Origin: Chryseobacterium taichungense
GTDB lineage: Bacteria; Bacteroidota; Bacteroidia; Flavobacteriales; Weeksellaceae
Assembly: GCF_900109935.1 (NCBI RefSeq)
Contig: NZ_FOBV01000007.1
Span: 124,001-188,000 of the forward strand
Length of the DNA: 64,000 nucleotides
Direction: 5' to 3'
Shown: piece after piece, positions 1-64,000 of the stretch
Layout: every line of letters starts with the position of its first letter
Position numbering within the stretch: the stretch's first letter is position 1
Notes under the pieces: generated by a model
The model's database searches: none
Told to the model about the DNA's origin: nothing
What the model saw: only the letters and a program-made list of their open reading frames with translations
Translations under genes and position numbers: made by a program

Positions 1-1
1 A

Positions 2-982
2 ATTGATACGGTAATTTTTCTAGGAACCGTTTTTTTAATTGATCTTTTCTGGAATAAAAAAATCAACTGGCCTTATATTTTGGGGGGAATTTTAGGAATT
101 GCTGCAGTGCTGGGATTCAACTGGATATATTTCGGAGAAGTCATTAATAATACCATTGTTGCTAAAAAAATTGCCTACGATAATCATTTTACATTAGTCC
201 AGAATATAGAATATTTCACCCAAAATTTTGCAAATTTCTGGGGTATGCTGAAACTTCCGGGAGATTTTAATCCGGTCACGATTATCATCCTTACTTTTGA
301 GTTATTATGTTTTGTTTATTTGATCAGACAAAAAAATAAAAGAAATTATTTTCTTTGGATAATTTTTATTTTCGGATGGATCAAACAGGTGATCTTCATT
401 TCTCAGAAAAGCCTTTTCGACTGGTATTATTGGGTTCCTCAGATTTTACTTTTTGTTCCTGTTTTGATTTTTATTTTAGAACAGAAAGCAAAGAAAAAGC
501 TTTGGCTTTCTTTATTAATTATTTTCTATATTTTTCCGATGTTTATTTTTCAGACAGTACATGCTATAGCAACAGGTAATGGGGAATGGAATTACAGAAG
601 ACATATAGGCCTATTTTTGAATACTTATGAAAAGGATAAAAATCAGTGGATCTTTCTGGAACCTGCCGGTTATATTCCATATTTTTCGGGTTTGAAAACC
701 ATTGATGAAGTGGGCTTGGTAGACAAAGAAGTTCAGCGGGAAATTCAAAAAGACAAGGCAAATTTCTGGATGAATACTGTAAAAAAGCGAAAACCAAAGT
801 ATCTGCTTTCTTACGAAGATCTATATCAAAGAAAAGATGCTGAATATTTCAGACTGCATTACAGGCTCGTTAAAGAATTCAGAATCAAAGATCATCTGAA
901 AAGCGATTATAAGTTAATTGAAAAGATATATATTCTGAAGCCTTCCGGGTCAGATTATAATTTATATGAAAGAATTGATTAA
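2..982 (+). CDS. Membrane glycosyltransferase-like protein (5' end outside window)
   Basis: The reading frame is open from the first bases of the window (frame of position 2), so the gene begins upstream and only its last 326 codons are seen. About five hydrophobic helices are followed by a soluble tail of roughly 150 residues that carries WNYRRH and a YIPYFSGLKTIDEVGLVD stretch. This arrangement of many helices plus a C-terminal extracytoplasmic domain is typical of GT-C (ArnT/PMT-like) sugar transferases that use polyprenyl-phosphate donors. The catalytic N-terminal loop is not in the window, so donor and acceptor cannot be named. A multi-pass protein of another kind remains possible. Confidence 0.6.
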   Translation: MDTVIFLGTVFLIDLFWNKKINWPYILGGILGIAAVLGFNWIYFGEVINNTIVAKKIAYDNHFTLVQNIEYFTQNFANFWGMLKLPGDFNPVTIIILTFELLCFVYLIRQKNKRNYFLWIIFIFGWIKQVIFISQKSLFDWYYWVPQILLFVPVLIFILEQKAKKKLWLSLLIIFYIFPMFIFQTVHAIATGNGEWNYRRHIGLFLNTYEKDKNQWIFLEPAGYIPYFSGLKTIDEVGLVDKEVQREIQKDKANFWMNTVKKRKPKYLLSYEDLYQRKDAEYFRLHYRLVKEFRIKDHLKSDYKLIEKIYILKPSGSDYNLYERID

Positions 983-1057
983 TTTTGATCGGATGAAAGT
1001 GGTTAAATTTAGATCTCTACAATACACATTTCCTCATACTTTAATATACTCTAAAAA

Positions 1058-1591
1058 ATGAAATACTGTGCATTCCTCCGTGGCGTCAATGTAAAAGGGA
1101 CCAATATGAAAATGGCTGATGTTTGTCAGGTTTTTAAAAATGCAGGAATGAATGATGTTTCTTCAGTTCTAGCCTCGGGAAATATACTTTTTTCATCTGA
1201 AAAAAAGGAAGAAGAATTGAAACAAATTCTTGAAAAAGCGATGTCTGATCATTTCTCATATGAAGCTTTTTTATTCATAAGATCGGACAAAGAAGTGGAA
1301 GAATATTTATCAGGAAATCCGTTTGAAAAGAAGGATCATTTGCACTGCTATGCTTTTGTAGGAAATTTCGGGATTGAAAATATTTTAATGGAAGAATTCC
1401 AAAAAGCTTCAAAGGCAGAACTCGAAAATGCTCAAATTGTGAAGAATAACTTCTACTGGCAGGTTCCAAAAGGCAATACGCTTGATTCTATATTCGGGAA
1501 AATTTTAGGTAAAAAAAATCTGAAAGATCAGTTTACAAGCAGAAATGTTAATACTTTTGAGAAGATTGTAAAAGTATTCAATAAGAAATAA
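1058..1591 (+). CDS. DUF1697 domain-containing protein
   Basis: The 177-residue product starts MKYCAFLRGVNVKGTNMKM, the hallmark opening of the DUF1697 family, and continues with the family's VLASGNILFSS segment near residue 40. It is full length for the family. DUF1697 proteins are small cytoplasmic alpha/beta proteins of unknown biochemical role, so no function is assigned. The ATG is preceded by an A-rich stretch, as usual in this phylum, rather than a strong Shine-Dalgarno. It stands alone, 75 bp after the membrane gene upstream. Confidence 0.85.
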   Translation: MKYCAFLRGVNVKGTNMKMADVCQVFKNAGMNDVSSVLASGNILFSSEKKEEELKQILEKAMSDHFSYEAFLFIRSDKEVEEYLSGNPFEKKDHLHCYAFVGNFGIENILMEEFQKASKAELENAQIVKNNFYWQVPKGNTLDSIFGKILGKKNLKDQFTSRNVNTFEKIVKVFNKK

Positions 1592-2341
1592 TTCTCTAAT
1601 CTTACTTATTTTATCATATATCTTATCATTAAATTGTCATTACCAAAAAATGAAAATTGTGAGTGATTTTGCATTTAATTCAAATTTTAAAAATTTTTAT
1701 TTCAACAAAAATAATCTATTATTTTAGAAGAAACTATACAGAGTTGTGTACATCCTATTTCTTAGGATATGATTATAAAATGGCTGTATATCCCCATAAT
1801 ACGTCTAAATTTTTAGTAAAATATATTAAAAAGCCCAATACCATAGCCGTACCATAACAGATTAGCTTACATTCTGTTATTGAATGCTTTATGTATTTCA
1901 TAATAAATATAACTCATATTTTTTGTTCTGATTGATTACAATCATAAAAAACAAATTCAGAAAACTATAGTTTTGTTCTCAGATTATTGAAATATTATGT
2001 AAACAACCTGATGTAAAGGATTAACGGCAGCATTAAAAAAAATTGGCGTGGTATGTATGTGGTATTTTAATTCAGGAAAATTTTAATCATTTTTTCTTTC
2101 TTTGTCTTTACCTAAAATTATAATCGCAGTTTCTGTGAGAATATTTTAATAATAAATACAATAAGCAAGAAAAACGTAATTACTACTAAAAGCAGGCCAA
2201 TTTTCAAAATGATAAAATATCAAGCATAAAAATAAAAACTTCAAAAAAACAGAGATTGAGCTCTTATTGAAGTTAAATGCGAAGAGTGTTAGTGCTGAAG
2301 CTTAAACAAGCAGCAGGAATTAGTAGAGATGAGAAAATATT
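1592..2341. other. 750-bp AT-rich gap with decayed coding trace at its 3' end
   Basis: No intact gene is seen. A perfect 8-bp hairpin (ATAACAGA/TCTGTTAT) lies at 1854-1880 without a T-run. A 64-codon frame at 1663-1857 has no recognisable content. From about 2299 to 2361 the frame of position 2281 reads SLNKQQELVEMRKYYEKRKD before a stop. This resembles the coiled linker that precedes the HTH domain in longer Bacteroidota TPR regulators and runs straight into the shifted frame of the next gene. Confidence 0.5.
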
Positions 2342-2683
2342 ATGAGAAACGAAAAGACTGAATTCAATTTAGAAGAATTAAACCAAAAGATTTTTGTGCA
2401 GGATGAGATTTTGGCATTAGCGAAAGAAAATTCTCCCCGTCTGTTGAGCAAATTCAGATTAGTGGATCCGGACTTTTTTAAAAAATTGTCTGACATTCAG
2501 CCGAATTTAAAAAATTCTGAACTGATTTTTTGTATTTATCTGAAGCTCAATTTAACAACAAAGGAAATTGCAACGTATACATTCGTTACTCCTAAAGCGA
2601 TTCAAAACAGAAAAAACAGGTTGAGAAAAAAGCTGAATATAGCATCAACAGTTGATATTTATAAATGGTTTAATGAATTTTAA
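2342..2683 (+). CDS. LuxR-like helix-turn-helix protein, probably the remnant of a longer TPR regulator
   Basis: The 113-residue product carries a C-terminal HTH with TTKEIATYTFVTPKAIQNRK, where a LuxR-type recognition helix is expected. This sequence type is normally the last ~110 residues of large TPR-containing transcriptional regulators in Flavobacteriia. Here an in-frame TGA lies at 2330-2332. The likely upstream linker is found in a different frame overlapping this start, so the TPR part seems lost by frameshift and decay. It could still be made as a short DNA-binding protein from the ATG at 2342. Its target is unknown. It converges on the MBL gene with only 15 bp between the stops. Confidence 0.55.
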   Translation: MRNEKTEFNLEELNQKIFVQDEILALAKENSPRLLSKFRLVDPDFFKKLSDIQPNLKNSELIFCIYLKLNLTTKEIATYTFVTPKAIQNRKNRLRKKLNIASTVDIYKWFNEF

Positions 2684-2698
2684 ACCATTTTTTACGTT

Positions 2699-3430
2699 CT
2701 ATAGCTGAAGAATAGATGTATCAAGATCATGATACAATAAAATTTTCCAATGATTTTCAACGGCTTCTTTCTGCCATTTCAGTCTCAATTCCATCGCTTT
2801 CCTTCCATCAAAATCACTTTTATAAGCCAGGTGATATTTTAAATAGGATTTCTGTGGAAGATCATCAGCACCGTAAAATGCAATTTCGTTATCTTCTTTT
2901 ATCCAGAAAACCTGCATATAAGGGGTGTGGCCACCAGCTACCTCAAAATAAATCTCGTCAGTAATGTAACCGCTGTCTTCCTCCATCCAGACAATATTAT
3001 CAAGTTTGATAAGCTTTTCCAGCGTGTCAAAATCAAAAGAATAATTACCGCTGTTATTCATAGCAAAATCAAGTTCGCGCTTTTGAATATAAATTTCAGC
3101 ATTGGCAAACGTTGCTTCAAATCCGTTTTCTGTACGGGTTATAGCCGTTTCAGTATGATCTTTATGAAGATGGGAAAGTAGTATTTTGGTGACCTGTTCC
3201 GGCTTAATGTTTTCTTTTTTCATAAGTTCTGAAATTACCGTTTTTCCGGTTTCAGTTTTCCAGCCTATTCCCGCATCAAGGAGAATGATATCATTTCCTG
3301 TAGTGATTATAAAAGGGGTTACAGACATTTTTATTCCTCCCAATACTGCTGAATTTTCTTCCGTTAAAAGGGTAAAATCTTTAGTTTTATTTGTAGAAAA
3401 ATTTCCTTCTTTTAGTGGTATGATTTTCAT
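2699..3430 (-). CDS. MBL-fold metallo-hydrolase
   Basis: This 243-residue protein has the metallo-beta-lactamase zinc motif SHLHKDHT (HxHxDH) near residue 86, an upstream LLDAGIG strand-turn and later GGHT and YHD elements that supply the remaining metal ligands. It matches the single-domain hydrolase branch that includes N-acyl-homoserine lactonase-like enzymes, but substrate cannot be deduced. No signal peptide is visible, so it should act in the cytoplasm. It is divergent from the MFS gene at 3575, sharing a 145-bp intergenic region. Confidence 0.8.
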   Translation of the reverse strand: MKIIPLKEGNFSTNKTKDFTLLTEENSAVLGGIKMSVTPFIITTGNDIILLDAGIGWKTETGKTVISELMKKENIKPEQVTKILLSHLHKDHTETAITRTENGFEATFANAEIYIQKRELDFAMNNSGNYSFDFDTLEKLIKLDNIVWMEEDSGYITDEIYFEVAGGHTPYMQVFWIKEDNEIAFYGADDLPQKSYLKYHLAYKSDFDGRKAMELRLKWQKEAVENHWKILLYHDLDTSILQL

Positions 3431-3533
3431 GCTACAAATTTCCTGATAAATTCTGATTCGTGAACGTGTTTTTTGTCAATTTAAAATATCGTTAAAACCG
3501 ATGGAATCATCATTTTCTTTATTTCAAAATAAG

Positions 3534-3541
3534 TATTTTTG
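3534..3541 (+). promoter_or_regulatory. Bacteroidota -7 promoter box upstream of MFS gene
   Basis: TATTTTTG fits the TAnnTTTG consensus and lies 33 bp before the ATG of the MFS gene. No clear -33 TTTG is visible at the right distance. Confidence 0.45.
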
Positions 3542-3574
3542 TATTGCAAATTCGCAAATTCTTAAACAAAATCT

Positions 3575-4756
3575 ATGCAATTGAATTCTCCGGGCAGTAT
3601 TTCACGCACAGTGATATGGCTGATGACTGTCATTTCAGGACTTGTCGTGGCAAATATTTATTATAATCAGCCCTTACTGTCGCTTATTTCTGAAGATCTG
3701 AAAGTTACCGAAGCTGCAGCTAGTAAAATTTCAGTCCTTACACAGCTTGGATATGCCGCAGGACTTTTGTTGGTTGTGCCTTTGGGAGATAAATTTTTCC
3801 GGAAAAAATTAATTCTTATCGATCTTTTTCTGGTATTTGCTGCTTTACTTTGGATGACATTTGCCAGAGAGCTTTGGATGCTTTATATCGCCAGCTTGCT
3901 TATTGGTGCCACTTCGGTAATTCCACAGCTGTTTGTTCCGATGGCTGCAGAGCTTTCTTCGGACCAAGAAAAGTCATCAAATATTGGGCTGGTGATGTCT
4001 GGTTTGCTTCTCGGAATACTATTGTCCCGTTTTATCGGTGGTATCGTTGGTGAAATGTTGGGCTGGAGAGCAATGTTCGGAATAGCTTCCGGGATGATGA
4101 TCCTGGTCTGGCTGGTAGTATATTTTAAGCTTCCTGAGCTTCATCCAAACTTCCGAGGAACCTATTCTGAGCTGATGAAATCGGTGTTTCACCTTGCGAG
4201 AACTCAACCTGTTTTGCGATTAGCCTCATTTCGCGGAGCCATGGCTTTCGGGTCACTGTGTGCCTTATTTACGACACTTGTTTTTCACATGGAAAAGCCA
4301 CCTTTCAATGCCGGTTCGTCTGTAGTAGGAAGTTTTGGTTTGGCCGGTGCTGTAGGCGCTCTGGCGGCTGCAAAAGTAGGAAAGCTTCAAAAAGTTATGG
4401 ATCTCAACAGAATCATTTTTTATGCACTGATCATAGTTCTTATAAGCTGGGCTTTTACTTATTTTGCTGGTGAAACATATTGGGGGCTCATTGTGGGCGT
4501 AATCTTAATAGATCTGGGCGTACAGTCGAGTCATATTATGAACCAGACCAATTATTTTCTCATCCGGTCAAATGCTGTGAACAGGCTCAATACCGTATAT
4601 ATGGTATCTTATTTTATTGGCGGATCTTTGGGAACATGGCTGGCTTCAATTGCCTGGCAGTATGCTCAGTGGGGTGGTGTTTGCCTTGTAGGTGTGTCTA
4701 TGGGAATTTTGGCTTTGACGGCTCACCTAATCTTTAACAGAAAGCTAAATAATTAA
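3575..4756 (+). CDS. MFS transporter (drug/sugar-efflux type)
   Basis: The 393-residue protein shows about twelve hydrophobic helices, an early NIYYNQPLL segment in helix 1 and a loop 2-3 with GDKFFRKK, equivalent to the MFS A-motif (GxLaDrxGrr). Length and layout fit the DHA1-like inner-membrane exporters that use the proton gradient; the substrate is not predictable. Only 23 bp separate it from the DsbA-family gene that follows on the same strand, so the two may be co-transcribed. Confidence 0.8.
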   Translation: MQLNSPGSISRTVIWLMTVISGLVVANIYYNQPLLSLISEDLKVTEAAASKISVLTQLGYAAGLLLVVPLGDKFFRKKLILIDLFLVFAALLWMTFARELWMLYIASLLIGATSVIPQLFVPMAAELSSDQEKSSNIGLVMSGLLLGILLSRFIGGIVGEMLGWRAMFGIASGMMILVWLVVYFKLPELHPNFRGTYSELMKSVFHLARTQPVLRLASFRGAMAFGSLCALFTTLVFHMEKPPFNAGSSVVGSFGLAGAVGALAAAKVGKLQKVMDLNRIIFYALIIVLISWAFTYFAGETYWGLIVGVILIDLGVQSSHIMNQTNYFLIRSNAVNRLNTVYMVSYFIGGSLGTWLASIAWQYAQWGGVCLVGVSMGILALTAHLIFNRKLNN

Positions 4757-4779
4757 AAATCAATTGAAAAAATAATAAT

Positions 4780-5478
4780 ATGAAGATAGAAATATGGTCG
4801 GATGTGATGTGTCCGTTTTGCTATATCGGGAAAAATAATTTTGAAAAAGCACTTGAAAAGCTACCTTTTAAAGATGAAGTGGAAGTAGAGTGGAAAAGTT
4901 TTCAGCTTGATCCGACTTTACATCCTGATGAAACAAAAACTACTTTTGAATATTTTAAAGAGAAGAAGGGAGTTCCGGAAACACAGGCCAGGCAAATGAT
5001 CGGCCAGGTATCGCAGATGGGGAAAAACTCCGGAATTGAGTTCAACTTTGAAAATGCTATAATAACCAATACGTTCTCTGCCCACAAATTATTGCATTTA
5101 GCCAAGAAATATAATATAGCCGATAAAATGGAAGAAGCACTTTTCATCGCTCATTTCATCGACGGAAAGAATGTTGGGAATATTGATACGCTTATTGCTC
5201 TTGCCGAATCTTTGGGAATTGATAAGAATGGAGCTCAGCAGGCTTTAACATCAGAAGAATTTAATGATGATGTACAAAAAGATTTTTCGGAAGCAAAGAA
5301 TCATGGAATTTCCGGAGTGCCTTTCTTTATTTTAAACGGAAAGTACTCTGTTTCCGGGGCGCAGCCTGTTGAGTTTTTCACAGGTGCTCTTCAACAGACC
5401 TACGATGAAACGGTATCTCCTCTGAAAAGCCTTTCAGGTAATGAAAATTCATGTGATGCGGATGGCTGTAGCATTTAA
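4780..5478 (+). CDS. DsbA-family oxidoreductase (FrnE-like)
   Basis: The 232-residue protein begins with a strand followed by a CPFC redox motif (residues 11-14). A helical insertion comes next, then the cis-Pro containing GVPFFILN segment near residue 183, the pattern of the cytoplasmic FrnE branch of DsbA-like thioredoxin-fold proteins. No signal peptide is present. The tail ends in a second cysteine pair (CDADGC), also seen in FrnE proteins and possibly acting in thiol exchange. Likely role is dithiol-disulphide exchange or isomerisation; the substrate is unknown. Confidence 0.85.
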   Translation: MKIEIWSDVMCPFCYIGKNNFEKALEKLPFKDEVEVEWKSFQLDPTLHPDETKTTFEYFKEKKGVPETQARQMIGQVSQMGKNSGIEFNFENAIITNTFSAHKLLHLAKKYNIADKMEEALFIAHFIDGKNVGNIDTLIALAESLGIDKNGAQQALTSEEFNDDVQKDFSEAKNHGISGVPFFILNGKYSVSGAQPVEFFTGALQQTYDETVSPLKSLSGNENSCDADGCSI

Positions 5479-5516
5479 ATGATAATCTGCTTCTGTTAAT
5501 TTAAAATTTATTTTCT

Positions 5517-6095
5517 ATGATTAAAGTAAACGATGATCACCAATTTCCTTTAGATGAAACCCTTTTTGTTTTTGCATTGGATTCCGAAGCGGGAAAAGTT
5601 TTTAACGATAAAAATAAACTCATCACAGGCATCGGAAAAGTAAATGCCGCTATGGAGCTCACCAAAGAAATTCATCGCAATAGACCAAAATTGATCATCA
5701 ATCTCGGATCTGCCGGCAGCAAAAGTTTTCATAAAGGTGAGGTGGTTTGCTGCACAAAATTTATTCAGCGGGATATGGATGTTAGAGGCCTTGGGTTTAG
5801 CTTGTATGAAACTCCGTTATCAGGTATTCCGCCGTTGCTAGAGTATGGACTTAAAAAAGATGATCTTCCTGAAGGAGTTTGCGGTAGCGGCGATAGTTTT
5901 GAAATGAATCATTCTGAAAAAGATTACAATATCGTTGATATGGAAGCCTATCCTCTTGCGCTGATCGCTATGAAAGAAAATATCCCTTTCCTTTGTCTGA
6001 AATACATCTCGGATGATGCAGGAAGTGAGGCCGCCGATGACTGGACAGTGCAGGTTCATATGGCTTCCGAGGCTTTTAATAGGATTTTGTTTTGA
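5517..6095 (+). CDS. Nucleosidase/phosphorylase of the PNP-UDP family (MTA/SAH nucleosidase-like)
   Basis: The 192-residue protein carries LIINLGSAGS near residue 62, matching the NxGxAG strand of purine-nucleoside phosphorylase-like enzymes, and VDMEAYPLAL near 141, the catalytic VxMEa segment that binds the ribose. SDDAGSEAADDW near 165 supplies the catalytic Asp region. It is shorter than E. coli MtnN (about 230 residues), so it belongs to a compact branch. Expected reaction is hydrolysis of a purine nucleoside such as methylthioadenosine or S-adenosylhomocysteine. It ends 20 bp before the convergent pdeM stop. Confidence 0.75.
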   Translation: MIKVNDDHQFPLDETLFVFALDSEAGKVFNDKNKLITGIGKVNAAMELTKEIHRNRPKLIINLGSAGSKSFHKGEVVCCTKFIQRDMDVRGLGFSLYETPLSGIPPLLEYGLKKDDLPEGVCGSGDSFEMNHSEKDYNIVDMEAYPLALIAMKENIPFLCLKYISDDAGSEAADDWTVQVHMASEAFNRILF

Positions 6096-6115
6096 AGAAA
6101 CTCTTAAAATAAAAG

Positions 6116-6760
6116 TTAAATCTCATAAATTTCCGCATCAGTAAATACATAGAATCTTCCCTTTTTGGGAAGATTTTTCGTATCCAGGCCGGTAAACTCA
6201 CTGAAAGCCGGCAAGAGAATCTGATTTTCTGTTACGACAAAACAAGGCAGCTTTATTTTTCTTACCGATGAATTGATCACAAATCCTGGATGAATATGGC
6301 CAGTAATCTGAAATTTCGGGTGTTTTTTTTCAAAATCGTGGATGAGCATAAAATCATCAATTTCAAGCAATTCGGATTTAAAATTCAAACATAATTTAGA
6401 TTCCAGCTTTTTTGAAATTCTATCATGATTTCCTTCGATGAGATGAAACTGCAGATCGTTATATTGATTTCTCCAGGTACAGAACTCGTCTACATCCGAA
6501 TTGTCTCCCGCGTGGAGAAGATCACCGACAACAATAAATTTTTCAGGGTTGAAAAATTCTATAAGGATAGAAAGCCTTTCAAGATCATTTTTCATAATCT
6601 GATTGGCCAAAGCAATCCCGTTCTTCCGGAAATGTGCCGTTTTTCCGATGTGTAAATCTGAAAGAATCAGGGCTTTCTGTTCTTCCCAGAATAATGCCCT
6701 TTGATTGGTGAGGGTAAAATGTTGCTGTCGGACTTCTATATTTTTTGTCTGTACATTCAT
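6116..6760 (-). CDS. pdeM: Ligase-associated DNA damage response endonuclease PdeM
   Basis: The 214-residue calcineurin-like phosphoesterase shows the metal-binding series SDLHIGK (D-x-H, about 34-40), VGDLLHAGD (GDxxH), EGNHD (GNH-D) and TGHIHPG. The length and the N-terminal TNQRALFWEEQKALILSDLHIG context fit PdeM, the nuclease that usually accompanies an ATP-dependent ligase, an MBL exonuclease and an Lhr-type helicase. Here it lies about 55 kb from the ligase and exonuclease genes at the other end of the window. It follows the MATE gene on the same strand with a 21-bp gap. Confidence 0.85.
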   Translation of the reverse strand: MNVQTKNIEVRQQHFTLTNQRALFWEEQKALILSDLHIGKTAHFRKNGIALANQIMKNDLERLSILIEFFNPEKFIVVGDLLHAGDNSDVDEFCTWRNQYNDLQFHLIEGNHDRISKKLESKLCLNFKSELLEIDDFMLIHDFEKKHPKFQITGHIHPGFVINSSVRKIKLPCFVVTENQILLPAFSEFTGLDTKNLPKKGRFYVFTDAEIYEI

Positions 6761-6781
6761 TTTTTCGCTGAAATATTGATT

Positions 6782-8167
6782 TTAAATAGTGCTTTTCAAA
6801 TCGGTCTCTATACTTTTTCTAATTCTTTTCTCCGATAAATTAAAAAACCTTTTAACAAGAAACAGGGCAGAAATGGTCAGCCCAAGTCCAAGTGCAATCC
6901 ACATTCCGAAGGCGCCCATTTTTAAGATCACACAAAGAAAATATCCCAGAGGAATTGTAATAATCCAGTAAGCGATAAATGTATAAATTGAAGGGATTTT
7001 TACATCCTGCATGCCTCTCAGTGTACCCAAAGCCGTTACCTGAATCCCATCCGAAAGCTGAAAAAGAGCGGCAATAATCATTAATTTTGCAGCAAGTGCA
7101 ATTACTTCAACTTCTTCCTTTTTGGTGAAAAATGTTGGTAAGATATTTCTTCCTAAAACAAACATTACTCCACAAATTGCCATAAAGATAAAAGCAATCT
7201 TTAAATTGTTTATTCCTACTTTTCTTAGTTCCGTAAAGTTTTGTTCGCCTAGTTTTCTGCCGATCATTACTGTAGAGGCTACACTAAAACCGATGCATAA
7301 ATTAAAGGTGAATGAAGCCATACTCAAAGCAATCTGGTGAGAAGCAATATCATGAGCAGAGATTAGTCCGCAGATAAAAGCTGCAGCGGCAAAAGCGGTG
7401 ACTTCAAAAAACATCTGTAGTGCTGTAGGTAAGCCCAGGCGTACCATTTTATCAAACATTTTTTTTGAAAAAACTTCAAGCTTTAAAGAAAAATCTTTAA
7501 TGTAATGTCTGGTCTTATTTTGTTTTAAAAGCACAAAATATAGAAAAACAACCATAAAAATTCTGGCGATAAGACTAGCCAGGGCTGAACCTTTTACCCC
7601 CATCGGCGGAATTCCGAAAAGACCTTTAATAAAGACATAGTTTAGAACTATATTGATTACATTGGCAATAATTGTTGCTTTTGTGACACCAATCGTGTAC
7701 GACAAGCCTTCAGAAACTTCCCTTAGTGTTTGAAATGCCATGAAGGGAATAATGCTGATCGCCATAATCGTTAGAAAATCAACCGTATCAGGGATTATTT
7801 TATCAGGCTGTCCGGAATGATAGAGTAGTGGCATTCCTAAAAGTAAGACTGCCATTAAAACAATTCCGACGGTTATATTGATCACAAATCCATGACTGAA
7901 AACTGAATTAATCGTCTTATGATCCTGCTGTGAATGCGCTTCAGAAACAAGCGGCGGAATCGCAAAAGAAAATCCCAGGGCCAGCACAAACATTGAGAAG
8001 AATACGGCATTTCCCAATGAAACGGAAGCAAGCGCATCTGCTCCTAATAATTGTCCCACGATAATATTGTCAAAAAGATTTACCGAAACCTGACCCACCT
8101 GCGTAAGCATGACAGGAAGTGCCAGCGTAAGGCATTCTTTAGTATAATTTTTATCTAAAAATTTCAT
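6782..8167 (-). CDS. MATE-family multidrug efflux transporter
   Basis: About twelve membrane helices, opening with LTLALPVMLTQVGQVSVNLFDNIIVGQLLGA-type sequence, and the internal two-fold repeat identify a MatE/NorM-type Na+ or H+ coupled exporter. I place the start at the ATG at 8167, giving 461 residues. A further upstream ATG would add 15 residues that run through a terminator hairpin and are unlikely to be translated. It lies just upstream of pdeM on the same strand (21 bp). The preceding sigma-54-type regulator gene is separated from it by a strong terminator. Confidence 0.85.
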   Translation of the reverse strand: MKFLDKNYTKECLTLALPVMLTQVGQVSVNLFDNIIVGQLLGADALASVSLGNAVFFSMFVLALGFSFAIPPLVSEAHSQQDHKTINSVFSHGFVINITVGIVLMAVLLLGMPLLYHSGQPDKIIPDTVDFLTIMAISIIPFMAFQTLREVSEGLSYTIGVTKATIIANVINIVLNYVFIKGLFGIPPMGVKGSALASLIARIFMVVFLYFVLLKQNKTRHYIKDFSLKLEVFSKKMFDKMVRLGLPTALQMFFEVTAFAAAAFICGLISAHDIASHQIALSMASFTFNLCIGFSVASTVMIGRKLGEQNFTELRKVGINNLKIAFIFMAICGVMFVLGRNILPTFFTKKEEVEVIALAAKLMIIAALFQLSDGIQVTALGTLRGMQDVKIPSIYTFIAYWIITIPLGYFLCVILKMGAFGMWIALGLGLTISALFLVKRFFNLSEKRIRKSIETDLKSTI

Positions 8168-8180
8168 AATAGTTTTATTC

Positions 8181-8216
8181 AAAAAAAATTGCAGTAACCT
8201 GAGATACTGCAATTTT
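8181..8216 (-). terminator. Rho-independent terminator
   Basis: AAAATTGCAGTA and TACTGCAATTTT form a perfect 12-bp stem with an 8-nt loop, followed on the minus strand by a T-run. It ends transcription from the response-regulator gene before MATE. Confidence 0.8.
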
Positions 8217-8242
8217 CATAATTTATTGAAAGTAATATTTAC

Positions 8243-9427
8243 TTATTTCCTTACAAAACTTGCAACGTCATCAGCAGAAACGGTGTTTCCTCCTAAAATG
8301 ATCAGCCTTTCTACTACGTTTCTCAGCTCTCGGATATTTCCTGTCCAGGAAAGTGATTTTAAAGCTTCGATAGCTTTATCGTCAAATTTTTTCGGAGCTG
8401 TACCGTGCTCATCGGAGATGATTCCTGCGAAGTGTTCTACCAATAATTTGATATCTTCTTTTCTTTCATCCAAAGGTGGTACATAGATTTCAATCACAGA
8501 AAGTCTGTGGTAAAGATCCTCTCTGAATCTTCCTGCTTCAATTTCCTTCTGCATATTTTTGTTGGTAGCTGCAAGAACTCTTACATCTACCTTTATTTCC
8601 TTGTCACTTCCTACAGGAGATACTTTACTTTCCTGTAATGCTCTTAGAACTTTTGCCTGTGCAATAAGGCTCATATCACCGATCTCATCAAGGAAAATAG
8701 TTCCGCCGTTGGCCTGTTCAAATTTACCTTGTTTATCTTTGATAGCTCCTGTAAAAGAACCCTTTACGTGACCAAATAATTCAGATTCAATCAATTCAGA
8801 AGGAATCGCGGCACAGTTTACTTCTACCATTGGTCCTCTCGCACGTTCGCTCTGATTGTGTATAGCGTGGGCTACAAGTTCTTTTCCGGCTCCGTTCGGT
8901 CCTGTGATCAATACCCTAGCATCAGATGCGGCCACTTTCTCGATCATATCCTGAATTTTTTTCAAACCTGCTGATTCACCGATCATCTGATATTTCTTGC
9001 TTACCTTTTTCTTTAACGTTTTATTTTCGGTCTGAAGATTTTTATTCTCTTTCTTCAGGCTTTCTTTAGCTAAAGCATTTTTTACGCTGGTAATCAATCT
9101 GTTGATATCGATAGGCTTGGAAATGAAATCGTACGCACCATCTTTAAGACAGGAAACAGCAGAGTCGATATCTGCATGTCCTGAGATCATAATGAAAGTG
9201 GATTCCGGCTTTAGGGATAAACTCTGTTTCAAAAGTTCTGTTCCTGAAAGTTTAGGCATTTTAATATCGGAAATCACAAGTGCGAAATCTTCTTTTTCTA
9301 CCTGTTTATAACCTTCAAGGCCATCTTCGGCGATTACAAATTCATAGTCAGTAAGTTCATCGGAAAGAATACTTTGGAGTACTCCTGAGATTGCTTTTTC
9401 GTCTTCTACAATAAGGATTTTTTGCAT
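8243..9427 (-). CDS. Sigma-54-activator-type response regulator lacking a Fis DNA-binding domain
   Basis: Residues 1-120 form a receiver domain with E8/D9, phospho-acceptor D54 in VISDIKMPK and the switch lysine in ISKPI. Residues ~145-390 form an AAA+ sigma-54 interaction domain with a Walker A GPNGAGKE, the sigma-contact loop GSFTGA, Walker B IFLDEIG and a sensor-II NIRELRN. The protein stops at residue 394, just after the AAA+ lid. The C-terminal Fis-type HTH of NtrC (usual total ~450-480 residues) is absent. No cognate kinase is adjacent. It may act without sequence-specific DNA binding or from solution. Upstream YggS is 55 bp away. Confidence 0.88.
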   Translation of the reverse strand: MQKILIVEDEKAISGVLQSILSDELTDYEFVIAEDGLEGYKQVEKEDFALVISDIKMPKLSGTELLKQSLSLKPESTFIMISGHADIDSAVSCLKDGAYDFISKPIDINRLITSVKNALAKESLKKENKNLQTENKTLKKKVSKKYQMIGESAGLKKIQDMIEKVAASDARVLITGPNGAGKELVAHAIHNQSERARGPMVEVNCAAIPSELIESELFGHVKGSFTGAIKDKQGKFEQANGGTIFLDEIGDMSLIAQAKVLRALQESKVSPVGSDKEIKVDVRVLAATNKNMQKEIEAGRFREDLYHRLSVIEIYVPPLDERKEDIKLLVEHFAGIISDEHGTAPKKFDDKAIEALKSLSWTGNIRELRNVVERLIILGGNTVSADDVASFVRK

Positions 9428-9482
9428 AGTTGCAAATTTAGATTTTTTGATTGAATTATTAGCAAAAACTATACCTAATCAT

Positions 9483-10142
9483 CTATTTTGAGTAATCTCT
9501 TCTGCCAAAAATAGCCGATCCTACGCGCACTGAGGTAGCTCCGCATTCAATGGCAGTCGGAAAGTCATCACTCATTCCCATTGATAAAGTTTCTAAAGGC
9601 TGAAGCTGATTTAATTCATCAAAAAGTCCTTTAAGATTTAAAAATTCTTTCTTTATCTGATTTTTATCTTCGGTAAATGTTGCCATACCCATCAAGCCTG
9701 TGACGAAGATGTTTGGAAATTCACCGTTGAGGTATTTCTGATATAAACTTTTCGCTTCTTCGGCCTCCAGTCCGAATTTGGATTCTTCTTCCGCTATTTT
9801 CACCTGAAGCAGAACTTTGATTTTGCGTTGATGTTTCCCTGCTTCTTTATTGATTTCCCTGAGCAGCTTTTCTGAATCAACACTTTGAATGGTATCAATA
9901 AATTCAGCAATATATTTTACTTTATTCGTTTGCAAATGGCCGATCAGGTGCCACTGTATGTCTTTTGGCAAAAGCGGGTATTTTTCCGTAAGCTCCTGTA
10001 CTTTATTTTCTCCGAAGACCCTTTGGCCAAGATCATAGACTTCCTGAATAGCAGAAACCGGGTGTGTTTTTGAAACTGCTACCAATTCTACATGTTGAGG
10101 AAGTTGGCTTTTTATAGCGTTGTAATTTTCCTGAATACTCAT
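9483..10142 (-). CDS. YggS-family pyridoxal-phosphate homeostasis protein
   Basis: The 219-residue protein has the PLP-lysine segment LVAVSKTHP near residue 24, the VFGENKVQEL motif, HLIGHLQTNK and LSMGMSDDF, and ends with a phosphate-binding GATSVRVGSAIFG. This is the full alanine-racemase-N-like single barrel of the YggS/PLPBP family. These proteins bind PLP and buffer its level and amino-acid balance, with no firmly known enzymatic activity. The gene lies between the deacetylase and the response-regulator gene on the same strand. Confidence 0.9.
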   Translation of the reverse strand: MSIQENYNAIKSQLPQHVELVAVSKTHPVSAIQEVYDLGQRVFGENKVQELTEKYPLLPKDIQWHLIGHLQTNKVKYIAEFIDTIQSVDSEKLLREINKEAGKHQRKIKVLLQVKIAEEESKFGLEAEEAKSLYQKYLNGEFPNIFVTGLMGMATFTEDKNQIKKEFLNLKGLFDELNQLQPLETLSMGMSDDFPTAIECGATSVRVGSAIFGRRDYSK

Positions 10143-10255
10143 AAATGCAAATTTCTGAATTTTAAATTAAAATGTAATCAGATCTCGACAATTTAAATTT
10201 AACTGCAAAAAGTAGTGTGGTAAGTAAAAAATCAAATAAAGTTTAAAGAAATATC

Positions 10256-11128
10256 TCAGTTCAGAATTTCATTAATTCCCGGATATTCCGAAATTTTTCT
10301 AAAAACAAACCGATTGCTTTTTTGGAGCTTCTCAATAAAAAGATCCAGTTCATTAACGGAATCTGCATCTGTTAAATATTGATCATGCGTAAGAAATACG
10401 AGATGTCTGGAAGTCTTTTCAAGGTCATTAAAGAAAATACTGTCCACTTTTTTCAGCATAGCTTCATGATCTCCTTTTAAAGCCATTTTGTTGGTTGGTT
10501 TCCATTCCAGATCCCAGCCGATTACTTTATAGCCCGCTTTCTTCAGACTGTTTGCAGCTTCCGTAGAACTTTTCAGGTCGGTAATGGTAATGTTGTTCAG
10601 TCTCCAGATATTTCTTCCTGGCGTTCTGGCAATTTTGTCATAAAGTTTCAAGCTGTCTTTAGCGGTATCAAAATCATGGATTACCGCTATCGGATCTTTA
10701 TAAAAATCGGTGTATTTGTTGTGAGCATGTGTAAAACTGTGATTAGCGAGCTCTACCAATTTATCATTTCTGAGAAGCTGAAGATCTTCCTGCTGTTTTT
10801 TACTTCCGTAGGCGTGTTTTCCGACAAGGAAAGCCGTTGCGCAGACATTTCTTTTATGTAATATTTTAAGGAGATTTTCAGTTCCATGGTTGGGGCCATC
10901 GTCAAAAGTTAAATATATAACTCTCTTATCTGGATCTAAAATATTTTCATCATCATCAATTTTGGGGACAATTTTTGCGACGGGATGGTCTTTCCGAATC
11001 ATTTTTTCTGATTCTTTCTTATCATTTTTCTGATTACAGCTGTTACATAAAATCGAAGTTGCACTCATCAATGCAACCATCCCTAGAAAAGACTTTTTTA
11101 CAGACTTTTCCGCAAAGTTTTTTGTCAT
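10256..11128 (-). CDS. Polysaccharide deacetylase family lipoprotein
   Basis: The 290-residue protein opens with a basic segment and hydrophobic stretch ending in a lipobox-like ILCNSC at about residues 26-31, so it is likely a lipoprotein. The NodB domain follows with YLTFDDGP (metal Asp, near 72-79) and ANHSFTHAHN (HxxxH metal ligands), plus an RTPGRN motif 3. These are the catalytic elements of carbohydrate esterase family 4. The expected reaction is N-deacetylation of a cell-surface amino sugar polymer such as peptidoglycan. The 127-bp upstream spacer has no other gene. Confidence 0.8.
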   Translation of the reverse strand: MTKNFAEKSVKKSFLGMVALMSATSILCNSCNQKNDKKESEKMIRKDHPVAKIVPKIDDDENILDPDKRVIYLTFDDGPNHGTENLLKILHKRNVCATAFLVGKHAYGSKKQQEDLQLLRNDKLVELANHSFTHAHNKYTDFYKDPIAVIHDFDTAKDSLKLYDKIARTPGRNIWRLNNITITDLKSSTEAANSLKKAGYKVIGWDLEWKPTNKMALKGDHEAMLKKVDSIFFNDLEKTSRHLVFLTHDQYLTDADSVNELDLFIEKLQKSNRFVFRKISEYPGINEILN

Positions 11129-11244
11129 AAAATTAAATGGAGTTTACTTGTTAAAAAATGTTAAAAATTCCAAATAATTCTTAACAAAAATTATGCCTGA
11201 TTATGTGAAAATTTAAGTTTTAATTTTATTTTAATAAGTACGCA

Positions 11245-11973
11245 TTATTTGAGAATATCTTTAAGAAAAAGTGAGTTTTTTATGGCTGAAGTTCCCCATG
11301 TATTATTAAAAAATATAAAAGTCTTATGTTGCGCTTTTTTAATTTTTTGAGCTAAATCTTTCAGGAAATCTTCGCTGTATTCAGATTTATATAAAACCGG
11401 TTTGCCATGAAGTCTGTAGTACAAAATATCAGGGTGGTTTGTTACAACATCTTCCGGCAGATTTCCCGGAAAGCTGACCCCAGAAAAGACCATGTTTTTT
11501 TCTTTAAGAATATTAAAAATTTCTTCATTCCACCAGGATTCATGACGGAATTCAATGACATTTAAAAATCTTGAATCGATATTGTTTAGTATTATATTTA
11601 AATTTTCAGGCGTATTTTTAAATGATGGGGGAAACTGATAGAGAAATCCTGAAAGTTTGTTTTGCAAATGAGAATAAATATGGTCGCAGAAAAGCGTAAT
11701 TTCCTCTTTGCAGTCTTTCATTCTTTTTTCATGCGAAATGACTTTTGGAATTTTAATAACAAATCTGAAATCCTCAGGAGTTTCTTCTGTCCATTTTATT
11801 AGAGTCTTTGCAGTCGGCTTTCTGTAAAACGTTGAATTGATCTCTACACAATTGAATTCCTGAGAATATAGGGCAAGAAAATCTTTACTTTTGGCATCTT
11901 CCGGATACAGTGATCCTTTCCAGTCGTTATTGTAAAAACCTGAACATCCAATGTATAGCTTTTCTTTTTTCAT
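11245..11973 (-). CDS. DUF72 domain-containing protein (YecE-like)
   Basis: The 242-residue protein starts LYIGCSGFYNNDWKGSLYP, continues with EINSTFYRKPTAKTLIKW and FVIKIPKVISHEKRM, and ends with TFIFFNNTWGTSAIKNS. All are landmarks of the DUF72/YecE TIM-barrel family. Biochemical activity is unknown. The protein has no signal peptide and no membrane helices. It sits downstream of copA on the same strand with a 36-bp gap, so read-through from the metal operon is possible. Confidence 0.88.
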   Translation of the reverse strand: MKKEKLYIGCSGFYNNDWKGSLYPEDAKSKDFLALYSQEFNCVEINSTFYRKPTAKTLIKWTEETPEDFRFVIKIPKVISHEKRMKDCKEEITLFCDHIYSHLQNKLSGFLYQFPPSFKNTPENLNIILNNIDSRFLNVIEFRHESWWNEEIFNILKEKNMVFSGVSFPGNLPEDVVTNHPDILYYRLHGKPVLYKSEYSEDFLKDLAQKIKKAQHKTFIFFNNTWGTSAIKNSLFLKDILK

Positions 11974-12009
11974 ATTCTTGGTTTAAAGTTTCTCTATAGA
12001 TTAGAAAAA

Positions 12010-14841
12010 TTATTTACTATTTAAATCAACCGAATTTAATCGCAATGAATTTAAAATCACAGATAATGAACTTACGCTCATTGCCGCTGCTGCAATCATC
12101 GGTGACAGTAATATTCCAAAGAACGGATACAATAATCCTGCCGCAACAGGAACTCCCAAGACATTATAAATAAAGGCAAAGAATAGATTTTCTTTGATGT
12201 TTTTAAGTAGTTTTTCACTGAGCAGCCTTGATTTTGCCACTCCTGAGATATCACCCTTCAGCAAGGTAATTTCAGCACTTTCAATGGCTACATCGGTTCC
12301 TGTACCCATCGCGATCCCGATATTGGCCTGTGCCAGGGCAGGAGAGTCATTAATTCCGTCACCCGTCATAGCTACTATTTTTCCCTCTTGCTGTAGCTTT
12401 TTGACTTCATTTAATTTATCTTCGGGCTGACAATTAGCTATAAAATGTTTTATTCCAAGTTCTTCTGCAACGGCTTTTGCGGTATGTTCATTATCTCCTG
12501 TCATCATCATTACATCAATACCTTCGCTTATTAACTGCTGGATCGATTTTTTAGCATTTTCTTTAATTTTATCTGTAAAACTTATGAAGCCCAATACCTT
12601 TTCATTTTCTGCAACATACGATACCGTATGAGCTTTCGACTGCATCTCTGCGGCTTTTTGCTTAAGATTCTGAGGAACTGAAATTTGATATGTATTTAAA
12701 AGGCTTTCATTTCCTACATAGATCATTTTTCCATTGATGTTTCCTTTCACCCCTTTACCTGAGATATTTTCAAAATTTTCTGCTTTTTCAGGTTTAATAT
12801 TTTCTGCTTTTGCTTTTTTAATAACCGCATTAGACAACGGATGCTCAGAATTCTGATTTAAAGAATAAGCTAATTTTAAAATTAAGTTTCTGTCACCGCT
12901 ATCTACTTCAATATGTTCGGCGGATGGCTTTCCTTCGGTTAAAGTTCCTGTTTTGTCGGTAATTAAAACATTTACTTTATTCATCTGTTCAAGCGCTTCA
13001 GCATTTTTGATTAAAATCCCGTTTTTTGCACCTTTACCGATTCCTACCATTAAAGACATCGGGGTGGCAAGACCTAAAGCGCACGGACACGCAACGATTA
13101 ATACCGCTACTGCATTAACAAATGCAAAAAGACTTTTCTGTCCTTCCGGGCCGAAAAATTGCCACAGTATAAAGGTAAGGACAGCTACCAGAATAACGGC
13201 AGGGACAAATATTTTCGAAACTTTATCCGTTAATTTCTGGATTGGGGCTTTGCTTCTGCTGGCTTCATTTACCATTCTTATTATTTGTGATAAAAGCGTT
13301 TCGTCGCCTACTTTTTCAGCTTTCATGATGAAAACCTGATTTCCGTTAATAGTACCTGCAGATACTTTGTCATTCACATTTTTTTCTACAGCAACAGGCT
13401 CACCTGTAATCATACTTTCGTCTATGTAAGAACTTCCATCAGTGATTTTTCCATCAACGGGTATTTTTTCTCCGGGCTTTACTTTTAAAAGATCACCAAT
13501 CTTTACCTGCGAAAGAAGTACTTTTTTCTCTTCTCCATTTACAAGAAGATTGGCTTCATCTGCAGAAAGATTCATGAGTTCTCGGATGGCATTTCCTGTT
13601 TTTTTATGTGCTGCAGCTTCCATCAGCTGGCCTAAAATAACTAGCGTTAAAATGACACAGACTGCTTCAAAATATAATGGAATTTCATGATTGTGGCCGC
13701 GGATTTCATGAGGAATAATATCAGGGAAAACCAATGCCACAATGCTGAAAATAAAAGCAGCGGCAACGCCAAGGGCGATGAGACTGAACATATTGAGATT
13801 CCATGTTTTAAATGAAACCCAGCCTCTTTTCATTAAAAACCATCCTGAATAAAACAGTATAGGAAGCGTTAGTATCAATTCAATAATTCCCTGGATCTGA
13901 TGTGAAAACGGAAAATCGATCAACATCCCGCCCATGGAAAGAATAAAAACCGGAACCGTGAAAACCAGAGAAATAATGAATTTTCTTTTGAGAATGTTAT
14001 ACGTTTCGTCTTCTTCCTGATCATCTTTTTGCGGGACTTTAACAAGGTCCATCCCGCAGATCGGACAGGCTCCCGGCTCGTCCCGTACGATTTCAGGATG
14101 CATCGGACAAGTATATTTTGCTGTCTTTTTTTCAGGGTATTTTACGAGATCCATTCCGCAGACCGGACATCCTACATTGGAATCATACACTTTATCTCCC
14201 TCACAAAACATCGGACAGTAATATTTTCCTGCCATTTCATCGGTCGCTTTCGGGGCTTCATGTTGATGATTATGATGATGTGAATGACCTTCCGCGTTTT
14301 TTACAAGATCTTCTGTAATCTCTTCTAAATGCATATTGCAAACCGGACAGTCGCCTTTGTCAGGATAAATTTTGTCTCCTTCACAGAACATTGGACAATA
14401 ATATTTCCCAATATTATCCTTAAAATTTTCAGGAAGGTTGGTAGAAGAGTACGCTGGTTTATAATTAGGATCTTTTGCTTGTTTTTCTTCAATGGGGACG
14501 AGGTACATATTACATACCGGACATCTTTTTCCCTGTTGAAAGTATACTTTTTCGCCTTCGCATTCCATCGGACAATAGTATACGGAAGATGGAGAAACCC
14601 GGTCTTGTGGCTTAATGAATGTTTTATCAGGACTTGCCGGATCTTCCAGTTTGTAGTTTCCTATTTCTTCAAGTGCTTTATTTAAAATAGGTATATCAAC
14701 TTCTTTATCGGAAATGATAGTAGCAGAGCTTTCCTCAAGATTAATGTCCGCTTTAATGCCTTCCAGGCTATTAAGTTTTTCGACAATTTTTTTCTGACAT
14801 CCAGAGCATGTCATTCCGAGAATTTTATATTGATATTCCAT
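12010..14841 (-). CDS. copA: Copper-type heavy-metal P1B ATPase with HMA and four HMBD modules
   Basis: The 943-residue pump has an N-terminal HMA domain (MTCSGC, C12/C15). Four copies of a ~30-residue heavy-metal-binding module (YYCPM...CPVC.M type) follow at about 88-117, 147-177, 207-236 and 243-269, with a His-rich linker at 186-194. Then come the membrane segments, the TGE actuator motif (479-481), the ion-path CPC at 585-587, phosphorylated D629 in DKTGT and the hinge TGDGINDSP. CPC plus these modules points to Cu(I) (or Ag) export across the inner membrane. The gene follows the HMA-AraC regulator on the same strand by 184 bp. Confidence 0.9.
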   Translation of the reverse strand: MEYQYKILGMTCSGCQKKIVEKLNSLEGIKADINLEESSATIISDKEVDIPILNKALEEIGNYKLEDPASPDKTFIKPQDRVSPSSVYYCPMECEGEKVYFQQGKRCPVCNMYLVPIEEKQAKDPNYKPAYSSTNLPENFKDNIGKYYCPMFCEGDKIYPDKGDCPVCNMHLEEITEDLVKNAEGHSHHHNHQHEAPKATDEMAGKYYCPMFCEGDKVYDSNVGCPVCGMDLVKYPEKKTAKYTCPMHPEIVRDEPGACPICGMDLVKVPQKDDQEEDETYNILKRKFIISLVFTVPVFILSMGGMLIDFPFSHQIQGIIELILTLPILFYSGWFLMKRGWVSFKTWNLNMFSLIALGVAAAFIFSIVALVFPDIIPHEIRGHNHEIPLYFEAVCVILTLVILGQLMEAAAHKKTGNAIRELMNLSADEANLLVNGEEKKVLLSQVKIGDLLKVKPGEKIPVDGKITDGSSYIDESMITGEPVAVEKNVNDKVSAGTINGNQVFIMKAEKVGDETLLSQIIRMVNEASRSKAPIQKLTDKVSKIFVPAVILVAVLTFILWQFFGPEGQKSLFAFVNAVAVLIVACPCALGLATPMSLMVGIGKGAKNGILIKNAEALEQMNKVNVLITDKTGTLTEGKPSAEHIEVDSGDRNLILKLAYSLNQNSEHPLSNAVIKKAKAENIKPEKAENFENISGKGVKGNINGKMIYVGNESLLNTYQISVPQNLKQKAAEMQSKAHTVSYVAENEKVLGFISFTDKIKENAKKSIQQLISEGIDVMMMTGDNEHTAKAVAEELGIKHFIANCQPEDKLNEVKKLQQEGKIVAMTGDGINDSPALAQANIGIAMGTGTDVAIESAEITLLKGDISGVAKSRLLSEKLLKNIKENLFFAFIYNVLGVPVAAGLLYPFFGILLSPMIAAAAMSVSSLSVILNSLRLNSVDLNSK

Positions 14842-15025
14842 GATCCTTTATTTATGATACAAATTTCCAAAATGTAATTGGAAGGTTGTTATAAATTTAA
14901 GGATAATGTTTATAGAATTTGGTTAGAAGATTAGAAAGTGTTAGGGTTTTAGTGTTATCGAATTTAATTAACATCAGATCAACGTTGCCATTACCAAATA
15001 CGCTCAAACTTTCAAACACTCAAAC
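14842..15025. repeat. Spacer with short CTCAAAC-type repeats between regulator and copA
   Basis: The 184-bp gap contains tandem degenerate units (CTCAAACTTTCAAACACTCAAA region, about 15003-15028) and a facing GTGTTAGGGTTTTAGTG stretch. Such degenerate intergenic repeats are common in this group. No promoter box is certain here, so copA may depend partly on upstream transcription. Confidence 0.4.
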
Positions 15026-15586
15026 TCAAATCTGATCCAGTGGTTTTCTGTTGTGAACTTTAAGTTTTTTAAAATTAGTAGGCGTAAAGCCTGTACTGTT
15101 TCTAAACTGTGATGATAAATGCTGAACGCTTTTATAACCTAATTTTCCGGCAATTTCCGTTAAAGTAAATTCATTATAAAGTAACAGCTCTTTTACCTTT
15201 TCAATTTTTTGAAGGATAAAAAACTGTTCGAGCGTAAGATTTTCATTTTGAGAAAAAGTTTTGGAAAGTGTACTGTAATCTTTGTGAAGCTCATTGCTTA
15301 AAAATTCCGACAGAAGAAAATTTTCATCAATATCCAGTTCGCTGATCTTTGATATGATGAGGTTTTTAATTTTTTCAATAAGTTGACGTGAAGAGTCTTT
15401 AATTCTTTCAAAACCTGTTTGTTCCAGAAGTTTTTCCAGAACCTGAATTTTTTCATCTGAAACTTCGGATGCTGTTTCTACTTCGCCAAGACTGATATTC
15501 TTTACTTTAATATCGGTCTTGTCAAAAATATGGGAAACTGCAGTGATGCATCTTCCGCACACCATATTTTTTATGAAAATTTTCAT
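15026..15586 (-). CDS. HMA-AraC fusion, putative metal-responsive regulator
   Basis: The 186-residue protein joins an N-terminal HMA-like metal-binding fold (MVCGRC, C10/C13, residues 1-65) to an AraC/XylS DNA-binding domain. The HTH is at about 100-180, with LTEIAGKLGYKSVQHLSSQFRNSTG typical of the second HTH helix pair. There is no cupin or ligand-binding barrel as in usual AraC proteins. Position directly upstream of copA on the same strand suggests it reads Cu(I) through the CxxC and controls the pump. This is inference. Its start overlaps the thioesterase stop by 4 bp, implying translational coupling. Confidence 0.85.
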   Translation of the reverse strand: MKIFIKNMVCGRCITAVSHIFDKTDIKVKNISLGEVETASEVSDEKIQVLEKLLEQTGFERIKDSSRQLIEKIKNLIISKISELDIDENFLLSEFLSNELHKDYSTLSKTFSQNENLTLEQFFILQKIEKVKELLLYNEFTLTEIAGKLGYKSVQHLSSQFRNSTGFTPTNFKKLKVHNRKPLDQI

Positions 15587-15984
15587 TGCTGATTCTGTCT
15601 GTTCAGCCGGTCTTTTACAAACTCAACTTTCGTTTTTCCGTGCGGTGCAGGATTTCCCTGCTCATCGAGATTTACCATTACAATTTTGTCAACAGTAATG
15701 ATCGTCTGGTGAGTCATTTTATTTCTTACATCACATCTTAAAGTCAGAGAAGTGGATCCGAATGAGGAAACTTCAATACCTATTTCAATGATATCTCCCT
15801 GTTTGGCTGAACTTACAAAGTTAATTTCGGAGATAAATTTTGTAACTACTTTTTTATTTTCAAGCTGAATAACGGCGTATAGAGCGGCCTCCTCATCAAT
15901 CCACTGCAGCAATCTTCCTCCAAATAATGATTGGTTGGGATTGAGGTCTTCGGGTTTTACCCATTTTCTTGTATGATAGTTCAT
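15583..15984 (-). CDS. Acyl-CoA thioesterase (hotdog fold)
   Basis: The hotdog-fold protein has NPNQSLFGGRLLQWIDEEAALYA near its start, matching the N-x-x-G-x-x-FGG...D-E active-site helix of the YciA/BFIT thioesterase group, and ends with GKTKVEFVKDR. I take the ATG at 15984 (133 residues) rather than one 21 bp upstream, because MNYHTRKW is the usual family opening. It would hydrolyse acyl-CoA thioesters in the cytoplasm. It overlaps the HMA-AraC gene by 4 bp and is first in this three-gene run, although no metabolic link to metal export is evident. Confidence 0.82.
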   Translation of the reverse strand: MNYHTRKWVKPEDLNPNQSLFGGRLLQWIDEEAALYAVIQLENKKVVTKFISEINFVSSAKQGDIIEIGIEVSSFGSTSLTLRCDVRNKMTHQTIITVDKIVMVNLDEQGNPAPHGKTKVEFVKDRLNRQNQQ

Positions 15985-16005
15985 AATGATATATTTCCGC
16001 TGCAA

Positions 16006-16256
16006 ATTTAGTGTTTATAAGCTTTACGATCAACCGATTTATATTTGATATCTGAAACAGTATTATTTATTTTCTCAATAAAATTTCTGTAAGAGATAGA
16101 AAAGTAGAATTATATCAATAATTTTAGTTAATATCAACAACTTTAATGATATTTCTTCTTTTAATAAATATTCATAAATATTTCATGATGAATTAATACT
16201 TTTTAACGAACTTATATTTTGATTGAAAATTTTATTAAATTTTTTTTGAAAAACGT
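16006..16256. other. AT-rich divergent intergenic region
   Basis: Between the thioesterase start and the promoter of the RRM gene I see only very AT-rich sequence with no coding frame of note. Confidence 0.5.
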
Positions 16257-16286
16257 TTTGATATGAAATTATTAATCGTATCTTGC
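16257..16286 (+). promoter_or_regulatory. Promoter of RRM gene with ~90-nt leader
   Basis: TTTG at 16257-16260, an 18-bp spacer and TATCTTGC at 16279-16286 approximate the Bacteroidota -33/-7 consensus. Transcription would start near 16292, leaving a long, T-rich leader of about 90 nt before the ATG, of the kind that often controls cold-induced RNA-binding protein mRNAs. Confidence 0.5.
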
Positions 16287-16383
16287 ACCTGTCTTATATC
16301 TGGAATCAATATTTGTTCATTCTTTATGTTGTTTTTCTTTTATAAACCAAATCATTTTTAACATTTTTAATTTTTTTACTCAG

Positions 16384-16788
16384 ATGAACATTTTTGTTTC
16401 AAACATCAATTACGCAACTAAAGACTATGAGTTGCAAGATCTATTTTCAGAATTTGGAGAAGTTTCTTCAGTAAAAATCATTACAGACAAAGAAACTGGC
16501 CGTTCAAGAGGTTTCGGTTTCATCGAAATGGAAGACGCTGAAGGTCAGCAGGCTGTTGAGGCTCTTAATCAGAAAGAATTCAACGGAAAAACACTTAATG
16601 TTTCAGAGGCTAAACCAAGAGAGGAAAAGCCAAGAAGAACTTTCGGTAACAACGCAGGCGGAAACAGAGGCGGCGGTGGTTACGGAGGTAGCAACAGAAG
16701 CGGTGGAGGTTACGGAGGTAACAACAGAAGCGGCGGCGGTTACGGCGGTGGAGATCGTGGCGGTAACGGTGGCGGAAAACGTTGGTAA
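16384..16788 (+). CDS. Glycine-rich RRM RNA-binding protein (cold-shock type)
   Basis: Residues 1-80 form one RRM with RNP2 IFVSNI (3-8) and RNP1 RGFGFIEM (about 41-48). After residue 90 the chain is almost pure GGYGG/NRSGG repeats in three to four near-identical copies, a low-complexity RGG-like tail. Bacteria use such short RRM-Gly proteins as RNA chaperones, often cold-induced. The repeat-coded DNA is unusually GC-rich for this window. Long leader upstream and a strong terminator right after the stop indicate a single-gene, highly expressed unit. Confidence 0.9.
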   Translation: MNIFVSNINYATKDYELQDLFSEFGEVSSVKIITDKETGRSRGFGFIEMEDAEGQQAVEALNQKEFNGKTLNVSEAKPREEKPRRTFGNNAGGNRGGGGYGGSNRSGGGYGGNNRSGGGYGGGDRGGNGGGKRW

Positions 16789-16795
16789 AAAATAC

Positions 16796-16826
16796 GAGCG
16801 GCTCTGAAAAGAGCCGCTTTTCTTTT
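16796..16826 (+). terminator. Rho-independent terminator of RRM gene
   Basis: GCGGCTC (16798-16804) pairs with GAGCCGC (16811-16817) around a TGAAAA loop and is followed by TTTTCTTTT. Confidence 0.88.
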
Positions 16827-16950
16827 GTAATTATCATAGTGTAATTATATTTTTAAAATGTAAGGATAATGTGTTTTTTTTCAAATTTTTATGATTTTAT
16901 TTGGTTAACTGACAGAATATTTGTAAGTTAACCTAACTAAATTAATGATT

Positions 16951-18504
16951 ATGAGAAAAAAATTACTTTTGGCATTATTCGCAATGCCATTTATCGCCAA
17001 TGCGCAATTCACCCAGAATTTTGATGCTGGAACAACAATTCCGGCGGGTTGGACAGTTTTAAACGGCGGAGATACCAATACCTGGTCTATTGTAGATTAT
17101 ACCGGAGGAAACATTACCGCTTACAGTGGTTCAAATACGGCCTCAATAGGTTATGGCTCTTCAGCTCACGATGATTATCTGGTAACTCCTGCTATTACGG
17201 TTACTGCCGGCGTAAGCGACTTTCTTTCCTTTTATGCCAGAAGCCGTGATCCTCAATATCCGGAAACCATCAGTGTGAAGATTTCTACCACGACTCCTAC
17301 AGCTGCGGCTTTTACAACTACTTTGGCTGCTTCGGTAGCACCTGCGAGCGGAGCCAATTTTTACAGGTATACTTATAATCTTACTTCATATGTAGGACAA
17401 ACGATTTATATTGGTTTTTACTCTTCCACTACAGATATGTTCTATTTTGATTTAGATGATATTTCGGTAGGTGCTATTCCGGCATGTGATGCTCCTTCAG
17501 GAGTTACGGTAAATTCAGTATTGTCAAATTCTGCAAATGTAAGCTGGACTGCTTCTCCTACTGCAGGAGCAACTTATCAGATCGAATATGGTCCTACAGG
17601 ATTTACTCAGGGAACCGGTACTGTTATTACTTCATCAACTACGTCTGCTACTATTCCTAATCTTACAGCTGCTACAGAATATCAGTTTTATGTGCGGTCC
17701 AATTGCGGAACCAATGGTTTCAGTTCGTGGACTGCTGTAAAATCTTTTACAACAACCTGTACTCCGGTTTCATCATTCCCTTATACTCAAAATTTTGATA
17801 CAGCAACAATTCCTTCATGCTGGTCCAATGAAGCTGTTACGGGAGGCGGTACTTCTACCTGGGCCTATGTTACCGCAAATGGAAACAGCTCCATAACGCC
17901 TAAGTCAGCTCCGAGAATGGCAGAATTTAGAACGACAACCGCGGGAAATAAAGCGAAGTTATTAATGCCTGTTTTAAATATTTCCGCACTTGCCACGCCT
18001 CAATTAAGATTCAGTCTTGCGAATGTAAACTGGTTTGGCGATGTAGATGAACTGAGAATTTACTATAAAGCAAATCCTTCCGATGCCTGGACGCAAATAG
18101 GAAGTTCATATACAACTGAAAATGCAGCGTGGCTTGATGTAAGTATACCGCTTCCGAACAAGTCTGCAAATTATACCATTGCTTTTGAGGGAACTTCAAA
18201 CTGGGCAAGAGGTATCGATGTAGATAATGTTTCTGTTGTAGATGCATCTTCTCTGGCGGTAAATGATGTAACCAGAAATAATGCAGATGTAAAAGTATAT
18301 CCAAATCCTGTAAAAGATGTTCTGAACATCAATTCTGAGAAGAAACTTAACAGCATTGAAATTTTCTCACTGACAGGACAACTTATCAAAACAATTGACA
18401 AAGATGCCAGACAGGTAAATGTCTCTGATCTTAGCAAAGGAGTGTATCTGTTGAGAGTAAAATCTGAAGGTAAAGATCAGTCATTTAAAATCGTTAAAGA
18501 CTAA
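16951..18504 (+). CDS. Secreted T9SS-sorted protein with choice-of-anchor J and FN3 domains
   Basis: The signal peptide MRKKLLLALFAMPFIANAQ is cleaved after NAQ; I use the ATG at 16951 rather than the one 6 bp upstream. Two similar anchor-J/cleaved-adhesin-like beta domains (about 20-175 and 275-430, each opening F(T/P)QNFD) flank a fibronectin-III domain at about 180-270. The last ~70 residues are a type A T9SS sorting domain with VYPNPVKD and GVYLLRV. The protein should cross the inner membrane by Sec, the outer membrane by the type IX system, and end up surface-attached or released. Ligand or enzyme activity is not recognisable. Confidence 0.88.
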   Translation: MRKKLLLALFAMPFIANAQFTQNFDAGTTIPAGWTVLNGGDTNTWSIVDYTGGNITAYSGSNTASIGYGSSAHDDYLVTPAITVTAGVSDFLSFYARSRDPQYPETISVKISTTTPTAAAFTTTLAASVAPASGANFYRYTYNLTSYVGQTIYIGFYSSTTDMFYFDLDDISVGAIPACDAPSGVTVNSVLSNSANVSWTASPTAGATYQIEYGPTGFTQGTGTVITSSTTSATIPNLTAATEYQFYVRSNCGTNGFSSWTAVKSFTTTCTPVSSFPYTQNFDTATIPSCWSNEAVTGGGTSTWAYVTANGNSSITPKSAPRMAEFRTTTAGNKAKLLMPVLNISALATPQLRFSLANVNWFGDVDELRIYYKANPSDAWTQIGSSYTTENAAWLDVSIPLPNKSANYTIAFEGTSNWARGIDVDNVSVVDASSLAVNDVTRNNADVKVYPNPVKDVLNINSEKKLNSIEIFSLTGQLIKTIDKDARQVNVSDLSKGVYLLRVKSEGKDQSFKIVKD

Positions 18505-18527
18505 TTATTTGATTCAGATCAAATTAT

Positions 18528-18557
18528 AAGGCTGCTTCACATCGAGGCAGCCTTTTG
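18528..18557 (+). terminator. Rho-independent terminator
   Basis: AAGGCTGC (18528-18535) pairs with GCAGCCTT (18547-18554), followed by TTTG, just after the T9SS protein gene. Confidence 0.8.
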
Positions 18558-18580
18558 TATATTTATATTGAAAGGTTTTT

Positions 18581-19048
18581 TTATTCCTTTTCTTTCTTTT
18601 TCTTCTTTTTCTTATCCTTGCTTTTCTTTTTGTCCTTTTTAGGATTAAGAATTTCATTTGCATATTTAAAATCCGGCTCTTTCTTTTGTATAGGAGTTAT
18701 TTCAATATTGAAATCTTTCAGGTCTTCAGCAGAAACCAGATTTTCATGAATCATAAAATTTAAAATTTCTTTGCCTGAACCATTAAAAAAATGATCACAA
18801 AGTTCGGACAATAAAAATTTTCTGTATTCTTCAAAAGGAACAACCGTATGATACCGGAATATTCTTCCTTCCTTTTCTGTGGATAAATATCCCTTTTCAA
18901 CCAATATTTTCAGATAAGTGGAAACTGTATTTTGGTGAGGCTTAGGATCCGGATGCTGTTCCATTATGTCTTTCAGGTAAAAAGATCCGAGTTTCCATAA
19001 TAACCTCATTAAGTTTTCTTCCGCAGATGTAAGATGATTTATTTTCAT
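18581..19048 (-). CDS. BlaI/MecI/CopY-family repressor with lysine-rich tail
   Basis: The 155-residue protein has the winged-helix BlaI fold: LTSAEENLMRLLWKLGSFYLKDI, then NTVSTYLKILVEKGYLSTEKEGRIFRY covering recognition helix and wing, and a helical dimer region to about residue 105. From about 135 to the end it is almost entirely Lys with Asp/Glu/Ser, an extension not typical of BlaI. No BlaR1/MecR1 sensor protease is next to it. It follows a PAP2 phosphatase gene by 9 bp on the same strand. Targets are unknown; autoregulation of the pair is a reasonable guess. Confidence 0.85.
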   Translation of the reverse strand: MKINHLTSAEENLMRLLWKLGSFYLKDIMEQHPDPKPHQNTVSTYLKILVEKGYLSTEKEGRIFRYHTVVPFEEYRKFLLSELCDHFFNGSGKEILNFMIHENLVSAEDLKDFNIEITPIQKKEPDFKYANEILNPKKDKKKSKDKKKKKKKEKE

Positions 19049-19057
19049 TTGAACTTC

Positions 19058-19660
19058 TTAATGTTGAAACTGAATATTGCAATAAAGATAGAGAAAAGAT
19101 ACCACAAAAGCAATCCCGGCTCCCATCAGGACTTCCTTCGGGGTATGTCTTTTTAAAATAATCCTTGTAATACCTACAAGAATTGCAATTCCCAACCATA
19201 AAAGACCCATGCCTGTATCCATGGCAAAAAATAATGCCGCAACAAATATATTAAATGCTGTATGCATGGAACTTTTAATAAAATAATTACTGATCTGCAT
19301 GGCAAAAAGTAAAATCAGGATGAAAAGCATAACAAAATCAATGTAGCCGTTCTCAAAATAATTGAAAAGAAGATAGGAGATTACACATGCGGCAATAAAA
19401 AAATACAAGCTCTTTCTTTGTCTACGGTTGGAAACATCCATATTAGTATATCTGCCGGTCTTTACTTTCCATGCAATCCAGATAATAATGGGCAAAATGA
19501 TCATTAACAATATAGGAACAAAGTACAGTAGGGAATTATGAAGCGAGTAATTTTTTATACTCATATAAATAAAAAAGATCACTAAAGAAATCAAAGGATT
19601 GAAAAAATCAGATATAATTCTTGAAATTTTATGAATAAATGAAGGCTGTTTTTCTTCCAT
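19058..19660 (-). CDS. PAP2-type phosphatase family membrane protein
   Basis: The ~200-residue protein (start at the ATG at 19660; 12 codons upstream look like non-coding spacer) has five to six hydrophobic helices. PAP2 elements are KTGRYTNMDVSNRRQR (motif 1 region), SSMHTAFN (S/G-x-H) and RIILKRHTPKEVLMG (R-x5-H-x3-D/E). PAP2 enzymes remove phosphate from lipid phosphates such as undecaprenyl pyrophosphate or phosphatidic acid at the outer face of the inner membrane. Motifs are divergent, so activity is probable but not certain. It is paired with the BlaI-like gene. Confidence 0.72.
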   Translation of the reverse strand: MEEKQPSFIHKISRIISDFFNPLISLVIFFIYMSIKNYSLHNSLLYFVPILLMIILPIIIWIAWKVKTGRYTNMDVSNRRQRKSLYFFIAACVISYLLFNYFENGYIDFVMLFILILLFAMQISNYFIKSSMHTAFNIFVAALFFAMDTGMGLLWLGIAILVGITRIILKRHTPKEVLMGAGIAFVVSFLYLYCNIQFQH

Positions 19661-19738
19661 AACTAAATTTGACCATGTAAATATAATTATAACCAAAAAA
19701 ACAATGGCCAGGTATACAATAAAAACAAAGTTTTTTTA

Positions 19739-19746
19739 TAATTTTG
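19739..19746 (+). promoter_or_regulatory. -7 promoter box of pdhA
   Basis: TAATTTTG matches TAnnTTTG and lies 39 bp before the pdhA ATG, giving a leader of about 30 nt. No good -33 box is visible. Confidence 0.45.
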
Positions 19747-19784
19747 CTCAACTATTTCATAATAAATAAGCAAGAGCTCAACAC

Positions 19785-20786
19785 ATGAAAGAATTTTCTA
19801 AAGAGGTATACCTGAAGTGGTATGAAGATATGACAATGTGGAGAAGGTTTGAAGACAAATGCCGTTCTCTTTATCTAAAGCAAAAAATCAGAGGGTTTTT
19901 ACATTTGTATAACGGTCAGGAAGCTATTCCTGCAGGATTTACACATGCAATGGATTTAACCAAAGACAGTATGATCACTGCTTACAGATGCCACATCCAT
20001 CCGATGGCGATGGGGGTAGATCCTAAAAGAATTATGGCAGAACTTTGTGGTAAGGCTACAGGTACGTCAGGAGGTATGGGTGGATCTATGCACATTTTCA
20101 GCAAAGAACACAGATTTTACGGAGGACATGGTATCGTAGGGGGACAAATTCCTTTGGGTGCCGGAATTGCTTTTGCAGACAAATATTTTGACAGAAAAGC
20201 AGTAAATATCTGTTTCTTCGGAGATGGTGCTGCCAGACAAGGTTCACTACATGAAACGTTTAACATGGCGATGAACTGGAAACTTCCGGTAGTTTTCGTT
20301 GTGGAAAACAACCAGTATGCAATGGGAACTTCTGTAAAAAGAACTGCTAACCACGAAGATATTTACAAGTTAGGATTAGGATATGAAATGCCTTGTCTTG
20401 CCGTAGATGCAATGGATCCTGAAAAAGTAGCTGAGGCTGCTTATGAAGCAATTGAAAGAGCAAGAAGAGGAGACGGACCGACTTTCATTGAAGCAAGAAC
20501 CTACCGTTACAGAGGTCACTCAATGTCTGATGCTGAACCTTACAGATCTAAAGAAGAAGTTGCTGTGCACAAAAATGATGATCCGATCGAATTAATTAAA
20601 CAAAGAATTCTGGCTAACAATTGGGCTACTGAAGAAGAATTGGAAGCTACGGATAACAAATCAAGAGATTTCGTTGAAGAATGTATAGACTTCATGGAAA
20701 ACTCACCGTATCCGGATGCTGAAAAAATCTACGAGTATGTGTATGCTCAGGAAGATTATCCATTCTTAGACAAATTAGAAAACTAA
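19785..20786 (+). CDS. pdhA: Pyruvate dehydrogenase E1 component subunit alpha
   Basis: The 333-residue protein has LKQKIRGFLHLYNGQEAIPAG at its start and the thiamine-diphosphate motif GDGAARQGSLHETFNMAMNWKLPVVFVVENN (GDG...NN, about 146-176). TYRYRGHSMSD supplies the regulated-loop serine and histidines. It pairs with an E1-beta subunit, which is not in this window, to decarboxylate pyruvate and transfer acetyl to E2. The E2 gene follows on the same strand after 93 bp. Encoding alpha and E2 together with beta elsewhere is common in Flavobacteriia. Confidence 0.95.
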   Translation: MKEFSKEVYLKWYEDMTMWRRFEDKCRSLYLKQKIRGFLHLYNGQEAIPAGFTHAMDLTKDSMITAYRCHIHPMAMGVDPKRIMAELCGKATGTSGGMGGSMHIFSKEHRFYGGHGIVGGQIPLGAGIAFADKYFDRKAVNICFFGDGAARQGSLHETFNMAMNWKLPVVFVVENNQYAMGTSVKRTANHEDIYKLGLGYEMPCLAVDAMDPEKVAEAAYEAIERARRGDGPTFIEARTYRYRGHSMSDAEPYRSKEEVAVHKNDDPIELIKQRILANNWATEEELEATDNKSRDFVEECIDFMENSPYPDAEKIYEYVYAQEDYPFLDKLEN

Positions 20787-20879
20787 AAAAATATCATTAT
20801 TTGAAATTTGAAATTTGAAATTTGAAGTTCAGCGACTCTCAAATCTCGAATCTCAGATTTCGAATCAAATAAATAAATT
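20787..20879. repeat. Spacer with tandem TTTGAAA repeats and facing TCTCAAATC-type repeats
   Basis: Three to four head-to-tail ATTTGAA units (20799-20827) face ACTCTCAAATCTCGAATCTCAGATTTCGAATC, forming an imperfect inverted structure inside the pdhA-E2 operon. Similar degenerate units occur upstream of copA. Confidence 0.6.
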
Positions 20880-22490
20880 ATGGCAGAAGTAATTACAATG
20901 CCACGTCTTTCCGATACAATGACGGAAGGTAAGGTGGCTAAATGGCATAAAAAAGTAGGAGATAAAGTAAAAGAAGGAGATATATTAGCTGAAATTGAAA
21001 CCGACAAGGCTGTTCAGGATTTTGAATCTGAAGTAGAAGGAACCCTTTTATACGTTGGTGTGGAAGAAGGTGGTGCAGCAGCTGTAGATTCTGTTTTGGC
21101 CATTATCGGTAATGAAGGTGAAGATATTTCCGGATTAACCGGTGGCGAAGCTCCGAAATCTAATGAATCTGAAGAAAAGAAATCTGAGGAAGACCATAAA
21201 ACAGAAAATAATGCAACCAGTATAGAACAAACTGATGCTGAAGTTACTGCAGGGGTAGAAGTGATTACAATGCCGAGACTTTCCGATACAATGACGGAAG
21301 GGAAAGTGGCTAAATGGCACAAGAATGTGGGTGATACTGTAAAAGAAGGAGACCTTCTTGCAGAAATCGAAACCGATAAGGCAGTTCAGGATTTCGAATC
21401 CGAATTCAACGGAGTATTGTTAAAGCAAGGTGTTGAAGAAGGTGGCACTGCTCCTGTTGATTCAGTTTTAGCGATCATCGGACCTGAAGGAACAGATGTT
21501 TCAGGAGTTGGTGCTCCGAAAGCTGCTGCTTCGTCAGAGAAGCCGGCTGAACAAAAAGCTGAAGCAAAATCAGAAGAAAAAGCTGCTCCGGCTGCAAGTT
21601 CTGCATCTACAGACAGAGTTGCCATTTCACCGTTAGCTAAGAAAATGGCTCAGGATAAAGGTGTCGATATTAACAGCATTCAGGGTTCAGGAGAAAACGG
21701 AAGAATTGTTAAAAAGGATATTGAAAATTATCAGCCTTCTGCTGCTAAATCAGCTGCTTCAGCTCCGGCTGCAAGTCCTGCTGCTCAAGTAGCATTAAAT
21801 TTCGTACAAGGAGAAGATACGGAAACTCCAAATTCTCAGGTAAGAAATGTTATTGCAAAACGTCTTTCTGAAAGTAAATTCTCAGCGCCTCATTATTATC
21901 TGATGGTAGAAATCAATATGGATAAGGCGATCGAGGCGAGAAAAGAGATCAACTCTTTACCGGATACAAAAATTTCTTTCAACGATATGATCATCAAAGC
22001 AACAGCCGTTGCTTTAAGAAAACATCCTCAGGTTAATTCAAGCTGGGCAGGTGATAAGATCATTCACAGAGGAAATATCAATATCGGTGTAGCGGTGGCG
22101 ATCCCTGACGGATTGGTAGTTCCGGTTCTGAAAAATACAGACCAGATGAACTACACCCAAATTTCTGCTGGGGTAAAAGATATGGCTGCAAGAGCGAAAA
22201 ACAAAGGTCTTAAGGCAAATGAAATGGAAGGTTCCACTTTCTCCATTTCAAACTTAGGAATGTTCGGAATCGAAACATTTACAAGTATTATCAACCAGCC
22301 AAACTCTGCAATCCTTTCGGTAGGAGCAATTATCGAAAAACCTGTTGTTAAAAACGGTCAGATTGTAGTTGGAAATATTATGAAGCTTTCATTAGCTTGT
22401 GACCACAGAGTGGTAGACGGTGCTACAGGAGCTCAGTTCTTACAGACTTTAAAAACTTATCTTGAAAATCCTTTAACTTTGTTACTGTAA
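20880..22490 (+). CDS. aceF: Pyruvate dehydrogenase E2 (dihydrolipoyl acetyltransferase), two lipoyl domains
   Basis: The 536-residue protein contains two near-identical lipoyl domains (about 1-78 and 129-207), each with the lipoyl-lysine motif EIETDKAVQDFESE. An Ala/Pro/Glu-rich linker, a peripheral-subunit-binding domain (ISPLAKKMAQDKGVD, about 243-280), a second Ala-rich linker and a catalytic acetyltransferase core follow. The core ends in SLACDHRVVDGATGAQFL, the HxxxD(G) active site. It forms the multimeric core that passes acetyl groups from E1 to CoA. The two lipoyl domains are so alike in DNA that recent duplication or conversion is likely. Confidence 0.96.
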   Translation: MAEVITMPRLSDTMTEGKVAKWHKKVGDKVKEGDILAEIETDKAVQDFESEVEGTLLYVGVEEGGAAAVDSVLAIIGNEGEDISGLTGGEAPKSNESEEKKSEEDHKTENNATSIEQTDAEVTAGVEVITMPRLSDTMTEGKVAKWHKNVGDTVKEGDLLAEIETDKAVQDFESEFNGVLLKQGVEEGGTAPVDSVLAIIGPEGTDVSGVGAPKAAASSEKPAEQKAEAKSEEKAAPAASSASTDRVAISPLAKKMAQDKGVDINSIQGSGENGRIVKKDIENYQPSAAKSAASAPAASPAAQVALNFVQGEDTETPNSQVRNVIAKRLSESKFSAPHYYLMVEINMDKAIEARKEINSLPDTKISFNDMIIKATAVALRKHPQVNSSWAGDKIIHRGNINIGVAVAIPDGLVVPVLKNTDQMNYTQISAGVKDMAARAKNKGLKANEMEGSTFSISNLGMFGIETFTSIINQPNSAILSVGAIIEKPVVKNGQIVVGNIMKLSLACDHRVVDGATGAQFLQTLKTYLENPLTLLL

Positions 22491-22513
22491 TTTTTACGTA
22501 AGTTTAATCATAT

Positions 22514-22552
22514 AAAAAAGTTTATCGGATTCCCGGTAAACTTTTTTGTTTT
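22514..22552 (+). terminator. Rho-independent terminator of the pdh operon
   Basis: AAAAAAGTTTA (22514-22524) pairs with TAAACTTTTTT (22537-22547), with a CGG/CCG inner stem, followed by G and more T. Confidence 0.85.
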
Positions 22553-22623
22553 TAAAATGAGAATTTAAGCTAATCTTAATCATGATTTTCGGTTTTTAGA
22601 ATGATGATTGCTATATTTAGCAA

Positions 22624-23613
22624 ATGAAGTTGAAAGCCATAAAATTAGATAAGCAAAATATTTTTCTTTTATTACTGATATTAATGGTCGTTGCAGGAAA
22701 GATAATTCCTTTCAGAGATGATTATAATCGGTATTTTAATTTGTCAGGTTTTATCGATTGGGGAATTGCCGCTATTTTTTTACTGTACGGATTAAAGCTG
22801 AATATCAAAGAAATCATAAAAGATATATCCAATTGGAAACTTCATCTGTTGGTACAATCCGGAACATTCATACTTTTCCCAATGTTGGTTTTTCTTTTTT
22901 ACGGATTTGTAAAAGATACTTCCTATTACGTTACCTGGCTCTCCATATTTTTTCTGGCGTGCCTTCCTTCTACGGTTTCATCCTCCGTTGTGATGGTTTC
23001 TATTGCGAAAGGAAATGTAACTTCCGCTATTTTCAATGCGTCTATTTCAGGAATTATCGGAATTGTAATGACGCCTTTATTAATGAGCTTCTTTGTAAAT
23101 CCGGATCAGGGAAATATTAATAATTCAGAGATTGTTTTACAATTATTATTGAAAGTTTTGCTTCCGATTATTTTAGGCCTTCTTTTAAATCCTATCTTAA
23201 AAAATTTAGTTACAAAATACAGCAAAATCATTGCGGAGTTCGACAAAATGATTATTCTTCTTATCGTTTATGAAAGTTTTTCAGAAGCTTTCAGCCAGCA
23301 TGTTTTTGCGTCGGTTTCGCCGGTCGTTTTTATCATTATTGCATTGAGTATTATAGTACTTTTTTTCTCAGTATACGAAATTTTAAAGTTTATTTCTAAA
23401 AAATTACATTTTAAAAGGGAAGATGTGATTACTGCGACATTCTGCGGGTCAAAAAAATCACTTGTTCACGGAAGTCTTTTTGTTATGGTTCTTGGCATCG
23501 CTGAAGATCAGAAAGTCCTGTTTCTGTTGCCTGTTATGATGTATCACAGCTTCCAGTTGTTTTATGTGAGCTGGCTGGCTAACAGAATTGAGAAAAAGTC
23601 TCAGTTAGCTTAA
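22624..23613 (+). CDS. Bile acid:sodium symporter family protein (YfeH-like)
   Basis: The 329-residue protein has about nine to ten membrane helices, an early VVAGKIIPF and a GIAAIFLLYGLKLN segment. A conserved CLPSTVSSSVVMVSIAKGN crossover element and a second TATFCGSKKSLVHGS near the end match the SBF-like (PF13593) branch of the BASS superfamily. These are sodium-coupled carriers of organic anions; the substrate is unknown. It stands between the pdh operon terminator and lolD. Confidence 0.82.
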   Translation: MKLKAIKLDKQNIFLLLLILMVVAGKIIPFRDDYNRYFNLSGFIDWGIAAIFLLYGLKLNIKEIIKDISNWKLHLLVQSGTFILFPMLVFLFYGFVKDTSYYVTWLSIFFLACLPSTVSSSVVMVSIAKGNVTSAIFNASISGIIGIVMTPLLMSFFVNPDQGNINNSEIVLQLLLKVLLPIILGLLLNPILKNLVTKYSKIIAEFDKMIILLIVYESFSEAFSQHVFASVSPVVFIIIALSIIVLFFSVYEILKFISKKLHFKREDVITATFCGSKKSLVHGSLFVMVLGIAEDQKVLFLLPVMMYHSFQLFYVSWLANRIEKKSQLA

Positions 23614-23679
23614 ATAAACATAATAAAATTCTCTGTCTATTGCTTTTCAGATTTAAAATCAAATCACTATTTTTGAATT

Positions 23680-24348
23680 ATGATTAAAGCAAGAAATATC
23701 CATAAATCTTATGGGAATTTAGAAGTATTGAAAGGTGTTGATATTCATATCAAAGTCGGAGAGGTGGTCTCTATTGTGGGAGAATCCGGAGCAGGAAAAT
23801 CGACACTTTTACAGATTCTGGGAACATTGGATCAGCCTACAGCGTCATCAAAATTTGATACAGAAATCACTATTGCAGGAGAATCTTTCATCAATATGAA
23901 TGACAAGCAGCTTTCTAAATTCAGAAATCAGAATATTGGTTTCGTATTTCAGTTTCACCAATTACTTCCGGAATTTACCGCCTTGGAAAACGTTTTATTG
24001 CCAACAAAAATTGCTGGAGCTAACGAAAAGGAAGCGATTGAAAAGGCATATGCTTTATTTGAAGATTTAAAAATTGAGCAGAGACTTCATCACAAACCGA
24101 ATCAGCTTTCCGGTGGTGAAGCACAGAGGGTGGCCGTTGCAAGAGCTTTAATCAACTCACCGAAAATTATTTTTGCAGACGAGCCTACAGGAAACCTGGA
24201 TTCTAAAAATGCTGACGATCTTCACAGATTATTTTTTGATCTGAGAGATAAATACAACCAGACATTTGTAATCGTCACCCACAATCCGAATCTTGCAGAA
24301 ATTACGGACCGTAAGCTCGTGATGAAAGATGGAATGATCATCGAATAA
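23680..24348 (+). CDS. lolD: Lipoprotein-releasing-type ABC transporter ATPase
   Basis: The 222-residue ATPase has Walker [10 protein letters not shown] (about 38-46), Q-loop [21 protein letters not shown], signature [15 protein letters not shown], Walker [14 protein letters not shown] and H-loop VIVTHN. The [14 protein letters not shown] element and short length fit LolD, which with LolC/E extracts lipoproteins from the inner membrane. The membrane partners are not adjacent, so assignment to the closely related MacB-type exporters cannot be excluded. Confidence 0.85.
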
Positions 24349-24535
24349 AGCTCCGCAAATGATGAAACACTTTATTTTTTTATTCCTTTTATATTTTAAG
24401 TCTGAATCTCGGATTCATACTTATTCTGCTATACTGCAACCGTTCAAAGCATCGCGTAATGGTACTCCATTCTTATCTATGATCTTATAAGTATTTTACT
24501 GAAACCAATTCATAACTTTTAACCTACACTCTTAA

Positions 24536-25213
24536 ATGTCTATTAAATTTTTAGCTGAAGATGACCGACCAAGGGAAAAATTCCTGCTCAAGGGCAGAAG
24601 TTCGCTTTCTGATTCCGAGCTTTTGGCCATCATTATGGGGAGTGGTAGCAGAGATGAAACAGCGGTTGAGCTGGCGAGAAAAATTTTGGCTTCGGTGGGT
24701 AACAACTGGCATCAGCTAAGCTTGCTTTCAATTAAAGATTTAGTGAAATTTAAAGGAGTGGGAGAGGTAAAGGCAATTTCAATTGCAACAGCCCTGGAAA
24801 TAGGACGGCGAAGAGCCAGCCAGGAAGTTCCTGAAAAACCGGTCGTTTCCAGCAGTAATGAAGCATATCAGATTTTTAGAAATCATTTGTCTGATTTAAG
24901 AACGGAAGAATTTTGGGCTCTGTTTCTGAATCAGAGTAATAAAGTGATCCATAAGGCTCAGCTTACACAAGGCGGTATCAGTCAGTCTATTGTAGATATA
25001 AGAATTTTATTTAAAACAGCTTTCGATCACTTTGCAACGGGAATTATTGTTGCGCACAATCATCCTTCTGGAAATCCAAAACCGAGTAGAGAAGATATAG
25101 ATATTACACAGAAAATAAAAGAAGCAGGGAAGATATTGGGTGTTCAACTGCTGGATCACCTTATTATTACGCAGAATTCCTATTTTAGTTTCTCAGACGA
25201 CGGATTATTATGA
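24536..25213 (+). CDS. radC: RadC family JAB/MPN-domain protein
   Basis: The 225-residue protein has an N-terminal HhH-like region (LGRSSLSDSELLAIIMGSG-type, then LVKFKGVGEVKAISIATALEIGRR at about 60-90) and a C-terminal MPN+ domain. The JAMM zinc motif is HNHPSGNPKPSREDID near residue 174. This is the chromosomal RadC form, full length. It has historically been called a DNA-repair protein, but the biochemical role is not settled. The stop overlaps the next start by 4 bp (ATGA), coupling the two genes. Confidence 0.93.
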   Translation: MSIKFLAEDDRPREKFLLKGRSSLSDSELLAIIMGSGSRDETAVELARKILASVGNNWHQLSLLSIKDLVKFKGVGEVKAISIATALEIGRRRASQEVPEKPVVSSSNEAYQIFRNHLSDLRTEEFWALFLNQSNKVIHKAQLTQGGISQSIVDIRILFKTAFDHFATGIIVAHNHPSGNPKPSREDIDITQKIKEAGKILGVQLLDHLIITQNSYFSFSDDGLL

Positions 25214-26103
25214 TTAAAAGACTGAAATATCACGAAATCGATTTCGAAAAATATACAAAATGCCTGGAAAATTCTGAGCAGCGAAAATATTCTGCATCCA
25301 AACTTTTTCTTGATATTACTTCGAAAAGAAAATGGGAAATTTTAGTTTTCAAAGATTACGAAGCGGTAATGCCTGTGCCTTTCATAAAAAAATTCGGAAT
25401 AAAAATAGTTATTAATCCAAAACTTTGCCAGCAATTGGGCGTTTTTTCTGAAAAGGATGATATTGAGCTAAATGAACTTTTTCTGAATTATTTTAAAAAG
25501 AATTACAATATCTGGTATTATGCTTTCAATGATAAAAATACATTTAACTCTTCATTAAAGAAAAGAAAAAATTTTCTGATTTTCCCTGAAGCATATGAAA
25601 CGGTACGAAAAAGATATTCACCGAAAAGAAAAAGAAAACTGAGGCTGGATGAGGAAATATTGGCAGTTTCTGAAATCAGGGAAATAAAAATGGATGAAGC
25701 TTATGCTTTCATTTCGAAAAATATGATCGGGGCTAAAAATAAAAATGACAAACAGGAATTTCTGAAAATTTTTCAGGATTTTGATGATTCCGGATCTCTC
25801 AGCATTTCCGTTTTCTTATACAAGAATAGAATAATCAATGCAATTGCTGTATTTCATGACGAAAAGACCTCTGTTTTACTCGGAACATTTAATGAAAAAG
25901 AATTTGTGAAACTTGCAGGATCTTCTGTACTTATCGATTCGGTGATTAAAAAAAATATAGCGAATAAATTTTTTGATTTTGAAGGAAGCGAAGTTCCTGC
26001 AATTGAAGAATTTTTCAGAGGTTTTCGCCCGGAACTAAAGCCTTATTGTGTTATTGAAAATTCTAAGAAAGAAATTGTAAAGAATTTTTTCAATTTAGCA
26101 TAA
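25210..26103 (+). CDS. GNAT/FemAB-like acyltransferase-fold protein of unknown substrate
   Basis: The 297-residue protein is soluble. It shows a FemAB/GNAT-type layout: a first half with WEILVFKDYEAVMPVPF, a basic stretch YSPKRKRKLR, and a second half with FLYKNRIINAIAVFHDEKTSVLLGTFNE and LIDSVIKKNIANKFFDFEGSEVP. The last ends like the terminal strands of FemAB-like transferases. Such proteins move acyl or aminoacyl groups in wall or lipid synthesis, but key residues are not identifiable here. It overlaps radC by 4 bp and is likely co-translated with it. Confidence 0.6.
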   Translation: MIKRLKYHEIDFEKYTKCLENSEQRKYSASKLFLDITSKRKWEILVFKDYEAVMPVPFIKKFGIKIVINPKLCQQLGVFSEKDDIELNELFLNYFKKNYNIWYYAFNDKNTFNSSLKKRKNFLIFPEAYETVRKRYSPKRKRKLRLDEEILAVSEIREIKMDEAYAFISKNMIGAKNKNDKQEFLKIFQDFDDSGSLSISVFLYKNRIINAIAVFHDEKTSVLLGTFNEKEFVKLAGSSVLIDSVIKKNIANKFFDFEGSEVPAIEEFFRGFRPELKPYCVIENSKKEIVKNFFNLA

Positions 26104-26155
26104 TAATTAAATTCTGATTTTATAAAAGGATTAGAAATAATTAAAAATCAACCAG

Positions 26156-27316
26156 ATGTCAAAAACAGGTAATCGTATTGTCGTTATTATTTTATCAGCT
26201 TATTTATGCCTGATGTCATATTATCTGTTTACCCACAAATATTACAATGCAGACATCGAGGCCTATATGGGACTTGTTTACAAAGCCAATTTCCCAGATA
26301 TGAAAATTGAGGAAATTCATAAAAAGGTATATGATGAATTAAAATTAAAAAATCCTGAGACTGGGAAGAGCGATCTTAGTCACAAAGAAGAAGCGCTCGG
26401 AGAAAATACCTATTACGAGAAACTATCTCAGAATCCCAAGGCATACGAAGAAGAACTTTATCTTTTTACAGTAAAGCCCTTATACAATTGTGTTAATTCT
26501 CTTTTCTTTAAACTAGGATTTGATGCATCAACCTCTACTTTTCTGATCACTCTCATTTCCTATGTATTAATTATAGTGCTTGTTTTTATTTTTCTCACCG
26601 GAATTCTTAAAAATTATTATCTGGCATTGATTTTAACCATTTTAATTTCTTTATTTAAACCTTTACTTGATACTTCCCGCCATTCAACTCCTGATGGGTT
26701 TTCTACTTTGTTATTATTGCTCAGCTTTTATTTTGCGGTGGTGAAAAGAAATCTTTGGACAGCTACAGTTTTTGGAATTTTATGTATCCTTACCAGACCG
26801 GAATATTTTATTTTTTACACGTTTCTACTAGCATTAGTATATATTTTTAAAGAAGATTTTTCTTTTAAAGCAAAGAATATAGCGTTGACATTCATTCTTT
26901 TTGCATTGACCTTCGGGATTATACAATATTTTAATAAAATTCCATGGTCGGTACTGTTTATGAATCAGTTTACTAAAGTCCAGCTGTATCCGATATCACA
27001 TCCCGATGCTTTTAATTTCAGTGAATATTTTGCTTATATAAAAAGCAAAGTCCTAATTGAATTCAATACATCCTATTTTCCTTTGCTTCTGATTTTCATT
27101 GTCATTATTCTGGATTATAAAATGCTGATGAAAAAAGACCGGAAAACCCTAATATATCTGGGCCTTTACTTAGCAGTATATATTACTGTATTTCTCAGGT
27201 TTTTTATGTTTCCGACACTGGTAAACAGAATGATGGTCGGTTTTTATCTGATTATTATTCTGTCGCTGATTGCCCGTCAGAATTCCAAACATCAAATAAT
27301 GGAAAAGACTGCCTGA
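26156..27316 (+). CDS. Multi-pass membrane protein, possibly GT-C glycosyltransferase-like
   Basis: The 386-residue protein has one N-terminal helix, then a ~95-residue extracytoplasmic loop rich in charged residues starting HKYYNADIEAYMG. About nine helices with short loops follow (including HSTPDGFSTLLLLLSF and CILTRPEYFIFY). A large first loop with acidic residues after helix 1 resembles GT-C polyprenyl-sugar transferases, but no diagnostic motif is clear, so function stays open. It begins 52 bp after the acyltransferase-like gene on the same strand. Confidence 0.55.
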   Translation: MSKTGNRIVVIILSAYLCLMSYYLFTHKYYNADIEAYMGLVYKANFPDMKIEEIHKKVYDELKLKNPETGKSDLSHKEEALGENTYYEKLSQNPKAYEEELYLFTVKPLYNCVNSLFFKLGFDASTSTFLITLISYVLIIVLVFIFLTGILKNYYLALILTILISLFKPLLDTSRHSTPDGFSTLLLLLSFYFAVVKRNLWTATVFGILCILTRPEYFIFYTFLLALVYIFKEDFSFKAKNIALTFILFALTFGIIQYFNKIPWSVLFMNQFTKVQLYPISHPDAFNFSEYFAYIKSKVLIEFNTSYFPLLLIFIVIILDYKMLMKKDRKTLIYLGLYLAVYITVFLRFFMFPTLVNRMMVGFYLIIILSLIARQNSKHQIMEKTA

Positions 27317-27354
27317 TTATTATAAAATTATCATTAATTTTGCTACCTCAAATT

Positions 27355-27867
27355 ATGGCTAGTTTTTCAGGATATTTACCGTATGCTTTTGCATTGATCA
27401 TTGCAATACCTTTTCTGGTCTTGCTCAGGCAATTTGTATTCACTTATATCAAACTTAAAGAGCAGGAAATAAAGCTGCTTACCGTAAAATCAAATACAGG
27501 AAACAAAGCCCAGTCCTACGAAAGGATGACCCTTTTTATGGAAAGAATAAAACCTTCTCATCTTATTCAGCGTTTTGATAAAGATCTTGCCGTTCACGAA
27601 TTCATATTTCTCACGGAAAAAGCCATTAATGAAGAGTTTGATTATAATTCTTCCCAACAGCTTTATATCACGAAAAATTCCTGGAAAAACATCGTAGACT
27701 CTAAGAACGCTGTGATTGAACTGCTTCACAAAACCTATCGTGAAATCAGCAGAGAAGCAACGCTTGATGAGTTTAAAACAATTTTCATCATGAATTTTAT
27801 TAATGGTGAAGATTATATCTCCGCTACAATAGAAGACCTGAGAAGAGAAATTTTAATAATAGCTTAA
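27355..27867 (+). CDS. Membrane-anchored hypothetical protein (DUF7935-like)
   Basis: I place the start at the ATG at 27355 (170 residues); a TTG 15 bp upstream is possible. One N-terminal helix (YAFALIIAIPFLVLLRQFVF) anchors a mostly helical cytoplasmic domain with QSYERMTLFMERIKPSHLIQRF and HEFIFLTEKAINEEFDYNSSQQLYIT. This is a family widespread in Flavobacteriia without known function. It ends 23 bp before the pyrophosphatase start and is probably in the same transcript. Confidence 0.7.
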   Translation: MASFSGYLPYAFALIIAIPFLVLLRQFVFTYIKLKEQEIKLLTVKSNTGNKAQSYERMTLFMERIKPSHLIQRFDKDLAVHEFIFLTEKAINEEFDYNSSQQLYITKNSWKNIVDSKNAVIELLHKTYREISREATLDEFKTIFIMNFINGEDYISATIEDLRREILIIA

Positions 27868-27890
27868 CTAAAAATAAATTAATTTAAATA

Positions 27891-28502
27891 ATGATTCCAA
27901 ATTTTAAAGCACATCCATGGCACGGAATTTCTGCAGGAGAAGATGCGCCAAATGTTGTAAATGTTTTCGTGGAGATCGTTCCTTCAGATACCATTAAATA
28001 CGAAGTAGATAAAGAAACCGGATTTTTAAAGGTAGACAGGCCCCAAAAATTTTCAAACATCATTCCGGCACTGTATGGTTTCGTTCCGAGAACATATTGT
28101 GATACAGGAGTAATGAATTTAGCGATCGAAAGAGGAGCAACTGATGTTACCATGGGAGATCATGATCCGCTTGATATCTGTGTTTTAAGCTCGCACAATA
28201 TCCACGCAGGAGGTTTGTTGATGGAAGCTATTCCAATCGGTGGTTTCAAAATGATTGACGGAGGAGAAGCTGACGATAAAATCGTTGCTGTAATGATCGG
28301 TGACCATGCTTTCGGACATTTCAGAGATATTTCAGAATTGCCTGAAGCTGAAGTGAAACGATTAATGCACTACTTCCTAACGTATAAAAACTTACCGGAC
28401 GAACCTGCAAAATGCAGAATTCAGGAAGTATACGGTGCTGAACATGCTAAAAAGGTAATCAAAGCCTCTCAGGAAGATTACGCAAACAAATACGGAGGAT
28501 AA
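27891..28502 (+). CDS. ppa: Soluble inorganic pyrophosphatase, family I
   Basis: The 203-residue protein has the family I metal-binding signature DHDPLD near residue 87 and IKYEVDKETGFLKVDR with the catalytic Lys/Glu strand. YGFVPRTYCD and a DEPAKCRIQEVYG tail complete the family features. It splits cytoplasmic PPi into two phosphates with Mg2+. It is followed by a terminator and a dispersed repeat, then by the membrane pyrophosphatase gene, so both PPi-consuming systems lie side by side. Confidence 0.95.
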   Translation: MIPNFKAHPWHGISAGEDAPNVVNVFVEIVPSDTIKYEVDKETGFLKVDRPQKFSNIIPALYGFVPRTYCDTGVMNLAIERGATDVTMGDHDPLDICVLSSHNIHAGGLLMEAIPIGGFKMIDGGEADDKIVAVMIGDHAFGHFRDISELPEAEVKRLMHYFLTYKNLPDEPAKCRIQEVYGAEHAKKVIKASQEDYANKYGG

Positions 28503-28521
28503 TTTTTCTTCTGATCACTAT

Positions 28522-28557
28522 AAAAAGGATAAATGAATTTTCGTTTATCCTTTTTTA
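28522..28557 (+). terminator. Rho-independent terminator of ppa
   Basis: AAAAAGGATAAA (28522-28533) pairs with TTTATCCTTTTT (28544-28555), ending in a T-run. Confidence 0.85.
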
Positions 28558-28560
28558 TTT

Positions 28561-28673
28561 CCCGGATATTTATTTAGGAGCTTTTTCCGGCTTTCGCTAC
28601 TCGCTTTTCAATTTTTCGGCGGGCTTTGCCCGCCGAAAAATTGAAAGAGCTCAGACATGCCGCTCAATCCGGG
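28561..28673. repeat. Dispersed palindromic repeat element, copy A
   Basis: The element begins CCCGGAT (28561-28567) and ends ATCCGGG (28667-28673), giving 7-bp terminal inverted repeats. Inside are GGAGCTTTTTCCGGCTTTCGC and a GC-rich hairpin CGGCGGGC-TTT-GCCCGCCG (28617-28635), itself flanked by CAATTTTT/AAAAATTG. A related sequence lies in opposite orientation at 62091-62183. It does not code. Confidence 0.7.
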
Positions 28674-28801
28674 CTAAATTGCAAACTTATATTGCTTAAC
28701 CGTTTAACTTTTTGATTTTTAAATAAGTATGATATTTTTCAGTAAATAGATCAGAATTATTCATTATATTTATTACTCTATTACCAAAAAAATATTAAAC
28801 T

Positions 28802-31531
28802 ATGGATCTATTTGTGTTAGTACCCATTTTTGGTGTTATTGCCCTATTGTATACTTTTTTTCAGAGTAATTGGGTAAGTAAACAAAACGCCGGAAGTGAA
28901 AAAATGAAAATAATCAGCGGACACATCGCTGACGGTGCCATGGCTTTTCTCAAGGCTGAGTACAAGATTTTAACCTACTTTGTAGTTATTGTAGCTATCC
29001 TATTAGCTGTAATGGGTTCCACTAATGCCAACTCCCACTGGAGCATTGGGCTTGCATTTGTTGTAGGTGCCGTATTTTCAGCACTTGCCGGTTTCATTGG
29101 GATGAAGATTGCTACAAAAGCCAATGTAAGAACGGCAGAAGCTGCAAAAACGTCACTTTCAAAAGCATTAAAAGTTTCTTTCACCGGAGGTTCGGTCATG
29201 GGAATGGGGGTTGCAGGTTTGGCTGTATTGGGTTTAGGAGCTTTGTTCTTAATTATTAAACAGATTTTTGCTCCGGACGCACATGTTGATTCCGAGGAAA
29301 TGGAAAGAACAATTGAAATTCTCACCGGCTTTTCACTCGGTGCGGAATCTATTGCGCTCTTTGCAAGAGTAGGTGGTGGTATTTACACAAAAGCTGCAGA
29401 TGTCGGCGCTGACCTTGTAGGAAAGGTAGAAGCAGGCATCCCGGAAGATGATCCCCGAAACCCGGCAACCATTGCAGATAATGTTGGTGATAATGTCGGT
29501 GATGTTGCGGGAATGGGAGCTGACCTGTTCGGTTCTTATGTGGCTACCGTATTGGCGACGATGGTTTTGGGTAGAGAAACCGTTTCAGAAGATTCATTTG
29601 GAGGTTTTGCCCCGATTCTTCTACCGATGCTTATTGCCGGAACAGGAATCATTTTTTCAATAATAGGAACTTTATTTGTAAGGATAAATGATAATGAAGA
29701 TTCATCCACATCAAATGTTCAGAATGCATTAAATCTCGGAAACTGGGGCAGTATTATTATTACTGCTATATCTTCTTATTTCCTGGTGAATTATATCTTA
29801 CCTGAAGAAATGGTTCTGAGAGGTCACGAATTCACAAAAATGGGAGTTTTTGGGGCTATCATGGTAGGATTAGTAGTAGGAACATTAATGAGTATTATCA
29901 CAGAATATTATACTGCAATGGGGAAAAGACCTGTTTCCAGTATCGTGAGACAGTCTTCTACAGGTCATGCCACCAATATCATCGGCGGGCTTTCAGTCGG
30001 AATGGAATCGACTTTACTTCCGATCATTGTCTTAGCAGGAGGAATTTATGGTTCCTATCTGTGTGCAGGATTATACGGGGTTGCTATTGCGGCTGCCGGA
30101 ATGATGGCCACAACAGCCATGCAGTTGGCTATTGATGCTTTCGGTCCCATTGCGGATAATGCAGGAGGAATTGCTGAGATGAGCGAATTGCCAAAAGAAG
30201 TTCGCGAAAAGACAGATATTCTGGATGCGGTAGGAAATACAACAGCAGCTACCGGAAAAGGGTTTGCCATTGCCTCGGCGGCGTTAACGGCCCTTGCTCT
30301 CTTCGCAGCTTTTGTTGGAATCGCAGGCATTGACGGAATTGATATTTACAGAGCCGATGTTTTAGCCGGACTGTTTGTCGGCGGAATGATCCCTTTTATA
30401 TTCTCTTCTCTCGCAATCACAGCGGTCGGACAGGCTGCCATGGCAATGGTGGAAGAAGTAAGAAGACAGTTCCGTGAAATCCCCGGAATTCTTGAAGGCA
30501 AAGCACAACCGGAATATGAAAAATGCGTCGCCATTTCTACCGATGCTTCCATCAGAAAAATGATGCTTCCCGGTGCGATTGCTATTGTTTCGCCTTTATT
30601 GATTGGCTTTATTTTCGGACCTGAAGTATTGGGAGGATTTCTTGCCGGAGCAACAGTAAGCGGTGTTTTAATGGGGATGTTCCAGAATAATGCAGGAGGG
30701 GCGTGGGATAATGCCAAAAAGTCTTTTGAAAAGGGAGTTAATATCAATGGACAGACTTATTATAAAGGTTCAGAGCCGCATAAAGCATCCGTGACAGGAG
30801 ACACGGTAGGAGATCCTTTTAAAGATACTTCCGGACCTTCTATGAATATTTTGATTAAACTGATGTCAATCGTTTCTTTAGTGATCGCTCCCACCTTGGC
30901 CGTTTTGCATAAAGATAAAATTGAAGCCAACCGAAAAGCTAAAATCGAAAGTTTAACAGGAATTAAAAATACCAGTGATACCGTTTCGGAAAATCCTTCA
31001 GTGATGGTTGTTCCCACTGATGTAAAAGGATATTTGAATGAAAACGGAGACTTTGTATATGACACAGGAGCTTTAAAAGAAGTTCAGCTGAAAGGCGGAA
31101 AGAAAATTTCCATTGGTGAAAACAGTCAGTTGTACAATATGTATAATATGGTTAAAAACAAAGATCAGGCAGTGCTGGATCCGAACAGATGGTTTACCAT
31201 TGAAAATCTTTATTTTGAAACAGGATCAAGTGAATTAAGGACCGGAGCTGAAGCACAGCTTTTAAATCTGGTAGAAATTCTGAACGCATATCCGACCATG
31301 AGAATAAAATTAGGTGGTTACACTGACAATACAGGAAATGAGGAAAGTAATCAAAAGCTTTCTAATTTGAGAGCACAAACCGCAAAATTGAAATTATTAG
31401 AATTGGGAATTGCCGGAGACAGGGTAGAAGCGGAAGGTTATGGTTCCCAGCATCCGGTTTGTATAGCCAATGACACTGATGAATGTAAAGCCAAAAACAG
31501 AAGAATTGATGTAAGGGTTTTAAGTTTTTAA
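28802..31531 (+). CDS. hppA: Membrane-bound ion-translocating pyrophosphatase fused to a C-terminal OmpA domain
   Basis: Residues 1-~710 form a complete M-PPase with about 16 helices. The PPi-binding signature is [20 protein letters not shown] (200-219), followed by [16 protein letters not shown], with a second acidic cluster [10 protein letters not shown]482 and G485 in [10 protein letters not shown] mark the K+-dependent type; H+ versus Na+ pumping cannot be told. After a ~85-residue linker, residues ~798-909 are an OmpA/MotB-like peptidoglycan-binding domain ([28 protein letters not shown]). M-PPase C-termini face the periplasm, so the fusion could tether the pump to the wall. Confidence 0.95.
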
Positions 31532-31554
31532 TTAAAAAATTAAATTTCTAAAAA

Positions 31555-31582
31555 ATAAGCACTGCTATTGCGGTGCTTTTTT
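31555..31582 (+). terminator. Rho-independent terminator of hppA
   Basis: An AAGCACTGC...GCGGTGCTT hairpin with a short TATT loop is followed by a T-run. Confidence 0.7.
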
Positions 31583-31599
31583 AGTTGATATATCAATGA

Positions 31600-32739
31600 T
31601 TAAAGATTTTTTCTCAAATGTTCCAAAGCGTTAATAATCAGATCATCATTTTTAGCAAAGCTGAAACGTACATAATCCGAATTCTGTTTTGAATTATAAA
31701 ATGCAGATAGCGGAAGACATGCTACTTTTTTTTCTACGGTGAGCCATTTTGAAAATTCAATGTCTGTCATAGTTTGGGAAATATTCCTGAAATTGGCAAC
31801 CTGAAAAACTGCACCTTTGGCTTTTTGCTCTACCATAAAAGGTGTTTCTTTAATAAGATCATTGAAAATATCACGCTTTTTCTGCATGAGTTGCTGATTT
31901 TTATAAGGATCAAATATATCCAGATATTTGGCGATGGCATACTGGCATGGAGCATTGGCACTATACGATATATATTGCTGGTGACACCTGAATCTCGCCG
32001 TAAGATCTTCGGACGCTAAAAGATAACTCACTTTCCAGCCGGTAGAATGAAACATTTTACCAAAAGAGAAAATGCAGAAAGTTCGTTCTTTAAGTCCCTG
32101 ATGCAGAAAAGCACTGTAATGTTCAATTCCATCATAACAATATATGTCATAGATCTCCTCTGAAATAAGATAAATCTCTCTATCCTTTATAAGTTCATAC
32201 AATTGATTCCATTCATTTTGGGACCAGACTTTTCCGGTAGGATTCTGTGGGGAATTAATAATTATTGCTTTTGTTTTATCGGAAATACAATCTTTCAGTT
32301 TTTCCCAGTTTATCGTAAAATCGTTATCTAGATCATAATAAACCGGAGTCGCATGATTTAATACAATTGAAGGACCGTATGTATAATAAGAAGGTTGAAT
32401 AACAATTACTTCATCTCCGTGATTAACAATGCATTTAAGGGCAGTATATAATGTGAAGGTTGCACACGGGGTGATTGTGACCTGTTTGTCATTCAGTAAG
32501 ATATTATTAATTCTTCTTGAATTATAACGGATGATACTTTCGATCAGCAAAGGACTTCCCGCCAGGGGTTCGTAATGATTTGTGGAGAAATCAGCAGCCT
32601 CTTTCAGAAACTCTTTCAGGCTGGGATCAATATCAAAGTCTGCAAGCCCCAATGATAGATCAAAGCTGTTGTTTTTCAAAGCCAGCTCAGACATTTCAGA
32701 AAAAAAGGTGTAATGGGTAAATCCGTAAACTTTTTCCAT
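31600..32739 (-). CDS. Class I/II PLP aminotransferase (methionine aminotransferase, YbdL-like)
   Basis: The 379-residue protein (start at 32739; 13 further codons upstream are unlikely) has fold-type I PLP motifs: NSPQNPTGKVW binds substrate carboxylate/PLP, SEEIYD holds the pyridine-N Asp/Glu region, and SFGKMFHSTGWKVSY carries the Schiff-base lysine. The opening FTHYTFFSEMSELA...LSLGLADFD resembles YbdL-type methionine/aromatic transaminases, used for methionine salvage. Exact amino donor is not provable. It is divergent from the M28 peptidase gene by 87 bp. Confidence 0.8.
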   Translation of the reverse strand: MEKVYGFTHYTFFSEMSELALKNNSFDLSLGLADFDIDPSLKEFLKEAADFSTNHYEPLAGSPLLIESIIRYNSRRINNILLNDKQVTITPCATFTLYTALKCIVNHGDEVIVIQPSYYTYGPSIVLNHATPVYYDLDNDFTINWEKLKDCISDKTKAIIINSPQNPTGKVWSQNEWNQLYELIKDREIYLISEEIYDIYCYDGIEHYSAFLHQGLKERTFCIFSFGKMFHSTGWKVSYLLASEDLTARFRCHQQYISYSANAPCQYAIAKYLDIFDPYKNQQLMQKKRDIFNDLIKETPFMVEQKAKGAVFQVANFRNISQTMTDIEFSKWLTVEKKVACLPLSAFYNSKQNSDYVRFSFAKNDDLIINALEHLRKNL

Positions 32740-32826
32740 ATATTTTGCATATATATCAAATATAAGAAATTTACACATGCACGGGAATTTAAATAAATTT
32801 TGTTATTTTTAAAAAAATAAATTGTA

Positions 32827-33873
32827 ATGAAAAAACTGTTCATCCCTATATTTTCCATTGCTGTCCTGATAAGTTGCGGTACGGCAAAAACCTCTACAGA
32901 TGCCTCTTATTCCCAAAATTCATCACAAGTAAAAGGTGATAAAGCTTTTCTTTCTGCCTATAAGCAAATTAAAGCAGCTGATTTAAAGAAAAACTTATAC
33001 GTCATTGCTTCTGATGAAATGGAAGGAAGAGATACCGGAAGTCCCGGACAGAAAAGAGCAGGAGAATATATGGTTAATTACTATAAAAATCTTGGGATTT
33101 CATATCCTAAAGCACTCGGTTCTTATTACCAGAAAGTCCCTTCAGATTTTATGAAAAAAAGAGGAGGTGCTAATCTTCCTGACTCTGAAAATATTCTGGC
33201 ATTTATAGAAGGATCTGAAAAACCTGAGGAAATTATTGTAGTTTCAGGGCACTATGATCATGTGGGTACAAAAAATGGTGTGGTGTATAACGGAGCCGAT
33301 GATGACGGAAGCGGAACTGTTGCGGTTATGGAAATTGCAAAAGCATTTCAGGCTGAAAAAAAAGCAGGAAAAGGACCGAAAAGATCTATCTTATTTCTTC
33401 ACGTTACAGGAGAGGAGCATGGCTTGTTCGGATCTGAATATTATACCAACAATCCTGTATTTCCACTTGCCAATACAGTTGTTGACCTCAATATTGATAT
33501 GATTGGCCGCGATGATCCTGAAAACAGGGGCAAGCAATATGTTTATGTCATCGGATCTGAAATGTTGAGCTCTCAACTGAAAGTTATCAATGAGGAGGCT
33601 AATAAAAGAACGAATAATCTTGAGCTTAATTACAAATATGATGATCCAAATGATCCGCAAAAACTTTATTATCGTTCCGATCATTATAATTTCGCCAAGA
33701 ATAATATTCCTGTCGCTTTCTTCTTCGACGGTATTCATGAAGATTATCATCAGCCTACCGATGACGTTGAAAAAATCGATTATGAATTATTGGCAAAAAG
33801 AACACAATTGGTTTTTACGACAGCCTGGGAACTGGCGAACAGACCTGAGAGAATTGTAGTTGATAGAAAATAA
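32827..33873 (+). CDS. M28-family zinc aminopeptidase, lipoprotein
   Basis: The 348-residue protein has a lipoprotein signal ending LISCG (Cys at 17). The M28 dizinc set is SGHYDHVG, GADDDGSG, VTGEEHGLFGSE (catalytic Glu), NIDMIGRDD and EDYHQPTDDVEKID. All expected metal ligands are present and the length is normal. It should remove N-terminal amino acids from peptides at the periplasmic face of a membrane or on the surface. A terminator follows. Confidence 0.9.
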   Translation: MKKLFIPIFSIAVLISCGTAKTSTDASYSQNSSQVKGDKAFLSAYKQIKAADLKKNLYVIASDEMEGRDTGSPGQKRAGEYMVNYYKNLGISYPKALGSYYQKVPSDFMKKRGGANLPDSENILAFIEGSEKPEEIIVVSGHYDHVGTKNGVVYNGADDDGSGTVAVMEIAKAFQAEKKAGKGPKRSILFLHVTGEEHGLFGSEYYTNNPVFPLANTVVDLNIDMIGRDDPENRGKQYVYVIGSEMLSSQLKVINEEANKRTNNLELNYKYDDPNDPQKLYYRSDHYNFAKNNIPVAFFFDGIHEDYHQPTDDVEKIDYELLAKRTQLVFTTAWELANRPERIVVDRK

Positions 33874-33897
33874 TACTAGTAAAAAATCAAAAAAGCG

Positions 33898-33935
33898 GGC
33901 AAATTGTTTAAAAAGCAGTTTGCCATTTTCATTTA
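33898..33935 (+). terminator. Rho-independent terminator
   Basis: GGCAAATTG (33898-33906) pairs with CAGTTTGCC (33916-33924) with one G-T pair, then ATTTTCATTT. Confidence 0.6.
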
Positions 33936-33946
33936 AATAAATCATT

Positions 33947-34315
33947 ATGAACCAAAATTTAAAATCGATACGCCCTTTTGTTGGCTCTCAAAATTTTGAA
34001 GTAAGCAGAAATTTTTACAGAGATCTTGGTTTCGAAGAAATTATCATCGAGCCTAGGCTTTCACTATTCCGATGGAAGGAAATTTCATTTTATCTTCAGG
34101 ATGCGTATGTTAAAGACTGGATAGACAATACGATGCTTTTCATTGAAGTAGATGACACCGATGAATTCTGGAATTATCTTAAAGATCTTCAGCTTACTGA
34201 TAAGTATCCTACAGCAAAGTTGACACCTGTAAAAACAATGCCTTGGGGCAAAGAGTGCTTCGTATATGATCCATGTGGTATTCTCTGGCATTTTGGGGAA
34301 TTCTTTAATAATTAA
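33947..34315 (+). CDS. VOC-family (glyoxalase/bleomycin-resistance-like) protein
   Basis: The 122-residue protein has the two beta-alpha-beta-beta-beta modules of a VOC protein. Module 1 opens with IRPFVGSQNFEVSRNFYRDLGF and the second half has TPWGKECFVYDPCGILWHFGEF. The metal-binding His/Glu set is not complete at the usual places, so it may bind a ligand rather than act as a metalloenzyme. Function is unknown. Confidence 0.75.
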   Translation: MNQNLKSIRPFVGSQNFEVSRNFYRDLGFEEIIIEPRLSLFRWKEISFYLQDAYVKDWIDNTMLFIEVDDTDEFWNYLKDLQLTDKYPTAKLTPVKTMPWGKECFVYDPCGILWHFGEFFNN

Positions 34316-34359
34316 TCATATAAAAAAGCAAATTCATTCCGCTTTAATGACTTTTTGAA

Positions 34360-34875
34360 ATGATTTACGCATTTGATACCTATTATTTTGATAATTATGC
34401 TAATACAGTCTGTATCGCCTTTGAAGACTGGGTTTCTGATAAAGAAACTGGAATTTATACTGCTAAAACAGAAATTATATCCGACTATGAGAGTGGTGCT
34501 TTTTATAAAAGAGAACTGCCATGCATTATCAATCTGCTGAAAAAGATTGAATTAAAAGAAGATGATCTAATCATTATTGATGGATATGTAACGTTGGATA
34601 ATGATGGTAAAATTGGTCTGGGTGGACATCTTTTCGATGTACTGGATCATAAATTTCCTGTGATAGGCATTGCAAAAAACGGATTCAATTCGCTGGATAA
34701 CATGAGAAGAGAGGTCTACAGAGGAGACAGCAGGACACCTTTATTCCTGACGGCAAGAGGAGCTGATGTAGATGAAATTAAAACGAAAGTAGAGGAGATG
34801 CACGGAAATTTCAGGATACCTTCTGTTAAAGAAATTAGATCAGCTTTCAAGAAAGCCATAAACAGATATATTTAA
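34360..34875 (+). CDS. nfi: Endonuclease V family protein (short form)
   Basis: The 171-residue protein has the Endo V order of elements: an N-terminal FDTYY acidic strand, YESGAFYKRELPCIINLL (the conserved Y-x-P/S-G-x-L-x-x-R-E region), IIIDGYVTLDNDGKIGLGGHLFD (catalytic Asp and G-GHL) and VIGIAKN. The usual length is about 210-230 residues, so this is a shortened version lacking parts of the DNA-wedge region. It may nick DNA or RNA beside deaminated inosine, but activity is uncertain because of the truncation and divergent motifs. Confidence 0.65.
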   Translation: MIYAFDTYYFDNYANTVCIAFEDWVSDKETGIYTAKTEIISDYESGAFYKRELPCIINLLKKIELKEDDLIIIDGYVTLDNDGKIGLGGHLFDVLDHKFPVIGIAKNGFNSLDNMRREVYRGDSRTPLFLTARGADVDEIKTKVEEMHGNFRIPSVKEIRSAFKKAINRYI

Positions 34876-34992
34876 AAATATGATAAATATCACTGTAATA
34901 TTATTTAGATTAATTCTAAATAGATGTAAATTTGTTTCAGTTAAAAAATCAAAACACATATCTTAATCATATCCATATCAATTTTTGTTTTT

Positions 34993-35020
34993 AACCGGCA
35001 GATAATTTTGTCGGTTTTTT
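34993..35020 (+). terminator. Rho-independent terminator
   Basis: AACCGGCA and TGTCGGTT form a stem with a TTTTTT tail on the plus strand, ending transcription from the endonuclease V gene before it meets the oppositely directed tRNA. Confidence 0.65.
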
Positions 35021-35027
35021 AATAATG

Positions 35028-35099
35028 TGGTCTCACCAAGAATCGAACTTGGATCTAAAGTTTAGGAAACTTCTATTCTATCCGTTGAACTATGAGACC
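35028..35099 (-). tRNA. tRNA-Arg (anticodon CCT)
   Basis: On the minus strand GGTCTCA pairs with TGAGACC as acceptor. The D stem GTTC/GAAT, anticodon stem GAAGT/ACTTT with loop TTCCTAA (CCT at positions 34-36) and T stem CCAAG/CTTGG with loop TTCGATT are all present. The discriminator is A and CCA is not encoded (ACA follows). The length is 72 nt. Confidence 0.93.
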
Positions 35100-35144
35100 C
35101 GTATTCAAATGTATTAAAAAAAATTAAAAATAAAAATAAAAGAA

Positions 35145-35169
35145 TCCGTTCTTTAGGAACGGATTCAGT
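35145..35169 (-). terminator. Rho-independent terminator (minus), proximal of two
   Basis: A perfect 10-bp stem GAATCCGTTC/GAACGGATTC with a 5-nt loop is followed on the minus strand by TTTTATTTTTATTTTT. Confidence 0.75.
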
Positions 35170-35207
35170 AGATAAAAACATCTCATTTTTTTAATTAGAC
35201 AACAATA

Positions 35208-35236
35208 AAAAAGCACAGCCGACGATGCTGTGCTTA
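35208..35236 (-). terminator. Rho-independent terminator (minus), distal of two
   Basis: A perfect 9-bp stem AAGCACAGC/GCTGTGCTT with a 7-nt loop is followed on the minus strand by TTTTTTATTG. It is about 40 bp from the previous terminator, downstream of the DtxR-family gene. Confidence 0.8.
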
Positions 35237-35367
35237 AATTTTTATAAATTTAATTGCGATTTCAAAGGTGAAAAAAGCAAAATATGTATCCACTTCAGTT
35301 GTATTTCATAGTAAATGTAGAAATAAAAATTTAGAAAAACAATAAACTAAATGTTAAAATTCACACG

Positions 35368-35391
35368 TTATCCACATTTTTTTGTGGATAA
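35368..35391. promoter_or_regulatory. Inverted pair of perfect DnaA-box sequences
   Basis: TTATCCACA (35368-35376) and TGTGGATAA (35383-35391) are both perfect matches to the bacterial DnaA box, in inverted orientation 6 T apart. They sit directly after the stop of the DtxR-family gene in AT-rich DNA. Confidence 0.5.
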
Positions 35392-35397
35392 GTCTGA

Positions 35398-36054
35398 TCA
35401 TTTATGTTTAACCAACATTTTATCTGTTGCCTTTCTGCTCAGGATTTCCTGTTTTCCGTCAACTTCTATTGTGATTGATTTATCAAAACTTTCAATTTTT
35501 ACGATTCTGATTTTCTTATTTAGAAGTAAATTTCTTTCGGTAAGATAGTTGAGAAAAGCATCATCCGAAAGAGTAACAGACGTGAAAGTTACCGTGTCAC
35601 CGATATTGCATGAACTTAGCTTTTGCAAATCCTGCGCAATAATATTTCCGTCTTTATCAGGAATAGGCTCACCATGAGGGTCAAATTTCGGATGATCCAG
35701 AATTTCATCCATTTTGTCAAAAAATATCGTGGAATGCACGTGCTCAAGCTGTTCGGCAATTTCGTGAACATTTTCCCAGCCGAAGTTCATTTTTTTTACG
35801 AGAAACATTTCCGTAAGTCTGTGTTTTCTTACGACCAGAGCAGCTTCTCGTCTTCCTTTTTCTGTAACGATGAGCGGCTTATAGGTTTCATAGATGACCC
35901 AGTTTTTGTCAGCAAACTTTTTCATCATGTTGTTTACACTTGGCATTTTTACCGATAAAAACTTGCTGAGTTCATTAATCGTCACTTTATTTTCACTGTC
36001 AACTAAGTGAAATAAAGCTTTGAGGTAATTTTCTTCCGTGAGTGTTGTTTTCAA
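35398..36054 (-). CDS. DtxR/MntR-family metal-dependent regulator
   Basis: The 218-residue protein has an N-terminal winged helix (TINELSKFLSVKMPSVNNMMKKFADKNWV). A dimer/metal domain follows with RKHRLTEMFLVKKM, HEIAEQLEHVHS and HPKFDPHGEPIPD, the His/Glu/Asp-rich motifs of DtxR and MntR. A C-terminal SH3-like/FeoA domain begins near 145 (LQKLSSCNIGDTVTF). It should sense Mn2+ or Fe2+ and repress uptake genes; which metal is not decidable. The minus-strand TAGATTTG at 36075-36082 may be its -7 box. Confidence 0.9.
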   Translation of the reverse strand: MKTTLTEENYLKALFHLVDSENKVTINELSKFLSVKMPSVNNMMKKFADKNWVIYETYKPLIVTEKGRREAALVVRKHRLTEMFLVKKMNFGWENVHEIAEQLEHVHSTIFFDKMDEILDHPKFDPHGEPIPDKDGNIIAQDLQKLSSCNIGDTVTFTSVTLSDDAFLNYLTERNLLLNKKIRIVKIESFDKSITIEVDGKQEILSRKATDKMLVKHK

Positions 36055-36074
36055 ATGTTAGAGGCTTTATAATA

Positions 36075-36082
36075 CAAATCTA
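36075..36082 (-). promoter_or_regulatory. -7 promoter box of the DtxR-family gene
   Basis: Read on the minus strand, TAGATTTG fits TAnnTTTG and lies about 20 bp before the ATG. Confidence 0.45.
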
Positions 36083-36126
36083 ACAAATTATTGTTAATAA
36101 TGTACGCTTGTTGTTCTTAGTTTTTT

Positions 36127-36134
36127 TAATTTTG
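36127..36134 (+). promoter_or_regulatory. -7 promoter box of threonine aldolase gene, next to the ATG
   Basis: TAATTTTG fits TAnnTTTG and ends only 4 bp before the ATG at 36139, so the transcript would be leaderless or nearly so if this box is used. Confidence 0.4.
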
Positions 36135-36138
36135 GCTT

Positions 36139-37170
36139 ATGAAATTTTCATTTAAAAACGACTATTCAGAAGGTTGTCATCCTCATATTTTACAGGCTTT
36201 AATGTCATCTAATCTTGATCAGCAGGCAGGCTACGGAGAAGATCAATATTCTTTGGAAGCTAAAGAACTTATCAAACAAAAAATTAAAAAATCCGACTCA
36301 GAAATTTATTTTGTATCCGGAGGAACGCAGGCGAACCTAATTGTTATTTCTTCGATCTTAAGGCCTTACCAATGCGCTGTTTCTGCAGGTACAGGTCATA
36401 TTCTAAATAATGAAACGGGTGCAATAGAAGCGACTGGTCATAAAGTTTTAAGCATTAACAAAGAAGACGGAAAATTAGCTCCTGACGATATTATTCCTGT
36501 TTTGGAGAGCCATAGCAATATTCCGCATCAGGTAATGCCAAAGCTGGTTTATATTTCAAATTCTACAGAATTGGGAACGATCTATACGCTTAAAGAACTT
36601 GAAGATCTGTCAAAATTTTGTAAAGAATATGATCTTTATCTTTTTATGGACGGTGCTAGATTGGGACACGGACTGACAGCAGAAACCAGCGACCTCACAC
36701 TGGAAAAAGTTGCAGAGCTGACTGATATTTTTTATCTGGGCGGAACTAAAAACGGAGCGTTGATAGGAGAGGCCATTATAATCAACAATAAAGAACTTCA
36801 GCAGGATTTTGCTTTTAACATTAAACAAAAAGGCGCTTTGTTGGCAAAAGGCAGGCTGCTCGGCATTCAGTTTCTGGAACTGATGAAAAATGACTTGTAT
36901 TTTGAGTTGGCCAGACATGCCAATCAGCAGGCCATGAAAATGAAAAAAGCAATGCAGGAAAGGGGAGTAGCATTTCTTTCAGATACTTATACCAATCAGA
37001 TTTTTCCTATTTTAAATAATCATCTTATTGAAAAATTATTCGATAAATTTGAATTTTATGTCTGGAAAAAAATTGATGAAGATTTTTCTGCTATTCGCCT
37101 GATCACTTCATGGAATACAGGGGATAAGCCCATCAATGAATTTATTGAAATTATAAACAATGAATTATAA
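36139..37170 (+). CDS. Low-specificity L-threonine aldolase-like PLP enzyme
   Basis: The 343-residue fold-type I PLP enzyme opens FKNDYSEGCHPHILQALM, has FVSGGTQANL (PLP phosphate), LFMDGARLGHGL (pyridine Asp) and the Schiff-base lysine in YLGGTKNGALIGEA. These match the beta-eliminating lyase/threonine aldolase family that cleaves threonine or allo-threonine to glycine and acetaldehyde. Related Flavobacteriia enzymes are annotated the same way. A bidirectional terminator separates it from the convergent lipoprotein gene. Confidence 0.87.
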   Translation: MKFSFKNDYSEGCHPHILQALMSSNLDQQAGYGEDQYSLEAKELIKQKIKKSDSEIYFVSGGTQANLIVISSILRPYQCAVSAGTGHILNNETGAIEATGHKVLSINKEDGKLAPDDIIPVLESHSNIPHQVMPKLVYISNSTELGTIYTLKELEDLSKFCKEYDLYLFMDGARLGHGLTAETSDLTLEKVAELTDIFYLGGTKNGALIGEAIIINNKELQQDFAFNIKQKGALLAKGRLLGIQFLELMKNDLYFELARHANQQAMKMKKAMQERGVAFLSDTYTNQIFPILNNHLIEKLFDKFEFYVWKKIDEDFSAIRLITSWNTGDKPINEFIEIINNEL

Positions 37171-37200
37171 AAAAAACAGCCTCGTTTAAGGCTGTTTTTT
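37171..37200 (+). terminator. Rho-independent terminator (can work in both directions)
   Basis: AAAAAACAGCCT pairs with AGGCTGTTTTTT around CGTTTA, giving A-run and T-run on both strands between converging genes. Confidence 0.85.
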
Positions 37201-37206
37201 TATGTT

Positions 37207-37256
37207 TCTCTCAATAGGATTTCATCCTATTCTGATTTAGATCGTCCTTTCAGGAC
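37207..37256. repeat. Double hairpin element
   Basis: AATAGGAT-TTC-ATCCTATT is a perfect 8-bp hairpin. About 13 bases later GTCCT-TTC-AGGAC forms a second hairpin with the same TTC loop. Neither is followed by a T-run on the plus strand, which suggests a small dispersed repeat rather than a terminator. Confidence 0.45.
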
Positions 37257-37272
37257 TCTCTTACGAATATTT

Positions 37273-37776
37273 TTATTGTAAAGATTTTGTAACAATATTG
37301 CAATCGGCAGGTTTAAGCATTCTGCCTCCGGCATATTTGATTTTGCTTTCATTAGCATATTTTGTCCCGGTTTCAGGATCTCTTTCGCCAATACCTTCGC
37401 TCAGGCCATCTTTAGTTTGCAGAAAATAGATATCATTTTTATTTCCTGATTTGCCTTCAGATTCAAAATTATAAGTTAGCTTTAGCGTGTCTCCTGATTT
37501 AAACCCAGATAATTCACCTTTATTGCTGTCTTTTTCACTGTTTTTTGTAGCCATTTTGCCGGTTATGGTCCCCAAATTGTCATCAATGCTTACAAAAACA
37601 GTGTCTTTTCCGGTCACTCCCATATAACAGAAAGATTTGGCGGTGAGTGTATCCACTGATTTTTCCGTTGCGACAGCAGTATCAGGTTGCAATGTTCCAG
37701 CAACAGGAGCTTCCGGCTTTTTGTTGCAGTTCAGTAAAAAAACTGATAATGAACTTAATAAGATTAATTTTTTCAT
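37273..37776 (-). CDS. Hypothetical lipoprotein
   Basis: The 167-residue protein has a lipoprotein signal ending LLNC (Cys about 17), a Pro/Ala/Thr-rich spacer to residue 45, then a beta-rich domain (SFCYMGVTGKDTVFVSIDD, GTITGKMATKNSEKDSNKGEL, GDTLKLTYNF). It looks like a small calycin-like or YbbD-type domain built of consecutive strands. No function is recognised. It should sit on the periplasmic side of a membrane. Confidence 0.7.
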   Translation of the reverse strand: MKKLILLSSLSVFLLNCNKKPEAPVAGTLQPDTAVATEKSVDTLTAKSFCYMGVTGKDTVFVSIDDNLGTITGKMATKNSEKDSNKGELSGFKSGDTLKLTYNFESEGKSGNKNDIYFLQTKDGLSEGIGERDPETGTKYANESKIKYAGGRMLKPADCNIVTKSLQ

Positions 37777-37877
37777 ATCCCTTTTTATTTTGTTAAATCG
37801 ATTTCATTTGACTAAATAATAACATTATTATTTAAAATTAATTGGAGTAAACCCATCAATTTGCGGTCCAAAAATTA

Positions 37878-38396
37878 TTAAACTTTAAGGCAGCCTCTGA
37901 AGCCTCTCGCTGCATAATACGATTCTGCGCCATTATGGTACATAAAAACGGTGTCGTATCTTCTGTCGCAAAAAACTGCACCGCCCATTTCTCTGATTTT
38001 CTCAGGAGTTTTTATCCAGCTTGAGGTTTTGAGATCAAACTTTCCTAACTCCTGGAGTTTTCGGTATTGTTCTTCGGATAATATTTCGATACCCATTTCA
38101 GCAGCTCTATCAACGGCATTTCCCTCTGGCTTGTTGGCTTTTCTTGAGTTCCATGCGGGATAATCATAGCATAGACTTCTTCGTTTCGGGCTTTCAGGCG
38201 AACAGTCGAAAAACAGATATTCTCCGGTGGCTTTATCGAAATCTACAACATCAGGCTCGCCATCAGTGATTTCCATTTCATGCAGTGACCAGAGTTTTTC
38301 GGGATGATCTTCAAGCTTTTGCTGAATTTCTTTCCACTCAATATTTTGATGCCTATGGCTGTTGTTTTCAAATCTAATTAACCAATTACAAAAGTC
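37878..38396 (-). pseudogene. DUF4256 gene lacking its N-terminus and start codon
   Basis: The frame is open from the TAG at 38397-38399 to the stop at 37878. It contains nearly all of a DUF4256 protein (RFENN...EKLWSLHEMEITDGEPDVVDFD...FCDRRYDTVFMYHNGAESYYAARGF). The first ATG in frame lies at 38276, well inside the conserved domain, which would give 132 residues instead of the usual ~185. About 40 residues of good family-like sequence lie upstream of it without an ATG, GTG or TTG start. Either the 5' end has been lost or a rare start is used. The function of DUF4256 is unknown. Confidence 0.65.
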
Positions 38397-38484
38397 CTAT
38401 AATTTATATTATGTTAAATAGAATATATTTTTGATTTTGATAAATACTATTTAGTGCTGGTTTTCCTGTGTCTATAGAGTTTTT

Positions 38485-38519
38485 TTATTAAAAAAAGACA
38501 GCCATGATTAAGCTGTCTT
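38485..38519 (-). terminator. Rho-independent terminator
   Basis: AAGACAGC (38495-38502) pairs with GCTGTCTT (38512-38519); on the minus strand TTTTTTTAAT follows. It lies just after the stop of the YegP-like remnant. Confidence 0.75.
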
Positions 38520-38532
38520 ACGATGTTATGAT

Positions 38533-38800
38533 TTATGACAAATCTTCAATGATAGCATCTGGTGCATAACGTTTGACACTTTCTATCCCGGAATCCCTGG
38601 CATAAGCTGACGAATACATTTCGCTGGTTCCCAACACTTGATTATTGTTGGCATTTTGAGTAAAATAAGGTTCATTTCGTATTGATAAAAATTCCTAAAA
38701 TTAGAATTACTTACACATATTTTGCTGCTTTTGATAGCATCAATACAATTTTGTTTTGTGGTGTGCCTTTCGCTGGTTAATAATTATTGTTATCCGTATC
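38533..38800 (-). pseudogene. Frameshifted YegP-family (DUF1508) remnant
   Basis: The minus strand reads EPYFTQNANNNQVLGTSEMYSS, then GIESVKRYAPDAIIEDLS and a stop (38694-38533), a clear DUF1508 second repeat. In another frame, upstream (about 38790-38690), it reads LLTSERHTTKQNCIDAIKSSK, which matches the first repeat (ILTSE-Y-TK-NAI-S-K type). At least one frameshift and several stops separate the parts, and no start is recognisable. An intact YegP protein has two such repeats and about 110 residues. The minus-strand terminator directly after the stop is still intact. Confidence 0.7.
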
Positions 38801-38858
38801 AAAAATAAATTAAAGGATTCTGATGCCATTACGGCTTTCCATAAATAGGAAATAATAC

Positions 38859-40151
38859 TTATTGTACCACACCAATTCTTGCTTTCACCGGAATATTTGA
38901 GGTATTTAGGCTCGGAGTCTGACCATGAAAGTCAAAATTAATATTAACTCCCGGACGAAAAATAAGACAATGCGTTGAGCCTCCAAAATGGAATGTACCA
39001 ATCGGGTCTCCTTTTTTCACATGATCGCCCTCGCGAACAGTGATTTCACAGCTGGAAACTTCTGCCATTCCGATAGCAACGAAGCATATAAGTCCGATTT
39101 TATCGTTATCTGATTCTATAAAGATCAACGCTCGTGCTGCCAATTCTGCGATATATCCTTGGGAATCATTAGGTCCAGCCGGATCGTATCCTTCAGCCGG
39201 GGCTTCTGAGTAATAAGTTCCCGGAACATTTTTTATGGCAACCACTCTCCCATCTACCGGACTATTCCACCGATGGTATGTTTTAGCGCATAAAAATGCC
39301 TGATAAACAGTGCTGTTGTCTCCAAATTCTCCGGCCAGATCATGATTATCCATGATATCAAGAAGTGAATAGGGCTGTCCTTTCATCCAGAATTTATCTT
39401 TCATCATCGCATTGGTCACGCAATTGTAAGGTGCCGATTCACATGCGTTAACAATCACGGATGGATCCCAATCTTCTTTACTCACTTCCCGTACTCCGGG
39501 ATTGAATTCACGGGTAAAAAAATCATCCCAGCTTTTATATCCGAAATGAGGCTTATCTGGCTGACATTGATAATTATAAATGAAATTTTGTAATGCGTCA
39601 TAGGGATCATTACCCTGACCTCTTAAAGGATCCATACTCGCAATGGCTTCCAGGGCTACAGGGGAAAACCATCCAACAGGATTGGTATAATCAGGTTGTG
39701 GCTGGTTTATAGGGCCGTGTACCAGTACATATGTTGAATCCGGAGATTCCAGAAAATTTTTCCATACACTTAGAATATTATAAAGTTTTTCGTTCACCAG
39801 CGAATTGGTAAATGCAAGGTAGCCTCCTTCTGTTCCCATAGCCCAATCCAGAATAGCGTTGATAGGAAACCCCACCAATCCTATTTTATCTTCAATCTGG
39901 CTATAGCATGGACCTTCACGAAGAATCTGATTCATAATCTGAAGCATGGTTTCAAAGTTTTTTACCTGGTCATTATACCCTTGAGGAACCTGATCATACA
40001 TGCTGGTAAAAGCCATGTAGAGTACTGCATCATTGTAAATAGCATTTCTAAGATCTTCAATGGCTGGATGTAACGGAAGTGGATTTGATTTTGCCTGGGC
40101 GACTTTCTTTTCAATCCATCGGTTCAGGAAATTCTGTCGGAGGGAAGCCAT
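38859..40151 (-). CDS. Phosphatidylserine decarboxylase-like protein with PSDC N-terminal domain
   Basis: The 430-residue protein has an N-terminal ~170-residue helical domain (LHPAIEDLRNAIYNDAVLYMAFTSMYDQVP) of the type found in PSDC and fungal tryptophan-decarboxylase proteins. A PSD catalytic domain follows with SWDDFFTREFNPGVR, YHRWNSPVDGRVV and, near residue 400, FHFGGSTHCLIF. There the Gly-Ser pair is the expected self-cleavage site forming the pyruvoyl group. No membrane anchor is seen, unlike the bacterial Psd used in phosphatidylethanolamine synthesis. It may decarboxylate a small amino compound instead. This is inference from domain type. Confidence 0.82.
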   Translation of the reverse strand: MASLRQNFLNRWIEKKVAQAKSNPLPLHPAIEDLRNAIYNDAVLYMAFTSMYDQVPQGYNDQVKNFETMLQIMNQILREGPCYSQIEDKIGLVGFPINAILDWAMGTEGGYLAFTNSLVNEKLYNILSVWKNFLESPDSTYVLVHGPINQPQPDYTNPVGWFSPVALEAIASMDPLRGQGNDPYDALQNFIYNYQCQPDKPHFGYKSWDDFFTREFNPGVREVSKEDWDPSVIVNACESAPYNCVTNAMMKDKFWMKGQPYSLLDIMDNHDLAGEFGDNSTVYQAFLCAKTYHRWNSPVDGRVVAIKNVPGTYYSEAPAEGYDPAGPNDSQGYIAELAARALIFIESDNDKIGLICFVAIGMAEVSSCEITVREGDHVKKGDPIGTFHFGGSTHCLIFRPGVNINFDFHGQTPSLNTSNIPVKARIGVVQ

Positions 40152-40392
40152 TTTCCCACTCTGTACTTTACGTGATTCATAATTAAGGTGTTTTTTCCTT
40201 ACTCATATGGCTTTTCAGGATACGCCCCGTTTGAAATGGTTTCTGGTCTCCATGGTTATTAGTTAATTGTAAATTTACAACGGAAACAGAGAGATGCCAA
40301 GAGTAATTTTACTCAAAAACGGATCTCAGTATTAATACGGAATTTATAATCCTTAGAAATTGATGGTTAGAAATATTTTATTAATAAGTCAT

Positions 40393-40400
40393 TATCTTTG
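40393..40400 (+). promoter_or_regulatory. -7 promoter box of map
   Basis: TATCTTTG matches TAnnTTTG exactly and lies 15 bp before the ATG at 40416, giving a very short leader. Confidence 0.5.
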
Positions 40401-40415
40401 CTTCAAATACTAAAT

Positions 40416-41180
40416 ATGTCTATTACCAATGAATCTGAATTTATCGGAATGCAAAAAGTAAGTGAAGCAGTTGCTTATACTTTAAAAGAAATGACAAATT
40501 ATGCCCAACCGGGTATGACGACTAAAGAAATAGATGAATTCGGAGCTGCAATTCTTAAGAGATTTGGCGCCAGATCTGCTCCCGCTCTTACCTACGGATT
40601 TCCAGGTTGTACCTGTATAAGTATTGATGACGAATTTTGCCATGGTATTCCTACAGATCAGCGCGTATTGAAAGAAGGTGACCTGATCAACATAGACGTT
40701 TCTGCTGAGCTCAATGGCTTTTGGGCTGATAATGGAAACTCATTTGTCATCGGAAAAGATATCAATAACCACAATAAGCTGGTGAATGCTTCTAAGGAAA
40801 TTTTGCAAAAAGCAATAAATAATATTAAAGGAGGAGTTAAAATTGCTGATATTGGTTTTCTTATGGAAACAGAAGCAAAAAGACGAGGATTTAAAGTAAT
40901 TAAAAATCTGGGAGGACACGGAGTTGGAAGAAGTCTCCATGAAGCACCGGATGAGCTGATGAATTATAAAAACCGTTTCGATAACAGAAGATTCAGGAAA
41001 AATTCTGTGGTGGCTATTGAAACTTTTATTTCTACCGATTCACATATTGCTGTTGAACTGAATGATGGCTGGACGATGGTCGGCAATAAAGGGGGCTACA
41101 TGGCACAACATGAGCATACCATAATGATTACGGACGGAAAACCTGTTATTCTCACTCAGATGAATGAAATATTTAATTAA
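40416..41180 (+). CDS. map: Methionine aminopeptidase, type I
   Basis: I use the ATG at 40416 (254 residues) because the upstream TTG overlaps the promoter box. Family I landmarks are all present: FPGCTCISIDDEFCHGIP (substrate His), INIDVSAELNGFWADNG (two metal Asp), GGHGVGRSLHEAP (metal His), VVAIETFIS (metal Glu) and QHEHTIMIT (metal Glu). It removes the initiator methionine from nascent proteins. A strong palindromic terminator follows. A second, ribosomal-operon map gene is usual in this group, so this copy may be an additional paralogue. Confidence 0.93.
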   Translation: MSITNESEFIGMQKVSEAVAYTLKEMTNYAQPGMTTKEIDEFGAAILKRFGARSAPALTYGFPGCTCISIDDEFCHGIPTDQRVLKEGDLINIDVSAELNGFWADNGNSFVIGKDINNHNKLVNASKEILQKAINNIKGGVKIADIGFLMETEAKRRGFKVIKNLGGHGVGRSLHEAPDELMNYKNRFDNRRFRKNSVVAIETFISTDSHIAVELNDGWTMVGNKGGYMAQHEHTIMITDGKPVILTQMNEIFN

Positions 41181-41182
41181 AC

Positions 41183-41217
41183 AAATCGGGGCTGTTTCAA
41201 AGAAACAGCCCCGATTT
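41183..41217 (+). terminator. Terminator, 16-bp perfect stem
   Basis: AAATCGGGGCTGTTTC and GAAACAGCCCCGATTT pair perfectly around AAA. It lies between the convergent map and PA2169-like genes and can serve both. Confidence 0.8.
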
Positions 41218-41249
41218 ATAGCAAGGTTTATATTGTAATGTCACATTTA

Positions 41250-41702
41250 TTATTTATATCTGCTCATGTTTTCAAACTGATGGTAAGAATCTTTAATGTT
41301 CTTTAAATGTTCAGAAACGATATCCAGACTTTCCTGGCTTAGCTTTCCGCTGTCAATGGCATTTTGATAGGCATCAATAGCTGCTTTTTCACCGAAGATC
41401 ACATTTTCAATCGTTGATTCTTCTTTATTTCCTAAGGTAAAAGAATTTTTAATGTCGATCCATGTTCTGTGAAGGGCACCTGCTACAGATGGTGAATCTT
41501 CCGGGGTTTCCCCGTCATCCTGAATCAGGTTGATCAGTTCATTTTTCATTACTCTTGAAAGCGAGTTTAAACGGGCATACTCTGATTTTACATCGGGATA
41601 GTTTTCCCATACTTTTCCTTCTACTTTCGCAAAACCTTCAATTCTGTCATTAGTAATATGCAGCAGATCATTAAGCACTGATGCTTCTTCTTTATTTTTC
41701 AT
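41250..41702 (-). CDS. PA2169/DUF2383-family four-helix-bundle protein
   Basis: The 150-residue protein has four amphipathic helices: VLNDLLHITNDRIEGFAKV, KSEYARLNSLSRVMKNELI, TWIDIKNSFTLGNKEESTIENV and EKAAIDAYQNAI, the ferritin-like PA2169/DUF2383 fold. These proteins are often stress- or stationary-phase-associated; metal ligands are incomplete, so metal binding is doubtful. It is a monocistronic gene. Confidence 0.82.
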   Translation of the reverse strand: MKNKEEASVLNDLLHITNDRIEGFAKVEGKVWENYPDVKSEYARLNSLSRVMKNELINLIQDDGETPEDSPSVAGALHRTWIDIKNSFTLGNKEESTIENVIFGEKAAIDAYQNAIDSGKLSQESLDIVSEHLKNIKDSYHQFENMSRYK

Positions 41703-41827
41703 AATAGTATAGTTTGGTGTTTTAAAAGATGTACAAGAATTATACCTAGTAAATAAATGGTAACATATCTTTTTAATAAATGGCCATGAATTAACAATAT
41801 TGAAATTAAAAACAATTTTTTTGTACG

Positions 41828-41835
41828 TATTTTTG
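41828..41835 (+). promoter_or_regulatory. -7 promoter box of HAD gene
   Basis: TATTTTTG fits TAnnTTTG, 24 bp before the ATG at 41860. Confidence 0.45.
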
Positions 41836-41859
41836 TGAATAATCTTTCACAATTTAAAT

Positions 41860-42657
41860 ATGAACTCATTAGAAAAACCTACTATAAAAGCCGTATTTCT
41901 TGATATCGACGGAACCCTGATCAGCTTTAAAACCAATAAAATTCCTGAATCTACCCAAAAGGCCATAACAAGCCTGCGTGAAAAAGGAATTAAGGTAATT
42001 GTTGCGACAGGACGCTCCATAAATTCTTTAGATCATATTAAGCATATTACTTTTGACGGCTTTATTACCTTTAATGGCAGTTATTGTATAACGACTGAAG
42101 GAAAAGTAATGTACAAAACATATATTAATGCTGCCGATATAAAAAATCTTGTCAGCTATGCGCAGAATTTTCCGTTAAGCTATTCGTTAATGTACGAAGA
42201 TAAAGTGGAAATTAATGATGCAACACCAGAAGTTGTAGGTATGTATGGCCATGTTAATTTACCCGTCCCGCCAATTCATGATAAAGAAAATATTGATACA
42301 GATCATGTGCTTCAGGCAAATATTTTTATGGGGCCGGAAGATGAAAAAAAATTTATGCAAAGCATTATGCCCAATTCTTCAGCTTCAAGATGGACTCCCC
42401 TGTTTGCAGATGTTAATCATGGAGGAATAAGTAAAAGTACAGGAATTAAGCAATTTTGCGATTATTTCGGAATTGATATTTCACAGACTATGGCTTTCGG
42501 AGATGGAGGAAATGATATCGAAATGTTGAAATTTACACGAATCGGCGTTGCTATGGGAAATGCCAATGCCAATGTAAAGGAAATAGCAGATTACATAACG
42601 GATGACGTTGACAATCATGGAATTGAATCTGCCCTCCTTCACTTTGGAGTTCTGTAA
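41860..42657 (+). CDS. HAD-superfamily phosphatase, Cof type
   Basis: The 265-residue protein shows HAD motif I FLDIDGTLI (about 14-22), motif II VATGRS, an inserted C2B cap (about 85-185) and motif III/IV AFGDGGNDIEML followed by VAMGNANANVKEIADYIT. This is the Cof/IIB class that removes phosphate from sugar phosphates and cofactors; substrate unknown. Full length. Confidence 0.9.
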   Translation: MNSLEKPTIKAVFLDIDGTLISFKTNKIPESTQKAITSLREKGIKVIVATGRSINSLDHIKHITFDGFITFNGSYCITTEGKVMYKTYINAADIKNLVSYAQNFPLSYSLMYEDKVEINDATPEVVGMYGHVNLPVPPIHDKENIDTDHVLQANIFMGPEDEKKFMQSIMPNSSASRWTPLFADVNHGGISKSTGIKQFCDYFGIDISQTMAFGDGGNDIEMLKFTRIGVAMGNANANVKEIADYITDDVDNHGIESALLHFGVL

Positions 42658-42759
42658 TATAAACTCTGTTTTGTTACTGAAATTACATATTTATATGTTC
42701 TGTGGTATCTGTTTTTAACAGATTAATGGTAAAAAGGCACAATATGTGTATATAACTAA

Positions 42760-42954
<195 letters not shown>

Positions 42955-42979
42955 GATCTAAGTAAGAAACTGAAGATAG

Positions 42980-43025
42980 AAAGCTGGAAATTAAGACTTT
43001 ATTGTCTATTTCCAGCTTTTTTATT
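42980..43025 (+). terminator. Rho-independent terminator
   Basis: AAAGCTGGAAAT (42980-42991) pairs with ATTTCCAGCTTT (43008-43019), with an inner AGAC/GTCT stem, followed by a T-run. Confidence 0.85.
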
Positions 43026-43043
43026 GTTGTAAAATTATTGAAA

Positions 43044-43610
43044 TTATTTAGAAGCTTTCGCAGCACCTGTTGCGCCCAGCTTAGATTTTACAGATGGAGT
43101 AATATCTTCTCCACCATCCATATAAGCGATATTGCTGTTACCCTGAGAAGTTGCAACGTCAAATACATAAGCCAGTCCTTTTTCTTTTGCTACAGTAGAG
43201 ATCATGTTGCTTACCTTTTGCTGGATAGGCGTGAATAATTCAGTCTGCTTCTTTGAAATATCCTGAGCTGCTTTCGTTCTTGCTTCTTCAATACCTTTTC
43301 CTAAAGTCTGAAGTTCTGTCTGTGCCGCAGTAAGTTCTTTGATGACAGTTTCCTTATTCGCTTCACTGATTGTTTTCTCTTTATCCTGAGCCGCTTTCAG
43401 CTTAGTCTGATAAGTAGTGATCATCTTTTCAATTTCACCTTGCTTGGTTTTTGTGAAAGTGTCAAGAGAAGCTTCTGCCGTTTTTGCTTCAGGAAGGTTG
43501 GCAAAAATATCATCAGAATTTACATGACCGATTTTTTGCTGTGCATTTACGAAATTTGTTGTCAGGAAAAGCCCTGCTGCTATCGAAAATGTTGTAATTA
43601 ACTTTTTCAT
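43044..43610 (-). CDS. OmpH/Skp-family periplasmic chaperone
   Basis: I use the ATG at 43610 (188 residues), where MKKLITTFSIAAGLFLTTNFVNAQ forms a normal signal peptide; 14 codons further upstream are not needed. After QKIGHVNSDDIFANLPEAK comes a long coiled coil rich in Lys/Glu/Gln (about 50-130), the tentacle arms of Skp-like chaperones, then a short beta region LAYVFDVATSQGNSNIAYMDGG. It should bind unfolded outer-membrane proteins in the periplasm. It is single, not in the usual bamA-ompH cluster. Confidence 0.88.
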   Translation of the reverse strand: MKKLITTFSIAAGLFLTTNFVNAQQKIGHVNSDDIFANLPEAKTAEASLDTFTKTKQGEIEKMITTYQTKLKAAQDKEKTISEANKETVIKELTAAQTELQTLGKGIEEARTKAAQDISKKQTELFTPIQQKVSNMISTVAKEKGLAYVFDVATSQGNSNIAYMDGGEDITPSVKSKLGATGAAKASK

Positions 43611-43696
43611 CTTGAATATATATTTAAATTTTATCCTTAATAAAGTCAGCAAATATAATAAATATAACTACATCCCTAGTGATATTCGTAAAAAAG

Positions 43697-43719
43697 AAGT
43701 CCGGAAACTATTCCGGATT
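43697..43719 (-). terminator. Hairpin, probable second terminator of the aldo/keto reductase gene
   Basis: AGTCCGGAA pairs with TTCCGGATT (one G-T); the minus strand continues CTTCTTTTTTAC. Confidence 0.5.
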
Positions 43720-43751
43720 TAATTTTTAGATTGTAATTTCTAATCATGTCA

Positions 43752-43780
43752 TAAAAAAAAGTCTCCTTATGGGAGACTTT
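43752..43780 (-). terminator. Rho-independent terminator
   Basis: AAAGTCTCC (43758-43766) pairs with GGAGACTTT (43772-43780); the minus strand continues with a T-run. It follows the aldo/keto reductase stop. Confidence 0.8.
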
Positions 43781-43801
43781 ATTATAGCTGTATCAGATTA
43801 A

Positions 43802-44791
43802 TTAGCCGGGAACCTGTGCTTTTTCATAAATTAATCCTTCCGATTTTAATTCTTTCCAGAAATCTGTCGGAATATTTTTTTTAAGAGCATCTAAGTTGTC
43901 TTCTACCTGTTCTGGCTTGCTCGCCCCGGGAATAATGGAAACGAACTCGTCGGCCGCAAGTACAAAATGCAGGGCAGCATCTACGATATCAATATCATAT
44001 CTTTTAGCGATCTCTGTGATTTTATCGCGCTTTTCGGTCATTCCTTTCGGGATAACATCTTTATAATTATATCTTGGCCTTCCGGTGATAAATCCTGAAT
44101 TATATCCCGCTCCGGAAACCAGCTTCACGCTTGCTTTCTTCACGGCTGGAAGTAATCTGTCGACCGCATCTTCATGCTCCAGGATAGAATATTGTGTTGC
44201 AGAAAGGCAGATATCCGGATCTGCAGAATCAATACAGTCTAGGATAGGCTCTATTTTATTGACTCCCATTCCCCAGGCTTTGATTATTCCCTGATCTCTC
44301 AGTTCAGATAAAACTTTGAAGGCTCCTTCCCTTGCCTGCTTCAGGAAATACGGATAGCGGTCTCCCACCTGATCCTCCGAAAGATCGTGAACGTAGACAA
44401 TATCAATACGATCAAGTCTTGTTCGCTCCAGGCTTTCCTCAATTGATCTTTTAATGGCATCTGCCGTATAATTATGCTCAAAATCAAAATTAAGCGGATC
44501 CTGCCACATCGTAGGAGGCACTTCATTTTCAGGAACTTCTACGAACAAACGTCCGACTTTCGTGGAAAGGATAAATTCATCGCGATTCATCCCATGCAAG
44601 AAATTTCCGAATCTTCTTTCACTTTTGGTAAGTCCGTACCATGGCGATGTATCATAATACCGGATTCCAAGATCCCATGCTTTTTGCAGCACTTCGTAAG
44701 ATTGTCCGTCTGTGAGTGGTTCAAAAGCTGTTCCTATTGCTACACCGCCTACTCCTAGTCTGTGTTTTTCCGTTAAAATGTCTGATTTCAT
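43802..44791 (-). CDS. Aldo/keto reductase (D-threo-aldose dehydrogenase type)
   Basis: The 329-residue TIM-barrel protein has the catalytic tetrad in RYYDTSPWYG (Asp, Tyr), STKVG (Lys) and DIVYVHDLSED (His), plus FVSIIPGASKPEQVEDNL for NADPH binding. The GVGGVAIGTAFEPLTDGQSYEVLQKAWDLGIRYYDTSPWYG opening fits the L-galactose/D-threo-aldose 1-dehydrogenase branch. Exact sugar or aldehyde substrate is not provable. It is divergent from the NDH-2 gene across the region holding the 22-bp repeat array. Confidence 0.88.
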   Translation of the reverse strand: MKSDILTEKHRLGVGGVAIGTAFEPLTDGQSYEVLQKAWDLGIRYYDTSPWYGLTKSERRFGNFLHGMNRDEFILSTKVGRLFVEVPENEVPPTMWQDPLNFDFEHNYTADAIKRSIEESLERTRLDRIDIVYVHDLSEDQVGDRYPYFLKQAREGAFKVLSELRDQGIIKAWGMGVNKIEPILDCIDSADPDICLSATQYSILEHEDAVDRLLPAVKKASVKLVSGAGYNSGFITGRPRYNYKDVIPKGMTEKRDKITEIAKRYDIDIVDAALHFVLAADEFVSIIPGASKPEQVEDNLDALKKNIPTDFWKELKSEGLIYEKAQVPG

Positions 44792-44951
44792 ATGATAATA
44801 TTTAATGATTGGTTAATAATTAAATACAAACATTGTGCACTTACTTCCTTTAATCCCGATTTTAAATTAATTGATGTCAATTCTAACTAAACATGAGAGA
44901 AAAATGAACATGATTTTATTAAAATTTAAAAGAACAATAACCCACCTGGTA
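44792..44951. other. Intergenic region before the repeat array
   Basis: No convincing gene is seen. A frame with start codons near 44871 and 44904 (MNMILLKFKRT) runs through the repeat array to 45095; its content is basic and low in complexity. Confidence 0.4.
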
Positions 44952-45039
44952 AAACGTCGAATGGTTTTGTCTAAAACGTCGAAAGGTTTTACTCGAAACG
45001 TCGAAAGGTTTTGGAGAAAACGTCGAGACGTTTTTACTG
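44952..45039. repeat. Four tandem 22-bp repeats ending in a perfect palindrome
   Basis: Units start at 44952, 44974, 44996 and 45018. The shared core is AAACGTCGAAAGGTTTT with a variable 5-bp spacer. Unit 4 is AAAACGTCGAGACGTTTT, a perfect 8-bp inverted repeat around GA. The period of 22 bp is close to two helical turns. It lies between divergent genes, about 200 bp before ndh and 160 bp before the aldo/keto reductase start. Confidence 0.85.
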
Positions 45040-45237
45040 CACGATTAAAACTGGAAATAATATCTGTTTTAATCTTGTATCACTCAGTGTTTTAAATATG
45101 TTTTAAAACAAATAAAGAATTTTTACAAAAAGTGTCAGCAAGCTCCTACATGAATGTTCCATGAATTGATACCATAAACTGGCCTTTTGGCTTTATTATT
45201 GAACTGATTCAGGCACCACCATTTCAATTTAATTATT

Positions 45238-46509
45238 ATGAAAAAGCATATCGTTATTGTCGGCGGAGGTTTCGCAGGGATCAACCTGATCAAATCTCTG
45301 GTGAATGACAACCGTTTCAGAATTACACTTGTTGATAAAAATAATTATCATTTCTTTCCACCCCTTATTTATCAGGTGGCGACTTCATTTATTGAGGCAT
45401 CCAACATCAGTTACCCTTTCCGGAAATTAATTTCAAATTATAAAAATGTCAATTTCCACATGGGTAGCCTGGTAAATGTAGATCATGAACATAATAGCAT
45501 AGAAACGGACAGTGGTATTTTAAAATATGATTATCTCGTGCTGGCGCTGGGAACCGAAACCAATTTCTTTGGGATGGAAAACGTAAAGAAATGCGCTTTG
45601 CCCATGAAAACCATTGATGAAGCACTTTATCTAAGAAACTATATGCTGCTGACACTGGAGGAAGCGGCAAGAAATAAAAGTGTAAAGGAAGCCCAGAAAC
45701 TACAGAACATTGTAATCGCCGGCGGAGGGCCGACCGGTGTGGAACTCGCCGGAATGATTGCGGAAATGGGAACATATATTGCTGAAAAAGAATATCCCGA
45801 AATAAAACTGGGACTGTCTAATATCTATCTGATTGATGCTTTGCCAACCCTACTTTCGCCTATGAGCAAAATGGCTCAGCAAGCGGCTTATGAAAGACTT
45901 AAAAAGCTGGGTGTAAAGATCATCCTTAATACGGCAGTGAAAGATTATACCGACTGCAAAGTCATTCTTGCAGACGGACAGGTCATCGAAACAGAAACCC
46001 TGATCTGGACCTCAGGGGTAATCGGACGGGAAGTTCCGGGAATTCCGGAGGATAGCATTGGCAAAGGAAGAAGGCTGCTGGTAGATGCCTATAATAAAGT
46101 AAACGGAACGACAAATATTTATGCATTGGGAGATATTGCCCTTCAGCTTACCGAAAAAAAATATCCGAAAGGACATCCACAATTGGCTCAGGTGGCTATT
46201 CAGCATGCCAAGAATTTAGGTAAAAACTTTAAAAGAATTGAAGACGAAAAAGTTCTCATTCCTTTTGAATACAACGATAAAGGAAGTATGGCCATTATTT
46301 CAAAATTTAATGCGGTGGTCGATTTGCCGAAGTTTTCATTTAAAGGGTTTCTTGCCTGGCTGACCTGGCTTTTTATCCATATTATTCCGTTGGTAAGCTT
46401 CAGCAGTAAAGTGCGTCTGGCGTTTAACTGGCTGCGTCTTTTCATTACCAACAATCCATCGATCCGGCTAATATTAAGGCCAAAAAGAGATACGACTGAT
46501 AATTCCTGA
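45238..46509 (+). CDS. ndh: Type II NADH dehydrogenase-like FAD oxidoreductase
   Basis: The 423-residue flavoprotein has two dinucleotide-binding motifs: VGGGFAGINL at the N-terminus for FAD and VIAGGGPTGVELAGMI near 160 for NADH. It also has NIYALGDIA and AQVAIQHAKNLGKN for the isoalloxazine/quinone site. The C-terminal FLAWLTWLFIHIIPLVSF is the amphipathic membrane anchor of NDH-2. It should pass electrons from NADH to menaquinone without pumping. The 22-bp repeat array lies 200 bp upstream and may control it. Confidence 0.9.
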   Translation: MKKHIVIVGGGFAGINLIKSLVNDNRFRITLVDKNNYHFFPPLIYQVATSFIEASNISYPFRKLISNYKNVNFHMGSLVNVDHEHNSIETDSGILKYDYLVLALGTETNFFGMENVKKCALPMKTIDEALYLRNYMLLTLEEAARNKSVKEAQKLQNIVIAGGGPTGVELAGMIAEMGTYIAEKEYPEIKLGLSNIYLIDALPTLLSPMSKMAQQAAYERLKKLGVKIILNTAVKDYTDCKVILADGQVIETETLIWTSGVIGREVPGIPEDSIGKGRRLLVDAYNKVNGTTNIYALGDIALQLTEKKYPKGHPQLAQVAIQHAKNLGKNFKRIEDEKVLIPFEYNDKGSMAIISKFNAVVDLPKFSFKGFLAWLTWLFIHIIPLVSFSSKVRLAFNWLRLFITNNPSIRLILRPKRDTTDNS

Positions 46510-46581
46510 TTTTAATATTCATGATATATTTCATAAATTTACGGGGCTGTAAATACTCTGTTACGGTATAAAATCTCAAAA

Positions 46582-48426
46582 GTGAATATTCATCATAAGA
46601 AAAAGTTTCTAAGCTTTCTTAAGTTTAAAAGAGACTTTCAAAAGTACGGACTTGAAAAAGCGCGCAGCTACGAACTGATTCTCCATTGGCTTAACAACAG
46701 ATTAAGCAGGAATCAGTTTTTGGTGCTGTCGGGAATTCTTGTGGGCTGTACTGCCGGCCTGGCCGGTGTTTTACTGAAATCGCTTGTTCATGCGATTCAT
46801 CATTTTATTACCACAAAGGTTCACTTCGAATATCAGATTCTGTTTTATATCATTTTTCCTTTTCTGGGAATTGTATTAACGACGAGTATTGTTTTGACCA
46901 TATTTAAAGGACAGGACAGAAAAGGGATTGGCGCTATTCTTTATGAGATTGCGCAAAACTCAAGTATTGTTTCTTCTGTTAAAATGTATTCCCAAATTGT
47001 GCAGAGTGCTGTAACGGTTGGCTTAGGAGGTTCTGCGGGACTCGAAAGCCCGATTGCCGTGACAGGTGCTGCGATCGGATCTAACTTTGCGCAGACCTAC
47101 CGTTTGAGCTATAAGGAACGTACGTTATTGCTGGCTGCAGGAGCCACTGCCGGTATTGCTTCAGCTTTTAATGCGCCGATTGCGGGAATTATGTTTGCTT
47201 TTGAAATTCTGCTTACAGGAGTGGTTTTTACCGATTTTATTCCTCTAGTAGTAGCAGCTGTCTGTGGAAGTTTGCTTTCGCGAATCCTGCTTCAGGAAGA
47301 TGTACTTTTCAGGTTTTATACCAGAGAAGCTTTTAATTATAAGAATGTTCCCTATTATCTTATCTTAGGAATTGTAACTGGTCTGTATGCAAGATATTTC
47401 GTTATTATCTCCAAGAAAGTTGAGCATTTTATTAAGAAATTAAATATGTCGAGACTTCGTAAAGCGATGTTTGGCGGCGCTGTGCTCTCTTTATTGTGTG
47501 TGCTTTTTCCGCCTCTATTCGGTGAAGGATACGAAACAGTGAAGGCTTTTACCAATGGCGATGTGCACAGAATTATAGAAAACAGTCTTTTCAGATATTT
47601 CGAGATCGGAAACTTTACCATTATCATTTTTCTGATTCTTGTATTGTTGTTAAAGGCATTTGCGACCTCATTTACCATCTTTAGTGGTGGGAACGGCGGT
47701 AACTTTGCTCCTTCTCTTTTTGCAGGCGGAACGGTGGGTTATCTCTTTGCCATTATTTGTCAGCAGATCGGATTTTCTGAAGTTCCGGTAACAAATCTTG
47801 TACTGGTAGGAATGGCCGGTGCAATGAGTGGTGTGATGTATGCTCCGCTGACCGCTATTTTCCTTATTGCCGAATCCAGCTTTGGGTATGATCTTTTTAT
47901 TCCGTTGATGATTGCTTCCATTATGTCTTATCTGATTGCAAAATGGTTCTCTCCTATCTCGCCGGAATTAAAATCGCTGGCTGATCAGGGTAAAATATTT
48001 ACCAATAAACATGATAAAAACATTTTATTTTCTTTAAAAACAGAAGATTTTATCGACCGCTATTCGCAAGTCATTAACGAAAATGCTCCGGTTAAAGAAC
48101 TATTTGAATTGGTAAAAAACGGGAATAAGAATATTTTTGCCGTCGTTAATGATGAAAAAACACTTCGCGGAATTCTTACACTTGATGATATCCGTCCTTA
48201 TCTTTTTACAAATGATGAGGTTTCTGCATCGGTAAGCCAGATCATGAAGGCGCCACCGGCTATTATTCATCCTGAAAATCAGCCATTGCAGATTCTTCAG
48301 GCGTTTGATGATACCGGCGTCTGGAACCTCCCTGTTGTTGATGCCCAGAATAAATTTATCGGATTCATTTCGAAATCGACCATATTGATGAGTTACAGAC
48401 AGTTATTGAAGGAATATTCTGAATAA
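46582..48426 (+). CDS. CLC-type chloride channel/transporter with C-terminal CBS domains
   Basis: The protein of 614 residues appears to start with GTG (46582). It has the CLC helix array with GSAGLESPIAVTGAAIGSNF (selectivity/gating region with the gating Glu), NAPIAGIMFAFEILL and GGNGGNFAPSLFAGG (the GxFxP element). From about 490 to the end it has a CBS pair (VNDEKTLRGILTLDDIRP, PVVDAQNKFIGFISKSTIL) that likely senses nucleotides. It moves Cl- or exchanges Cl-/H+ across the inner membrane; presence of the gating Glu favours an exchanger. It follows ndh by 72 bp. Confidence 0.92.
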   Translation: MNIHHKKKFLSFLKFKRDFQKYGLEKARSYELILHWLNNRLSRNQFLVLSGILVGCTAGLAGVLLKSLVHAIHHFITTKVHFEYQILFYIIFPFLGIVLTTSIVLTIFKGQDRKGIGAILYEIAQNSSIVSSVKMYSQIVQSAVTVGLGGSAGLESPIAVTGAAIGSNFAQTYRLSYKERTLLLAAGATAGIASAFNAPIAGIMFAFEILLTGVVFTDFIPLVVAAVCGSLLSRILLQEDVLFRFYTREAFNYKNVPYYLILGIVTGLYARYFVIISKKVEHFIKKLNMSRLRKAMFGGAVLSLLCVLFPPLFGEGYETVKAFTNGDVHRIIENSLFRYFEIGNFTIIIFLILVLLLKAFATSFTIFSGGNGGNFAPSLFAGGTVGYLFAIICQQIGFSEVPVTNLVLVGMAGAMSGVMYAPLTAIFLIAESSFGYDLFIPLMIASIMSYLIAKWFSPISPELKSLADQGKIFTNKHDKNILFSLKTEDFIDRYSQVINENAPVKELFELVKNGNKNIFAVVNDEKTLRGILTLDDIRPYLFTNDEVSASVSQIMKAPPAIIHPENQPLQILQAFDDTGVWNLPVVDAQNKFIGFISKSTILMSYRQLLKEYSE

Positions 48427-48444
48427 TACTAGTTTAAACAACAT

Positions 48445-48480
48445 AAAAACCCGTTCAGATGTACATCTGAACGGGTTTTT
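48445..48480 (+). terminator. Bidirectional terminator, 18-bp perfect palindrome
   Basis: AAAAACCCGTTCAGATGT and ACATCTGAACGGGTTTTT are perfect reverse complements, giving A-run/T-run on both strands between the convergent CLC and aldo/keto reductase genes. Confidence 0.9.
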
Positions 48481-48483
48481 TAT

Positions 48484-49428
48484 TTATTCACTGGCTTTGT
48501 TGAGCCGATCAATATCAGTGCTGTCTAATTGCAGTTTGGGTGCAGAAAATAAGGTTTCTAACTGTGATTCACTGGTCGCACTTACGATGGGTGCTGTAAT
48601 CAGAGGGTTGGAAAGAAGCCAGGCTAAGGCTACTGTAGCGGGTTTTGTCTGGTGTTTTGAACTGATTTCGTCCAGTGCTTTCAACACTTCCATTCCTTTT
48701 GGGTTGAGGTATTTTCTTACTCCCTCACCTCTCTGGCTTTTCGATAAATCATCTTCGCTACGGTATTTTCCCGTTAAAAATCCTGCAGCCAACGACCAAT
48801 AAGGAAATGCGCTCAAACCAAATTCTTCGACTAGAGGCGCATAGTTTTTCTCAAAACCTTCTCTTTCCATTAAATTGTAATGCGGCTGTAAGGCAACATA
48901 TTTTGGCAGATTATTCTTTTCTGCAACTTCAAATGATTCTCTGAGTCTTTCTGGGGAAACATTGGAAGCAGCAATGTAACGGACTTTTCCGGCTTTAATA
49001 ATCTCATCATAGGCCTGCAGTGTTTCTTCCACCGGCGTTATTTTATCATCAAAATGGGTATAGTATAAGTCGATATGATCGGTCTGCAGTCTTTGCAGGG
49101 ATTCATCAACAGATTTTAGAATATGTTTTCTGCTGATATCAAAACTGTGTTCCTTAGTTTCGGAGCCGACTTTTGTGGCAATAACCAGATCATTTCTTTT
49201 TCCGCGACTCTTCATCCATTTACCGATAATTTCTTCGGACTGTCCACCTTTCCCGTTTACCCACCAGGAGTAGGTGTCGGCTGTATCTATAAAGTTGAAA
49301 CCTTCACCGGTAAACCTGTCCAGAATATCAAAAGATTCTTTTTCATTTAACGTCCATCCAAAAACATTTCCTCCAAAATTAATGGGTGCTACAGCTAAAT
49401 CTGTATTCTTAATTGTTCGCTTATTCAT
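48484..49428 (-). CDS. Aldo/keto reductase
   Basis: The 314-residue TIM-barrel protein has NFIDTADTYSWWVNGKGG (Asp, Tyr), IATKVG (Lys), HIDLYYTHFDD (His) and PATVALAWLLSNP with TAPIVSATSESQLE for NADPH binding. It belongs to the YajO/IolS-like general reductase group, distinct from the first aldo/keto reductase at 43802. Substrate is unknown. Confidence 0.88.
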   Translation of the reverse strand: MNKRTIKNTDLAVAPINFGGNVFGWTLNEKESFDILDRFTGEGFNFIDTADTYSWWVNGKGGQSEEIIGKWMKSRGKRNDLVIATKVGSETKEHSFDISRKHILKSVDESLQRLQTDHIDLYYTHFDDKITPVEETLQAYDEIIKAGKVRYIAASNVSPERLRESFEVAEKNNLPKYVALQPHYNLMEREGFEKNYAPLVEEFGLSAFPYWSLAAGFLTGKYRSEDDLSKSQRGEGVRKYLNPKGMEVLKALDEISSKHQTKPATVALAWLLSNPLITAPIVSATSESQLETLFSAPKLQLDSTDIDRLNKASE

Positions 49429-49579
49429 AATGCTATTTTAAAATCTGTGATTCATAGATAAAGGTAGGGAAATTTCATTCTTTGAACGAGTAATTTCTCT
49501 ATAGTGCATATACTTTTCATCAATCAAAAAAGACCAGCAAAATGCTGATCCTTTATTATTTTATTACATTAAAAGTTGT

Positions 49580-50389
49580 CTAAATTTCTCCCATCACATA
49601 CATATTCTGCATGGTAGGTACGGGACTTCCTCCTTGTTTTTCCAGTGTTATGGCAAACGCCTGAGCTTTTGGAATATTGGCAAGAGCAATTTTGCTGTCT
49701 TTCTCTTCAGTATACATTCCTGCGCTCACTGGTTTTCCGTCGGCAATCGCCCAAAGCTGATACTGCATTCCTTCGGGAGCTTTTGGAAGTTTGTCTGCAT
49801 TCAGGTAAACTTCTTTTGTTTTGGTATCCCAGAAAACCATGGCTTTGGAATCTGTATGTTTTTCCACCCCTTTCAGCATAACCATTTTCATATCAGGATT
49901 TGAAACCATTTCCATTTTCTGATTCATCTTCTGCATGGCAAGATCCTGATTTTTCTTTTCAGTGTTCATCCTGGCAATTTCCTGTTGTGTTTTTGCCTGA
50001 TCATTCATCCAGAAAATATTTCCTGCAACACTGATAAGGAACAGTATAGAGGCAGCCACAGCATATGCTTTCCAATTGCTGTTGCCCTGAATTCTTATTT
50101 CTTCTTGAGGTTTTGCAGCAGGAATATCTGCAGGAATTACAGGAGTCGTCTGTTTAGCAGTCTGTTCGTGCTGAATTTTATTCCAGATTTTTGTTTTCAG
50201 GTCATCTGGAGGTGTTACAGCCTGTGCTGTAGCAAGGTCTTCCAATGTTTTTTGTGCTTCCTCGAAAGCGGCTCTTACTTCAGCATTATTCTTCATCACA
50301 CACTCCAAAATACCTGCTTCGTCGGGCGAAGCAAGACCTAGAATATAAGATTCTATAATTCCGGATGATATGTATTCTTTAGTGTTCAA
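49580..50389 (-). CDS. Anti-sigma factor (RskA-type)
   Basis: The 269-residue protein has an N-terminal helical anti-sigma domain (SGIIESYILGLASPDEAGILECVM), a Pro/Ala/Thr/Gln linker, one membrane helix (YAVAASILFLISVAGNIFWM, about 107-126), a short coiled coil and a periplasmic RskA-like domain with GMQYQLWAIADGKPVSAGMY and ITLEKQGGSPVPT. It should hold the neighbouring ECF sigma factor at the membrane until a signal leads to its release. Its start is 1 bp after the sigma gene stop. Confidence 0.9.
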   Translation of the reverse strand: MNTKEYISSGIIESYILGLASPDEAGILECVMKNNAEVRAAFEEAQKTLEDLATAQAVTPPDDLKTKIWNKIQHEQTAKQTTPVIPADIPAAKPQEEIRIQGNSNWKAYAVAASILFLISVAGNIFWMNDQAKTQQEIARMNTEKKNQDLAMQKMNQKMEMVSNPDMKMVMLKGVEKHTDSKAMVFWDTKTKEVYLNADKLPKAPEGMQYQLWAIADGKPVSAGMYTEEKDSKIALANIPKAQAFAITLEKQGGSPVPTMQNMYVMGEI

Positions 50390-50390
50390 T

Positions 50391-50990
50391 TTATTGATAA
50401 TCTTTTAACAAATCCTTTAATTTCATAAGGGCATTCCGCATTTTGGTTTTTACCGTTCCCAGGGGGATCTTCAGCTTTTCGGATATTTCATTCTGAGTAT
50501 ATCCCTGGTAATATGCCAGATCGATAAGTTCTTTCTTATCGGTGTCCAGACTTTCCAGCACATTATTGAATCCGATAAAATCAGATGAATTATTTGTGGT
50601 AGAAAGTTCTGCAGAGTTATATACGAAATCGGGTAGCGATTGGTTTTTGAGTTCGTTCTGAAAGCCTTTTGATTTTAGATAATCGATTGCTGTATTTCTG
50701 GCAATATTGATCATCCATGTATAAAATCTTCCTTTGGATGCATCATACTGGTGGATGGAATTCCAGATTTTGACAAAGACATCCTGAATGATTTCTTCTG
50801 TATAATCTTTTGACTGAACAATTCGGAGGATGACTCCATAGAGTGCACCGGAGTAATGGTCATACAAATAATGAAAACCATTTTCGTTTTTCTGTTTTAG
50901 TAAAACGATCAGCTGCTCTTCCGAATACTGTGTTTTAATAGCAAATATTTTTCTTTTCAAATGTAATAAAATAAAACAAATAACAAGCAA
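50391..50990 (-). CDS. ECF RNA polymerase sigma factor
   Basis: The frame has 199 codons; the first ATG gives MLVICFILLHL before the conserved part, so a TTG at 50960 (LKRKIFAIKTQYSEEQL) may be the true start. Region 2 contains FHYLYDHYSGALYGVILRIVQ and EEIIQDVFVKIWNSIHQYDASKGRFYTWMINIARNTAIDYLKSK. Region 4 has LAYYQGYTQNEISEKLKIPLGTVKTKMRNALMKLK. With its anti-sigma partner directly downstream it forms a regulatory pair, divergent from the fasciclin and ferritin-like genes that are its likely targets (inference). Confidence 0.92.
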   Translation of the reverse strand: MLVICFILLHLKRKIFAIKTQYSEEQLIVLLKQKNENGFHYLYDHYSGALYGVILRIVQSKDYTEEIIQDVFVKIWNSIHQYDASKGRFYTWMINIARNTAIDYLKSKGFQNELKNQSLPDFVYNSAELSTTNNSSDFIGFNNVLESLDTDKKELIDLAYYQGYTQNEISEKLKIPLGTVKTKMRNALMKLKDLLKDYQ

Positions 50991-51240
50991 TACTCACACC
51001 ATCTTTTAAAATCTTAATAAAATTAATCAACTGTTTAATAATTTTTAATTCTAATGCTGAATAATTTAAAATTTAATAATAGTATTAAAATATTTTTAAG
51101 TTTTATGTAAAAATAATTAGCTGATTGATAGTTAGTTATAATTTATTTTAAAAAATTTAAAACTAAAATAAAACCGCCCTCGTAAATGGATTTAAAGACG
51201 ATTTACATTCAAATACATAATTAAATTAAAAATCAAAAAA
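50991..51240. promoter_or_regulatory. Divergent control region between sigma gene and fasciclin gene
   Basis: The region is extremely AT-rich apart from AAAACCGCCCTCG at about 51169-51182. An inverted repeat GTAAAT (51182-51187) ... ATTTAC (51201-51206) lies 35-60 bp before the fasciclin ATG, where an ECF-dependent promoter or operator would be expected. Confidence 0.4.
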
Positions 51241-51810
51241 ATGAACACAAGATCAAAAATCGCAGTTTTTAGTATGGTGGCTTTATCATTTGCTTTCAGT
51301 GGTAAGATGTCTGCCCAGATGATGAAAGAGAAAACAGTAATGGTAGGCGGAGCTCCTATGTATCCTTCAAAGAATATCATTGAGAATGCCGTGAATTCCA
51401 AAGATCATAAAACATTGGTTGCAGCAGTAAAAGCTGCTGGTTTGGTGGAAACACTTCAGGGGGCAGGCCCATTTACAGTACTGGCTCCTACCGATGCTGC
51501 CTTCGCTAAACTTCCGAAAGGTACAGTGGAAAATCTCGTTAAGCCGGAAAACAAGGCAATGCTTACAAAAATTCTCACCTATCATGTTTTACCAGAGAAA
51601 TACAGCGCAAAACAAATCTGGGCAGCTGTGAAAGCAGGAAACGGCAAAAGCATGATGAAAACGGTAGAAGGTGAAGAGCTTACTTTCTGGACAAAAGGCA
51701 AAGATCTTTATGTAAGAGATTCTAAAGGTAATGATGCAAAAGTGACAATAGCTGATGTTAATCAGTCGAATGGAGTGATTCATGTTATAGATACGGTTTT
51801 GATGCCGTAG
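51241..51810 (+). CDS. Secreted fasciclin-domain protein
   Basis: A signal peptide (to about residue 26, ending MSAQ) precedes a single fasciclin/FAS1 domain from about 45 to 189, with [25 protein letters not shown] (H1 region) and [11 protein letters not shown] (H2 region). FAS1 domains mediate cell-surface or matrix contacts. It is divergent from the sigma/anti-sigma pair and followed by a terminator and two ferritin-like genes. The grouping suggests a shared envelope- or oxidative-stress response. Confidence 0.92.
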
Positions 51811-51823
51811 TATGTTTAGTGGT

Positions 51824-51853
51824 AAAACAGCATAAATATTATGCTGTTTTTTT
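51824..51853 (+). terminator. Rho-independent terminator of the fasciclin gene
   Basis: AAAACAGCATAA and TTATGCTGTTTT pair perfectly around ATA, followed by TTT. Confidence 0.85.
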
Positions 51854-51893
51854 CTATTCTGTTACAAAAAATAACACTTAAACAAATAATATT

Positions 51894-52601
51894 ATGAAAA
51901 AAACTATCAGTGTCTCTAATCAGGGAGCCACGCTGGATACCAGCAGAAGAAACTTTTTAAAGCTTAGTGGTGTTGGTCTTGCCATGGCAGGACTTACATT
52001 GATCGGCTGTGACGACAATGAATTCGATTTCATGGAAACGAATGTTTTTGACCTTGGAAAAGGCGATGTAGGGGTATTAAATTATGCTTATGCTCTTGAA
52101 CAGCTGGAAGCAGATTTCTATACCAAAGTTGTTAATAATTTCTACTCCGGGATCTCAACTGCAGAAAAAGAAATTTTTACGGATCTCTATCATCATGAGG
52201 TAATCCACCGAGATTTCTTTAAAGCAGCTATTAGCGGTGCAACTTCTAATGTGCTGCCAAAGCTTGAATTTCAGTATCCCAATGTAAATTTTAATGACAG
52301 AAATTCTGTTCTGGCAACGGCAAAAGCGCTTGAAGATACGGGAGTTGCTGCATATAACGGCGCAGGAAAATACATTACCAATGCAGATTATCTGGTAATT
52401 GCAGGAAAGATTGTTTCTGTGGAGGCGAGACATGCTTCGGCGATCAGAAACCTTATCAATCCCGGAACGGCAGCGTTTTCAGGTGATGATGTCATCGACA
52501 GTAACGGATTGGATCTTGCGAAAGACCCTAAAGATATTGTCATGGCAGCAGGAGGATTTATAAAAACCCCTTTCACATGGAAAGAACAAGGAATCGGATA
52601 A
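51894..52601 (+). CDS. Exported ferritin-like (Ferritin_2 type) protein
   Basis: The 235-residue protein has a twin-arginine-type export motif SRRNFLKLSGVGLAMAGLTLIGC; the Cys could also be lipidated. The mature part is a four-helix bundle with ALEQLEADFYTKVV (Glu), YHHEVIHRDFF (ExxH), ALEDTGVAAYNG (Glu) and IVSVEARHASAIRN (ExxH), a complete set of diiron-type ligands. It is followed after 25 bp by a paralogue. Related bacterial pairs are linked to desiccation or oxidative stress, but the activity is not proven. Confidence 0.88.
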   Translation: MKKTISVSNQGATLDTSRRNFLKLSGVGLAMAGLTLIGCDDNEFDFMETNVFDLGKGDVGVLNYAYALEQLEADFYTKVVNNFYSGISTAEKEIFTDLYHHEVIHRDFFKAAISGATSNVLPKLEFQYPNVNFNDRNSVLATAKALEDTGVAAYNGAGKYITNADYLVIAGKIVSVEARHASAIRNLINPGTAAFSGDDVIDSNGLDLAKDPKDIVMAAGGFIKTPFTWKEQGIG

Positions 52602-52626
52602 TTTACTCACTTCAAAAATTTACATT

Positions 52627-53433
52627 ATGAACATTCTTAAATTACTGGATAAGCTTTCTGACGACAAATTTTTCACCTCAGAAGCTTCAAGATTAGATAC
52701 TCTTACTCATATTTCCTCTTTTGGAAAAAAAGCGGCTGTTGCTTCTATCCCACTTGGATTGGGCGCTCTGATGAGTACTCCTGCAAAAGCAGCTCCTTTA
52801 AATGAAAGCAATACTTTTAAAAATGCTTTAACGGATGCACTCCAACTAGCCTTGGTTCTTGAATATCTTGAAAACGAATATTATGCAATCGGGCTTTCTA
52901 CAGCAGGGTTGATTCCCAATGCGGACAAAACGGTTTTCATGCAAATCTCAAAACATGAGTCAGCGCATGTTACATTTCTGAAAAATACTTTAACTTCACT
53001 GGGTGTTACTCCGGGAGCGAAACCTACTTTTGATTTTACGGCCGGAGGAAATTTTACGCCTTTTACCGATTACAATCAGTTTCTGGTTATTGCTCAGGCA
53101 TTTGAAGACACCGGAGTTCGCGCGTACAAAGGCCAGGCAGGCAATGTAATGTCTAATAAAACGGTTTTACAAGCGGCATTGCAGATCCATTCTGTGGAAG
53201 CGAGACATGCATCACAGGTGAGAAGAATGAGAGCGAACAAAGGCTGGATAGAACTTTCAGACGGAGGGAATATGCCTTCTGCGACTGATCCTGTGTATGC
53301 AGGAGAAGGAAATACCAATCAGGCAGGATTTAATACGGCGACTGCTTTTGGGGCAGCGGCAGGTTCAGCAGCTTATGACGAAATATTAACGGGAAGTGAA
53401 GCGCAGACAATTGCATCTTTGTTTATTGTTTAA
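52627..53433 (+). CDS. Ferritin-like (Ferritin_2 type) protein, paralogue
   Basis: The 268-residue protein has an unusual N-terminus (MNILKLLDKLSDDKFF...FGKKAAVASIPLGLGALMSTPAKAAP) that resembles a long export signal. The bundle follows with VLEYLENEYYAIG, ISKHESAHVTFL (ExxH), AFEDTGVRAYKG and IHSVEARHASQVRRM (ExxH). The ligand set mirrors that of the gene upstream, and the two likely form a pair or hetero-oligomer in the envelope. A terminator follows at 53459. Confidence 0.87.
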   Translation: MNILKLLDKLSDDKFFTSEASRLDTLTHISSFGKKAAVASIPLGLGALMSTPAKAAPLNESNTFKNALTDALQLALVLEYLENEYYAIGLSTAGLIPNADKTVFMQISKHESAHVTFLKNTLTSLGVTPGAKPTFDFTAGGNFTPFTDYNQFLVIAQAFEDTGVRAYKGQAGNVMSNKTVLQAALQIHSVEARHASQVRRMRANKGWIELSDGGNMPSATDPVYAGEGNTNQAGFNTATAFGAAAGSAAYDEILTGSEAQTIASLFIV

Positions 53434-53458
53434 GCAGATTTCTTAATGTTAGGTGTGG

Positions 53459-53488
53459 TCCCTTTCCGTGTTGGAAGGGGATTTTTCA
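53459..53488 (+). terminator. Rho-independent terminator
   Basis: TCCCTTTCC pairs with GGAAGGGGA (one G-T) around GTGTT, then TTTTTC. It closes the ferritin-like pair. Confidence 0.75.
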
Positions 53489-53503
53489 TTATTAATCATA
53501 AAA

Positions 53504-53528
53504 AAACTCCTCTTTGAACGAGGAGTTT
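53504..53528. terminator. Hairpin, T-run on the minus strand
   Basis: AAACTCCTC and GAGGAGTTT form a perfect 9-bp stem with a 7-nt loop; the minus strand continues with TTTTTTAT. Confidence 0.5.
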
Positions 53529-53679
53529 GCCTTTAAAACTTGAAAATTTGGAGTGTCGTGTTACCAAAGCTAATAAGTTTTGCATAGCTTTTTTATGACT
53601 ATACTCATAAACTGTTTCTTATGTGAAATATTGAATTATAATACATAATCGTTTATTATTTAATTCGTACCTTTATTGT

Positions 53680-53829
53680 ATGAAAACAATAGATTATCCT
53701 CAGGTTATTAAAGAAAAATTACCATGCCGAGAAGGAATAAAAAAAACAGTAAAAGTGTTTACTGTAAGTGTTTTAGCATTGCTTGCACTTGGTTTTTGTA
53801 CCACATCACAGAGATTAAATGCGGGATAG
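53680..53829 (+). CDS. Possible small membrane protein
   Basis: A 49-residue frame MKTIDYPQVIKEKLPCREG continues with a basic KKTVK and one hydrophobic helix VFTVSVLALLALGFC, ending TTSQRLNAG. The positive-then-hydrophobic order fits a small inner-membrane or exported peptide. No family is recognised and it may be chance. Confidence 0.35.
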   Translation: MKTIDYPQVIKEKLPCREGIKKTVKVFTVSVLALLALGFCTTSQRLNAG

Positions 53830-53871
53830 ATTGTAGATATTATAATTTTATAAATAAGTTTGAATTTCAGT

Positions 53872-53901
53872 TTTGACATATATAATTTTTTATTATATTT
53901 G
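53872..53901 (+). promoter_or_regulatory. Orphan Bacteroidota promoter
   Basis: TTTG (53872-53875), an 18-bp spacer and TATATTTG (53894-53901) are an excellent match to the TTTG/TAnnTTTG pair. No plus-strand gene follows; a terminator lies about 40 bp downstream. Confidence 0.55.
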
Positions 53902-53906
53902 TGAAT

Positions 53907-53963
53907 CGAAATAATTTTTTTTCATCATTTGTGTTTTTTTAGGCTCCATTAGGGGCCTTTTTC
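53907..53963 (+). ncRNA. Candidate short RNA between orphan promoter and terminator
   Basis: Starting about 6 bp after the -7 box and ending at the AGGCTCC-ATTA-GGGGCCT-TTTTT hairpin (53941-53963), a transcript of about 55 nt is predicted. It has a U-rich 5' part and one stem-loop. No coding frame is present. Confidence 0.35.
53941..53963 (+). terminator. Rho-independent terminator
   Basis: AGGCTCC pairs with GGGGCCT (one G-T) around ATTA, then TTTTTCG. The T-run exists only on the plus strand. Confidence 0.75.
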
Positions 53964-53970
53964 GTTTATT

Positions 53971-54678
53971 TTAGGTGATGCGCTTTTTATTACTTGCAGG
54001 AACCCATTCATCTTTTTTGCATTTTTGACAATTTCCGGCATCTCCAGTGTGCTTTTCTTCTGTATGTCCGCAAAATGTACACGAATAATATCCTTGTTCC
54101 TTAATAGATTTTAGTGGATTAGATAATGAATCGGGCATAATGGGAAGTCCATATTTTATTTTTTCATCTTCAAAATAAAAAACACTTATTTCACCTGAAA
54201 TTTCTTCAATGGCCTGTTCAATCTGACCAAGCTGAGAAATACCCTTGAGTCTTAATTCCGCAAAAAATTCATCGCTTCCCAGGTTTTCTTTTTTAAAATT
54301 TTCGATTGAAAATTCGCCATTTTCAATCAGGCATATTGATCTTCCTTCGACCAAGGTTTCAAATTTCTTGCTTTTTCCGATAAAATAGGTGATGATGGAA
54401 TACATTAAAATAATCAGAACAAATACAAGAATGGATGAAACAATTCCGACTTCCTTATAAAACATTGGATCTCCCGCTGCAGAACCAAGGCCGATGATCA
54501 CAACGAGTTCAAAAAGAGAAAGCTGCTTAACTCCCCTTTTTCCTAAAAGTCTAAGGCCAATAATGATGGTGACAAACATAATGATGGTACGAAGCGCAAT
54601 CTCCAGGAGAAAAGACCATTCTTCCTGTCCCAGCAAAAGTTCTTTCCAGTCAAATTTTAAAAGAAATATGGATAGCAT
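53971..54678 (-). CDS. DUF421 (YetF-like) membrane protein with C-terminal zinc-ribbon-like extension
   Basis: The 235-residue protein has three N-terminal helices (about 22-46, 52-70, 78-100) with GLRLLGKRGVKQLSLFELVVIIGLGSAAGDP, diagnostic for DUF421. A cytoplasmic domain with EGRSICLIENGEF and LRLKGISQLGQIEQAI follows. After the normal domain end, residues 195-235 add two CxxC pairs (C200/C203 and C217/C220), a probable zinc ribbon, which is not part of most YetF proteins. Its role is unknown. It lies 75 bp downstream of bioA on the same strand. Confidence 0.85.
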   Translation of the reverse strand: MLSIFLLKFDWKELLLGQEEWSFLLEIALRTIIMFVTIIIGLRLLGKRGVKQLSLFELVVIIGLGSAAGDPMFYKEVGIVSSILVFVLIILMYSIITYFIGKSKKFETLVEGRSICLIENGEFSIENFKKENLGSDEFFAELRLKGISQLGQIEQAIEEISGEISVFYFEDEKIKYGLPIMPDSLSNPLKSIKEQGYYSCTFCGHTEEKHTGDAGNCQKCKKDEWVPASNKKRIT

Positions 54679-54753
54679 ATTGTTGTTATTTTGCTTGAAA
54701 ATTCAAATAACAAGCCAAGAGTAATTTAGTTTTTTTTGATATTTAATTATTGT

Positions 54754-56019
54754 TTAAAAATGATCTAAAACTTCTATGATCTGATGATAGATATAATCCA
54801 GCTGTTCTGCAGTAATGCAGTAAGGAGGAACCAGATACATTGTATTTCCCAGCGGGCGCAGGATAATTCCTCTTTTTAAAAATTCTTTGTATAATTTTTT
54901 TCCGGTTGTGTTAAAATAAGATGTTTGGTAATTGTTTATCACTTCCCACGCTATGATTGTTCCTGTTTGCCGCACATGATCAACTTTTGAATGCTGCCGC
55001 AGAACTTCTGAAAATGCTGTATGTTTTTTAACAATGAGATCAATATTACGAAGTGTTTCAGCCTGTAGCAAAAGTTCCATACTTGCAAGTGCTGCTGTAC
55101 ATGCCAATGGATTAGCCGTAAAAGAATGCCCGTGAAATAGCGTTTTATGTTGATCATCGGATAAAAAAGCTTCAAAAATTTCCTGAGAACAACTGGTGAT
55201 GCCCATTGGCATTGTTCCGCCTGTTAGTCCTTTAGAAAAACACATAATATCAGGTTGTTCCGAAAGGTGATCAGCGGCAAAAAGTTTTCCCGTTCTTCCA
55301 AAACCAGTAAAAACTTCATCCTGAATCATCAGAATTTTTTGCTCTCTGCAGAATTTCATTAATTCCGACAGATCTTCTGCTTTATGCATCAGCATTCCTG
55401 CAGCTCCCTGGATAAGGGGTTCGTAAATAAAACATGCAATCTCATCTGAAATACTTTTGATGAAAGTCTTAAGATCGTCCAGATTTTCTACGGTCGGAAC
55501 ATCAATAAAGATAACTTCAAAAAGCATTTCCCCGAAAGGATTTGTCCATGCACTTCTCCCGCTTACCGACATCGCCCCGAAAGTGTCGCCGTGATATGCA
55601 TTTTTAAAAGCAAGAATTTTTGTTTTTTTATTATCGTGATTATAAGCATATTGAATACATATTTTTAAAGCAACTTCTATCGCGGTGGAACCATTATCAG
55701 AATAAAAAATTTTCTTCTGATTTTCGGGTAGGATTTTTAAGAGATTTTCGGAAAGCTGTATTGCCGGCTCATGGGTAAATCCTGCAAAAATAACCTGTTC
55801 CAAAGTATGCAGCTGTTCGGAGACTCTTTTTGCAATATAAGGATGTGCATGGCCATGAAGAGTAACCCACCATGAAGAAACCGCATCTATATATTGTTTC
55901 CCCTCGTCATCAAAAAGATAAATACCCTCTCCCCTTATTATCGGAATAATTTCATCAGCTGTTTTCATTTGGGTGTAAGGATGCCAGTTTACAGCTCTGT
56001 CACGTTCAGATAAATTCAT
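54754..56019 (-). CDS. bioA: Adenosylmethionine-8-amino-7-oxononanoate aminotransferase
   Basis: The 421-residue class III PLP transaminase has WHPYTQM at the start, SSWWVTLHGHAHPYIA, GSTAIEVALKIC, QDEVFTGFGRTGKLFA and the Schiff-base lysine in CFSKGLTGGTMPMGIT. WHPYTQM and the WW pair are typical of BioA. It converts KAPA to DAPA with S-adenosylmethionine as amino donor. It is the last of five genes in the biotin operon, 43 bp after bioB. Confidence 0.95.
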   Translation of the reverse strand: MNLSERDRAVNWHPYTQMKTADEIIPIIRGEGIYLFDDEGKQYIDAVSSWWVTLHGHAHPYIAKRVSEQLHTLEQVIFAGFTHEPAIQLSENLLKILPENQKKIFYSDNGSTAIEVALKICIQYAYNHDNKKTKILAFKNAYHGDTFGAMSVSGRSAWTNPFGEMLFEVIFIDVPTVENLDDLKTFIKSISDEIACFIYEPLIQGAAGMLMHKAEDLSELMKFCREQKILMIQDEVFTGFGRTGKLFAADHLSEQPDIMCFSKGLTGGTMPMGITSCSQEIFEAFLSDDQHKTLFHGHSFTANPLACTAALASMELLLQAETLRNIDLIVKKHTAFSEVLRQHSKVDHVRQTGTIIAWEVINNYQTSYFNTTGKKLYKEFLKRGIILRPLGNTMYLVPPYCITAEQLDYIYHQIIEVLDHF

Positions 56020-56062
56020 AAATAATTTTGAAAATTAATAATTGACTATTTACTATTCACTT

Positions 56063-57046
56063 TTAGCATATCGTTTTTTCTTTCACCATTGGTTTAAGGC
56101 CCAGTGTTTTCAGCATTTGTAAATCTTCTGAAACTCCCGGATTTGGGGTAACAAGTAAAGTTTCTCTTTCTCCTGTAAAAATGGAATTCGCTCCAGCCAT
56201 AAAACACCAGCCCTGCTCAAATTCTGTCATTTCGATCCTCCCTGCGCTTAGACGAATCATTGATGAAGGCATGATAATCCTTGCTGTGGCGATCATTCTT
56301 ACCATTTCCCAGGTATCTGTTTTCTCATTGTTTTCTAGCGGTGTGCCTTTTACCCTCGCTAAGGCGTTAATTGGAACCGACTCCGGGTGCTTTGGTATTG
56401 TTGCCAGCGTTAAAAGCATCGAAATCCTGTCGCCATGCGTTTCCCCCAACCCGATAATTCCTCCGGAGCAAACGGTAATACCCGCTTTTCTTACATTGTT
56501 GATGGTATTGATTCTATGATCAAAAGTTCTTGTAGAAATAATTTCGTCATAATATTGCTCAGAAGTATCCAGATTGTGATTATAGGCATATAATCCGGCT
56601 TTCTGAAGGCGAATAGCCTGTTCTTCTGTAAGCATTCCCAAGGTACAGCAAACTTCCATTCCCAGATCATTGACGCCTTTTACCATGTCAATTACGCGGT
56701 CGAAATCCCGATTGTTACGAACTTCCCTCCATGCTGCAGCCATACAGAAACGGGATGAACCTCCTTCTTTTGCTTTTCTGGCGTGTTCGATAACCGTTTC
56801 CGTCGGTAGCAATGCCTGAACTTTGATGTTGGTGTGATATCTCGCTGCCTGTCCGCAATATGAGCAGTCCTCGGGACATCCGCCAGTCTTTATTGACAAT
56901 AAAGTAGACATCTGTACTTCTTCCGGATTATGCCACTCACGGTGTACGGTTGCTGCCTTGTATATAAGTTCTAACAACGGAAGATGATAAATTTGTTCAA
57001 TTTCTTCTTTTGTCCAGTCGTTTCTTAGTGTTGATGTATCTTTCAT
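56063..57046 (-). CDS. bioB: Biotin synthase (radical SAM)
   Basis: The 327-residue protein has [18 protein letters not shown], the CxxxCxxC site for the SAM-bound [4Fe-4S] cluster, [21 protein letters not shown] and [12 protein letters not shown]-type elements. Cysteines for the second, sulphur-donating cluster are present (C133, C193 region). It inserts sulphur into dethiobiotin. Its start overlaps the bioD stop by 4 bp. Confidence 0.97.
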
Positions 57047-57696
57047 AATTTTTCTAATTGTTTAACAGTTGTTTCCATCTGTTCTTTTGTTATTTCGTCT
57101 AAATAAGGAACTTTCATAATTTTTGTTTTTTGATGAATATTTTTAACAATAATCTTTTCCGTGTCGGCAGGAAAATTTCCATTAAGAATTAAATACTTTA
57201 GTTTAATTTTTCTTTGATGTAAAGCCATGATGGACAATAAAGTATGATTAATACAGCCTAAATAATTCTTCACGACAAGCACAGCCGGTATATTAAGCTT
57301 TTCAATCAGATCAATAATAAAATCACTATCATTCAGCGGAACCATAAGACCTCCTGCCCCTTCGATAATCAGGTTATTTTGGGTTTCTGGGATTTTAAAT
57401 TGATTTAAATTAATTTCAATTCCTTCTTCCTTTGCCGATTGATGAGGTGACGCGGCTAATTGGAATCTATACGTTTCAGGATGGCAGATTATATCTTCGC
57501 CGGTCCAGTTTTTTATTTTCATACTGTCGGAAAAATCCAGATCACCTGATTGTACAGGTTTCCAGTAATCTGCGTTGAAATATTTTGTCAGTATGGCAGA
57601 ACAGACGGTTTTTCCTACTTCAGTGCCAATGCCGGTCACGAAAAGCAATTGTTGTCCGGAGTTTTGTATTTCTGATTTTTTTTCTTGTAAAATCAT
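57043..57696 (-). CDS. bioD: Dethiobiotin synthetase
   Basis: The 217-residue protein has an ATP-binding P-loop [12 protein letters not shown] (about 20-31), [22 protein letters not shown] and [14 protein letters not shown], all standard BioD motifs. It closes the ureido ring of dethiobiotin from DAPA and CO2 using ATP. It lies 4 bp after bioF and overlaps bioB by 4 bp, so the three are tightly coupled. Confidence 0.95.
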
Positions 57697-57700
57697 GTTC

Positions 57701-58810
57701 TTAAGTAAAATCTTTAATTATCCTGGTCAAACCAATTATTTCTTCCTTTTTGTTAAAGCTATGAAGACAAATTCTGAGTCTTTCCGTGCCTTCTTTTACT
57801 GTTGGACTGAAAATCGTATAGGCTAAAAATCCATTTTCAGACAAAGTATTTTTTAATGTGCTTAATTGTTCATTATCAGGAATGATTATCGCTTGTATCG
57901 GACTTTTTTCATTAGACGGAGTTTTTATATTCTGATTGTGGAAAATTTTAATGTTTTCAAAAAGTTGAATTGATAATTTTCTATTTTCATTAAAAAAATA
58001 ATAACCTTTAAAAATGCTCATCCACAAAAAATCATGAGATGAGGTTGTGTAAATAAAAGGTGAAGCAAAATTGATAAGGTAAGATTTTATCAAAGAATTG
58101 GTCAGGATAACAGCTCCGCCTGTTCCGAAGGCCTTTCCATAGGTGATAACGGTTGCAAGAACTGTTTTCTGAAGCTGAAACTGATCGATAAGACCATATC
58201 CGAAAACCCCGAAAGAATGGGCTTCATCCACAATCAATTCTGCATTGTATTTCTCTGCGAGCTTAGCAATTTCAGGTAACGGTGCAATATCCCCATCCAT
58301 TGAATACAGGCTCTCAACGACAATATAGACCTGACCTTCTTGTCTTTTTAGAATATCTTCCAGATGATCACAGTCATTATGTTTGAATTTTAACTTTTTG
58401 CAGTTAGACATTCTACACGCATCATGCACCGATCTATGGATTTTTTCGTCAATAATGATCGTATCATGCCGCCCCGGAAGTGCAGATAATAAAGCAAGAT
58501 TGGCGCTGTACCCCGAAGGAAAAAGAAGAGCAGATTCATATTGATGTTCCTTTGCAATAAAATCTTCTGTCTCTGTGACAATTATTGAATTTCCGCTGAT
58601 CAGCCGCGATCCGGTACTGCCCATGATTAATTCAGGATTTTCCTGAACTGTTTTCAGTAATAAACCCTGAAAGTCATTGTTTCGTGCAAATCCCAGGTAA
58701 TCATTGGAATAAAAATCAAGTCCATCTCTCCTGACATGTAAAGTTCTTAAAATGCCGTTTTGCTTCCTCTTTTCTAAGGCTTTCTCAAATTGTAGGAAAT
58801 CTTTAAGCAT
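57701..58810 (-). CDS. bioF: 8-amino-7-oxononanoate synthase
   Basis: I use the ATG at 58810 (369 residues), overlapping the upstream gene by 8 bp; an ATG 48 bp further upstream is less likely. RRDGLDFYSNDYLGFARN, GSTGSRLISGNS, VDEAHSFGVFG and the Schiff-base lysine in VITYGKAFGTGGAV are the alpha-oxoamine synthase motifs. Order in the bio operon favours BioF over glycine C-acetyltransferase. It joins pimeloyl-ACP or -CoA with alanine. The source of the pimeloyl group is not evident in this window. Confidence 0.93.
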   Translation of the reverse strand: MLKDFLQFEKALEKRKQNGILRTLHVRRDGLDFYSNDYLGFARNNDFQGLLLKTVQENPELIMGSTGSRLISGNSIIVTETEDFIAKEHQYESALLFPSGYSANLALLSALPGRHDTIIIDEKIHRSVHDACRMSNCKKLKFKHNDCDHLEDILKRQEGQVYIVVESLYSMDGDIAPLPEIAKLAEKYNAELIVDEAHSFGVFGYGLIDQFQLQKTVLATVITYGKAFGTGGAVILTNSLIKSYLINFASPFIYTTSSHDFLWMSIFKGYYFFNENRKLSIQLFENIKIFHNQNIKTPSNEKSPIQAIIIPDNEQLSTLKNTLSENGFLAYTIFSPTVKEGTERLRICLHSFNKKEEIIGLTRIIKDFT

Positions 58811-59426
58811 AATTTTCCTGAAAAACTTCTTGTGAGATAGAATTAATCCATTGTTCATGCAGATCTTTCTCTATTTTTAAAATTTGTTCTGCGTGAATTT
58901 TCCAATCAGGTGAGAATTTGTCTAACTGAGCAATCATTTCTTCCAGATGGCCTTCTTCCTCCAGGATAATTGATTTCACCATGACTTTTGAAGAATATTT
59001 TGTAAGAATCTGCTGATAGATGGGATATAATTCATCTGCACGAACCTCAATCGCATAGGTTACAAAAAGATAAGCAGCGTATTTTAATTCTTCTTTATTT
59101 AAACTGAAATTTTGCTGTAAATATTTACAAGTTTTAATATCAAGATGGTGAAGATATCTTTTGGTAGAAGTAGATCCAAGCAATTCGCTATTATTGTAAT
59201 TTTCACAAATTGATGAAGTAATCTTAAGAATTTGCTTTTTAAGGTAGTACGCATGTCTGTGCTCTTCCGCGGCATGTTTTAGCTGAATAATATTTACTTC
59301 TGATGGATGCTCACAGGCCGAAATTTTCCTTGCTCCGGCATTTTCCATATATGATAATGTATTCAGCCATTTTGCGTGAGTAACATTATGCTGAACAATT
59401 CTTTCTAAAAGATAATCAATTGTCAT
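58803..59426 (-). CDS. Ferritin-like diiron protein at head of biotin operon, function unassigned
   Basis: The 207-residue all-helical protein has a diiron ferritin-like ligand pattern: E28, then E55-x-x-H58 (in AAEEHRHAY), E127 in YAIEVRADEL, and E157-x-x-H160 (in LEEEGHLEEM). It overlaps bioF by 8 bp and is the first gene of the operon. No bioC, bioH, bioW or bioI is in the window. A diiron oxygenase or desaturase-like role in making the pimeloyl precursor is conceivable, as would be a storage or regulatory role. I do not recognise the family by name. Confidence 0.8.
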   Translation of the reverse strand: MTIDYLLERIVQHNVTHAKWLNTLSYMENAGARKISACEHPSEVNIIQLKHAAEEHRHAYYLKKQILKITSSICENYNNSELLGSTSTKRYLHHLDIKTCKYLQQNFSLNKEELKYAAYLFVTYAIEVRADELYPIYQQILTKYSSKVMVKSIILEEEGHLEEMIAQLDKFSPDWKIHAEQILKIEKDLHEQWINSISQEVFQENYA

Positions 59427-59442
59427 TTTATTTTGTTTTGCT

Positions 59443-59450
59443 CAAAAGTA
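59443..59450 (-). promoter_or_regulatory. -7 promoter box of the biotin operon
   Basis: On the minus strand TACTTTTG fits TAnnTTTG exactly, 16 bp before the ATG. The -33 region is occupied by the ATGGT repeats below. Confidence 0.5.
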
Positions 59451-59462
59451 GTATATTGCCGG

Positions 59463-59480
59463 ATGGTTATATGGTACCAG
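59463..59480. promoter_or_regulatory. Possible MocR operator
   Basis: ATGGT occurs twice, 8 bp apart (59463, 59471), and the second is part of a palindrome TGGTACCA (59472-59479). MocR regulators often bind short direct repeats containing ACCAT/ATACCA, the complement of this motif. It lies between the divergent start codons. Confidence 0.4.
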
Positions 59481-59490
59481 TTTTAAGATA

Positions 59491-60975
59491 ATGAATAGTC
59501 CGGCTGAAATTCCCTATCAAAGTTTTATAACAATAGATAGATCTTCTGAAGTTTCTGTGTATATGCAGATTTCAAATCAGTTGATCAATGCCATCCAGCG
59601 CGGATTTCTTCCCTTCGGAACAAAACTTCCGGGAACAAGAACATTAAGTATGATTCTGGCAGTTCATCGCAATACAATTGTCGCTGTTTATGATGAATTA
59701 TTGGCTCAGGGATGGATTGAAAGCTTTCCTAACAAAGGAACATTCATAATCGGAAAGGATCAGAATAAGGATGTAGCAGTTAAAAGTTTCAAGAAAAATC
59801 ATCTCGAAAATTATCCCAAAACAACCGGATTTTCCTTTAAAACTTCGAATATTTTGGACAATCCTTTCGAATATTCTGAATGCGAATATATTTTTAATGA
59901 TGGAATTCCTGATGTCCGGCTGACACAGGTAGATCAATATTCACGGAATTACAGTTCTATTTTAAAGCGAAAAGCCTATAAAATCGGTCAGTATAATCAG
60001 GATGGAAGTGAATTTTTTAAACAAAATCTATCTCAATACTTAAATTTATCAAGAGGATTGCCGATTTCAAAAAATAATCTTCTCATTACAAGAAGCACGG
60101 AGATGAGCATGTACATTGTTTCAGAAATTCTTTTATCTGCAGGTGATACTGTACTCGTTGGCGAATTAAGTTATTTTTCTGTCAATATGATTTTTCAGCG
60201 GACCGGCGTGAAGATTTCTTCTGTATCAATTGATGAAGACGGAATCAATGTTGAAGAAGTTCGCAGGATTTGTGAAAAACAGAAAATCAGGATGTTATAT
60301 CTCACGCCACATCACCACTATCCTACTACGGTTACGCTAAGTGCTGCCAGAAGGCTTGAACTTTTAAATCTTGCACATGAATATGGTTTTATCATTTTGG
60401 AAGACGATTACGATTATGATTTCCATTATGATAAAAGCCCGATTCTTCCTCTGGCAAGTGCAGATACAGAAGGAATGGTAATTTATATCGGGTCGTTTGG
60501 AAAATCACTAGCACCCGGTTTTCGCACAGGCTTTATCGTAGCGCCGGAAAATATAATGGCCGAAATGAGAAAATACCTTGGAATCATTGACAGGCAGGGC
60601 GATATTTTAATGGAACATGTTCTTGGCGAAATGATTGCTGAAGGGGAAATCAACCGTTATCTGAAAAAGTCTCTTAAAATTTATAAGGAACGCCGAGATT
60701 ATTTCACTTTTTTATTGAAAGAATATTTTGGTGAATCTATTGATTTTAAGGTTCCTTCCGGTGGATTAGCAGTCTGGACAGAATGGAAAGTTCCTGTGAA
60801 TCTCATGAAACTTTCAAAACAGTGTGTGAAAGACAATCTTTTCATCCCGAAAACCTTACTCTATCAAAACCGTAATCTTACTGCGATGCGGTTAGGATTT
60901 GGAAATTTTAATGATCATGAAATGAAAACAGCGGTTGAAATTCTTTCACATAATATTAAAACCATATCGGAATGA
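59491..60975 (+). CDS. MocR-type GntR regulator with aminotransferase domain
   Basis: The 494-residue protein has a winged HTH at about 15-85 (VYMQISNQLINAIQRGFLPFGTKLPGTRTLSMILAVHRNTIVAVYDEL). A linker and a fold-type I aminotransferase-like domain follow, with YLTPHHHYPT, DDYDYDF and the PLP-lysine in GSFGKSLAPGF. Such proteins sense PLP adducts of amino compounds. It is divergent from the biotin operon by 64 bp and so is the obvious candidate regulator. KAPA or DAPA, both amines, are possible ligands (inference). Confidence 0.92.
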   Translation: MNSPAEIPYQSFITIDRSSEVSVYMQISNQLINAIQRGFLPFGTKLPGTRTLSMILAVHRNTIVAVYDELLAQGWIESFPNKGTFIIGKDQNKDVAVKSFKKNHLENYPKTTGFSFKTSNILDNPFEYSECEYIFNDGIPDVRLTQVDQYSRNYSSILKRKAYKIGQYNQDGSEFFKQNLSQYLNLSRGLPISKNNLLITRSTEMSMYIVSEILLSAGDTVLVGELSYFSVNMIFQRTGVKISSVSIDEDGINVEEVRRICEKQKIRMLYLTPHHHYPTTVTLSAARRLELLNLAHEYGFIILEDDYDYDFHYDKSPILPLASADTEGMVIYIGSFGKSLAPGFRTGFIVAPENIMAEMRKYLGIIDRQGDILMEHVLGEMIAEGEINRYLKKSLKIYKERRDYFTFLLKEYFGESIDFKVPSGGLAVWTEWKVPVNLMKLSKQCVKDNLFIPKTLLYQNRNLTAMRLGFGNFNDHEMKTAVEILSHNIKTISE

Positions 60976-61040
60976 GATAAAAACCAGCATACTTTATTTT
61001 GGTTGGATTTTTGAATATAAAATTTCAAATCTCTACACCA

Positions 61041-62066
61041 TTGAAATTAATCACATTCACAAATAAAGGTATTTATTGCCCGCAGGGAAAATTTTATATT
61101 GATCCCTGGCGACCTGTAGATCTTGCGGTTATCACCCATGGACATGCCGATCATGCCCGATGGGGAATGAAAAAATACCTTTGTCATCATTTTACAAAGC
61201 CAATCTTATACAAAAGGATCAGTGAAGACATCGAATGTCAGAGTGTTGGATATGGTGAAGTCATTAATATCAATGGAGTGAAAGTATCACTTCATCCTGC
61301 TGGTCATATTATCGGCTCGGCGCAAATTCGACTTGAATACAAAGGTTATGTAAGCGTTGTTTCCGGTGACTATAAAGTTCAGGACGATGGACTGAGTACT
61401 CCTTTTGAATTGGTTAGATGTAATGAATTTGTCACGGAAAGCACTTTTGGACTTCCTATCTATAATTGGCTGGAAGTGGAGGATCTCAATAAAAAACTTC
61501 AAAGCTGGGTACTACGGAATAAGGAAAATCAGAAAACATCGGTGTTTATCGGATATTCGCTGGGAAAGGCGCAGCGGATCATGAAAGCAGTTGAAGGATT
61601 GGGAAAAATTTATGTTCACTACTCTATTGGTAAGTTGAATGAAGCTTTTGAAACCGTTGGAATTGATCTTCCGGATTATGAAATTCCTGATTTCAGGGAA
61701 AGTGTAAAGCATGTTCAGGATGAAATCGTAATTGTACCTCCAGCCCTTCTGGACAGTAATGTCATTAAGAAAATCCCGAATGCGGCAACGGCTATCTGTT
61801 CGGGCTGGATGCAGGTGCGCGGCGCAAGAAGATGGAGAAGTGCTGATGCGGGATTTGCCATGAGTGATCACGCCGACTGGAAAGGTCTGTTGCAGGCCAT
61901 AAAAGCTACCGAAGCTGAACTGGTGCATGTAACCCACGGACAAACTGAAGTTTTTTCTAAATATTTAAATGAACTTGGAATACAATCTGATGTTGTAGAA
62001 ACACTTTACGGAGATGATGATGAAGAGGAAACAGAAAAAGAAATTATAAAAGACGAAAATCAGTAG
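61041..62066 (+). CDS. Ligase-associated DNA damage response exonuclease (MBL fold)
   Basis: The frame lacks an ATG near its start. TTG at 61041 (then KLITFTNKGIYCPQG) gives 341 residues and the expected family N-terminus; TTG codons at 60999 and 61011 are alternatives. The beta-CASP/MBL motifs are THGHADHARWG, HPAGHIIGSAQ, SGDYK and SDHADW with a final VTHGQTE. The tail after residue 325 is acidic. These enzymes are 3' or 5' exonucleases found with ATP-dependent ligase, helicase and PdeM. The ligase gene follows after a repeat element. Confidence 0.9.
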   Translation: MKLITFTNKGIYCPQGKFYIDPWRPVDLAVITHGHADHARWGMKKYLCHHFTKPILYKRISEDIECQSVGYGEVININGVKVSLHPAGHIIGSAQIRLEYKGYVSVVSGDYKVQDDGLSTPFELVRCNEFVTESTFGLPIYNWLEVEDLNKKLQSWVLRNKENQKTSVFIGYSLGKAQRIMKAVEGLGKIYVHYSIGKLNEAFETVGIDLPDYEIPDFRESVKHVQDEIVIVPPALLDSNVIKKIPNAATAICSGWMQVRGARRWRSADAGFAMSDHADWKGLLQAIKATEAELVHVTHGQTEVFSKYLNELGIQSDVVETLYGDDDEEETEKEIIKDENQ

Positions 62067-62090
62067 TAACAACTTTATTTTAATACAAGC

Positions 62091-62183
62091 CCCTTGCAGC
62101 CCGGCTTGAACGGAGCTCTCCCGAAATGCAATGCCAAAGCCTGGCTCGGGAAGCGGGAGTGGAAGACGGAAAAAGCTGCCCAC
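62091..62183. repeat. Dispersed palindromic repeat element, copy B
   Basis: Reverse-complemented, this region reads GCAGCTTTTTCCGTCTTCC and later GAGCTCCGTTCAAGCCGGG, aligning with copy A at 28561-28673 (GGAGCTTTTTCCGGCTTTC; GCTCAATCCGGGCT). It also has its own inner CCCGAAATGC...CTCGGG arms. Orientation is opposite to copy A. Confidence 0.6.
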
Positions 62184-62208
62184 GAAAAAATATAGACGCA
62201 GAAAATTT

Positions 62209-63789
62209 ATGAAACATTTTGCTGAACTTATCAATGCTCTGGAAAGCACCAATAAAACCAATGCTAAAATCGATGCAATCATCGATTATCTTGAACGTGC
62301 GCCTGATGAAGATAAAGTCTGGTTCATTGCCCTTTTTACGGGAAAAAGACCAAAGCGGAATGTCAATACCAATTACATGAAAGAATGGGCGCTTGAAATT
62401 ACAAAGCTTCCTTTCTGGCTGTTTCAGGAGAGCTATTCTTCGGTAGGAGATCTTGGAGAAACAATTTCATTAATTCTTCCGCCGCCCACAGAAAAAATAG
62501 AACGCTCATTATCTGAATGGATGAACGAAATTATCGCACTGAAAAACAAAACAGATGTCGAAAAAAAGGAATTCGTACTCCGTTCATGGAATGGGCTGGA
62601 TTACACGGAAAGATTGATTTTCAATAAATTACTGGGCGGAAGTTTCAGGATTGGAGTATCTGATAAGACGTTGATTAATGCGCTGACTAAATTTACCGAA
62701 CAGGAATCGAGTACATTAATGCACAGCCTGATGGGAAAATGGCAGCCTGAAGAAGCTTCCTTTCACGAGCTGATTTCCGCTGAAAACATTAATCCGGACA
62801 ACTCAAAACCTTATCCTTTTTGTCTTGCCTATCCTCTTGAAAAAGATCTTGATGAGCTGGGTAAACCTGATGAATGGCTTATTGAATATAAATGGGATGG
62901 AATCCGTGGACAGATCATCCGTAGGAATGATGAAGTCTTTATTTGGTCAAGAGGTGAAGAGCTTGTGACCGAACAGTTTCCTGAGATCAAAGAAGTCGTT
63001 CAGAATATGAAAGGTGATTTTGTTATCGATGGAGAAATACTTGCGGTAAAGGATGGTAAGGTTTTAAACTTTAACGAATTACAGAAAAGACTGAATAGGA
63101 AAACTTTAACGAAAAAAATGCTTTCTGAAATTCCGATTCAGGTCTTTGCTTACGATTTGCTGGAGCTTGAAAACAATGATCTTCGAGAAAAACCGATTGC
63201 TTCACGAAGAGCAATGCTTGAAGAATTATTGTTAAATGAAAATCCTGAAAATATAAAAATCTCTCAAGTCATTGCGTTTGATCATTGGAATGAATTAGAC
63301 CAAATCAGGGAAAATTCAAGAGACATCAATAGTGAAGGTCTAATGCTGAAACAGAAAAATTCACTCTACCATTCCGGGAGAAAAAAAGGTGATTGGTGGA
63401 AGTGGAAAATTAACCCACTGACGATTGATGCAGTCCTGATCTATGCACAAAAAGGTAGTGGCCGACGTAGTGCCTATTATACCGATTATACGTTTGCAGT
63501 AAAAAACGAAGACAAACTGGTAACGATTGCCAAGGCTTATTCGGGGTTAACTGATAAGGAAATTATGGAGGTCAGTAAATTCGTAAATAAAAATGCGATT
63601 GAAAAATTTGGTCCGGTTCGTACCGTGAAAGCTGAACTCGTTTTCGAAATTGCCTTTGAGGGAATAGGATTCAGTAACCGGCATAAAAGTGGCGTAGCAC
63701 TTCGTTTCCCGAGAATTTTAAGATGGCGGAAAGATAAAACCGTTGATGAGATTGATGATCTTGAGGAGATTAAGAAATTGATACAGTAA
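62209..63789 (+). CDS. ATP-dependent DNA ligase
   Basis: I take the ATG at 62209 (526 residues, MKHFAELINALESTNKTNAK). A longer frame upstream runs through the repeat element and codes a Gly/Ser/Arg-rich string. The N-terminal adenylation-associated domain is followed by the active-site lysine in YKWDGIRGQII (motif I), WSRGEELVT, DGEILA (motif III), EGLMLKQ (IV) and WWKWK (V). The C-terminal OB domain ends RFPRILRWRKDK. It belongs to the LigB/archaeal-type ligase that works with the neighbouring exonuclease in repair. Confidence 0.93.
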   Translation: MKHFAELINALESTNKTNAKIDAIIDYLERAPDEDKVWFIALFTGKRPKRNVNTNYMKEWALEITKLPFWLFQESYSSVGDLGETISLILPPPTEKIERSLSEWMNEIIALKNKTDVEKKEFVLRSWNGLDYTERLIFNKLLGGSFRIGVSDKTLINALTKFTEQESSTLMHSLMGKWQPEEASFHELISAENINPDNSKPYPFCLAYPLEKDLDELGKPDEWLIEYKWDGIRGQIIRRNDEVFIWSRGEELVTEQFPEIKEVVQNMKGDFVIDGEILAVKDGKVLNFNELQKRLNRKTLTKKMLSEIPIQVFAYDLLELENNDLREKPIASRRAMLEELLLNENPENIKISQVIAFDHWNELDQIRENSRDINSEGLMLKQKNSLYHSGRKKGDWWKWKINPLTIDAVLIYAQKGSGRRSAYYTDYTFAVKNEDKLVTIAKAYSGLTDKEIMEVSKFVNKNAIEKFGPVRTVKAELVFEIAFEGIGFSNRHKSGVALRFPRILRWRKDKTVDEIDDLEEIKKLIQ

Positions 63790-63798
63790 AATTTAAAG

Positions 63799-64000
63799 CT
63801 AATCTTTTACTCTGTTTTTTAAATCCATTTCAGCACCAAGAATCCTTTCGATTTCAATTTCTGTAGTATTTAATATTCTATAAAAAATAATATGCTTGTT
63901 AGCTGGAAATCCATAAATATCGACACTAATTTCTGTATAATTTTTACCGATATATGGATTTTCAGAAAGTAATTGAAAGAAATTAATTAATTCTTCATAA
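63799..64000 (-). CDS. RelE/ParE-family toxin, 5' part outside window
   Basis: The minus strand encodes the last 66 residues up to a TAG at 63799-63801: YEELINFFQLLSENPYIG, then GFPANKHIIFYRI and IEIERILGAEMDLKNRVKD. HIIFYR followed by IERILxxxMDL is the characteristic end of RelE/ParE toxins. The antitoxin gene should lie beyond the right edge. It sits directly after the ligase, where a ligase-associated helicase gene would be a common neighbour. Confidence 0.8.
   Translation of the reverse strand, partial: YEELINFFQLLSENPYIGKNYTEISVDIYGFPANKHIIFYRILNTTEIEIERILGAEMDLKNRVKD

What the first reader, a model, noticed from the sequence alone, without database searches (positions are those of the whole stretch)
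58803..60975. Diiron ferritin-like protein heads a biotin operon without a visible pimeloyl-making gene
Seen: a 207-residue protein with E28, ExxH (55-58), E127, ExxH (157-160) is the first gene before bioF, overlapping it by 8 bp, followed by bioD, bioB and bioA. None of bioC, bioH/G/J/K/V, bioW, bioI or bioZ is in the window. Known: several unrelated enzymes supply the pimeloyl group in different bacteria, including an oxygenase (BioI P450). Inference: a nonheme diiron enzyme could cleave or oxidise an acyl chain to give the pimeloyl unit. A simpler helper role is possible.
Basis: partly seen in the sequence, partly recalled or inferred. Interest (0 to 1): 0.75.

Follow-up and report, generated by a model that had tools for sequence, protein, structure and literature searches.

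The report
BioE–BioL biotin operon in Chryseobacterium

Summary
A 207-residue protein with all six diiron ligands heads a bioE-F-D-B-A operon in a Chryseobacterium-like genome, divergent from a MocR-type regulator. The idea that it makes the pimeloyl group is also right, and already published. The protein matches BioE, the diiron oxygenase reported from Elizabethkingia and Chryseobacterium (Xu et al., PNAS 2025, cited in Zhang et al., Adv Sci 2025, PMC12915131), which cleaves C14–C18 acyl-ACP/CoA at C7–C8 to pimeloyl-ACP/CoA. The neighbouring regulator is BioL. All six published EmBioE iron ligands and 13 of 17 published functional residues map to the window protein at a constant +2 offset; the six ligands are invariant in 109 sequences. 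In 296 Flavobacteriales genomes every BioE genome has bioB (29/29). No BioC, BioH or BioW above cut-off is found in this genome; its one P450 does not look like BioI. A 42-bp conserved bioE–bioL spacer is the likely BioL operator. Side lead: 50 of the 63 bioB-bearing genomes without BioE carry a divergent FabF-type synthase, mostly in or near the bio cluster and never together with BioE. It is a candidate for another pimelate route.

The parts
58803..59426 (-). bioE: ferritin-like diiron oxygenase (207 aa; ligands E28, E55, H58, E127, E157, H160), pimeloyl-ACP/CoA supply
   Evidence: ORF and ligands; ligands invariant in 109 sequences; published EmBioE residues map at +2 offset; AF2 model resembles aldehyde deformylating oxygenases, Z 15.4, and MiaE, Z 14.6
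57701..58810 (-). bioF: 8-amino-7-oxononanoate synthase, 8-bp overlap with bioE
   Evidence: best NCBIfam model bioF, 290.6 bits, under its cut-off of 426; start read from sequence
57043..57696 (-). bioD: dethiobiotin synthase
   Evidence: TIGR00347 over cut-off
56063..57046 (-). bioB: biotin synthase
   Evidence: TIGR00433 398.5 bits over cut-off 225
54754..56019 (-). bioA: AON-DAPA transaminase
   Evidence: TIGR00508 553 bits over cut-off 405
59491..60975 (+). bioL: MocR-type (GntR HTH + aminotransferase) repressor of the biotin genes; R50 conserved, PLP-lysine at K338 (K340 in EmBioL)
   Evidence: Pfam/NCBIfam; residues; divergent neighbour of bioE in 80 of 80 loci
59443..59484 (.). conserved bioE-bioL spacer, CAAAAGTAGTATATTGCCGGATGGTTATATGGTACCAGTTTT: probable BioL operator plus divergent promoters (TACTTTTG on the - strand fits the Bacteroidota -7 box TAnnTTTG)
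   Evidence: 69 distinct spacers aligned; 1 match in window against 0 in 100 shuffles; operator role inferred from the published PbioE EMSA probe

Best explanation
The gene is bioE. Its product is a ferritin-like diiron oxygenase that binds a long-chain acyl-ACP or acyl-CoA and, with O2 and reductant, oxidatively cleaves the C7-C8 bond to give pimeloyl-ACP/CoA. BioF, BioA, BioD and BioB from the same operon then convert this to biotin. BioL, encoded divergently, binds the spacer and represses the operon; it is reported to sense 8-amino-7-oxononanoate. Shown here: gene order, ligands, fold class, fixed linkage, co-occurrence with bioB, and no BioC, BioH or BioW match over cut-off. Shown elsewhere, for orthologues: catalysis, complementation, repression. 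Inferred: that this orthologue has the same substrate range and that the 42-bp element is the operator.
For: All six EmBioE ligands (E26, E53, H56, E125, E155, H158) map to E28, E55, H58, E127, E157, H160, and 13 of 17 published functional residues are identical. The six ligands are invariant in 109 sequences. Chryseobacterium indologenes, where deleting bioL gave biotin auxotrophy, has the same locus with BioE 71-72% and BioL 76-77% identical. bioL<bioE>bioF holds in 80/80 loci, and in other families BioE adjoins bioF or bioA. BioE implies BioB in 29/29 order-level genomes; the two sampled genus members without BioE also lack BioB. AF2 model pLDDT 86.9, best matches aldehyde deformylating oxygenases and MiaE. 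No BioC, BioH or BioW over cut-off.
Against: The EmBioE sequence itself was not at hand, so identity to it was not measured; four published CoA-face positions differ (F24Y, K46Q, R87K, Q88R). The founding PNAS paper is not held. Helical-bundle Z-scores near 13-15 are only suggestive. No biochemistry exists for this exact protein.
Confidence: 0.96

Rival explanations
1. Helper role: the protein is an accessory ferritin-like or iron protein for BioB or BioF and does not make pimelate; a hidden BioC/esterase route does.
For: Weak BioC- and BioH-like hits exist in the genome; the TIGR02072 cut-off can miss divergent BioC proteins.
Against: The best BioC hit (57.5 bits against a cut-off of 185) lies between haemin-transport-type genes (their naming is from sequence reading); BioH hits are at or below 78 bits against 207. 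Orthologue biochemistry shows direct pimeloyl formation and bypass of BioC-BioH in E. coli.
Confidence: 0.02
2. The genome's P450 is a BioI-like enzyme that supplies pimeloyl, with the diiron protein redundant.
For: One P450 is present, with CYP102 (P450 BM3) chains among its PDB matches.
Against: It is not linked to bio genes; no BioI entry appears among its listed best 60 PDB matches, which are led by LUTEIN DEFICIENT 5 and CYP3A4 chains; no NCBIfam cut-off is met.
Confidence: 0.02

Closest known systems
BioE of Elizabethkingia meningoseptica / Chlamydia psittaci, with BioL (Xu et al. PNAS 2025 e2501226122, not held; Zhang et al. Adv Sci 2025, PMC12915131)
   Same: Six iron ligands, ferritin-like fold, lipid-pocket residues (L22, Y117, I124, L131), operon with bioF/D, divergent MocR repressor, same family and reported genus
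   Different: Here bioE-F-D-B-A read as one run, while the paper treats bioEFD and bioBA as two units in E. meningoseptica; some CoA-face residues differ
BioI (Bacillus subtilis P450)
   Same: Oxidative cleavage of long acyl-ACP to pimeloyl-ACP
   Different: Heme P450, unrelated fold and cofactor
Cyanobacterial aldehyde deformylating oxygenase and MiaE
   Same: Ferritin-like diiron fold
   Different: Different substrates; 12-17% sequence identity

Membership tests
BioE diiron oxygenase | Six diiron ligands at EmBioE positions E26, E53, H56, E125, E155, H158 | tested here: met
   All six at +2 offset, invariant in 109 sequences
BioE diiron oxygenase | Ferritin-like (ADO-like) helical fold | tested here: met
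   AF2 pLDDT 86.9; ADO-type chain Z 15.4, MiaE Z 14.6, 174 residues, 2.7-3.0 A
BioE diiron oxygenase | Linkage to biotin genes and BioL | tested here: met
   80 of 80 loci and the order- and phylum-level matches
BioE diiron oxygenase | More than 40% identity over more than 85% of EmBioE (the paper's criterion) | tested here: inconclusive
   EmBioE sequence not available; C. indologenes orthologue 71-72% identical over full length; 13/17 published EmBioE residues identical
BioE diiron oxygenase | Converts C14-C18 acyl-ACP/CoA to pimeloyl-ACP/CoA | not testable with these tools
   Shown for EmBioE and CpBioE
BioL (MocR repressor) | GntR HTH with R50, aminotransferase domain with PLP-lysine | tested here: met
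   R50 present; lysine at 338 in SFGKS, against K340 in EmBioL
BioC-BioH pathway | BioC and BioH in the genome | tested here: not met
   No match over either curated cut-off; divergent forms below cut-off are not excluded
BioW pathway | BioW gene | tested here: not met
   No match; controls ring in B. subtilis and M. jannaschii
BioG esterase | PF04301 match | tested here: inconclusive
   No match, but no control genome rang either
BioI P450 | P450 fold with bio linkage | tested here: not met
   The BioE gene is not a P450; the only P450 is unlinked
BioZ (KAS III) pathway | bioZ in the biotin operon or genome | not tested
   None in the window operon by inspection; genome not searched for BioZ

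The most novel reading that the evidence does not exclude
BioE is one of two mutually exclusive pimelate routes in Flavobacteriales. The other uses a divergent FabF-type (KAS I/II) synthase encoded in or near the bio cluster of most bioB-bearing genomes that lack BioE. In 296 genomes this synthase (profile match at E <= 1e-90) occurs only with bioB (50/50) and never with BioE. If it makes a pimeloyl precursor it would be a route distinct from BioC-BioH, BioI/BioW, BioZ (KAS III) and BioE. The distribution follows phylogeny in part, and a publication outside the held library is possible.
Probability: 0.35. Interest if true: 0.65.

Novelty: already known. Interest (0 to 1): 0.22.

Why it matters
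The pathway is of real interest: a diiron enzyme supplying pimelate, regulated by BioL. It was published in 2025 for this very group, so this locus adds a further orthologue, a conserved candidate operator sequence and a co-occurrence survey. The side observation on the FabF-type synthase could make the pimelate source of many other Flavobacteriales testable.

Tried and rejected
Pfam, NCBIfam and PDB sequence searches with BioE gave nothing usable, so these libraries do not yet hold this family. Foldseek alone gave no E below 0.001; the VIA-align second look was needed. Plasmid search for BioE: no match. The founding PNAS paper and PNAS reference 36 are not held. Second BioE-like match in G252 (L120, 26%, several stops) and the phylum matches L134 and L135 were dropped as chance or remote. 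Further copies of the spacer motif in the genome are not far above the reversed-pattern control count (36 against 24), so no second BioL site is claimed. The genome P450 and the best BioC hit were examined and rejected as pimelate genes.

Full report
Observation. The protein at 58803-59426(-) is as described: 207 aa, E28, E55xxH58, E127, E157xxH160, overlapping bioF by 8 bp (bioE stop codon 58803-58805, bioF start 58810), followed by bioD, bioB and bioA on the same strand. The window belongs to a 4.48-Mb genome rated 100% complete whose nearest named relatives are Chryseobacterium species.

Identity. A literature search found the answer directly: Zhang et al., Adv Sci 2025 (PMC12915131), with the founding paper Xu et al., PNAS 2025 (its reference 37, not held). 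BioE is a non-heme diiron oxygenase of Elizabethkingia and Chryseobacterium that cleaves long-chain acyl-ACP/CoA between C7 and C8 to pimeloyl-ACP/CoA. BioL is a MocR-family repressor, often next to it. EmBioE's ligands E26, E53, H56, E125, E155, H158 fall on the window protein's six ligands at a constant offset of two. Of 17 residues named in the paper (ligands, lipid pocket, CoA face), 13 are identical; the four differences are all on the published CoA face. BioL's R50 is conserved and its PLP-lysine is K338 against K340. The six iron ligands are invariant in 109 sequences. C. indologenes, in which the authors deleted bioL, has the same arrangement with BioE 71-72% and BioL 76-77% identical.

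Fold. AlphaFold2 on 14 sequences gave pLDDT 86.9 and an all-helical model. The best structural neighbours are aldehyde-deformylating-oxygenase-type proteins (Z 15.4) and the tRNA hydroxylase MiaE (Z 14.6), followed by cyanobacterial ADO (Z about 13). This agrees with the published comparison to cADO, though Z values for helical bundles need care.

Linkage and distribution. bioL<bioE>bioF is present in 80 of 80 loci from the genome collection. In a 296-genome order sample BioE occurs in 29 genomes, all of which have bioB. The two sampled same-genus genomes without BioE also lack bioB. BioE also occurs, next to bioF or bioA, in other families of the class. The formal probability for 29/29 is about 6e-17 but is inflated by shared ancestry.

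Other pimelate genes in this genome. BioC: best 57.5 bits against a cut-off of 185, between haemin-transport-type genes. BioH: best 77.6 against 207. BioW: none, with working controls. BioG: none, but controls also silent, so inconclusive. One P450, unlinked and without BioI among its best 60 solved structures. BioC and BioH relatives below cut-off cannot be excluded by these models alone.

Regulatory DNA. The bioE-bioL spacer holds a strongly conserved stretch, CAAAAGTAGTATATTGCCGGATGGTT..ATGGTGCCAGTTTT, in 69 distinct sequences. In the window it is at 59443-59484 and matches nothing else there. The published EMSA probe is an about 50-bp sequence in the bioE promoter, so this is the probable BioL operator. 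TACTTTTG on the minus strand fits the Bacteroidota -7 box (my own knowledge; inference).

Side result. Of the 63 bioB-bearing genomes without BioE, 50 carry a divergent FabF-type synthase (NCBIfam fabF 108-176 bits against 494 for the three examined) with what reads as an intact Cys-His-His set (C157, H291, H326, invariant in the three; role from knowledge of KAS enzymes). It is within 300 bp of bioB in 27 of 51 copies and within 5 kb in 4 more. Of seven of the remaining copies inspected, four lie beside bioA and one beside bioD. At this threshold it never occurs with BioE or without bioB. This is a lead only.

Verdict.

Noticed in passing
L141:8380-9552, L142:7874-8998, L143:9978-11138; also L158, L159, L160, L163, L164: A divergent FabF-type (KAS I/II) synthase with Cys-His-His conserved sits in the bio clusters of Flavobacteriales that lack BioE: 50 of 63 bioB-positive BioE-negative genomes, 0 of 29 BioE genomes, 0 of 204 bioB-negative genomes. 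Candidate pimelate-supply enzyme.
   Followed up: partly
order-level genomes G018, G029, G035, G044, G124, G148, G158, G187, G211, G259, G271, G287, G291: 13 bioB-positive genomes have neither BioE nor the FabF-type synthase; three of them (G029, G035, G044) have a full-length BioC match at 127-206 bits, the other ten have no identified pimelate source.
   Followed up: no
L144:5884-7380: A BioL homologue (47% identical) lies near bioB in a genome without a BioE match, suggesting MocR control of biotin genes beyond BioE genomes.
   Followed up: no
window:60999-63789: A metallo-beta-lactamase-type exonuclease-like gene and a DNA-ligase-like gene follow bioL on the same strand; the first lies beside bioL in only 12 of 80 loci. 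Assignments from sequence reading.
   Followed up: no
window:51894-53433: Two adjacent Ferritin_2 (PF13668) proteins, the first with a Tat signal; not related to BioE by Pfam.
   Followed up: no
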